30,833 nt of DNA from a virus. This document shows positions 1 to 30,833 of this stretch, one piece after another (the first letter of the stretch is position 1; the number at the start of each line of letters is the position of its first letter). The translations under genes were made by a program, and so were the position numbers. The stretch spans positions 1-30,833 of the IMG/VR virus record IMGVR_UViG_3300032006_000049, one strand, 5' to 3'. The notes beneath the pieces are model-generated. The model was not told the origin of the DNA, did no database searches, and worked only from the letters and a program-made list of their open reading frames with translations.

Positions 1-347
1 GTTGCAAGAGCTTCCCAATTTACGTGTGATTGTCTTTCTTCGATGTCATCTACTTTAAACGCAAAGTAAGATCCTTGGTCGACAGTTAATTGTAACTTGT
101 CGTCTGCCAAAGATTGTGTGTTTACAGTTTGACCTCGAGCGTAGTCGCTCACAGTAATGGAAGGCTCTTTCACGATATTTACCGTGTCGCCAAAATTTTC
201 GATTTCTCCAGCGTAATCAGTGTTAGTAATATCTTCAACAACTGATGCACGTCTGAAAAACTTCTGAACCTTTTGACTATATACTGCTGGTACCCAATTA
301 CCTGAAGGTAAATTGTTGTAGCCTGCAGCGTTTGACATTGTAGCCAT
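1..347 (-). CDS. Major capsid protein, N-terminal part (runs off left edge)
   Basis: The minus-strand frame starts at ATG 345-347 and stays open to base 1, giving 115 residues of an unfinished protein. It begins MATMSNAAGYNNLPSG and continues with NWVPAVYSQKVQKFF and later VKEPSITVSDYARGQ. This is the usual N-terminus of P22/HK97-fold coat proteins of marine phages: an arm, then a strand-rich region with an aromatic 'W.P..YS..V...F' segment. A GGAG lies 11 bases before the start. It follows the scaffold gene in the same direction, the normal order of scaffold then coat in the late operon. The assignment rests on position and recognised sequence character; the C-terminal part is outside the window. 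Confidence 0.85.
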   Translation of the reverse strand, partial: MATMSNAAGYNNLPSGNWVPAVYSQKVQKFFRRASVVEDITNTDYAGEIENFGDTVNIVKEPSITVSDYARGQTVNTQSLADDKLQLTVDQGSYFAFKVDDIEERQSHVNWEALA

Positions 348-378
348 GTGTCGTTAGTCTCCAATTATATAGTTATTA

Positions 379-1308
379 TTAAGGTTGGATTCTACCTTCT
401 CTTACAGCTTTATCGATTTCTTCTTCGTACTTCTCATACTCATTAACTGTCATCTTCGAAATTGCAGCATTAGACCAAATCTTCTTAGGTTTAGCACCTT
501 CAGTTGATTCAGCTTTTCTAGTTTTAGATACGGCTTTAGCAGCTTCCTTCTTAATATCCTTTTCTTGCTTATTAGAGTACTTTCCAATTCCTTTATCCAT
601 TTTGTACAGGTCGATTGCTCTTCCTGCAAGATTGGCATTACTTGTATTTTCATACAACCAATCCTGAATAACGGGATCTTGTTTAGTAGCCCATTCGTGA
701 AAATCATCTTTTGCACGAAGTTCAGTAAAATCAGGATGTAGTTTAAGAAGATCTACTTCCGCTTTTTCTTTTGCTATCTGCTCTTGTTGAACTTGGAGAT
801 TTTGGTATTTATCCTCTATCTCTTTTGCTCTTCTATCCGCTTTGTTTATAGCAATGGTTTCAACCATTTCATAGACATCGGGATATTCTTTTTTCCAAGC
901 TTCAAGTTCATCCTTTGATTTAGGAGGAACTATTGCTTTGCTCGATTGTTCCAGTTGAGTTCTTAAAGTTCGAACTTCATCTTTATGCTTTCCGAGTGTA
1001 GAATCATAGTGTCTTTTCAAATCGTCATAACGTTTCTTAAAGACACGTTCTTCGGCATTCTCAGGGCGTTCAGTTGAAGGAGTTGCCTTACCATCTAAGC
1101 TTGCAATTTCTTCTGATGCTTTGGTGTCCTTTTGAACGGTTGCTGTTTCTGCTTTCTCTTTTTGTTCTCGATTAAATTTTGCTAAATCTCCTCTGGCAAA
1201 AGCTTCAGTTTCAGCATCGTCTGTTTCTTCACGAGTCTTACTATAAAGTTTTGCTTTTGGTTTTTTAACTAATTTAGTTTCAAGAACTTCTTTTTCTTCG
1301 TTTTCCAT
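379..1308 (-). CDS. Capsid scaffolding (assembly) protein
   Basis: This 309-residue protein is highly charged and rich in Glu and Lys. Its first 85 residues look disordered. Heptad-like helices follow at about residues 88-125 and 155-187. A conserved-looking block, HPDFTELRAKDDFHEWATKQ, spans about 191-210. The C-terminus has a short charged helix (about 284-305, NEYEKYEEEIDKAV). This build, with a helical rod and a basic/amphipathic tail that contacts coat protein, is typical of scaffolds that guide procapsid assembly and are then removed. It lies directly upstream of the coat gene and downstream of the portal in transcription order. The start is supported by GAGGAAAAAATAATG. The scaffold call is from architecture and position, not from a specific motif. 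Confidence 0.82.
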   Translation of the reverse strand: MENEEKEVLETKLVKKPKAKLYSKTREETDDAETEAFARGDLAKFNREQKEKAETATVQKDTKASEEIASLDGKATPSTERPENAEERVFKKRYDDLKRHYDSTLGKHKDEVRTLRTQLEQSSKAIVPPKSKDELEAWKKEYPDVYEMVETIAINKADRRAKEIEDKYQNLQVQQEQIAKEKAEVDLLKLHPDFTELRAKDDFHEWATKQDPVIQDWLYENTSNANLAGRAIDLYKMDKGIGKYSNKQEKDIKKEAAKAVSKTRKAESTEGAKPKKIWSNAAISKMTVNEYEKYEEEIDKAVREGRIQP

Positions 1309-1379
1309 TATTTTTTCCTCTTTAGGTTGAGTGCCTTATGGATAAGGGTAGCTCACTTCCATAATTTTGTGGGTTGATA

Positions 1380-1910
1380 CTAGGTAATTAAATCTTGATC
1401 AATTTGATCGTAATTCATTCCTTCATCAGGTATTTCAGGTAACGCTGACTCTTGTTTAGCCATCATCCCTGTTGTTCCTGCAGTTGTATCAAGTGGCACA
1501 TTATTAGTATCCATCTGATTGGTACTAGATTCTATAATAAACTTTTGAATATCATCAGGTAATAAAGTTAAAGTTGAAACTTTTACTGGTACCATCTCTT
1601 CTGTTGGACCAATGCCTTCAAGTACTGATGTTAATCTAGGTTCTATTTTAGTTAGTACAGATTTAACAGATGGAGATAAAAATGGTGCGATAACATTTAT
1701 ATCTTCAGCTGTTACATTCTGTTTTATACTTTCGATAACATTAATTTTATTTGGATCTTCAATAGACTGAGTATTAACAGGTCTATTAATATTAGTAGGT
1801 GCTTTAGGTTGTTCTACTTTTAAATTACTCATATCAGGAACTTGATAATTAGTTCCTGTTTGATTCATAATTCCTGTTGTAGAAACTTTTCCTTGTGTAT
1901 TTAAAGCCAT
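1380..1910 (-). CDS. Unknown late protein (176 aa), virion module
   Basis: I do not recognise a domain. The protein is 176 residues, with an Asn/Gln/Pro-rich N-terminus (residues 1-55), a more ordered middle (VTAEDINVIAPFLSPSVK, about 65-100) and an acidic end (EIPDEGMNYDQIDQDL). Its ATG shares one base with the stop of the preceding gene (TAATG), so translation is probably coupled. It sits between the portal-side large unknown and the scaffold, so a virion or assembly role is likely, but this is inference from position only. Confidence 0.8.
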   Translation of the reverse strand: MALNTQGKVSTTGIMNQTGTNYQVPDMSNLKVEQPKAPTNINRPVNTQSIEDPNKINVIESIKQNVTAEDINVIAPFLSPSVKSVLTKIEPRLTSVLEGIGPTEEMVPVKVSTLTLLPDDIQKFIIESSTNQMDTNNVPLDTTAGTTGMMAKQESALPEIPDEGMNYDQIDQDLIT

Positions 1911-3304
1911 TATTTTTTACCTGCCCAATAACATAGTGGTAAAATAATTTTTCTATATATTCTACCTAATAGATGTTTTTTACCTCTTAAACTTTGTCTC
2001 ATATCAATTGTACTATGAATTGCAATATGTTCTAAAGTTTTTTTGATAATTTTATTTGTAATACCTTTTTGTTTTGCATAATGAACTAAAGGTAAAAATA
2101 ATTTATGATATCCTTGTTGATATTCTGGTGCAATATCTTTATGAAATTTCATCCAAATTTTATTTCTAAATAACCCAAAACCATAGGATTCATTCATCAT
2201 AGTACAAACGATTTTACCACTATCCGAACCACCACTTCCACCGTTTGAACCACCTTCTCTATCTTGTCTTCCTGGATTAGCTTTTCTTTCAGCTCTTGTT
2301 CTTGTATAACCTGTTTCTACGGTATTATCTTTTTCATTTTTATAATTTTCTTGTTGTTTTTTCATTCGTTGAGTATCGTCATAAAACTTATCACCAGGTT
2401 TATACCCTTTTCGTTCAATTGTTTTTTCTCTTGTAGAAATTCTTTTTTCACCAGCTCTTTCTAGATTACCATAAGCTGAAACTCTATTCATTCCTGCATA
2501 TAAATCTTCTGCAGGATTTCCTGCAATACGTCCAGTCTCATCAACTGCAAAGATACGTTTATGCATTTTTTGAACTGGAGTTTCTTCTGGTACTACAGCA
2601 TCAATCGCTCTTAAAGCTAAGGGTTTAAATTTACTCCATTTAGATTTAACAGATTCTGGTACTGCTTTTTTTACAAATCGTGATATTCCAGAACCTCCAG
2701 CTTTAATTGCTCCAATTGGTTTTTTAAAAAATGATGATTGTTGCAAGTCAGATAATTCTGCTCTTAAAGCTTGTTCTTCCTCGTTATCAAGTCTTCCTGA
2801 AGAAAGATCTGTTTGAATTTGATCCATTCTTATATCTTTATCAACTTGACCCCATTCTCTATCTGTTTTTCCTGTTACGTCAGCGAATTGATGTCTTAAT
2901 CGAGTTCCTAAATTAGGTTTATTCCCTTCTATAGCATCTCCTAAAGGTTTAAAAAATCCTGACACTTCAGTTGGACTAGTTTGTTTTTTAAACATGGTAC
3001 TTTCATCCATACCACTACCACCACCTTCGCCTTCAGTGTTCCACCACCAAGGTGTTACATCTCCAAATGCTTTTGCTGTTTGATCCGTAATACTTTCTGT
3101 TTGTGCTGTATTAGTTTGAGTATTTGTAGTCTGTGTATTTGTTGTTTGTGTATTAGAACTCGGTAAAGAAGAAAAATTATAATTAATACCTGTATAATCA
3201 TGGTCTTGATCAACAACAGAATATGTTCCTGTTGTAGAATTATACTCTAGAACTTGTTTTGTTGATCCATAACGATTAGGATCCCATGTTACAGTTTTTG
3301 CCAT
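1910..3304 (-). CDS. Large unknown virion-module protein with conserved C-terminal block
   Basis: This 464-residue protein has three parts. Residues 1-100 are low complexity, with NTQTT-type repeats and a Gly/Ser run. The middle (about 100-350) is strongly charged and helical. After a Gly/Ser linker (GGSNGGSGGSDSG), the last 100 residues form a compact basic block beginning CTMMNESYGFGLFRNK and ending IILPLCYWAGKK. A similar C-terminal block (C, then a GYHxLFLPLV-like stretch) recurs in marine phage virion genes of unknown function, to my recollection. It lies between portal and scaffold genes. The flexible linker suggests a domain presented on or ejected from the particle; that is inference. 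Confidence 0.82.
   Translation of the reverse strand: MAKTVTWDPNRYGSTKQVLEYNSTTGTYSVVDQDHDYTGINYNFSSLPSSNTQTTNTQTTNTQTNTAQTESITDQTAKAFGDVTPWWWNTEGEGGGSGMDESTMFKKQTSPTEVSGFFKPLGDAIEGNKPNLGTRLRHQFADVTGKTDREWGQVDKDIRMDQIQTDLSSGRLDNEEEQALRAELSDLQQSSFFKKPIGAIKAGGSGISRFVKKAVPESVKSKWSKFKPLALRAIDAVVPEETPVQKMHKRIFAVDETGRIAGNPAEDLYAGMNRVSAYGNLERAGEKRISTREKTIERKGYKPGDKFYDDTQRMKKQQENYKNEKDNTVETGYTRTRAERKANPGRQDREGGSNGGSGGSDSGKIVCTMMNESYGFGLFRNKIWMKFHKDIAPEYQQGYHKLFLPLVHYAKQKGITNKIIKKTLEHIAIHSTIDMRQSLRGKKHLLGRIYRKIILPLCYWAGKK
3115..3162 (-). repeat. Short in-frame repeat coding NTQTT-type units
   Basis: Within the N-terminal part of the 1910-3304 gene, a degenerate unit of about 15 bases is repeated about three times and encodes NTQTTNTQTTNTQTNTAQT. 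This is low-complexity coding repetition that could expand or contract by slippage. No regulatory role is implied. Confidence 0.6.
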
Positions 3305-3333
3305 ATTATTTTAATTTATCTTTTTTACTTTGT

Positions 3334-5415
3334 TTAAGAGCGTTGTCTAGTGTTAGGAGTTGCTTGAGCAAAGCCAGCTTCCCCTGGCAGCGGAACATTA
3401 CCTGTTCCGATGTTGCCACCTCCAACTCCTGTATTATCTGTTGGCGAAGCTCCAACAGGTGCTTGCATAGAAGGTCCCATTTGGGCTTGTCCTCCAGCAG
3501 CGGCTGTATTATTTTGAGTTCCATTTACCATCCCCATTATTTGTGCAAAAATTGCTGCTCGATCAGGATCATTAATTACTTGTTCTGGATCAATGTCTAA
3601 TGATTTAGCAACTTCTTTTAGTATTGTATGCCATTTAACAAAAGGGGCTAACGAAGGATTAGCTGCCGTTTGCATAAAAGTCATCAGTCTTTGTGATCTA
3701 ACTTCTTTTTGCATTAAGGAAGAAGTTCCTCTTGGTTTAATTTCTAGATCACCTTTAATTTCAGGTCTATCATCATTAAATTGCATATTCCAATAGAATA
3801 ATGTTTTCCCTAGAGGTTTTAATAAATAGTCATCAATATTCTTAATAACTGTTTTTATACTTAACGCTGCAGCTCCCATTAACATAGACATACCTGCTGC
3901 AGTTCTTGTTGTTGATTGTACGCCTGTTGTCCCATGTGAATATGATGGAATTCCTGTTGATTCATCTGCTAATTGTCTGAATCGATCAAACATCATCATA
4001 TTTTCATTTGTTGTACTTGGAAATTTTAATCCATGGACTGCTTGACCAGGTTGTCCACTTTGTCTTCTAAATATTTTACCAGGAAAGACTTTCATATCTT
4101 GACCTGGAACTAATAACGTTTCGTCAATATCAAATACTAAATTACCTGATAATGCCAAATTATCAATTGCCATTCTTGCATGACCATTCATAATTTGTTG
4201 AGAATCACTCATGTTTTCTGGAATACCGATTCCAAAAAATTGATAAGGATTTAATTCATATGGACATACCATATATGGTAAACGTGTTGGCGTAAATGGA
4301 TTTTCTACACATCTTAAAACTTTATTTCCACAAATCCATACATTAACTGAAACAACATCTAATTCATCATTATATTTAAATCCAGCTTCTTGAGCTGTTC
4401 GTTTATCTAATAAACCCCAATATTCAAAAATTTCAAATCTATTTTTATATAAGGATTCAATATTTTCTCTATCGTATAAAGAAGATTCATAACCTCTTGT
4501 TTGATAATTTGGACCCATTTCTAAACAAGCTCGAATTGCATCGGCATCAAACATTGGACGTTTAATTAAATCTGCAAACTGTTGTCTATTAAAAGAATGA
4601 CGTTGAATAACATATTCACTATCATTCATATTGGTTGCATTAGGATCTGAATAAAAATCCCAACAAGATACAGCTTCTAATTTTGGAACTGTTTTTATTT
4701 TTCCTATATAAGTTTCTTCTCCTGTTTCAGGATCTTTATCCCAACTATTATAAATTTTATCTTCGTTAAAAGGACCTTTTAAAATTCCTGTTCCTAATAA
4801 ACACATTTCAAAGAAAACATGTCTTAAGCTTTTAATTGCATCTGTCTCTTCCAATTGATCATGAATAACTTTTTGTAATTTTTCAGCTGCAATTCTAGCA
4901 GGTTCAATCTGTGGCATACTTCTTGAATCAGGAGCAGGTCCTTCTTCTAATCCAAGTTCTTTATAATTTTGTGCTAAATTTTCCATTAGCATATCTGCAG
5001 TAGCTCCTCTTGGAATTGCTTGACCATCACCAGGGAATCCATAAGGATTTGGTAATTCACCATTTGCAAGACCATTAGCTTGCTGCATTTGTTGAGGTTT
5101 TAAATGGGCATATTCTGCCATTTCTTCAGGAACAGGTGTAGGTTCTACACCAATAGGAAATTTTCCTGAACCAAATAAAACTTCAATAATTTGTCCAAAC
5201 GATGCTAATACTTTTGTTTTAGTAATTTTAACAAAGACTTTAGATTTTTCATTATCTCTAAAAGCAGTTTCAGGACCATATAATCCACGATAATTACGAT
5301 AAGCTCCTAACCATCTCTTCTCATCATAAATACGAGAAGTTTCAGCTTGTTGAAATCGATTTCGAATATAGCCTACTAAAGGACTATATTCCTCTGCATA
5401 TGGTTTTTTAGCCAT
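3334..5415 (-). CDS. Portal (head-tail connector) protein
   Basis: At 693 residues this has the size of P22-like portals. The N-terminus (about 1-80) contains an aromatic/basic stretch (KRWLGAYRNYRGLYGPE) followed by the conserved-looking segment FVKITKTKVLASFGQIIEVLFG. The middle has a wing-like region with WDFYSDPNATNMNDSEYVI and a stem region, FGIGIPENMSDSQQIMN. The C-terminus is Gly/Gln/Ala-rich and probably disordered. The portal forms the dodecameric ring through which the terminase packs DNA and to which the neck attaches. It lies just after terL and four small genes, the usual late-operon position. Recognition is from the overall pattern known in marine phages. Confidence 0.92.
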   Translation of the reverse strand: MAKKPYAEEYSPLVGYIRNRFQQAETSRIYDEKRWLGAYRNYRGLYGPETAFRDNEKSKVFVKITKTKVLASFGQIIEVLFGSGKFPIGVEPTPVPEEMAEYAHLKPQQMQQANGLANGELPNPYGFPGDGQAIPRGATADMLMENLAQNYKELGLEEGPAPDSRSMPQIEPARIAAEKLQKVIHDQLEETDAIKSLRHVFFEMCLLGTGILKGPFNEDKIYNSWDKDPETGEETYIGKIKTVPKLEAVSCWDFYSDPNATNMNDSEYVIQRHSFNRQQFADLIKRPMFDADAIRACLEMGPNYQTRGYESSLYDRENIESLYKNRFEIFEYWGLLDKRTAQEAGFKYNDELDVVSVNVWICGNKVLRCVENPFTPTRLPYMVCPYELNPYQFFGIGIPENMSDSQQIMNGHARMAIDNLALSGNLVFDIDETLLVPGQDMKVFPGKIFRRQSGQPGQAVHGLKFPSTTNENMMMFDRFRQLADESTGIPSYSHGTTGVQSTTRTAAGMSMLMGAAALSIKTVIKNIDDYLLKPLGKTLFYWNMQFNDDRPEIKGDLEIKPRGTSSLMQKEVRSQRLMTFMQTAANPSLAPFVKWHTILKEVAKSLDIDPEQVINDPDRAAIFAQIMGMVNGTQNNTAAAGGQAQMGPSMQAPVGASPTDNTGVGGGNIGTGNVPLPGEAGFAQATPNTRQRS

Positions 5416-5418
5416 TAA

Positions 5419-5622
5419 TTATCCTTTTTTACCTGCTGCTGCATTAACAGCTATAGTTTGAAGTGGTCCAAGATCATTATAATTTAAACCAAACATAGAT
5501 TGAGCTTGTTGATCTAAAGGATGTGTTCCAGCCTGAAGAACACGTTCCGCTTTAGACTTCATTTTAGTTTTATCATTATCAGGTATACGTTTTAAACGTT
5601 TCTCTGAATCTGTTAAAGCCAT
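5419..5622 (-). CDS. Small unknown protein (67 aa) before portal
   Basis: This 67-residue protein is basic at the N-terminus (SEKRLKRIPDNDKTKMKSK) with a helical middle and the block FGLNYNDLGPLQTIAVNAAA. I recognise no domain. Three bases separate its stop from the portal start and two bases separate it from the gene before, so it belongs to the late operon. It could be a minor capsid or neck accessory; that is position-based. Confidence 0.7.
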   Translation of the reverse strand: MALTDSEKRLKRIPDNDKTKMKSKAERVLQAGTHPLDQQAQSMFGLNYNDLGPLQTIAVNAAAGKKG

Positions 5623-5624
5623 AA

Positions 5625-5816
5625 TTAGTAATCCTTTTGATTAGCCATTTTAAAGATCGAAGGATCTACTTTTTCTTTTTTACCTGGTTTATCTGCTCCT
5701 GTTCCTAAATCACCTTGTTTAATTTTTTGATTAGGATTCATTTCTAGTTTAGCATTTTTAGTTTTGCCAACATCAGCTCCCAGATCTCCTTGATTTATCT
5801 TTTTATTAACGTCCAT
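5625..5816 (-). CDS. Small QGDLG-motif protein A (63 aa)
   Basis: This 63-residue protein contains the unit K-I-(N/K)-Q-G-D-L-G twice (residues about 5-12 and 32-39), each followed by a Gly/Lys-rich spacer, and ends FKMANQKDY. The next gene upstream in transcription (5832-6059) carries the same QGDLG unit once and a matching end, FKKADEKDY, so the two are paralogues. No known function. It lies between terL and portal. The amphipathic repeat plus a common KDY tail suggests repeated binding peptides for one partner, which is inference. Confidence 0.72.
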   Translation of the reverse strand: MDVNKKINQGDLGADVGKTKNAKLEMNPNQKIKQGDLGTGADKPGKKEKVDPSIFKMANQKDY

Positions 5817-5831
5817 ATTTTCTCCTTTTAA

Positions 5832-6059
5832 TTAATAATCTTTTTCGTCAGCCTTTTTAAATAATGACTCTTGAACATGCTCAGATCCTGACTTCGTAGG
5901 ATAGTTATTATTTTGCAAAGCAGTTTCAGATTCACCTTTACGAGGTGCATCTTTAGAAAAGTCAATATTAGTCGCTTCCTGATTTGGCTGTTTGCCATCA
6001 GGTGCTGAACCAAGATCTCCTTGTTTTACTTTAGCTTTTGGATCGAATTTAGTTTCCAT
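5832..6059 (-). CDS. Small QGDLG-motif protein B (75 aa)
   Basis: This 75-residue protein has KVKQGDLG at about residues 10-17, a polar, probably disordered middle, and the C-terminal tail LFKKADEKDY. It is a paralogue of the adjacent 63-residue gene. An overlapping frame starting near 6013 is a shadow. It sits in the late operon between the 96-residue unknown and the 63-residue paralogue. Confidence 0.72.
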   Translation of the reverse strand: METKFDPKAKVKQGDLGSAPDGKQPNQEATNIDFSKDAPRKGESETALQNNNYPTKSGSEHVQESLFKKADEKDY

Positions 6060-6068
6060 ATTATTCCT

Positions 6069-6359
6069 CTATAGTTTTATTTTCTTAATTGATAGTACGT
6101 TTTTAGTAGGTATAGTGGTGTACGATCCACCTTGTTCAATTTCATGATTATCTTCAAAACTTAAATCTGACATAATCACCGTTGTCTTTGTTGTCTCTGC
6201 CATTAACCATCCTACACTATAGCAAATCGCAGTCTTAGCCTTTTTAATTTTATTAAGATTTTCCCAATCTGATGATGAGACAATATCTTCCCAAGCAACT
6301 AAAACAAGTTTATACGGAAAATTCTTTTTATCTATTTCAGGTAATTTTTCTTTTAACAC
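6069..6359 (-). CDS. Unknown small protein (96 aa), GTG start, follows terL
   Basis: This 96-residue protein starts at GTG 6357-6359, two bases after the terL stop; the first in-frame ATG is far inside the gene, so GTG is the best start. It has the pattern VLVAWEDIVSSSDW near residues 20-33 and then GWLMAETTKTTVIMSD, which suggests a small beta-barrel. Proteins with this WEDI...W pattern recur near terminase/portal genes in marine phages, to my recollection, with no known function. Confidence 0.72.
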   Translation of the reverse strand: MLKEKLPEIDKKNFPYKLVLVAWEDIVSSSDWENLNKIKKAKTAICYSVGWLMAETTKTTVIMSDLSFEDNHEIEQGGSYTTIPTKNVLSIKKIKL

Positions 6360-6361
6360 TC

Positions 6362-7999
6362 TTAATATCCAAACATTCGATCTGCGGGGATAAATTGTGG
6401 TTTTGTTGGTGAGCTAAATCGTCTAGCATAACTTGTATGTATTGGTCGACTCATACAACCATAACGTAATGCATCATAAGCATGATCCTCTGCATCCGTA
6501 TTAATATCTTCAGGATTATTATCGTCTAAAGGTAAGAGAGGAAATGTTCTAATTAAATTTCTACAGGTTGAAAAGATTCTTAATCCTGGTTCTTTCTTCT
6601 TATCTTCACTTACTTTTAGTCGTTTATGAATTTCTAATTTACCACTGATTCTACTTTTAGGAGTACGATCGGAAGGTCTCCATTTACAGCCCACTCGAAT
6701 CATAGTTTCAGCAATACTCGGTCCTATATCTCCACGTTTTGCCCATGTGCTTGCATCTAAAACGCCATAACGAATATATTCATCTTTTTCCGCTATTAAG
6801 ACTTTTCGTGCAAATACATCTGCCGTAATCTTTTTGGTATATATTTCTCGATAAATCCATAGGTTATTATCATAATCAATAGCAAACCAAAGTACACAAG
6901 CAGGAGAACTGTAGCCCCAATCGGCAGCACGAAATTTTTGCCAGCCTTTAGGAATATCGAAAGGATCCACCACATGAATACTTTTATTAAATTCAGGAAA
7001 CGCAGAATCTTCAAATGCATCCCAATCTCCTTCTAAAAATTGTTTCTTTTGTACTTCAGGTAATGATGCCAACATCGCATAATAATCATCGGTCTGCATC
7101 AAGTAGGGATTATCTTGTAATTTTGCTGGTATGAATCTTCTGGTAATTACTTTTTTACCAACAGGGGTATCAATATTAATATCAAAAGCGGTATTTGGAA
7201 AAGAAGGATCAACAAACATCTCCCTCACCCATTGTGAACCAATGTTACCTGGGTTACCTGTGGCTCGCATGAACACAGGGATATCGGGATCCACTGATCG
7301 TAAAGAGGATCTTAAAAAATTATATATATCGGGCGAAGGATATTGTGGCAGTTCGTCTATTCCGATCCATGTGTAGGATTGACCTTGGTAACGTAAAGCG
7401 TCTGTCATGTTCTCTGCGTACCCGAACTCTATTTTTGCTCCCGATGGGAATCTCCACTCTTTTTCTTGCTCTCTCCATTTTGCTCCTGGGAATGCCTTAC
7501 TATATAAACGTTGAGAATGATTAATGAGATCTCTCAATTCAGGCATTGTGCGTCTAAGAAGAAGTGCTCGATGCGTTTCTTTGTGGCAGTATCGTAAAGG
7601 ATCTACCAACATCGCATAGGACTTACCTCCTCCTCTTGCTCCTCCGTAAAAAACCTCTCGTTCTGATGAGGCTAGAAACTCTGTTTGTGGACCTGTGTTA
7701 GGTTTAAAGATAACATTTTGTTGTTTTAAATGTTCTTTAACATTAGGAGAAACAGTATCAATTATATCTTTCTCAATAATTTGAGTTTCTTTTCCTTGTA
7801 ATGCCGAATTAACTTTTTTATATTTATCTTTTAAGTATTCTGCTGATCGCTTTGCGGATCTTAAACTTTGTTCTGCGGTGGCTACCTTTTTTCTAGACCG
7901 CTTTAATATCTCCTGAACCGAGTTCTTTGCTTTCGCTTTGACCGTTTTCTTGGGTTTCGGTGGTAATATTTCTTTGGATTCTTTTTCTGAGTCCGACAT
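6362..7999 (-). CDS. terL: Terminase large subunit (ATPase and nuclease)
   Basis: This is the 545-residue motor that cuts and packages DNA through the portal. The ATPase shows a Walker A at residues 119-127 (GGARGGGKS) and a Walker B with catalytic Glu at 211-216 (WIGIDE). The C-terminal RNase H-like nuclease shows the acidic residues D360 (RAADWGY), D415 (GVLDAS) and D505/D509 (AEDHAYDA). The preceding N-terminal extension of about 95 residues is Lys-rich and coiled, longer than needed for packaging function. The first 107 bases overlap the preceding helix-turn-helix-like gene in another frame, which makes the exact N-terminus less certain than the rest. Confidence 0.96.
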   Translation of the reverse strand: MSDSEKESKEILPPKPKKTVKAKAKNSVQEILKRSRKKVATAEQSLRSAKRSAEYLKDKYKKVNSALQGKETQIIEKDIIDTVSPNVKEHLKQQNVIFKPNTGPQTEFLASSEREVFYGGARGGGKSYAMLVDPLRYCHKETHRALLLRRTMPELRDLINHSQRLYSKAFPGAKWREQEKEWRFPSGAKIEFGYAENMTDALRYQGQSYTWIGIDELPQYPSPDIYNFLRSSLRSVDPDIPVFMRATGNPGNIGSQWVREMFVDPSFPNTAFDINIDTPVGKKVITRRFIPAKLQDNPYLMQTDDYYAMLASLPEVQKKQFLEGDWDAFEDSAFPEFNKSIHVVDPFDIPKGWQKFRAADWGYSSPACVLWFAIDYDNNLWIYREIYTKKITADVFARKVLIAEKDEYIRYGVLDASTWAKRGDIGPSIAETMIRVGCKWRPSDRTPKSRISGKLEIHKRLKVSEDKKKEPGLRIFSTCRNLIRTFPLLPLDDNNPEDINTDAEDHAYDALRYGCMSRPIHTSYARRFSSPTKPQFIPADRMFGY

Positions 8000-8183
8000 G
8001 TGAGATATATCGATTTGTTTTTCTATGTAACCATTCTGCTACTTCTCTATAAGAGCAGGTTTCTAAATATTTCTTTGCCTGATCTAAGGCTTCTAATTCT
8101 GAAGGAATTGATTCTAAGGATGAAGGATCGTCACTTTGTTTATATCCAAAAGGAATAATTCTAGAGACTTTCTTTATTTTCAT
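7893..8183 (-). CDS. Helix-turn-helix-like small protein upstream of terL
   Basis: This 96-residue frame starts at ATG 8181-8183; a TTG three bases earlier is less likely. It reads IIPFGYKQSDDPSSLESIP, then SYREVAEWLHRKTNRYISHV and GLRKR, a pattern resembling a helix-turn-helix (SYREVAEWL as first helix, ISHVGLRKR as recognition helix). A similar small protein is, to my recollection, common between terS and terL in marine phages. It overlaps terS by 23 bases and terL by 107 bases. Its tail after GLRKR is low-complexity, while terL in the +1 frame encodes the coiled, basic sequence one would expect to follow. It could be a packaging-site recognition factor; uncertain. Confidence 0.68.
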   Translation of the reverse strand: MKIKKVSRIIPFGYKQSDDPSSLESIPSELEALDQAKKYLETCSYREVAEWLHRKTNRYISHVGLRKRIQRNITTETQENGQSESKELGSGDIKAV

Positions 8184-8601
8184 CAATAGGTTTTACTTTC
8201 TTAATCGCATCTTTCGAAGGAAGAATAAATAAACCATGCATTGCTTTTACATTGATATCAACTTTTTCTTTCTTCGCAATTCCAATTCTATCTAGGATTT
8301 GTTTAGCAGCTTCCATACGAATACTCGCATGAGGTGTTGTTCCATCTTCTTCAAGCATATCTACCATTTTAGTAGCTGCTTTTGCTGAATGGGTTGCTAA
8401 GTAATTCTCAGCTCTTAATACAATCTCAGATCTTAAGTTTCTAAGAACTTTAGGATATGAATGTTCTGAGTACTTTGCTAACTCCCCAGCTTTTTTTGGA
8501 TCTCCTTTGGCTTCCCCGAATAATGCGTCTAGAAAACTTTCTTGTTGCTCGGTCAAGCTTTTTTTTGGAGTCTTGATTATAGTAGAATCCGTGTCTGGCA
8601 T
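8161..8601 (-). CDS. terS: Terminase small subunit
   Basis: This 146-residue protein has LTEQQESFLDALFGEAKGDP at about residues 16-35, a helical middle with IVLRAENYLATHSAKAATKM, and the tail VKAMHGLFILPSKD. This is the typical pattern of small terminase subunits in marine phages: an N-terminal DNA-binding helical domain, an oligomerisation helix pair, and a C-terminal strand that contacts terL. A stop codon lies immediately before the ATG in frame, and no clear ribosome site is seen. It precedes terL as usual, separated by the helix-turn-helix-like gene. Confidence 0.88.
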   Translation of the reverse strand: MPDTDSTIIKTPKKSLTEQQESFLDALFGEAKGDPKKAGELAKYSEHSYPKVLRNLRSEIVLRAENYLATHSAKAATKMVDMLEEDGTTPHASIRMEAAKQILDRIGIAKKEKVDINVKAMHGLFILPSKDAIKKVKPIDENKESL

Positions 8602-8657
8602 TTATTAATTCTATTAATTCTTTAAAAGGGAGATTTTTAATATACTTAGGATCGAGA

Positions 8658-9683
8658 CTAATCAATGAAGTTTCCTTGGGCATCTGTATCTGCTAATGAA
8701 ATTGCTGAACCTGTTGTTAATTGTTCATACTCGCCACCGACTTCACCTGTTCCTTCTCCTGTCTCAAACATTACTGCAGGGTCAGTTATTCTTTTTGAAG
8801 CAACTGCTTTTTTATCATAAGGAGGTAATGCAGCTATTACTCCAGCTCCTACCCCTACTGCTTCCGCTCCTAGTACAAATTTACCCCCTCTTGTTAAACC
8901 TTCTGTGGTTACTCGTTCAAATGGATAAACATCTTTTTTTATAGTTTCTTTTGTTGTTCTCAAGAAATGAGGTACCATTGCTACATACCAAGGTCTTTCG
9001 GTTACTTCTTTTACAACAGCGACATCTTTTCCTGTCTTAGATATTTTAGGAGCAGAATATTTAACTGTATCACCTGTTTTGCTTAACTTAGCTTTTTCTT
9101 TACCCAGTCGACTAATAATTCTTGCCGAAGCTGATGGTACTGTAGTTACTAATTCTTTACTAGTAGATAAAGGTCCTCTTTGAGCTACTTTTACTGCCTC
9201 ACTAGTTCCTTTTCCTAAACTAAAATTCTTTCCAAAAAATTCTTTAAAAGCAGATACAATATTTGTTCCACCTGTATTAGGTGTTATAACTTTTGGATTT
9301 GACAAAACTTTACTAGCCTTAGTTGCTGCATCATCAGCGTTTCTAAGTATAAGATTTTTAACTTCAGGAGAAGTTTTATCAAATACCCTCTTTGTTAGAG
9401 GTTCATATATTTTATTAACTGTAGAGTTTGCTTGTATAATTTTTTCATTAGCAATAACTCTTTTCCCAAATATTTCTCGTACATAACGAGCTTTACTTGG
9501 ATCAGTTATAACAACTGCGTAATCACTACCTATAATTTTTCCAGTAGATTTTTTAGCAACTTCTTTCGCACCTTTTTTGGTTATAGCTTTTGCTCCTTCC
9601 CTAACAAGGTAAGGAACTATTCTAAATGCAGCAAAACGTATACCGTGAATAACGGCTGCCGCTGCAAGAAATGGTACTGCCAT
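8658..9683 (-). CDS. First late gene, unknown 341-aa protein
   Basis: I do not recognise this 341-residue protein. It has a hydrophobic N-terminus (residues about 3-30, VPFLAAAAVIHGIRFAAF), then a long Lys/Ala/Ser/Thr-rich region of predicted mixed helix, a second hydrophobic Gly/Ala stretch near residues 267-287 (GGKFVLGAEAVGVGAGVIAA), and an acidic tail. It is the first gene after the strong minus-strand promoter at 9818-9846 and has an AAGGA ribosome site eight bases before its ATG. Composition and position suit an internal virion or ejection-type protein, but this is inference. Confidence 0.8.
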   Translation of the reverse strand: MAVPFLAAAAVIHGIRFAAFRIVPYLVREGAKAITKKGAKEVAKKSTGKIIGSDYAVVITDPSKARYVREIFGKRVIANEKIIQANSTVNKIYEPLTKRVFDKTSPEVKNLILRNADDAATKASKVLSNPKVITPNTGGTNIVSAFKEFFGKNFSLGKGTSEAVKVAQRGPLSTSKELVTTVPSASARIISRLGKEKAKLSKTGDTVKYSAPKISKTGKDVAVVKEVTERPWYVAMVPHFLRTTKETIKKDVYPFERVTTEGLTRGGKFVLGAEAVGVGAGVIAALPPYDKKAVASKRITDPAVMFETGEGTGEVGGEYEQLTTGSAISLADTDAQGNFID

Positions 9684-9710
9684 ATATTAATATCCTTAAT
9701 TTTAGTTAAA

Positions 9711-9730
9711 GGGAACCCTAGGGTGTTCCC
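9711..9730 (-). other. Leader hairpin upstream of first late gene
   Basis: An inverted repeat, GGGAAC (9711-9716) and GTTCCC (9725-9730), has an 8-base loop. In the minus transcript it is followed by UUU and lies about 28 bases before the start codon at 9683. It could stabilise the 5' end or modulate translation; it is too weak in U content to be a convincing terminator. Confidence 0.45.
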
Positions 9731-9817
9731 AGTTATTGGTGCAGATTAGTGATGACCCTTTGTGCATGTCGTATGCGTTTATGTTCGTGTGTGTCCTTTT
9801 AATGTGCACCTGATTCT

Positions 9818-9846
9818 ATTATACACACGATATAGGATTTTGTCAA
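9818..9846 (-). promoter_or_regulatory. Perfect-consensus sigma70 promoter for the late operon
   Basis: On the minus strand TTGACA (9841-9846) and TATAAT (9818-9823) are separated by exactly 17 bases, all 12 consensus positions matching. Transcription would start near 9811 and run left into the virion genes with a leader of about 128 bases. No other promoter of comparable quality was seen between here and the left edge. Confidence 0.85.
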
Positions 9847-9874
9847 GCTATATTTTTAGGTTTTTTATAGATGC

Positions 9875-9885
9875 GACAATTTGTC
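9875..9885. promoter_or_regulatory. Palindrome between divergent promoters (possible operator)
   Basis: GACAA-T-TTGTC is an 11-base perfect palindrome centred in the 51 bases that separate the two -35 boxes. Its placement suits a repressor or activator touching both promoters. No regulator gene was identified with certainty, so the role is inferred. Confidence 0.4.
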
Positions 9886-9897
9886 ATCATATTTCAT

Positions 9898-9926
9898 TTG
9901 ACAAAATCGAAAAGGAGCTGTATAAT
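9898..9926 (+). promoter_or_regulatory. Perfect-consensus sigma70 promoter on plus strand
   Basis: TTGACA (9898-9903) and TATAAT (9921-9926) are separated by 17 bases, again 12 of 12 consensus positions. The start would be near 9933. No coding frame of useful length follows on the plus strand before the terminator hairpin at 10392-10429, so it appears to drive a non-coding transcript, or to read through toward distant plus-strand genes. Confidence 0.85.
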
Positions 9927-9942
9927 AGTACCTAAGGGTACT
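9927..9942. promoter_or_regulatory. Palindrome at the plus-strand start site
   Basis: AGTACC-TAAG-GGTACT is a perfect 6-base inverted repeat with a 4-base spacer, touching the -10 box and spanning the expected start. It is either an operator or a 5' hairpin. A near copy (ATTACC-GCTA-GGTACT) occurs at 14618-14633 in the other main intergenic region, which favours a protein-binding site. Confidence 0.45.
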
Positions 9943-9999
9943 GCGGGGGGTTTTACATCTATACCTCAGAGAAATATACAAATCACCTCTAAGGATACC

Positions 10000-10040
10000 T
10001 TAGGGAATAGCCAGGGTATTGCATGAATATTATTCCCTAA
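10000..10040. repeat. Long perfect-stem hairpin in control region
   Basis: TTAGGGAATA (10000-10009) pairs perfectly with TATTCCCTAA (10031-10040). The 21-base loop can itself pair TATT with AATA. It is the strongest intramolecular structure noticed in the non-coding region and lies about 70 bases into the presumed plus transcript. Confidence 0.6.
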
Positions 10041-10204
10041 TGTATGGCTCGATGGTAGTTAACATTGCTTTTTGGTATTTTTAGGTTGAGTGGGTATATG
10101 AATACCTCCCACACCCCCCATGCACCCTGTGTCCCACTGTGTTTCTTTTAGTTTCCCTTAGGTTTCCTTAAGATCTATCTTAGGTGATATCAAAAATTAA
10201 TTTA

Positions 10205-10220
10205 GATCTTACTTAAGATC
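10205..10220. repeat. GATCTT-ACTT-AAGATC hairpin
   Basis: A perfect 6-base stem with a 4-base loop. The right arm belongs to one of three TTAAGATC words in the region (10168-10175, 10213-10220, 10410-10417). Confidence 0.45.
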
Positions 10221-10334
10221 ATTTAAATATATTTAGTTAACGCTTTTAGGTGCTGTAGGGATCGTTAAATTTTGTACCTATGAACCCTAATGCTCCACAA
10301 TGTAAACCAAGCTATGATTGATATTAATTAAGGG

Positions 10335-10362
10335 TATAATTTAGGTCAGTAATATTGACCTA
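10335..10362. promoter_or_regulatory. TATAAT followed by a 7-base inverted repeat
   Basis: TATAAT is at 10335-10340. TAGGTCA (10342-10348) and TGACCTA (10356-10362) form a perfect 7-base inverted repeat with a 7-base spacer. No good -35 box lies 16-18 bases before the TATAAT, so this is a weak promoter with an operator-like site at most, or an RNA hairpin. Confidence 0.35.
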
Positions 10363-10390
10363 TTTAGAGCTCAGTGTAAACTAAGAATAA

Positions 10391-10430
10391 AAAAAGCCCT
10401 CAAGATCCTTTAAGATCCTAAGGGCTTTTA
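10391..10430. terminator. Bidirectional hairpin terminator
   Basis: AAAAGCCCT (10392-10400) pairs with AGGGCTTTT (10421-10429), a 9-base stem, with direct repeats of AAGATCCT in the loop. On the minus strand seven or more U follow, making a strong terminator for the DUF932 gene. On the plus strand four U follow, a weaker stop for the transcript from 9933. Confidence 0.8.
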
Positions 10431-10454
10431 ATGTGTTAACTAGTATTAATTAAG

Positions 10455-11384
10455 TTAGTTGGTTGATGGTGCTTGACGATTATAGAAGCTTAAGAATAAC
10501 TTACCTCGTAAGAATTTCTCAATTTCTACTTCACGTGAAGCGGTTGATTTTACAGCGTCCATAGTTGAAGCTTCAATTTTATATTGATCACTTCCACGTT
10601 TACCAACGGCTACGGCTCGTTGATTATGTGTACTGTAATTAGTAACAGCATTGTAAACATCAAATAGATTTACATCCTTAATAGATCTATCTAATTTTTT
10701 TAAGTCTTCATGCATAACTTCATTTAATAAATGTATTTTATTAGATGAGTTAGTGAAGCCTTTAAACAATTGCTGTACTTCATGAGATTGCAACGGTATC
10801 TTAGTTAAAACTTCAAATTGATCTTTTAATAAATGTGCTTGCTTATTAAAACTTTCAAGCAATTTAAATTGATCCATGAAGTTCAAGCCCGTTGTATGTT
10901 TTTTAAGACTTGAAGCAATAGGCTTAATCTCGGACATTCCATTAGAGCATATAAGTCTAAAAAACATTGTACGTAGTTTAAATATAATAGAAGCATCATA
11001 ACTAGATATAACTTCAATAGCTAAATTTAATTTATCATGCTTATTATATTTTAGACCGTAAACTATACCATTAAAAATTATTCTTAATCGCATATAGTTT
11101 AAGTTAGTACCAACTTTAAAATTGATATTAACGTCATCTAATTTAATTCCATAATTACTAAGGGCTTCGCTTAAGCCGTTTAATATTTTTGAATATGGTA
11201 TTAAATTGTAGTCCTTGCCATGTAATGCAATAGATCTTTTATTACTTTGATCTAAAACAGCATAACAAGTTTTATTTAGTGTGTAACCGTCCATAACTTC
11301 ATATGGTCGAAGCGTAACGGGTATCATAGCATTATTAAACGCCTTACTATGATTTTTTTCTAGTATATTAATTAAAGTATTCAT
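10455..11384 (-). CDS. DUF932 family protein
   Basis: This 309-residue protein shows the hallmarks of the DUF932 phage/plasmid family: a middle block with ISSYDASIIFKLRTMFFR (about 126-143) running into RLICSNGMSEIKP (143-155). The family is widespread in phages and plasmids and has no settled biochemical role. A polypeptide of about 300 residues is in the usual range. It has its own candidate promoter (11433-11461), a ribosome site reading AAAAAGGTAA, and a strong terminator just downstream, so it forms a single-gene unit. A host-interaction or anti-defence role would be speculation. Confidence 0.8.
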   Translation of the reverse strand: MNTLINILEKNHSKAFNNAMIPVTLRPYEVMDGYTLNKTCYAVLDQSNKRSIALHGKDYNLIPYSKILNGLSEALSNYGIKLDDVNINFKVGTNLNYMRLRIIFNGIVYGLKYNKHDKLNLAIEVISSYDASIIFKLRTMFFRLICSNGMSEIKPIASSLKKHTTGLNFMDQFKLLESFNKQAHLLKDQFEVLTKIPLQSHEVQQLFKGFTNSSNKIHLLNEVMHEDLKKLDRSIKDVNLFDVYNAVTNYSTHNQRAVAVGKRGSDQYKIEASTMDAVKSTASREVEIEKFLRGKLFLSFYNRQAPSTN

Positions 11385-11432
11385 AATTTACCTTTTTAAT
11401 TGTATAACTAAAAAACACTAGTTAACCCTTAA

Positions 11433-11461
11433 TCTATACAAAAAAAATACACATTAAACAA
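11433..11461 (-). promoter_or_regulatory. Candidate promoter for DUF932 gene
   Basis: On the minus strand TTGTTT (11456-11461) and TATAGA (11433-11438) are spaced by 17 bases, including a run of eight T. The start near 11426 leaves about 40 bases of leader before the ATG at 11384. Moderate match to consensus. Confidence 0.5.
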
Positions 11462-11489
11462 GCTATAATTTTAATGATTTTGATCTTAA

Positions 11490-12149
11490 TTAGTGTGTTT
11501 TATAGGCTATATTACTGATATTTTTTGACCAACAAGCCCTACAATTCCCGCACTGGTTGTGTCTTTTATAAGAATAACATATTTTTGAATTAATAGGCTT
11601 TACATTTTTAAACGTGCTTGAAGTGTTAAACTCATGCTTTTTATTAGGCTCATGATCAATAAAGATACTTGAAATACGTTCATTAAAATTAATAGGAAAA
11701 ACTTTTTTATATTTTAAATACGTTCTAATAAATTTACGTTCATTAGTTGGAAGCCAAAATTTTATTTTTGGTAGGTTTAAAGCTATCTTAATTAGTTTTA
11801 ATAAATGCTTCATACTTTGTAAATCTCCGCTATCATGCCATCTAAAATATTTTTTTTCGGTTTGGTTTTTTGTTAAGTGATTAATTTCAAAAATCATTGC
11901 TTTAATAAAATAAGGATGCCTAATTCCTTTAAGTCTTTTAGCGTGTGATTTTTTAACGGCTTCAGTGTTATACATATTCCGCTTCGCATAACATTTTGAG
12001 CATATGGAATTTTTAACCTTAGATAATTTAGATCCTGTAATACAATTTTTAACGGGTAAACCGTAACTATAAAAGGGCATTTTGCGGTTCTTATTTGAGA
12101 TCCCGCCTGTTATGGCTCTAGCTTGTTTTAAAGTTTTAATTTCAATCAT
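11490..12149 (-). CDS. GP88-like cysteine-rich phage protein
   Basis: This 219-residue basic protein has the features of the phage gene-product-88 family: an ICSKCYAKRNMY block (C50, C53), a RWHDSGDLQS block (about 103-112), FWLPTNER (about 131-138) and a C-terminal Cys cluster, CGNCRACW (C200, C203, C206), plus C36 and C191. The Cys pattern points to a bound metal or iron-sulfur cluster; the His/Asp block may be catalytic. The family's function is not known to me. It is the last gene of the minus-strand small-gene operon that begins at 13284, 39 bases after the previous stop. Confidence 0.7.
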   Translation of the reverse strand: MIEIKTLKQARAITGGISNKNRKMPFYSYGLPVKNCITGSKLSKVKNSICSKCYAKRNMYNTEAVKKSHAKRLKGIRHPYFIKAMIFEINHLTKNQTEKKYFRWHDSGDLQSMKHLLKLIKIALNLPKIKFWLPTNERKFIRTYLKYKKVFPINFNERISSIFIDHEPNKKHEFNTSSTFKNVKPINSKICYSYKRHNQCGNCRACWSKNISNIAYKTH

Positions 12150-12188
12150 TACAATTAATATAATGATTTTTGTATTAATCGCAATAGC

Positions 12189-12404
12189 TTATTTTTTAGA
12201 TCTTAATCTATATAGCTTTTTAATCCTATTTAATTCCAATATTTTAGCGTCATTAAAAGATTTATTTAGGCGGTTTAATCTTAACTCCGCTTTACGTTCA
12301 AAAATATCCGCAATAAAGAATAAGACACCACCTAAGACAGCTAGAAATATTCCGCCTATCAATAGAATATAAAAAATCTGATCCACTGGATTTAATTCAC
12401 TCAT
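12189..12404 (-). CDS. Small single-TM protein (71 aa)
   Basis: It has one strong membrane segment near residues 10-34 (IFYILLIGGIFLAVLGGVLF), then a basic, helical cytoplasm-type tail. Its ATG overlaps the preceding stop by four bases (ATGA), so it is coupled to the 63-residue gene. Unknown function; part of the chain of very small genes. Confidence 0.72.
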   Translation of the reverse strand: MSELNPVDQIFYILLIGGIFLAVLGGVLFFIADIFERKAELRLNRLNKSFNDAKILELNRIKKLYRLRSKK

Positions 12405-12592
12405 AAATTTTTATTTAACTTTTTATTTAACTTTTTAATGAACCACATATTTGACCATTTACTATCCATAAAATAAATAAAATGTGAAAACTTATAATTT
12501 TTATTTTTATATTTAATAATCTTAGGTAGTTTATTATTTTTTTTAAAATAGTTTTCAATTTGTAAGTTGATATCGTTCACAAATTCACTCAT
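12401..12592 (-). CDS. Small basic unknown protein (63 aa)
   Basis: This is a Lys/Asn-rich 63-residue protein with aromatic residues in its second half (HFIYFMDSKWSNMWFIKK). It is joined by ATGA overlaps both to the preceding 32-residue gene and to the following 71-residue gene. No domain recognised. Confidence 0.65.
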   Translation of the reverse strand: MSEFVNDINLQIENYFKKNNKLPKIIKYKNKNYKFSHFIYFMDSKWSNMWFIKKLNKKLNKNL

Positions 12593-12687
12593 CGATCTAA
12601 CTCATTTAAAAAAACTTTAAGACCTACTCCAAAACATACAATAAATAAAACTATAAAAATTATTATGCCTGTTATAATCGTTGTCAT
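12589..12687 (-). CDS. Very small single-TM protein (32 aa)
   Basis: ATG 12685-12687 follows the preceding gene's TAA with no gap, and the frame ends in an ATGA overlap with the next gene. The 32 residues begin MTTIITGIIIFIVLFIVCFG, one membrane segment, and end in a short charged tail (KVFLNELDR). The double coupling supports it as a real gene despite its size. Confidence 0.6.
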   Translation of the reverse strand: MTTIITGIIIFIVLFIVCFGVGLKVFLNELDR

Positions 12688-12873
12688 TTAATTACGTTCC
12701 ACTTTATAGGATCTTTTAGTTAATTTTGCTTTAAACCAATCATACTTTGAATTACTACACATATACATAATATAATTGTTAGGATCTTTAACTTCCTTAG
12801 ATCTAAATGCTTTTTTTCTTATAGCATTTTTAAAACATTTCTTATGATCTCTATCAAAAAAAATATTATTCAT
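12688..12873 (-). CDS. Small unknown protein (61 aa)
   Basis: I place the start at ATG 12871-12873 (MNNIFFDRDHKKC), because the six codons from a possible earlier ATG at 12891 overlap the end of the tiny gene before it. The protein is basic, with YMCSNSKYDWFKAKLTKR near the end. The next start codon follows its stop directly. No domain recognised. Confidence 0.6.
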   Translation of the reverse strand: MNNIFFDRDHKKCFKNAIRKKAFRSKEVKDPNNYIMYMCSNSKYDWFKAKLTKRSYKVERN

Positions 12874-12875
12874 AT

Positions 12876-12953
12876 TTAATTGAAGTACCATAAAAAAAAT
12901 AAACTTACAATAATAATAAATGGATAATAAAAATAAGGGTTATCTATAATCAT
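12876..12953 (-). CDS. Very small hydrophobic protein (25 aa), second of pair
   Basis: The frame reads MIIDNPYFYYPFIIIVSLFF and five more residues, almost entirely one membrane segment. The ATG overlaps the previous stop by four bases (ATGA), and the stop lies two bases before the next start. At this size it could arise by chance, but the exact coupling at both ends supports it. Confidence 0.45.
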   Translation of the reverse strand: MIIDNPYFYYPFIIIVSLFFLWYFN

Positions 12954-13027
12954 GTTATATATAAAGACATTGCGTATAAACTAATAACAAATAAAATAAA
13001 AATCATTAGTAAATAAAAGTTATACAT
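12950..13027 (-). CDS. Very small hydrophobic protein (25 aa), first of pair
   Basis: The frame reads MYNFYLLMIFILFVISLYAM and five more residues, one membrane segment. The ATG shares one base with the stop of the 85-residue gene (TAATG), and its own stop overlaps the next ATG (ATGA). Same caution and same support as for its neighbour. Confidence 0.45.
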   Translation of the reverse strand: MYNFYLLMIFILFVISLYAMSLYIT

Positions 13028-13284
13028 TAGCCCACCTTAAATAAGATCTTATTTGTTTTCGGATCAATTAATTTAAATTTTCTTGATGCCGTTCTTATAT
13101 CTTTTCTAAGAAAATCAAAGTACCTAATATAAATATATTTATAAATCTTATGCCTACCTATTTTGCATCCATTAATTTTAAGATCTAATACACCAAGTCT
13201 TTTTAGGTATTGTGGTTTTTTCTTTTTGTTTTTGTATTCCGCTTTATATTTAACGAATACTATTTTGTTCTCTAATTGTTTCAT
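13027..13284 (-). CDS. Basic unknown protein (85 aa), first gene of small-protein operon
   Basis: This 85-residue, strongly Lys/Arg-rich protein contains KIVFVKYKAEYKNKKKKPQ near the N-terminus and HKIYKYIYIRYFDFLRK in the middle. It looks like a small beta/alpha nucleic-acid-type protein, but no family is recognised. There is no ribosome site before the ATG; a TTGCAA-16-TATATT promoter places the expected transcription start at or next to the ATG. A better promoter lies further up (13331-13360). Confidence 0.68.
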   Translation of the reverse strand: MKQLENKIVFVKYKAEYKNKKKKPQYLKRLGVLDLKINGCKIGRHKIYKYIYIRYFDFLRKDIRTASRKFKLIDPKTNKILFKVG

Positions 13285-13290
13285 GCTTTT

Positions 13291-13318
13291 AATATAATAC
13301 TTTATTTTCTGATTGCAA
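13291..13318 (-). promoter_or_regulatory. Candidate proximal promoter, start codon at +1
   Basis: TTGCAA (13313-13318) and TATATT (13291-13296), 16-base spacer, on the minus strand. The -10 box ends six bases before the ATG at 13284, so the RNA would be leaderless. Confidence 0.35.
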
Positions 13319-13330
13319 GAATTATTTTGG

Positions 13331-13360
13331 ATCTTATTTAATATCGAAAAAGTCTGTCAA
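13331..13360 (-). promoter_or_regulatory. Candidate distal promoter of small-protein operon
   Basis: A perfect TTGACA (13355-13360) and TAAGAT (13331-13336) with an 18-base spacer on the minus strand. The -35 box lies inside an imperfect inverted repeat, CTGACACAGTTGACAG, that may be an operator. Confidence 0.5.
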
Positions 13361-13450
13361 CTGTGTCAGAGTGTCGCATCATTGAGCCTATCAAATAACA
13401 ATTCACATTTTAAAAACATCCTATTTAAGACAAATCTAAAAAGTGAGTGT

Positions 13451-13458
13451 GGTATACT
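13451..13458 (+). promoter_or_regulatory. Extended -10 promoter for the 58-aa gene
   Basis: TATACT (13453-13458) is preceded by TGG, the extended -10 signature; no good -35 is present at normal spacing. The core lies in a near-palindrome, GTGGTATACTAC. The start would be near 13465, about 38 bases before the ATG at 13503. Confidence 0.55.
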
Positions 13459-13502
13459 ACTTGTAATATAAATTTTATATTTATGTTAGAAAGGAGGTTA
13501 AT

Positions 13503-13679
13503 ATGGCTAGAAATAGTAAAAGAGATAGACGGCTTGTTGGAAACTACGATAAACAAGACAAGCAATTTTACTTCCTTATTCAAAAGTGGAATGGCGAAAC
13601 TTATGAAACAGTTAGCACTTTTGAAGCCGAAAGATGTGAAGTAAATGGTCTTAAAGAGCAATACAAAGACCAAGAATAG
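13503..13679 (+). CDS. Isolated 58-aa unknown protein with its own promoter and terminator
   Basis: A perfect ribosome site (AAAGGAGG) lies six bases before ATG 13503-13505. The 58-residue product begins MARNSKRDRRLVGNYDKQDK, continues with an aromatic strand-like middle (QFYFLIQKWNGETYETV) and ends with a charged helix. It is the only plus-strand gene between 9684 and 14811 that I could find. It has its own extended -10 promoter and a strong hairpin terminator 13 bases after the stop. A longer frame in another phase from 13447 is a shadow. A strongly expressed small protein that acts on the host soon after infection is a reasonable guess. Confidence 0.78.
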   Translation: MARNSKRDRRLVGNYDKQDKQFYFLIQKWNGETYETVSTFEAERCEVNGLKEQYKDQE

Positions 13680-13691
13680 TCAGTAAAACCA

Positions 13692-13739
13692 AAGGCTAGT
13701 AGGTAAGGGGGAAACCCTAAAATCTACTAGCCTTTTTTG
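13692..13739 (+). terminator. Rho-independent terminator after 58-aa gene
   Basis: AGGCTAGTAG pairs with CTACTAGCC(T), with a GGG...CCC pair in the loop, followed by six T. Strong on the plus strand; on the minus strand only three U follow, so it is weak for the converging 257-residue gene. Confidence 0.85.
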
Positions 13740-13748
13740 TAGGAGTAA

Positions 13749-14522
13749 CTATGAATTAATAGCTATTTTTTCCTCGGGCTTATGAATACTTTCTTCCCTT
13801 AGTGTTTTCTTTCTGATGTAATTATTCATTGTTGTTGAAAGAATTTGTAAAAGACTTATTGTTTTAATCGTTGATTTCATAAAGGGATTAACTTTATTAT
13901 CCATATCATTAGCTAAAGTAATATTTAATTTTTCAACCATACCATCTACACTTTTAACGGCTGTGCCACCCGATCCTTTGCCACGTCTTGACCAATAGTT
14001 CTTAGATGTTTCTTCAAGTTGACTAAAAGATAAAGCAATATTTCCTTTGGCATTATTAGGATTAGCATCGGGATTATTTTCTGTTACAAATTTAGTCTTG
14101 ATCCATATGCGATCCCCTTTAGTTCCCTCTAAATGTTTACCATCTTCTTTAGCGAGAGCCTTAGTTTCAAATAAAGTAATAGCCCCCATGATTGCATCTC
14201 TTAAAGCATCCAAATGATTTTTATGATTTGCGGTTGTCCAAGTAACACCTAAGTATTCTTTTGTATAAACATCTCGGAAGTATCTGATGTGCTTATTCTC
14301 TACCCGTTTTAATTGGTTAAGGGCTTTCTTATTATGCCCGTTTGGATCTTTCTTTGTATCTATATATTCTAATTTAATGTAGCCTTTATCTATGGCATCA
14401 TGGACTAGAAGTATTGTATTTAATCTCGTGTTACCATAGGCTTTACCTAATTTCACACCACTTTCTATGGATTTTCTTGTTTCTTCTTTATTCTTTTTTA
14501 TTGCATCATTTTGTTTGTTCAT
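13749..14522 (-). CDS. Unknown 257-aa protein
   Basis: I prefer the ATG at 14520-14522 (MNKQNDAIKKNKEE), because AAAAGGA sits six bases before it; an earlier in-frame ATG at 14537 overlaps that site. The protein is charged, with a helical basic N-terminus, then EYLGVTWTTANHKNHLDALR (about 90-110) and SQLEETSKNYWSRRGKGSGG (about 167-186). No domain is recognised. It stands alone on the minus strand, converging on the 58-residue gene's terminator. Confidence 0.75.
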   Translation of the reverse strand: MNKQNDAIKKNKEETRKSIESGVKLGKAYGNTRLNTILLVHDAIDKGYIKLEYIDTKKDPNGHNKKALNQLKRVENKHIRYFRDVYTKEYLGVTWTTANHKNHLDALRDAIMGAITLFETKALAKEDGKHLEGTKGDRIWIKTKFVTENNPDANPNNAKGNIALSFSQLEETSKNYWSRRGKGSGGTAVKSVDGMVEKLNITLANDMDNKVNPFMKSTIKTISLLQILSTTMNNYIRKKTLREESIHKPEEKIAINS

Positions 14523-14617
14523 AGTTTTCCTTTTCATATTTAAGTTATTAGGTCAAGCGAGAGAGTGTATACATTTTTCACTAACCGTTGCTAGTCGCCC
14601 ACTTGACATTGCGGGGC

Positions 14618-14633
14618 ATTACCGCTAGGTACT
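14618..14633. promoter_or_regulatory. Second copy of GGTACT palindrome
   Basis: ATTACC-GCTA-GGTACT differs from AGTACC-TAAG-GGTACT at 9927-9942 by one arm base plus the spacer. Both overlap the -10/+1 zone of a plus-strand promoter-like sequence. Likely a shared regulator site if both promoters are real. Confidence 0.4.
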
Positions 14634-14754
14634 ACCCCTATCTATATTTCATGGGATAATCTGAGTTCCCTGTATCCAAGATCCTTAAGGAGATCACAAA
14701 ATATAGAATGCAATACAATTAAAGAATTTATATAATAAAGTCAAGTACTAAAAA

Positions 14755-14766
14755 TCGAATATTCGA
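14755..14766. promoter_or_regulatory. TCGAATATTCGA palindrome upstream of early promoter
   Basis: A perfect 12-base palindrome flanked by A and T runs, ending ten bases before the -35 box of the early promoter. Its position suits an activator or repressor site. Confidence 0.4.
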
Positions 14767-14776
14767 ATTTTTTCTA

Positions 14777-14806
14777 TTGACATTTACACATACCCTTATA
14801 TATAAG
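14777..14806 (+). promoter_or_regulatory. Early operon promoter (leaderless start)
   Basis: TTGACA (14777-14782) and TATAAG (14801-14806) with an 18-base spacer. The ATG of the first gene begins at 14812, five bases after the -10 box, so the start codon is at the expected transcription start and no ribosome site is possible in the RNA. Confidence 0.7.
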
Positions 14807-14811
14807 TAGAT

Positions 14812-15078
14812 ATGTCCAAAGCCCTTTATACTTTACAAGAATTTAATCTACATGATGGTGATCATGAGTATACTCTTAATCTTATATTCAAAACTAAAGA
14901 TCACCTTAGATGGACAGATAAATTTTTAATTGAAAAAATGTTTGGTGGTAAGGCAGTACAAGATAATGATAAGAAAGATCATTGGTGGATAAATGGTGAA
15001 CGCATGTGTTCATTAGGACATAGCCATTTAATATCAATTAAAATAAAAAAACTTTTAAATCATCTCGGAATTTATTAG
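14812..15078 (+). CDS. First early gene, unknown 88-aa protein
   Basis: This 88-residue protein begins MSKALYTLQEFNLHDGDHEY and has the segment KDHWWINGERMCSLGHSHLI in its second half. No family is recognised. There is no ribosome site, and the promoter places +1 at the ATG, so leaderless translation is likely. The next gene starts at the GTG overlapping its stop (TAGTG). Confidence 0.72.
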   Translation: MSKALYTLQEFNLHDGDHEYTLNLIFKTKDHLRWTDKFLIEKMFGGKAVQDNDKKDHWWINGERMCSLGHSHLISIKIKKLLNHLGIY

Positions 15079-15224
15079 TGACAGAATTTATCTGTCTGAT
15101 CCTATCAGTACTCTCAATTATTATTGGATTTATTCTTGGAGTTTCTTCTCATACAAATTTAGCTTTCATATTTTTTCTTGGTGGAATTGTCGGATTTGGT
15201 GTCATTTTCATGCAACAGAAATAA
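15078..15224 (+). CDS. Small two-TM protein (48 aa), GTG start
   Basis: GTG 15078-15080 shares a base with the stop of the preceding gene. The 48 residues form two hydrophobic segments, ILSVLSIIIGFILGV and AFIFFLGGIVGFGVIFM, joined by SSHTN, with a short MQQK tail. A two-segment hairpin of this size resembles small holin or membrane-modifying proteins, but position in an early operon argues against classic lysis. Function unknown. Confidence 0.62.
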   Translation: MTEFICLILSVLSIIIGFILGVSSHTNLAFIFFLGGIVGFGVIFMQQK

Positions 15225-15295
15225 AAATATTTTCATACCCCCAAAAAACCCAGTAAAATCAAGGCTTATTTAAGGTATAAATTTAGTCCCAACAC

Positions 15296-15324
15296 TTGAC
15301 ATTATATCCTAGAGTACATAGGTT
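15296..15324 (+). promoter_or_regulatory. Weak promoter-like pair
   Basis: TTGACA (15296-15301) with TAGGTT (15319-15324) 17 bases on. The -35 is perfect and the -10 is poor. It precedes the 31-residue membrane protein at 15353. Confidence 0.35.
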
Positions 15325-15352
15325 TATCCCATGTTAATAACTTGGGGAACAA

Positions 15353-15448
15353 ATGATTAAAAATATATTCGCACTAATATGGTTGTCACCAATCGTACTA
15401 ATGGTTTTTCTAATTGGTATTGGGATAATTAAAAATATTATTGCTTGA
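15353..15448 (+). CDS. Very small single-TM protein (31 aa)
   Basis: The frame MIKNIFALIWLSPIVLMVFL plus eleven more residues is one membrane segment with Lys near both ends. A GGGGAAC lies just before the ATG. Its stop falls inside the -35 box of the next promoter. Reported with caution because of size; the ribosome site and promoter-like sequence before it are the support. Confidence 0.5.
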   Translation: MIKNIFALIWLSPIVLMVFLIGIGIIKNIIA

Positions 15449-15473
15449 CAAAACCTTTTCACTATTATATACA
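15445..15473 (+). promoter_or_regulatory. Sigma70-type promoter for the 15503 gene group
   Basis: TTGACA (15445-15450) and TATACA (15468-15473), 17-base spacer. It leaves a leader of about 22 bases with AAAGGAG before ATG 15503. Confidence 0.7.
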
Positions 15474-15502
15474 AGTCATAATAATTTAACAAAGGAGTTA
15501 TT

Positions 15503-15757
15503 ATGGCAAATGAAAATATAAGCCCATGTTGTAAAGCCAACATTGATATGGTTGCAACATCTAAGAATAAAACTATCCATTCATTAAGAGAAGAACTTAA
15601 GCATCGCAATGATATTGTGTCGCAAGAAGTTTCTTATAAGATGTCTGATCGTGCTAAATTAGATAAGGCGAGAAAGATGTTAATTGATACCAAATGGTTA
15701 CAATTATTTGATGAGAAAACTATAAAGGCATTTAAAAAAATCTTTGGGGAAATCTAA
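15503..15757 (+). CDS. Unknown helical protein (84 aa)
   Basis: This 84-residue protein has an N-terminal CC pair (SPCCKANIDM) and then charged helices, LREELKHRNDIVSQEV and DRAKLDKARKMLI. Strong ribosome site AAAGGAG. The stop and the next ATG overlap (TAATG). No domain recognised. Confidence 0.75.
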   Translation: MANENISPCCKANIDMVATSKNKTIHSLREELKHRNDIVSQEVSYKMSDRAKLDKARKMLIDTKWLQLFDEKTIKAFKKIFGEI

Positions 15758-16059
15758 TGGATACCGATAACAAAGAACAAGCACCTATAGTCGTTGAAGA
15801 TCCAATGATTAAACATCTAGAGAAGAAATCTTTTGATCCCGATTGGGAATATTTTGGTATTAAGAAAAAAGATGTGTCAACTGAGATAGCCAAAGGGTTA
15901 ACCCATTGGTTACATTCAGACGCAATTCCTGTGGATATGATTGGTCGTCTTAAGAAACAGATTGATATGATTAAAGCCATGATCAATGCTGAATTTAAAA
16001 CAAACCGAATTACTATTCAATTAAAAGATGATGATGGTGATTTGGATAATCCTACATGA
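15757..16059 (+). CDS. Unknown acidic protein (100 aa)
   Basis: An acidic 100-residue protein with WEYFGIKKKDVSTEIAKGLT around residues 30-49, a helix with KKQIDMIKAMINAEF, and an Asp-rich tail (KDDDGDLDNPT). Coupled to both neighbours by overlaps (TAATG before, ATGA after). Function unknown. Confidence 0.75.
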   Translation: MDTDNKEQAPIVVEDPMIKHLEKKSFDPDWEYFGIKKKDVSTEIAKGLTHWLHSDAIPVDMIGRLKKQIDMIKAMINAEFKTNRITIQLKDDDGDLDNPT

Positions 16060-16361
16060 AAACAATTAGTATAACAAAAAATTTAAAAGGTAGATTAATT
16101 AGTTCATTAAATGAATTAAAAAAATTAGCTAATAGAAATGCTGGTGATGGTGATTGGTTAGAATGTTTTATATTGTTAGGTATTGGTAGAAGTAGTAAAA
16201 GAATTTTCTATAATAAAAAGGATGATTATTGGGATGTTAATCATGAAATAGATGATACATTTTCGGGCATCATATGGGGAACTGAAAATTTTATTAAAAA
16301 AGAAAGATTTATAATAAAGGCTATTAAAAAGAAAGCCCTTTATCAATACATATATGAGTAG
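16056..16361 (+). CDS. Unknown basic protein (101 aa)
   Basis: This 101-residue protein pairs a basic N-terminal helix (LKGRLISSLNELKKLANR) with the block DGDWLECFILLGIGRSSKRI and a Lys-rich end. The ATG overlaps the previous stop (ATGA). No domain recognised. About 90 non-coding bases follow, with no clear promoter. Confidence 0.72.
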   Translation: MKTISITKNLKGRLISSLNELKKLANRNAGDGDWLECFILLGIGRSSKRIFYNKKDDYWDVNHEIDDTFSGIIWGTENFIKKERFIIKAIKKKALYQYIYE

Positions 16362-16454
16362 TATATATATAGGCTTCCCTGAGGTGACATAATAGTATAT
16401 CATATTTTTATAGAAAAAGCAATTAAAATAAAATGTATAACAAAGGAGTAAATT

Positions 16455-16655
16455 ATGGAAGTTGTAATGATGATACTTCACTTGCTTAATGGTGAAGTTG
16501 CAAAGATACCTGTCGCATTAGCATTAAATCAATCTTGTAATGATAAGTTTATTACAATGGTAAAAGAAGATTCAATTGGAACAAGTGTATATTATAATGG
16601 TGTTCAAGTATGGGCATACTATTGTAAGAAAGGCACAGGTGAGTGGGTTAAATAA
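16455..16655 (+). CDS. Unknown small protein (66 aa)
   Basis: This 66-residue protein begins MEVVMMILHLLNGEVAKIPV and ends with a strand-rich VYYNGVQVWAYYCKKGTGEW. It has a strong ribosome site, AAAGGAG, eight bases before the ATG. No domain recognised. Confidence 0.72.
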   Translation: MEVVMMILHLLNGEVAKIPVALALNQSCNDKFITMVKEDSIGTSVYYNGVQVWAYYCKKGTGEWVK

Positions 16656-16662
16656 TAACACA

Positions 16663-16803
16663 ATGCATATGTACCACAAAAGTAGGTATCGGGCAAGAAA
16701 ACGATACTACGAAAAAGAAGAAAACAAAGAGAAGAAAAGAATTTATATGAGAGCAAGATATTGGGCAATGAAGAATAACCAAGAAAGGAACAGGCAAGTA
16801 TGA
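16663..16803 (+). CDS. Very basic small protein (46 aa)
   Basis: I start this frame at ATG 16663 (a second ATG is at 16669), after the stop of the previous gene, instead of the longer overlapping frame from 16576. The 46 residues are mostly Arg, Lys, Glu and Tyr (KSRYRARKRYYEKEENK), one long charged helix, suggesting nucleic-acid or ribosome binding. The stop overlaps the next ATG (ATGA). Confidence 0.6.
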   Translation: MHMYHKSRYRARKRYYEKEENKEKKRIYMRARYWAMKNNQERNRQV

Positions 16804-17150
16804 CAATTAGAAACGCAGTAGCATCAGCTAATTTTAAACATGAAGAACTTGAGGCTCACACCAAATTAGGTAGAGCCTTTTTTGTTAGAACATTAATGGA
16901 TAGTATTGGATGTTTAAATCCTATAAGTCATTTTGGACAGGGTGCAGTACAGATTGAAGTAGATACCGCAAAGGCTTTCTTTAATGAGGATAAGAAACGC
17001 TTTAGATTAATGTGTGATCTTGCTGGACTTGAGCCAAGCTATGCTGTTAAGTTACATAATGATTTAGCACACCATTATCGTAAAGGAACATTCAAGAAAC
17101 ATAAATTAAATATTAAAGTCGTTGTTGAACGATTAGTAGAAAGGGTATAA
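16800..17150 (+). CDS. Unknown protein (116 aa)
   Basis: This 116-residue protein contains AKAFFNEDKKRFRLMCDLAG (about 57-76) followed by LEPSYAVKLHNDLAHHYRKG. The 'F..ED...F..MCDLAGL.P..V' pattern is familiar from small phage proteins that may be helical DNA-associated factors, but I cannot name a family. ATGA overlap with the preceding gene and TAATG with the next. Confidence 0.75.
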   Translation: MTIRNAVASANFKHEELEAHTKLGRAFFVRTLMDSIGCLNPISHFGQGAVQIEVDTAKAFFNEDKKRFRLMCDLAGLEPSYAVKLHNDLAHHYRKGTFKKHKLNIKVVVERLVERV

Positions 17151-17359
17151 TGAGTGATAAAACAATATTTAAGTTTAAGATAGATGAAGATAAGTTTGAG
17201 GAAATAGAATCTCGTGGATATAAACGAGCAGTAAAATCTTTTCAAAATAAATTTAGTAAGCTAAAGGAAGTATTGGTATCATGGGATAAGCAACCCTATG
17301 GTCAACCTAAACTCCAAAAGCTACCACTAGGTAGAAAGAAAAGGATAAGCAAATGGTAG
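17150..17359 (+). CDS. Small basic unknown protein (69 aa)
   Basis: A 69-residue basic protein with an N-terminal FKFKIDEDKFEEIESRGYKR segment and the Lys/Arg-rich end LPLGRKKRISKW. Coupled to its neighbours by overlaps. Function unknown. Confidence 0.68.
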   Translation: MSDKTIFKFKIDEDKFEEIESRGYKRAVKSFQNKFSKLKEVLVSWDKQPYGQPKLQKLPLGRKKRISKW

Positions 17360-17619
17360 ATAATTATATACTTACTCAAATTAAAAAATGGTTAAGGCAT
17401 GAGGTTAAATACAATCAGGAAATTGCTGATGCAAAAGATAATAATCAAACAGAGGTTTGCTCTGATGGTACTGATGATATTAGCTATGGTCGACACGAGT
17501 GTGCTTTGGGTTTGTTAAATCAAATAAAGAAATGGGAAAAAGAAACAGCGGATACACCCCAAAAAGAATGGATAAGAGGACATAAGAAATGGAGGAAGCA
17601 ACGTGAGCAAACCAAATGA
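17353..17619 (+). CDS. Unknown protein (88 aa)
   Basis: This 88-residue, Trp-rich charged protein contains VCSDGTDDISYGRHECALGL in its middle and a basic end (RGHKKWRKQREQTK). Its first seven bases overlap the preceding gene. Two Cys and a His in the middle might bind metal, but the spacing is not diagnostic. Confidence 0.68.
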   Translation: MVDNYILTQIKKWLRHEVKYNQEIADAKDNNQTEVCSDGTDDISYGRHECALGLLNQIKKWEKETADTPQKEWIRGHKKWRKQREQTK

Positions 17620-17863
17620 ACCACCACTAGCATTAGACTCGTGGCATATTACAGTTAAATTAAATGATGGTACTGATTTTAAATTAGAGCCTGATGATTT
17701 ACCTCTTGATATGCTTCGTGGGATTGAAGATGTAGTTAATGAAGGAGTGGAGTTTAGAATAGATCATTTAAAAGGTAAGTACGGACAAGAGATAGAACAA
17801 GCCGAAGACTTACATGCACAGAACTCTGAGAGATTTGTGAACTATGAAAAGAAATCCGATTGA
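17603..17863 (+). CDS. Unknown protein (86 aa), GTG start
   Basis: It starts at GTG 17603 with GGAGGAAGCAAC just before it. The 86 residues read as a small alpha/beta fold (WHITVKLNDGTDFKLEPDDL) with an acidic helical end. Overlaps the preceding gene by 17 bases. No domain recognised. Confidence 0.68.
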   Translation: MSKPNEPPLALDSWHITVKLNDGTDFKLEPDDLPLDMLRGIEDVVNEGVEFRIDHLKGKYGQEIEQAEDLHAQNSERFVNYEKKSD

Positions 17864-18032
17864 TTGGTCGGGTGGAAATGTTGTGGACACCTCCGCTTTA
17901 TCCTTTACTTTTCTTAAAAAGTATGGTATAGGGAAAGACAGTGAAAAATTACAAAGTAAGACTATTCGGCATGGGAATCTTCGGAGAACACATACTCTCA
18001 TTCAACACCGAGCCAACCGTAGAAGAGGTTGA
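17844..18032 (+). CDS. Doubtful small ORF overlapping its neighbours
   Basis: A 62-codon frame beginning MKRNPIDWSGGNVVDTSALS. Its first half lies where no other frame is convincing (17864-17940) and reads like protein. Its second half overlaps the 17941 gene and turns Arg/His-rich, as expected of a shadow. It may be a genuine short gene whose end was extended by overlap, or chance. Confidence 0.35.
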   Translation: MKRNPIDWSGGNVVDTSALSFTFLKKYGIGKDSEKLQSKTIRHGNLRRTHTLIQHRANRRRG

Positions 18033-18177
18033 AGATACGGTTGCCTTATTAATTAATAAGGGAATTATGAAATTAAAATCTGAAAAAGGATTTCATCGCA
18101 AAGATCATTGGACATTAACTTATGAAGATCTTGAGGAAGAAAAAGAAAAACAATTAGTATTAGGAACTTGGGTATGA
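17941..18177 (+). CDS. Unknown protein (78 aa), GTG start
   Basis: GTG 17941 begins MKNYKVRLFGMGIFGEHILS, a strand-rich start, followed by PTVEEVEDTVALLINKGIMK and an acidic end (YEDLEEEKEKQLV). GGGAAAG before the start may be the ribosome site. The stop overlaps the next ATG by three bases. Confidence 0.68.
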   Translation: MKNYKVRLFGMGIFGEHILSFNTEPTVEEVEDTVALLINKGIMKLKSEKGFHRKDHWTLTYEDLEEEKEKQLVLGTWV

Positions 18178-18785
18178 GAGTGCTTATTGCATGTGAATTT
18201 TCTGGTGTTGTTCGTGATTCTTTTTATAAGAAAGGTCATGATGTGTGGAGTTGTGATATAATTCCAACTACATCTAAAGGTAATCATATACAAGATGATG
18301 TTTTAAATCACTTAAATAAAAATTGGGACTTAATGATTGCTCATCCACCATGTACTTATTTAGCAAGGGCAGGTGCAAGATGGCTATATCCTAATAAGAA
18401 ATTAAACAATGATAGATATAATAAAGGCATAGAAGCTAAAAATTTTTTTATGAAATTATATAATGCACCGATAAAAAAGATAGCAATAGAAAATCCAACA
18501 CCACTAAAAATATTTAATCTGCCTAAACATACTATATCCATACAGCCGTATCAATTTGGTCATAATTTTTCAAAGAAAACTTTATTATGGTTAAAGAACT
18601 TACCTAGTTTAAAACCTAATAAAGATGAGCCACTTAGAAAACCAAGTAATTATAAACAACTGCTACCCAGTAATACTGGTGGTAAAAAATTTGGAAAAAG
18701 ATATTCATTTTCTACAGTTGGAATTGATGAATACGCAATTACTTTTAGTGGTATAGCTAATGCAATGGCAGAACAATGGGGGTAA
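18174..18785 (+). CDS. DNA cytosine methyltransferase-like phage protein
   Basis: The start is ATG 18174, overlapping the previous TGA. The 203-residue product has a Rossmann-type start (RVLIACEFSGVVRDSFYKKG), an acidic CDI at the end of strand two, AHPPCTYLA (a PPC-type catalytic loop as in C5-cytosine methyltransferases) and AIENPTP (in place of the ENV motif). A target-recognition domain of usual size is missing, and the length is near 200 instead of 300 or more. Phage homologues are commonly called cytosine methyltransferases, but activity is not proven. It could mark phage DNA to evade restriction. Confidence 0.75.
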   Translation: MRVLIACEFSGVVRDSFYKKGHDVWSCDIIPTTSKGNHIQDDVLNHLNKNWDLMIAHPPCTYLARAGARWLYPNKKLNNDRYNKGIEAKNFFMKLYNAPIKKIAIENPTPLKIFNLPKHTISIQPYQFGHNFSKKTLLWLKNLPSLKPNKDEPLRKPSNYKQLLPSNTGGKKFGKRYSFSTVGIDEYAITFSGIANAMAEQWG

Positions 18786-18786
18786 A

Positions 18787-19587
18787 GTGAATTACAAACA
18801 ACAACTAGCAGTAGTCGAAGGATTAAGTATACCACCCGATACTGAGATACGACATGATTGTCCTTTCTGTCACAATAAAAATACACTTGTTGTTGATACA
18901 ACAAATGATACATTAAGATGGCATTGTTTTCATGCGTCCTGTAGTGCTAAGGGTAGGAAAATAACAGAAAAGGGGATGTCTTATGTTAATAAAACTTTTA
19001 AATCTACTAGTAAGACACAACTACAAGAGTTTCATTTACCCGATAGTTTTAAATCCGTACATTCAAATGATAAAGCCTTAATGTATTTACATAAAAATAA
19101 TTGTTGGGAAGCATGTATGTGGGGAAGAGCAGATATTAAATATGATGTTAAACAAGATCGAGTTGTATTCTTAATTAAAAATCCAAAGGATGATACTTAC
19201 GTTGGTGCTGTAGGTCGTGGTCTTAATGCTCAAGTATATCCTAAGTGGTATATGTACACTGATAAAAATATTCCTTTTAAATGTGGGGAATGTAAAGATG
19301 CAGTGATTGTGGAAGATTGTGCTTCCGCCTGTGCAGTATCTAATGTCCTTACAGGTATTGCCATACTAGGAACTTCTTTAGTAGAAAACCACAAGAATTA
19401 TATAAAACCTTATAGAAAACTATATGTTGCTCTTGATCCCGATGCAACTACAAAGTCGTTTAAGATTGCCAATGAGTTAAGATTCAGTGGATTTCTTAAT
19501 GTTGAAGTTAAACCCATTAAAGATGATTTAAAATATTTTAGTACAGACGAAATAGAGGAGATGTTTTATGGAGGTAAAGATGAGTGA
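18787..19587 (+). CDS. DNA primase (zinc finger plus TOPRIM), stand-alone
   Basis: This 266-residue protein primes lagging-strand synthesis at the fork with the helicase below. Near the N-terminus CPFC (C25, C28) and C47/C52 in WHCFHASC form a zinc-binding element. The TOPRIM core shows VIVEDCASACAVS with the catalytic Glu, then LYVALDPDATTKS with the DPD motif. I choose GTG 18787, just after GGGGGT, over an in-frame ATG at 18760 inside the previous gene. It lacks the helicase half of the T7 fusion; the helicase is a separate gene two positions downstream. Confidence 0.88.
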   Translation: MNYKQQLAVVEGLSIPPDTEIRHDCPFCHNKNTLVVDTTNDTLRWHCFHASCSAKGRKITEKGMSYVNKTFKSTSKTQLQEFHLPDSFKSVHSNDKALMYLHKNNCWEACMWGRADIKYDVKQDRVVFLIKNPKDDTYVGAVGRGLNAQVYPKWYMYTDKNIPFKCGECKDAVIVEDCASACAVSNVLTGIAILGTSLVENHKNYIKPYRKLYVALDPDATTKSFKIANELRFSGFLNVEVKPIKDDLKYFSTDEIEEMFYGGKDE

Positions 19588-19828
19588 ACATGATATAAAT
19601 AATTTTACACCTGATGATTTTATTTCTAAAGAAGACGTAGTTAAAATTGTTGATGATGTAAAGAGAGAAGCTGATGCTCTTATGATGAATAAGATTAGTA
19701 AGTATGAAAAAGAAATTGCTAATTTAAAAAAAGAATTACAAGAAGTTAAAGATGATAATAAAAAATTAGCACAGCAAGTTGAAGAGAAGGATAAATTAAA
19801 TGAAATGAGAAAGTCTGGAGTTCTATGA
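19580..19828 (+). CDS. Small coiled-coil protein between primase and helicase
   Basis: The start ATG 19580 has GGAGG just before it, better than the in-frame ATG at 19568. The 82 residues begin MSEHDINNFTPDDFISKED and then form a long Lys/Glu heptad helix (about 40-80). A position between primase and helicase suggests a replisome linker or loader; no family is recognised. Confidence 0.72.
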   Translation: MSEHDINNFTPDDFISKEDVVKIVDDVKREADALMMNKISKYEKEIANLKKELQEVKDDNKKLAQQVEEKDKLNEMRKSGVL

Positions 19829-21039
19829 TAGAAAAACAAATACTTAAACTGATGTTGAATAAAAAATTCTATACCCGATACAAAGGGAACATATCCCGAT
19901 CTGTATTTGAAGGAAATTTTGGATCTCTTTACGAAACTATTCAAAAAGCACACGAAAAATATGATAAAGATATTACACTTGGAGAGTTATATTCACTTCA
20001 TACTTCAGTGTATAATCCCTCATTAACGAGGGCTTCTAAAGAGCAATTCTCTAAGTTACTCGAAGACATAAAAGAAACTGAAGAGCCAAGCGAAAGTATT
20101 GCTAAGGATATTGTCCGCATAATGAATGATCGTGAGATTGCTAGGAGAATTGCTGTTGAATCTACTGAAATTTATAATGGTAAGGAAGCAAACTTTAATA
20201 CTATTTTAGATATAATTGATAAGCATAAAGCTGGATTACCTGATACTAAAATTGATTCTGTCACAACTAATATAAGTGATTTACTTAATGAATTAAATAA
20301 GACAACTCAATGGAAGTTTAATATTCCTGTATTAAGAGAGAATGTCTCGGGATTAGGTGCAGGTAATCTAGCTATTTTTTTTGCAAGACCTGAAACAGGA
20401 AAGACTGCCTTTTGGGTTAGCCTAGTCGGTGGACGTGGTGGCTTTGCAGAACAGGGTGCAGTAGTTCATGCTTTTATTAATGAAGAACCTGCGGTTAGAA
20501 CTCAAATGAGATTAATTAATTGTTATACAGGTATGACTAATGCTGAGATTACGGAGAACTTAGATAAGGCTCATGCTGAATGGGAAAAAATAAAACACAA
20601 TATAACTTTATTAGATACGATTGATTGGACAATTGATGATATTGATAGTCACTGTGAAAAATATAATCCTGATATAGTTGTTATTGATCAACTTGATAAG
20701 GTTGGAGTTGATGGATCATTTTCTCGAACCGATGAGAAGTTACGAGCCATCTATTCGGGTACTCGAGAAATTGCAAAGAGAAGAAAGTGTTGTGTTATTG
20801 CTATATCACAAGCATCTGCTGATGCCCATAATCGTGCATCTATTTCTTTTGACATGATGGAAAATTCTAAAACAGGTAAAGCTGCGGAAGCTGATTTAAT
20901 AATTGGAATTGGGAGAAATGTAACTGTTGATCCTACGGATCGAACAAGACACTTATGTATCAGTAAGAATAAAATAACAGGTTATCATGGAGAACCTGAT
21001 TGTGTATTTGATAAACGTATAAGTAGGTATAGTGCATGA
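19825..21039 (+). CDS. Replicative DnaB-like helicase (SF4)
   Basis: This 404-residue RecA-fold helicase has an N-terminal helical region (about 1-150), then Walker A ARPETGKT (187-194, K193), an FINEEP block (Glu of motif H1a), Walker B IVVIDQLDK (D288) and ISQAS (motif H3 Gln). It unwinds the fork as a hexamer. The start overlaps the preceding stop by four bases. Size and order (primase, small protein, helicase, polymerase) are usual for marine podoviruses. Confidence 0.92.
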   Translation: MIEKQILKLMLNKKFYTRYKGNISRSVFEGNFGSLYETIQKAHEKYDKDITLGELYSLHTSVYNPSLTRASKEQFSKLLEDIKETEEPSESIAKDIVRIMNDREIARRIAVESTEIYNGKEANFNTILDIIDKHKAGLPDTKIDSVTTNISDLLNELNKTTQWKFNIPVLRENVSGLGAGNLAIFFARPETGKTAFWVSLVGGRGGFAEQGAVVHAFINEEPAVRTQMRLINCYTGMTNAEITENLDKAHAEWEKIKHNITLLDTIDWTIDDIDSHCEKYNPDIVVIDQLDKVGVDGSFSRTDEKLRAIYSGTREIAKRRKCCVIAISQASADAHNRASISFDMMENSKTGKAAEADLIIGIGRNVTVDPTDRTRHLCISKNKITGYHGEPDCVFDKRISRYSA

Positions 21040-23069
21040 TAACAGTAGTTGATGTAGAAACTTCCTTTCAAAAAACACCTAATGGTGGTACTGATCCACT
21101 TCCATTTAACCCAAAGAACATACTGGTAAGTGTGGGGATTAATGATGAATATTATTTTACAAACCACAGTGAAAGAGTTGATGAGGGTTGCTATCATAAG
21201 ATTCAATCCATACTAGATCAGACTACATTATTAATAGGACATAATATTAAATTTGATTTAACTTGGTTATTAGAAGCAGGATTTAAATATGAGGGTCGAG
21301 TGTATGATACGATGTTAGGTGAGTATATTTTAAATCGTGGTATTCGTAAGAGTTTAACTTTGGATATGTGTTGTAGAAGACGAAAGATTGGCTCGAAAGA
21401 TAAAACAATACAGGAATTTCTAGATCGTGGTGTATCATTTGAAAATATACCAGCAGATGTTGTTGAAGAATATGGTAAAATAGATGTCGAAATAACTAGA
21501 AAATTATTTGATTCCCAAATGGAAGATTTTAAAATGGAAAAGAATAGAGGACTTCTACGAACCGTAAAAATGACAAATGAATTTCTTATAGTTTTAACAG
21601 ATATGGAACGTAATGGGATTAATATTAATAACGAAACTTTACTGGATGTAGAAAAACAGTACCGTGCAGAGTTTGCATACTTAAGACAGAAGATTGATAA
21701 GATTGTTTATGAAAAGATGGGTGATACTAAAATTAATTTAGCAAGTCCCGAACAATTATCATGGTTAATTTATTCTAAGAAACCTAAAGATAAGAACGAA
21801 TGGGCTAAAATTTTTAATATCGGAATTGATAAGAGCACAGGTAAGAATAAAAGAAGACCTCGTTATTCTTTCAGTATGTTTAGGGAATTAGTTAAACGTC
21901 ACACAGATCTTATCTATAAAACAACAGCTTCTCAATGTGAGTCCTGTAAAGGTAAAGGAGTAATACATAAAATTAAAGTTGATGGTACACCGTATAAAAA
22001 ATATACAAAATGTGCAGTTTGTGATGGTGACGGTTATATTTATAGTAGTATTGCTAAACTTGCAGGGTTTAATTTAAGACCCCGTAGTGTCTATGATGTA
22101 GCTGAAGCAGGATTTAGAACAGATAGAATTACATTAAATAAAATGGTTGGTTCTGCTGAAGGTGAACTTAAAGAATTTGTTGAAGCAATCATTAGGCATA
22201 ATGCTATTGACACTTACTTAAATACTTTTGTTGAGGGAATTAAAAATTTCACGAATGAAAATAGTTTATTACATCCTAAGTTTATGCAAGCCATTACGGC
22301 AACTGGACGTTTATCAAGTCGTGATCCTAACTTTCAAAACCAACCTAGAGGTAAGACATTCCCTATAAGAAAAGTTGTAACCTCTCGTTTCGAAGGTGGT
22401 AAGATATTAGAAATTGATTTCGCTCAACTAGAATTTAGAACGGCTGTATTCTTAGCCCAAGATAAGCAAGGGATGGAAGATATAAAAAATAAAATAGATG
22501 TGCATCAATACACTGCAGATGTTATTGGGGTGTCTAGGCAGGACGCAAAAGCACATACCTTTAAACCATTATATGGCGGTACAACAGGTACAGATGAAGA
22601 GAAAAGATATTATAAAAAATTTGCAGAGAAATATAAGGACATTACAGCATGGCATGGAAGATTACAAACAGAAGCCATTGAGTTAAAGCGACTTAAGTTA
22701 CCTACAGGTAGAGAATATTTATTTCCTTACGCAGAAAGAATGCCTTGGGGAGGATCAAGCTATAGTACACAAATAAAAAACTATCCTGTACAAGGTTTTG
22801 CAACAGCAGACATTGTACCATTAGCATGTATAAAAATATATGAACTAATGAAAGAACAAAAGGTAAAGAGTTTACTTATTAACACTGTCCATGATTCTAT
22901 TGTGGCTGATGTTTATCCTGATGAGGAAGCTGTAATGGGTAAGATATTTAAACAGGGTACGGCTTCTGTAATACCTGCATTGAAAAAATATTATGGAATT
23001 AATTTTAATATTCCACTTGACACTGAAGTCAAGTTGGGTTATAACTGGTTAGATATAAAGGAGGTATAA
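21036..23069 (+). CDS. Family A DNA polymerase with 3'-5' exonuclease
   Basis: This 677-residue replicative polymerase has an exonuclease domain with VVDVET (D6, E8), GHNIKFD (D74) and YGKID (Y146, D150). The polymerase shows TGRLSSRDPNFQNQPRG, motif A (ILEIDFAQLEFR), motif B (R501, K505, F509, Y513 in RQDAKAHTFKPLYGG) and motif C (NTVHDSI). F509 is the position of E. coli Pol I F762 and T7 Y526. In the thumb region a zinc-ribbon-like insert has CESCKGKG (C301, C304) and CAVCDGDG (C326, C329), the CxxCxGxG pattern of DnaJ. The ATG overlaps the helicase stop by four bases. Confidence 0.95.
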   Translation: MITVVDVETSFQKTPNGGTDPLPFNPKNILVSVGINDEYYFTNHSERVDEGCYHKIQSILDQTTLLIGHNIKFDLTWLLEAGFKYEGRVYDTMLGEYILNRGIRKSLTLDMCCRRRKIGSKDKTIQEFLDRGVSFENIPADVVEEYGKIDVEITRKLFDSQMEDFKMEKNRGLLRTVKMTNEFLIVLTDMERNGININNETLLDVEKQYRAEFAYLRQKIDKIVYEKMGDTKINLASPEQLSWLIYSKKPKDKNEWAKIFNIGIDKSTGKNKRRPRYSFSMFRELVKRHTDLIYKTTASQCESCKGKGVIHKIKVDGTPYKKYTKCAVCDGDGYIYSSIAKLAGFNLRPRSVYDVAEAGFRTDRITLNKMVGSAEGELKEFVEAIIRHNAIDTYLNTFVEGIKNFTNENSLLHPKFMQAITATGRLSSRDPNFQNQPRGKTFPIRKVVTSRFEGGKILEIDFAQLEFRTAVFLAQDKQGMEDIKNKIDVHQYTADVIGVSRQDAKAHTFKPLYGGTTGTDEEKRYYKKFAEKYKDITAWHGRLQTEAIELKRLKLPTGREYLFPYAERMPWGGSSYSTQIKNYPVQGFATADIVPLACIKIYELMKEQKVKSLLINTVHDSIVADVYPDEEAVMGKIFKQGTASVIPALKKYYGINFNIPLDTEVKLGYNWLDIKEV

Positions 23070-23072
23070 TAC

Positions 23073-23297
23073 ATGAGAAAAACAAATATAATAATTAAAG
23101 TACGTGACTTTGGATCTAATATAGATCCGTACTTTGGTATTGAAAAAATCATAGCTGATGATGAGCAAGCACAAACAGTTGCACAAAAGTATAATGATAT
23201 TGCTGAAGCTACAAAAGAAAAAGATACTAGATATTACGCTGTATCCCTATCATTAGTACCAGCTAAAAAAGATAATAATGACGACATACCATTTTAA
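23073..23297 (+). CDS. Small protein with an SSB-type DDIPF tail (74 aa)
   Basis: A perfect ribosome site AAAGGAGG precedes ATG 23073. The 74 residues read as one small alpha/beta domain (TNIIIKVRDFGSNI, then a helix with DDEQAQTVAQKYND, then YYAVSLSLVP), followed by a short linker and the C-terminal NNDDIPF. This ending matches the DDDIPF tip by which bacterial SSB proteins recruit replication and repair partners. The protein is too short for an SSB OB fold, so I do not call it an SSB. Position directly after DNA polymerase fits a fork factor that mimics the SSB tail. Confidence 0.78.
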   Translation: MRKTNIIIKVRDFGSNIDPYFGIEKIIADDEQAQTVAQKYNDIAEATKEKDTRYYAVSLSLVPAKKDNNDDIPF

Positions 23298-23308
23298 TAG
23301 GAGGTTAA

Positions 23309-23527
23309 ATGGACGTACCAATACTTGATGAAGAACTGGATGATTGGGGTAATGATGAGCAAGAAGAAGCTTATGATACCCTTCAGAAACTTAAACGAGA
23401 TTTTGAGGGTACCCCGACAAAACTATATATAAATAGAAATGAAGAGTTGCAGAGTTATCTAATGTGGTTCGCTCGTATGGAGAATTTACCCTATGAGTTA
23501 ACTGATGGGGAGACTAAGATATGTTAG
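23309..23527 (+). CDS. Acidic unknown protein (72 aa)
   Basis: This 72-residue protein starts MDVPILDEELDDWGNDEQEE, is strongly acidic, and ends with a more neutral part (LQSYLMWFARMENLPYELTD). GGAGG lies just before the ATG. An acidic DNA mimic is one idea; no domain recognised. Confidence 0.72.
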   Translation: MDVPILDEELDDWGNDEQEEAYDTLQKLKRDFEGTPTKLYINRNEELQSYLMWFARMENLPYELTDGETKIC

Positions 23528-23607
23528 GTCCCATATCAGAAGCTATAGTAGAACTTACATTTTTTGTTTCATTTTGGGTTTTAATTATTCATTTAATTAT
23601 TACTTGA
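23521..23607 (+). CDS. Very small single-TM protein (28 aa)
   Basis: ATG 23521 overlaps the end of the preceding gene. The 28 residues begin MLGPISEAIVELTFFVSFWV and finish in a hydrophobic LIIHLIIT, one membrane segment. Its stop falls inside the -35 box of the next promoter, the same arrangement as at 15353-15448. Small, so only moderate confidence. Confidence 0.5.
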   Translation: MLGPISEAIVELTFFVSFWVLIIHLIIT

Positions 23608-23632
23608 CTTTATAGTAAAATTAGTGTATACA
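23604..23632 (+). promoter_or_regulatory. Internal promoter before the 284-aa gene
   Basis: TTGACT (23604-23609) and TATACA (23627-23632), 17-base spacer, leaving a leader of about 25 bases with AAGGAG before ATG 23663. It would boost the second half of the replication operon. Confidence 0.65.
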
Positions 23633-23662
23633 GATTAATAATTAATAAGGAGAAAAATAAAT

Positions 23663-24517
23663 ATGACTGGTAATGAACTAGTAAATTTAGATAAAATGTC
23701 TAATGAAGAAATAATGAAAGCCATTGGACAGGATTCAGGTAGTGAAGTAGGTCCATCTGTCCCACGATTGGGGATCAACAGAAACCCTGAAGATGATGCA
23801 GGGAATAGATTACCTATAGGGAGTTACTTCTTGTATGATTCTACTATAGGGGAAAATGTCTATGGTCTTCCTGTTACTTTTAGACCTTTCATTAGTGCAA
23901 TGCAATACATGCATTTTGATCCTGAGAAAAATGAATATGTTAATCGTTCAATTATATTTAGAAATTGGAAAGATGAAGCTATTGATTTACAGGGTGGCAC
24001 AAAGTGTGGTAAAGTAACTCGAAAAGAAATGGAGGACTTAACACCCGAACAACAAGCAATCCAAAGACAAATTAGATGCTATAGACTTCTATATGGTTTA
24101 GTATCTTTTGAAGGAAAAAGAGCGAATGGTGAAAGCCATAGTTTAAAAAATATTCCTGCCTTATGGAGAGTAACAGGTACAGGATTTAGACCTGTTCAAG
24201 ATGCTGTTGAAAAAACTAAACGAGTAAAGAAATTAATGTTTACATTAAACTTTATTCTTAAATCCAGTAAGCAAAAGAAAGGTAGTAACGTCTTTTATGT
24301 ACCTGTAATTGATGTGGATTCTTCAGTTAATATTTCTATGTCAGAAGATGACAAAGCAACTTATAATATTTTTCAAGATATTATTAAGTCAGAAAATGAA
24401 GAGATTGCATCTTTATGGAAAACTGCTAAAGAGAAGTCACCAACAACTTCCGATGGTAGCACAGCAAAAATTGTAAAAGATGTTGAAGCAAATCCAGTTG
24501 AAATACTTTCTAAGTAA
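23663..24517 (+). CDS. Possible ssDNA-binding/recombination protein (284 aa)
   Basis: I do not recognise a family. The 284 residues have an acidic N-terminus, a strand-rich middle (GLPVTFRPFISAMQYMHFDP, later IIFRNWKDEAIDLQGGTKCG), a basic part (KTKRVKKLMFTLNFILKS) and a polar tail. Its own promoter and ribosome site suggest high expression. It lies between DNA polymerase and a RecB-like nuclease, where phages of this type often encode their single-strand-binding protein. The function is inferred from position and is uncertain. Confidence 0.72.
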   Translation: MTGNELVNLDKMSNEEIMKAIGQDSGSEVGPSVPRLGINRNPEDDAGNRLPIGSYFLYDSTIGENVYGLPVTFRPFISAMQYMHFDPEKNEYVNRSIIFRNWKDEAIDLQGGTKCGKVTRKEMEDLTPEQQAIQRQIRCYRLLYGLVSFEGKRANGESHSLKNIPALWRVTGTGFRPVQDAVEKTKRVKKLMFTLNFILKSSKQKKGSNVFYVPVIDVDSSVNISMSEDDKATYNIFQDIIKSENEEIASLWKTAKEKSPTTSDGSTAKIVKDVEANPVEILSK

Positions 24518-25413
24518 TGAACTCAATCCTTCACAAAGTACAATCTTACTTAGATAAAGTATCTAAAGAACCTGTTAAGATATCAGATAAATTAGTTGAA
24601 GAGTTTGGTGAAGCTTGTAAAGAATCTTTACGAAAACAATTTTCTGAAGAAAGACGAGAAAAGTTTCAGGTTAGGATGAGTAATGTAGGGAGACCTTTAT
24701 GCCAATTACAAATGGAAGCACAAAATGTAAAAGGTGAGGGTCAACCCTATAATGTTAAGATGCGTAATACCTTTGGTGATTTAATTGAAGCCTTAGCAAT
24801 GTTCGTATTAAAATCGTCAGGAGTAGAAATAGAAGATGAACAAAAAAAAGTTAAATATAAATTTAATGATTCCGAAATTGAAGGTCGACTTGATGTTAAG
24901 ATTGATCAGAAAGTTTGGGATATTAAAAGTGCGTCACCTTATTCCTTTGAAAAGAAATTTGGAGAAGCAGGTGGGTTTGAGGAAATAGCTAAAGAAGATG
25001 CCTTTGGTTATATTCCTCAAGGTTATCTTTATTCAGAATCAGAAAAAGTTCCATTTGGTGGATGGATTGTAATAAATAAATCAACAGGTGAATGGCTTGT
25101 GTGTGAAGTTCCATTAGCTGATGACCAATACAAAAAAGATGCATTAGAATTAGCAAATAAAAATACAAAAGCAATTAAAAGTAAAATTCCATTTAAACGA
25201 TGCTATAATGATATTGAAGAAACTTTTAGAACTAAAAAAACAGGCAACAAAGTTTTGGGTACAGTGTGTTCATTCTGCCCATACAAACTTCCTTGTTGGG
25301 GAAGCAAATTGCAGTTGTTACAACAACAGCAATCACAGGGTAAAAACCCGAAATGGGTTTGGTATACTGAAGTAAACAATCCGAGGAAAGATGACAACTA
25401 TACGAAGTCGTAA
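24517..25413 (+). CDS. PD-(D/E)XK exonuclease, Cas4/RecB-like, iron-sulfur type
   Basis: This 298-residue nuclease shows the RecB-family order: RPLC (C62), GDLIEAL, then GRLDVKI (D126), VWDIKSA (D135, K137) and QGYLY (Q168, Y172). The C-terminus has CSFCPYKLPC, C251-X2-C254-X5-C260. One Cys before and three after the nuclease core is the 4Fe-4S arrangement of Cas4 and AddB. It likely degrades or resects DNA in replication/recombination, or breaks down host DNA. The ATG shares a base with the previous stop. Confidence 0.85.
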   Translation: MNSILHKVQSYLDKVSKEPVKISDKLVEEFGEACKESLRKQFSEERREKFQVRMSNVGRPLCQLQMEAQNVKGEGQPYNVKMRNTFGDLIEALAMFVLKSSGVEIEDEQKKVKYKFNDSEIEGRLDVKIDQKVWDIKSASPYSFEKKFGEAGGFEEIAKEDAFGYIPQGYLYSESEKVPFGGWIVINKSTGEWLVCEVPLADDQYKKDALELANKNTKAIKSKIPFKRCYNDIEETFRTKKTGNKVLGTVCSFCPYKLPCWGSKLQLLQQQQSQGKNPKWVWYTEVNNPRKDDNYTKS

Positions 25414-25780
25414 AGCTAAGGGTCGTAGACTACAGAACTGGGTGAGAGATAGTTTGAGGGGTCTGTTTCTCGCCCTTACCGATGATGATGTTAAGGTTGC
25501 AATCATGGGTGAACGTGGTGCAGATGTTAAGTTATCAAAGAAAGCAAAAAGTGTATTCCCTTATGATATTGAATGCAAAAATACAAAGGGATGGAAAAAA
25601 ATTTATGATGCTTATGATCAAGCTGGGTCTCATGGGAATGACCAACCTTTGGTATTTATTAAAATGAATCACAGAAATCCATTAGCAATTGTTGATGCTA
25701 AACATTTTATGAGATTAAATAACGCAGGACTTTTAACTGAACCTGTAATGGTACGATATGAAAAAGATAAACACAAGTGA
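25391..25780 (+). CDS. Putative PD-(D/E)XK endonuclease (resolvase-like)
   Basis: This 129-residue protein starts in a basic RSRKAKGRRLQNWVRDSL helix, then GERGADVKLS and FPYDIECKN, the D...(D/E)XK pattern of small restriction-like or resolvase-type nucleases (D in GAD, E and K in IECKN). A later QAGSHGNDQPLVFIKMNH block supports the fold. It may cut branched DNA before packaging. It overlaps the Cas4-like gene by 23 bases, with GAGGAAAG as ribosome site. Confidence 0.78.
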   Translation: MTTIRSRKAKGRRLQNWVRDSLRGLFLALTDDDVKVAIMGERGADVKLSKKAKSVFPYDIECKNTKGWKKIYDAYDQAGSHGNDQPLVFIKMNHRNPLAIVDAKHFMRLNNAGLLTEPVMVRYEKDKHK

Positions 25781-25991
25781 TGTGAATGAAGTTTATAGTG
25801 AAGTCTTTCGTTTAATGACAAGACTTTGTCGAGATTATGAACCCTTGGCGGTATCGGGTGTTATGTTAGCACAAGCTTTAAGAATGTATAAAACACAATT
25901 ACCAATAGAAGATTTTGATTTATTAATAGATGAAATTATGGCAACGATTAAAGAAGATATAAAACCATTTGATGCACCAACATTAAATTGA
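25758..25991 (+). CDS. Unknown helical protein (77 aa)
   Basis: This 77-residue protein is all-helical in appearance: FRLMTRLCRDYEPLAVSGVM, then AQALRMYKTQLPIEDFDLLI. Small proteins with the EPLAVAGVM-like stretch recur in marine phage replication operons, to my recollection, without known function. Overlaps the preceding gene by 23 bases. Confidence 0.72.
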   Translation: MKKINTSDVNEVYSEVFRLMTRLCRDYEPLAVSGVMLAQALRMYKTQLPIEDFDLLIDEIMATIKEDIKPFDAPTLN

Positions 25992-25992
25992 T

Positions 25993-26322
25993 ATGAGTAA
26001 GAAGTTTGATTTTTTAAATTCGATTAAAGTTATTATAACACCTTGGGATAAAGGTTTTACTTGTGGTATTTTATTAGACAGTAGAAATAAAATGACCGAT
26101 GAGCAATACGAATTATGTTCTACTATAGCACGTGGCATGATAAAGCAGGCAACAACAGATCCTCATTCTACTTTTTTAGCAGGTATGAAAGGATTTGCAG
26201 ATGATCAAAAATATAAAAATACAAATGGAGGTATAAATGAAAAAGCTAAATTAGATGATACGGAAAATATTATTGATTTTTTAAAATACTTACAACGTAA
26301 ACGAAACAAGGAGTTAAATTAA
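25993..26322 (+). CDS. Unknown protein (109 aa)
   Basis: This 109-residue protein contains DEQYELCSTIARGMIKQATT (about 35-54) and DPHSTFLAGMKGFADD. The pattern is familiar from phage genomes but not assigned. The tail is charged. The ATG of the metallophosphoesterase overlaps its stop. Confidence 0.72.
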   Translation: MSKKFDFLNSIKVIITPWDKGFTCGILLDSRNKMTDEQYELCSTIARGMIKQATTDPHSTFLAGMKGFADDQKYKNTNGGINEKAKLDDTENIIDFLKYLQRKRNKELN

Positions 26323-27065
26323 TGGCTACACATTTAGTGATAGGGGATCCCCATTGCAATCCCAAAGCAAGCAATGATAGATTTTTATGGGCAGGAAAAA
26401 TGGCTCATGATCTAAAACCTGATACCATAATTTGCATGGGAGATTTTGCAAGTATGGATTCTTTATCAAGTTATGATAAAGGAAAGAAATCTTTTGAAGG
26501 TAGACGATACCGAAAAGATATTGACCATGCCCATGACGCATTAGAAAAGTTTAACAAAGGTCTCAATGGGAGACGACCAAGAAAGGTCATGCTTCTTGGT
26601 AATCATGAAGATAGAATAGATAGGATAATAGATGAAACCCCTGAACTTGATGGAACAATTAGTACAGAAGACCTTAACTTTAAAGAATTTGGCTGGGAGG
26701 TCATTCCATACCAAGAACCTATGGTGGTCGATGGTGTCCATTACTGCCACAATTTTCCTACTGGTATTATGGGTAAGCCTATTAGTGGGGACAATGTTGC
26801 TCGTTCGCTCTTATTAAAAAATAAAGTATCCTCTACAGTTGGGCATTGTCATATGTTTGATTATTCTATGTGTACAACACCAATGGGTAAGAAAGTAATT
26901 GGTTTATCTGCGGGATGTTACTTGCATCATAAAGAAGAATATGCTAGAAGTACTCAACGTATGTGGTGGAGTGGTTTAATAGTTAAACGTAATGTTAAAC
27001 AAGGTGAATATGATCTTGAAACTATTAAATACAATACTATAAAGAGGAAATATGGTAGAAGATAA
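26322..27065 (+). CDS. Calcineurin-like metallophosphoesterase
   Basis: This 247-residue enzyme carries all metal-binding motifs of the family: GDPHC (D9, H11), GDFAS (D41), GNHED (N94, H95), a His near 143 (YCHNF) and GHCH (H175, H177). It cleaves phosphoester bonds with two metal ions; the substrate is unknown, possibly nucleotides or RNA/DNA ends. Single domain, no membrane segment. It sits in the nucleotide/DNA-processing end of the early operon. Confidence 0.88.
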   Translation: MATHLVIGDPHCNPKASNDRFLWAGKMAHDLKPDTIICMGDFASMDSLSSYDKGKKSFEGRRYRKDIDHAHDALEKFNKGLNGRRPRKVMLLGNHEDRIDRIIDETPELDGTISTEDLNFKEFGWEVIPYQEPMVVDGVHYCHNFPTGIMGKPISGDNVARSLLLKNKVSSTVGHCHMFDYSMCTTPMGKKVIGLSAGCYLHHKEEYARSTQRMWWSGLIVKRNVKQGEYDLETIKYNTIKRKYGRR

Positions 27066-27270
27066 AGTAAATTCACCATCACACTACCTTAAAGGTAGAA
27101 AAGAAACTATTGAAGTTATTCAAGATGGAATGACCGATGATGAGTACCATGGATACCTTAAAGGTAATGTATTAAAATATGTATCACGTTATAAATTTAA
27201 AGGAGAACCATTGGAAGATTTAAAAAAAGCACAGTGGTATTTAAATAGATTAATAAAGGAGGTAGAGTAA
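27052..27270 (+). CDS. DUF3310 protein (nucleotide kinase-like)
   Basis: This 72-residue protein shows the DUF3310 pattern: PSHYLKGRKETIEVIQD, then YLKGNVLKYVSRYKFKG and LKKAQWYLNRLI. Members are common in phages and are sometimes annotated as SaV-like nucleotide kinases without clear catalytic proof. Overlaps the metallophosphoesterase end by 14 bases and the next ATG by one. Confidence 0.88.
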   Translation: MVEDKVNSPSHYLKGRKETIEVIQDGMTDDEYHGYLKGNVLKYVSRYKFKGEPLEDLKKAQWYLNRLIKEVE

Positions 27271-27458
27271 TGGGTGCAGTAAAACAGGCATTGATTGAAG
27301 TTGAAGATTTAGTTTGTGGTTGTCTTCAACAACATAAAACACTAAACCAAACTATTAGAGATCTAAAAGAGATTTATAATAAAGAAGGAAAATTTAATAC
27401 TTATTTATTAGATGAAGATTTAATAGAGGATAAGTATTATCAGTTTAAAGGCTATTAA
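27270..27458 (+). CDS. Small unknown protein (62 aa)
   Basis: This 62-residue acidic protein has a helical start, VKQALIEVEDLVCGCLQQHK, and an acidic Tyr-rich end. TAATG overlap with DUF3310. No domain recognised. Confidence 0.68.
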   Translation: MGAVKQALIEVEDLVCGCLQQHKTLNQTIRDLKEIYNKEGKFNTYLLDEDLIEDKYYQFKGY

Positions 27459-27476
27459 TATAAGGAGGAAAAGAGA

Positions 27477-27698
27477 ATGGCTAGTAACTCAAAAGACAAA
27501 CCAACTATACAACAACCCCAAAGAACTTTTTTAATAAGTTCTACACAATTGACAGATATCATGCGATATCTCATGACACGACCCTATGGTGAAGTTGTTA
27601 AGTTAATGAATATGCTTGCAACATTAAATAAATTGGATTCAAAAATAGGGGCTGACTTTGTTAAACAACAAGCAGTAGAAACCAATGTCAAAAAATGA
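27477..27698 (+). CDS. Small unknown helical protein (73 aa)
   Basis: Strong ribosome site (AAGGAGG) before the ATG. The 73 residues have a polar start and then helices (TQLTDIMRYLMTRPYGEVVK, MNMLATLNKLDS). No family recognised. Confidence 0.7.
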   Translation: MASNSKDKPTIQQPQRTFLISSTQLTDIMRYLMTRPYGEVVKLMNMLATLNKLDSKIGADFVKQQAVETNVKK

Positions 27699-27918
27699 TA
27701 TCAGTAAACACACAGGTCTTTTATTTGAACTGAAGATTGGTTTAAATAAAAACAATGCTTTGGTAATAGATTATGGTGGAAAACCTGTAGCTAAAATAAG
27801 AGAAGCATTAAAAGAATATAAGTATCATGCAAACTTATGTGCTGCTGTTATCAATCATGCCAATTCTGTTGGTAAAAAACTTGAAGAAGATGTCAAGAAA
27901 TTGATTCAAACTATTTAA
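27685..27918 (+). CDS. Small unknown protein (77 aa)
   Basis: This 77-residue protein reads LLFELKIGLNKNNALVIDYG, then helices up to a Lys-rich end. Overlaps the preceding gene by 14 bases and the next by one (TAATG). No family recognised. Confidence 0.68.
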   Translation: MSKNDISKHTGLLFELKIGLNKNNALVIDYGGKPVAKIREALKEYKYHANLCAAVINHANSVGKKLEEDVKKLIQTI

Positions 27919-28115
27919 TGAATTGTTGGCATTGTAACACAAAATTAATTTGGGGTGGAGACCATGATATTAACGAAGAAAATGAAGATTATTCTATCGT
28001 AACTAACTTGTCTTGCCCTAAATGTTATACTTTAGTTGAGGTTTATTATCCATCAAACAAATTAAAAAGGGAATATAAAAATGAATCCAAAACAGATGAG
28101 AAAGATTCGCCATAA
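27918..28115 (+). CDS. Zinc-ribbon protein (65 aa)
   Basis: The 65 residues start MNCWHCNTKLIWGGDHDI and continue to LSCPKCYTLVEVYYP. CxxC at residues 3-6 and a second CPKC near 33-36 form a four-Cys zinc ribbon, followed by a charged tail. Small zinc ribbons of this type are frequent in phages; they may touch DNA or RNA polymerase, but no role is known. Confidence 0.78.
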   Translation: MNCWHCNTKLIWGGDHDINEENEDYSIVTNLSCPKCYTLVEVYYPSNKLKREYKNESKTDEKDSP

Positions 28116-28332
28116 AGCAAAGGCAATCTTGTTAGCTTGGATAAAAACTGTAATTAAGAAAGATCAACATCATACGATTACCCCTGAGAAATTTTCTATC
28201 TTAATTAAGAATCCAAGTTACTATTGGCAAGGGAGAACATTACTTTTACAACCTATGTCTTATCGTGGGATTGTACAAACTTTAAAGAAGCACCCCAACT
28301 GGACCTTAGAGGATTTTAAACAAAATGTATAA
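28081..28332 (+). CDS. Unknown basic protein (83 aa)
   Basis: This 83-residue protein is basic with a helical start (KQMRKIRHKAKAILLAWIKT) and a block TITPEKFSILIKNPSYYWQG. Its start lies in the end of the zinc-ribbon gene (35-base overlap) with AGGGA before it. No family recognised. Confidence 0.65.
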   Translation: MNPKQMRKIRHKAKAILLAWIKTVIKKDQHHTITPEKFSILIKNPSYYWQGRTLLLQPMSYRGIVQTLKKHPNWTLEDFKQNV

Positions 28333-28645
28333 ACCCTTACCTAATTCATTAACTATTAAAACTTCAAAAGTTAATGGGCTAGGTTTGTTTGCTAAAGAAG
28401 CAATACCTAAAGCTACTAACTTAGGGATGACTCATATAAGAATAGGGGAAAAAATTATTCGAACTCCCCTCGGTGGATTTATTAATCATGCTAATGATTC
28501 TAACTGTATTAAGGTAGAATTATTAATGACTAATCATGATGATCCTGCAGTTAAGTTTGATTATAAGAAGTGGAATCTAATTACAATTAAAGATATTCAA
28601 CAAGGAGAGGAACTAACATTAACATATACGTTTTATAAAATTTAG
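28325..28645 (+). CDS. SET-domain protein (putative lysine methyltransferase)
   Basis: The 106 residues match the SET fold in order: TSKVNGLGLFAKEAIPK (GLGLF at 18-22), GGFINHANDSNC (about 50-61, the NH...N.C AdoMet/lysine-channel motif) and GEELTLTYTF (94-103, with Tyr101). This is a minimal SET domain without pre- or post-SET parts. It could methylate a host or phage protein. It is the last gene of the early operon and ends about 65 bases before a strong terminator. SET proteins are uncommon but known in bacteria and phages. Confidence 0.82.
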   Translation: MYKPLPNSLTIKTSKVNGLGLFAKEAIPKATNLGMTHIRIGEKIIRTPLGGFINHANDSNCIKVELLMTNHDDPAVKFDYKKWNLITIKDIQQGEELTLTYTFYKI

Positions 28646-28670
28646 AGTTTTGGTCGCTGGAGAAGTTGCC

Positions 28671-28698
28671 AAAAAAAAAGGCACCCATAAAGGGTGCC
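28671..28698 (-). terminator. Terminator of the late/lysis operon
   Basis: GGCACCC-ATAAA-GGGTGCC (28680-28698) is a perfect 7-base stem; on the minus strand it is followed by nine T. It is placed 50 bases beyond the stop of the last minus gene. Confidence 0.88.
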
Positions 28699-28710
28699 CT
28701 ATGTGTTGCC

Positions 28711-28741
28711 GAGGGGGAAGTTAATAGCTTCCCTCTTTTTT
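28711..28741 (+). terminator. Terminator of the early operon
   Basis: GAGGGGGAAG pairs with CTTCCCTC (one bulged G) across a 7-base loop, followed by six T on the plus strand. Together with the adjacent minus terminator it separates the two converging operons. Confidence 0.85.
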
Positions 28742-28749
28742 ATTTTATA

Positions 28750-29229
28750 TTATGGTTTTGGTGGATAGTAATTACTTCCTTTCAATAATTCAGTTTCTTT
28801 ACCTTCAGGTTCTTTTTTTAATCCTAGCTTTTCATACATTTTTGAAAGCCAATCTTTAACTAAAGTTTCACCTTCACCAAGATCAAAAACTCTTTGTGAT
28901 TCTGAATTCCAATATTGATATTCATCAAATAATTCCTCAAGACTTAAACCTTTTAAACGATTTGATTCAAATGCTTTATCTTTATCGGTGCCATTTGGAT
29001 ACTTTAATCCGCCTGTAGGATCTCCAAACATATTTCCAGTTATTTCTGCTATAAATTTATTTCTTAAATCAGGGCTATAGATTCCTTGCTCTATAGCTGT
29101 TTTAGTTTGGTCTTCTAAAGAAGGCGGTTCTTTCACCTCTTCTTTTACAAGATTACCTTCTGTATTTTTTGTATCCATAACTTTTTTTTTGTTAAGAATT
29201 TCATTTGTTTGATTCATTAAATCTGCCAT
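28750..29229 (-). CDS. Unknown late protein (159 aa)
   Basis: This 159-residue acidic protein has a charged start and a middle with FIAEITGNMFGDPTGGLKYP and LSLEELFDEYQYWNSESQRV. No domain recognised. It is the last gene of the lysis-end operon; its ATG shares a base with the previous stop (TAATG). Could be virion-associated. Confidence 0.75.
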   Translation of the reverse strand: MADLMNQTNEILNKKKVMDTKNTEGNLVKEEVKEPPSLEDQTKTAIEQGIYSPDLRNKFIAEITGNMFGDPTGGLKYPNGTDKDKAFESNRLKGLSLEELFDEYQYWNSESQRVFDLGEGETLVKDWLSKMYEKLGLKKEPEGKETELLKGSNYYPPKP

Positions 29230-29873
29230 TATTTTAACTCCTTATATGTATAATCGTAACTTCCTTCTTCATGTTCATCTGTAATCCATTTAGAAGTATC
29301 TTCAACTGACCATGTTTTTGTATTAACTAAACGGTTAATTAAATTCTCTGATGGATCTGCTGCTAGTGATGGATCAAAGGCTCTTAATCTATTATTTGGT
29401 TGTATAGCAAAATTACCTTCGTCTAATTGTATAACATGTCCACACTTATGTTGATCAGGTTTTTCTGAATAACCAAAGTTTAATTCATTATAATCCCCAG
29501 AACACCAATCAATAGTAAACAAATAAGTTCCTGTTCGTTTAACTTTACGTCTTGAGATGTATTCCATTTTACAACCTGCTAATTGATAGAAAGTTGTAAC
29601 CCCTACATTGTAGCTAAAGCTATCCCACATCATGAGTTCATTTAAAGGAAGTTCTTTAACTCCTGGTTTAGTACAGAAGGCAGAGATAGGTGCTCGCCAC
29701 CATAGCCCTCCGTCTTCCATCATGTAATGAAATAAGGGAACTTGTTTAGGTAAAGAACTAAATCCAAATATAACGCAATCAAAGTATTTATCGTGGGAAT
29801 CTTTTTGATCTCTTAGATAATTACCACGAACATAACATTCAATAATTGGTATATTTGCATTTAGGTAAGCCAT
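29229..29873 (-). CDS. Conserved marine-phage protein of unknown function (214 aa)
   Basis: This 214-residue protein contains IIECYVRGNYLRDQKDSHDK (about 10-29), FHYMMEDGGLWWRAPISAFC (about 48-67) and MMWDSFSYNVGVTTF. This pattern is very common in marine phage genomes, to my recollection, usually near lysis or virion genes, with no assigned role. It overlaps the endolysin end by 13 bases. Confidence 0.85.
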   Translation of the reverse strand: MAYLNANIPIIECYVRGNYLRDQKDSHDKYFDCVIFGFSSLPKQVPLFHYMMEDGGLWWRAPISAFCTKPGVKELPLNELMMWDSFSYNVGVTTFYQLAGCKMEYISRRKVKRTGTYLFTIDWCSGDYNELNFGYSEKPDQHKCGHVIQLDEGNFAIQPNNRLRAFDPSLAADPSENLINRLVNTKTWSVEDTSKWITDEHEEGSYDYTYKELK

Positions 29874-30310
29874 TCTTTATAATCCTTGCCGTCATAGATC
29901 AATGATTGTTTTCTATTATTATCTTTCGAGTATGAGCAGTGTACCCATCCGCTTGAAGGGTCATCTGAATTATAAAATTCTAGTATAAGTTGGTCGTATA
30001 TTAATTCATTCTTAATGAATTTAGCCAATGTTTTATTATCAACTCCAAACATTTCAAAGTCAGCTGCTTCTCCTTTTGCATGCTGGCTATTTGGGTTGCT
30101 GCCTATGGCAAGGCATAGATCTGCTGAACGATAACCTGAGGTAATAACCATAGGTTTACCAAAATGTCTACGTGTAGGTTCTAAAACCTGTAGACATAAA
30201 TCTGTCAGGCGTTCAATATGCTCTGGCGTAGGAGTATTATCAATACCCTTACGTGTAGCTGTTTGTGATTTTGTTAGTTCTTGTAAATTAAAGTGTCCGC
30301 TTAGTCTCAT
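29861..30310 (-). CDS. Endolysin, peptidase M15 family
   Basis: This 149-residue zinc peptidase would cut peptidoglycan cross-links at lysis. It shows VITSGYRSADLC, then SQHAKGEAADFEMFG with H77 and D84 as metal ligands, and GWVHCSY with H124 as the third, the M15A (HxxxxxxD...H) order. No signal peptide is seen, so export would need a holin. It follows the small membrane protein in the same direction. Confidence 0.9.
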   Translation of the reverse strand: MRLSGHFNLQELTKSQTATRKGIDNTPTPEHIERLTDLCLQVLEPTRRHFGKPMVITSGYRSADLCLAIGSNPNSQHAKGEAADFEMFGVDNKTLAKFIKNELIYDQLILEFYNSDDPSSGWVHCSYSKDNNRKQSLIYDGKDYKEWLT

Positions 30311-30365
30311 AATTAATCTGTGCTGGGAAATCCCGTAATCAATCTGATTACACGAAATCCCATTT
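30311..30365. other. Short spacer with hairpin between membrane protein and endolysin genes
   Basis: The 55 bases contain GTAATC-AATCT-GATTAC (6-base stem) flanked by GGGATTT/AAATCCC repeats. It may tune translation or mRNA stability of the endolysin; no U run, so not a terminator. Confidence 0.45.
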
Positions 30366-30701
30366 TTAGTTTCCCGAGTTAGATGTAAGGGGATTAGATG
30401 TGTTGACTTTAATTTCCTCTAGTTGTAGTTTAAGTAATTCAATTTCTTTTTCTAATACTGCATTTGCTTTTGCATTATTAGATATACCAGAAATATTCTC
30501 AGAAATCATCTTCTGATTATTACCTATTTGTTGTGCTAGAGGTGTAAGATCAGGACCTGTTGCTTCTGTTAAAGCAGTAAGTTTAGTTTGTATTTCACCA
30601 TACTTAACAAAGCCACCTCCAATTGCAACAATTGCTGCAATCAAAGCTGCTATTCCTGCAAGCTGATCTTTCAAATTAAATTTAGTTTTTTCTTTAGCCA
30701 T
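30366..30701 (-). CDS. Single-TM coiled-coil protein (possible holin or lysis accessory)
   Basis: This 111-residue protein has a basic start, one membrane segment (about 14-33, LAGIAALIAAIVAIGGGFVK), then a long periplasm-type coiled coil (about 35-100). Directly upstream of the endolysin, such an arrangement suggests a lysis role (holin-like or spanin-like), but a single N-terminal segment is not diagnostic. GGAG precedes the ATG by eight bases. Confidence 0.75.
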   Translation of the reverse strand: MAKEKTKFNLKDQLAGIAALIAAIVAIGGGFVKYGEIQTKLTALTEATGPDLTPLAQQIGNNQKMISENISGISNNAKANAVLEKEIELLKLQLEEIKVNTSNPLTSNSGN

Positions 30702-30833
30702 TGTTTAACTCCTTAAGTTCCATTAATATTTTTTGTTTCTTATAATGGATCTCATTTAGTTTCTTTGTCTTAATTTCAAGGGTATCATTCTTAGTATAAC
30801 TTGCTAACGTTACATTAGAATATATTTTTCTAG
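30694..30833 (-). CDS. Partial gene cut by right edge (C-terminal 46 residues)
   Basis: On the minus strand a frame is open from the right edge and stops at 30694-30696, overlapping the next ATG by eight bases. The 46 residues are charged and helical (TKKLNEIHYKKQKILMELK), like the end of a coiled-coil late protein. The overlap and the lack of any other use for these bases support it as real. Confidence 0.6.
   Translation of the reverse strand, partial: RKIYSNVTLASYTKNDTLEIKTKKLNEIHYKKQKILMELKELNNG

Follow-up and report, generated by a model that had tools for sequence, protein, structure and literature searches.

SAR11 phages are very abundant, and a role is known for few of their early genes. 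Among the HMO-2011-type phages, HTVC033P belongs to subgroup IX, and the phages of subgroups VII-X possess no identifiable lysogeny genes and are perhaps obligately lytic (PMC9038755). In T7-like pelagiphages, a gene of a 61-aa family is followed, usually after a gene for a 51-57-aa membrane protein, by a GP88 gene, in several of them at the left end of the genome (gp1-gp3 of HTVC134P and gp01-gp03 of HTVC120P). The same gene order is found in gp27-gp30 of Bylgja. Outside the pelagiphages, the small early membrane protein Gp11 of phiNM1 binds MurG and DivIC (PMC11237401).

The window analyzed here is the whole of the virus record IMGVR_UViG_3300032006_000049 (30,833 nucleotides, 30.8 kb). Judged from its sequence, it is a genome fragment from a pelagiphage of the HMO-2011 type, close to HTVC033P, because its TerL shares 76% identity with the TerL of this Pelagibacter phage and its portal region is similar in DNA to the same phage. 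Like the T7-like left end, the window has the order 61-aa family, small membrane gene and GP88, with little space between the genes. However, the membrane protein of the T7-like phages belongs to the 51-57-aa family, which is unrelated in sequence to the 32- and 71-aa proteins, the 85-aa gene of the window is absent there, and the GP88 subgroup is phrog_1617 in the T7-like phages and phrog_1392 in the window. HTVC033P shares with the window the HMO-2011-type group and the presence of GP88 (gp16), whereas its GP88 precedes the primase gene and is encoded on the plus strand; a relative of the 61-aa protein was not found there.

Chain of Seven Frames

As shown in Table 1, seven ATG frames of 85, 25, 25, 61, 32, 63 and 71 codons follow each other on the minus strand from 13284 to 12189. 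A preliminary description had proposed that these frames are linked stop to start by TAATG, ATGA or zero- and two-base junctions, and all of them were recovered as claimed. The frame of 61 aa was 67 aa in the ORF listing, starting from an earlier ATG (12891), and the homologues agreed with the 61-aa start. The regularity of the junctions had been considered unlikely by chance, and Markov simulations bore this out. The chain was scored as the longest run of ATG frames of at least 20 codons with junctions of -4 to +2 nt. The longest chain in the region was 7, compared with a maximum of 3 when this 1.1 kb was simulated 6000 times with a Markov model. When the whole 30.8-kb strand was simulated 300 times, the longest chain was 5 and was reached once. 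Furthermore, no chain of comparable length was found on the opposite strand of the region. The chain of seven is far beyond chance, and the feature is real.

Table 1. Positions of the operon components and of the lysis genes in the window.
Feature	Position	Strand	Remarks
Candidate promoter region	13285-13502	minus	TTGACA-18-TAAGAT at 13360-13331
85-aa frame	13284-13027	minus	first gene of the operon
25a, 25-aa frame	13027-12950	minus	TAATG junction, 1-nt overlap with 85-aa gene
25b, 25-aa frame	12953-12876	minus	ATGA junction, 4-nt overlap with 25a
61-aa frame	12873-12688	minus	2-nt gap after 25b
32-aa frame	12687-12589	minus	0-nt gap after 61-aa frame
63-aa frame	12592-12401	minus	ATGA junction with 32-aa frame
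71-aa frame	12404-12189	minus	ATGA junction with 63-aa frame
GP88 protein, Cys-rich, 219 aa	12149-11490	minus	PF17338, E = 5e-22
DUF932-like protein, 309 aa	11384-10455	minus	last gene; PF06067, E = 2.5e-9
Intrinsic terminator-like stem, 17 pairs	10429-10392	minus	would close the operon; from sequence only
Endolysin	29861-30310		Peptidase_M15_3, E = 1e-21; PHROG lysis, E = 2e-41
Weakly Rz-like protein	30366-30701		like the endolysin, about 17 kb from the operon

At the six inner starts (25b, 61, 32, 63, 71 and GP88), no Shine-Dalgarno match of at least 4 was present, whereas 26 of the window's 40 other starts had one (P = 0.004). The TAATG at the start of 25a was preceded by the Shine-Dalgarno-like AAGGTGG. 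Overlapping or abutting stops and starts without Shine-Dalgarno sites fit a restart by the terminating ribosome, to which GP88, lying 39 nt downstream, would conform less well.

Membrane Character of the Small Proteins

The membrane location of the small proteins was predicted from hydropathy. The best 19-residue hydropathy means were 2.54 for 25a, 1.54 for 25b, 2.99 for the 32-aa protein and 2.84 for the 71-aa protein. The view that these four consist of little more than one membrane segment held for 25a and the 32-aa protein, while 25b was borderline. For the 71-aa protein it was loosely drawn, since the N-terminal membrane segment is followed by a basic tail of about 35-40 residues, which would be cytoplasmic by the positive-inside rule. 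The 85-, 61- and 63-aa proteins are soluble and basic, with net charges of +20, +11 and +10, respectively.

In A+T-rich sequence, the codons are often read as hydrophobic residues. A hydropathy of at least 2.4 was reached by about 0.5% of the 22-60-codon frames in simulated sequence of the same composition and by 6% of the mechanical ORFs in the real window. For a threshold of 1.6, the proportions for frames of 22-60 codons were 25% of the mechanical ORFs in the real window and 9% in simulated sequence. Membrane character by itself proves little, because short hydrophobic ORFs are common in A+T-rich DNA such as this window.

The expectation that such membrane frames fall below annotation cut-offs was confirmed in relatives, where a frame of 27 aa in HTVC309P and one of 55 aa in MedDCM-OCT-S46-C10 were unannotated. 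These membrane microgenes, at L006 1230-1313 (27 aa) and L061 3188-3355 (55 aa), each lie beside a 61-aa-family gene and are missing from the annotations of OR420751 and AP013545.

Candidate Promoter Region, Downstream Genes and Terminator-like Stem

The operon appears to be larger than the seven frames, extending from a promoter region through the frames, GP88 and a DUF932-like gene to a terminator. The candidate promoter region diverges from a plus-strand gene of 58 aa. It was conserved before the 85-aa homologue in L023 (72% over 242 nt) and L014, and in L011 it was conserved before an extra small gene. Since the promoter-like sites of the window were not enriched over shuffles (26 vs 30.9), the promoter call is based on this conservation. 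The diverging 58-aa gene (13503-13679, plus strand) has a Shine-Dalgarno match of 8 and one homologue, with 40% identity, at the same place in L023.

The GP88-like Cys-rich gene into which the group was said to lead is indeed there, starting 39 nt after the 71-aa frame. It is a clear member of the GP88 family (79.3 bits against the PF17338 profile, with a curated cut-off of 24.4), but it lies outside the seven frames. GP88 was 69-86% identical in close relatives, with dN/dS of 0.13-0.16 versus the window. The DUF932-like protein showed 70-84% identity in relatives and came after GP88 wherever both were covered. Both genes are under purifying selection.

The 3' stretch adjoining the terminator-like stem was conserved directly after the DUF932-like gene in relatives, and the stem itself is terminator-like in both directions. 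Beyond it, sigma-70-like promoter-like sites diverge at 9898 (plus) and 9846 (minus), matching the consensus at all 12 positions; the site at 9846 would serve leftward genes beyond the stem. The interval 9684-10454 holds about 770 bases without a convincing gene, of which about 420 bases were 75-78% conserved (L001, L011, L021 and L038). An untranslated plus-strand RNA of about 500 bases is possible there, and an Rfam match was not found for it.

Conservation of the Small Genes

The 85-aa protein had homologues in six other contigs, with 54-62% identity where aligned, and its gene showed dN/dS of 0.13-0.28 (relatives vs window). No match to it was found in phage records. The 61-aa 'YIMYMCS' family had relatives in 27 viral loci, T7-like pelagiphages included, and a scan of bacterial genomes detected none. 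The dN/dS of the 61-aa gene was 0.17-0.35 (relatives vs window). Both the 85- and the 61-aa genes are clearly under purifying selection.

Stops and frameshifts were looked for inside the two short conserved genes. The 32-codon gene was intact and in frame in all six contigs covering it, the window included, and 20 of its 32 columns were invariant. Against the distant L014, its amino-acid changes were fewer than neutral (P = 0.003-0.016), while close pairs were not significant; purifying selection on this gene is seen in the most divergent comparisons only. The result for 25b was mixed. The window and two contigs (L001 and L024) had an intact copy, which in those contigs was 72-75% identical and had the conserved start M[IL]IDNPY, but in L011 and L013 a short duplication had shifted its C-terminus. 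Moreover, 25b was absent from L014, and its dN/dS of 0.20 was not significant (P about 0.15).

Homologues of the 71-aa protein, 82-86 aa in length and diverged, occupied the same place in L001, L011, L013, L014 and L038. Homologues with a C-terminal Cys-rich tail (CYCKRCQANR or similar) lie at L001 9683-9937, L013 6476-6724 and L014 6289-6549; the copy in the window has no Cys motif. In L001, the stretch 9395-9682 (with equivalents in L011 and L038) separates the 32-aa gene from the 84-aa gene by about 290 bases. It takes the place of the window's 63-aa frame and contains a possible hairpin and a TTG-started frame of 40 aa.

No homologue of 25a was found in any relative, and it is an extra unit compared with L001. 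The 63-aa frame was present in this window only, with no relative found in viral contigs. Other small genes occurred in the relatives, of 65 aa in L001 and L013 and of 74 aa in L011, while L020 carried a 59-aa membrane protein plus genes of 93 and 66 aa instead; in L011, L013 and L038, a further small gene of 71 aa preceded GP88. An isolate with the complete cassette was not found. The 85-, 61-, 32- and 71-aa genes are well supported as coding, and 25b, which is weakly constrained, is probably coding, whereas 25a and the 63-aa frame could be of recent origin, neutral or without function. Given the conservation frame by frame and the differing small genes in relatives, the operon consists of a stable core (85-61-32-71-GP88-DUF932) and a rapidly exchanged rest. 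By sequence and gene content, it has the marks of an accessory operon, namely a predicted promoter and terminator of its own and gene gain and loss round a conserved core.

The 61-aa Family and GP88 in Other Pelagiphages

The 51-aa membrane family of the T7-like pelagiphages showed dN/dS of 0.04-0.21, which means strong constraint. HTVC309P has a 27-aa membrane frame in place of the 51-57-aa protein. The small membrane gene is dispensable in the T7-like group, because it is absent from the loci L018, L019, L035, L036 and L047. Profile comparison found no relationship between the 32-aa protein and the T7-like 51-aa membrane protein, and the 71-aa protein shared with the latter only 14 columns of hydrophobic similarity.

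A tiny membrane ORF directly adjoined GP88 in 15 of 31 loci, whereas of 104 long control ORFs only 8 had such a neighbour (P = 2e-6). Many of these loci are closely related to each other, and among the controls are structural genes, which come from regions poorer in small genes. By lineage, grouped by eye, such an ORF lay beside GP88 in 7 of 19 (P = 0.002). The cases include HTVC035P, HTVC023P, CRP-171, DC31 and L002, and the sequences were unrelated. The 12 GP88 lineages without a tiny membrane neighbour included HMO-2011, HTVC115P, HTVC024P and CRP-603.

Searches for Function

The cassette of tiny membrane-protein genes is real and leads into GP88, but its purpose was not named by Pfam, PHROGs or PADLOC, which gave a meaningful match for none of the small proteins. 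PADLOC defence profiles found no match among the nine proteins of the region, and a search of one literature library for pelagiphage small membrane proteins found none. The cassette may serve to change the envelope, to exclude other phages or to counter a defence, as had been suggested.

The model of the 61-aa protein had a predicted alpha-beta-beta-beta fold (pLDDT 87). It found no match among solved structures, while in the viral library the only hits that stood out were two relatives and a protein of 64 aa (33% identity, E = 0.03). We know of no function for the GP88 (PF17338) family. The GP88 model (mean pLDDT 58, poor) had no match in the PDB, and a sequence search of solved structures gave nothing credible. 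The Cys pattern of GP88 was also considered as radical-SAM-like, but these structure and sequence searches did not support this.

Proposed Role and Alternatives

The locus is tentatively explained as a fast-evolving host-takeover operon with coupled translation that acts at the inner membrane, with a probability of roughly 0.45. Its own promoter region would drive transcription as far as the terminator, apart from the late genes. On reaching the end of one frame, a ribosome would begin again at the next start, which overlaps that end or abuts it. Shortly after infection, the single-pass proteins would enter the inner membrane of Pelagibacter and bind membrane proteins of the host, damping or redirecting functions of its envelope; exclusion of a second phage may be among the effects. 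Together with them, GP88 and the basic soluble proteins (85, 61 and 63 aa) would act in host takeover. We infer that the upstream region is the promoter used, that the proteins insert into the membrane, and what their host targets and effect are. The proposed parallel is phiNM1 Gp11, likewise a small phage membrane protein acting on host membrane proteins; however, its host belongs to another phylum, and the likeness is without demonstrated homology. Early timing may be expected by analogy with a single distant homologue of GP88, gp33 of HTVC027P (38% identity), which falls in a cluster with high expression at 6-9 h, an early to middle stage (PMC12753301).

Superinfection exclusion and a partnership with GP88 are the main specific forms of this host-takeover reading. 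In T4 and P22, the exclusion proteins Imm and SieA block DNA entry or tail penetration, and the tiny inner-membrane proteins might block related phages in the same manner. Small membrane proteins within an operon with its own promoter, the fast gene turnover among relatives, and the occurrence, in different phages of the same host genus, of small membrane genes that are unrelated yet occupy one and the same position next to the 61-aa and GP88 genes would all suit exclusion. However, a sequence match with known exclusion proteins was not found, and prophage immunity is not the motive, because the HMO-2011-type subgroups VII-X carry no lysogeny genes (PMC9038755). In addition, gp33 of Bylgja (L009 6054-6224), named a 'superinfection exclusion protein', had no membrane segment on reading and is not a cassette gene; that label itself looks doubtful. 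Exclusion is possible but rather unlikely as the specific role. As a partner of GP88, together with the 61-aa protein, the tiny membrane protein would anchor or regulate GP88 at the membrane and be swapped for unrelated ones between phages. The excess of membrane ORFs next to GP88, by locus and by lineage, argues for this, whereas the 12 lineages without such a neighbour, the non-independence of the loci, the count of lineages by eye and the structural genes among the controls argue against it, and we regard the partnership as improbable. Also unlikely is the reading that the 61-aa 'YIMYMCS' protein, the tiny membrane protein and GP88 form one module moving between unrelated pelagiphage groups, with the membrane partner freely exchanged.

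Part of the chain could also have no function at all, with 25a, the 63-aa frame and perhaps 25b being incidental products of A+T-rich sequence. The lack of relatives of 25a and the 63-aa frame, the frame-shifting duplication tolerated in 25b, and the quarter of 22-60-codon mechanical ORFs of the window that reach a hydropathy of 1.6 are in agreement with this. On the other hand, each frame opens at the stop of the frame before it and closes at the start of the frame after it, a chain that simulation did not reproduce, and 25a has a Shine-Dalgarno-like site. Incidental origin is a minority possibility, but one of some weight. The remaining explanations are much weaker. The size and single membrane segments of the small proteins would suit pinholins, and a lysis cassette of holins, pinholins or antiholins was considered. 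This role was rejected as very unlikely, because the endolysin gene is not adjacent but about 17 kb away, and the operon has no lytic enzyme. Tiny hydrophobic toxins restrained by antisense RNA, as in type I toxin-antitoxin systems, are equally improbable. The hydrophobic peptides of 25-32 aa are like Hok/TisB-type toxins in size, and promoter-like sites occur on the opposite strand at 12747 and 12921. However, such sites did not exceed those of shuffled sequence, no Rfam antitoxin RNA was found in the window, and the genes, in contrast to type I loci, form a coupled part of a longer operon.

Conclusions

Phage accessory operons of small genes are already known, and the present one adds protein families that are new and an association that may be new. 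In SAR11 phages, conserved genes of 25-57 codons are present below the usual length cut-offs. The 32-, 51- and 61-aa families and GP88 are small, defined targets for studying phage action on a host with a minimal envelope and a minimal genome. If the association with GP88 holds, it would offer a handle on a widespread family without known function, and if the exchangeable module is true, it would be a membrane-anchored GP88 system that serves phages of the most abundant marine bacteria in host takeover or in counter-defence.
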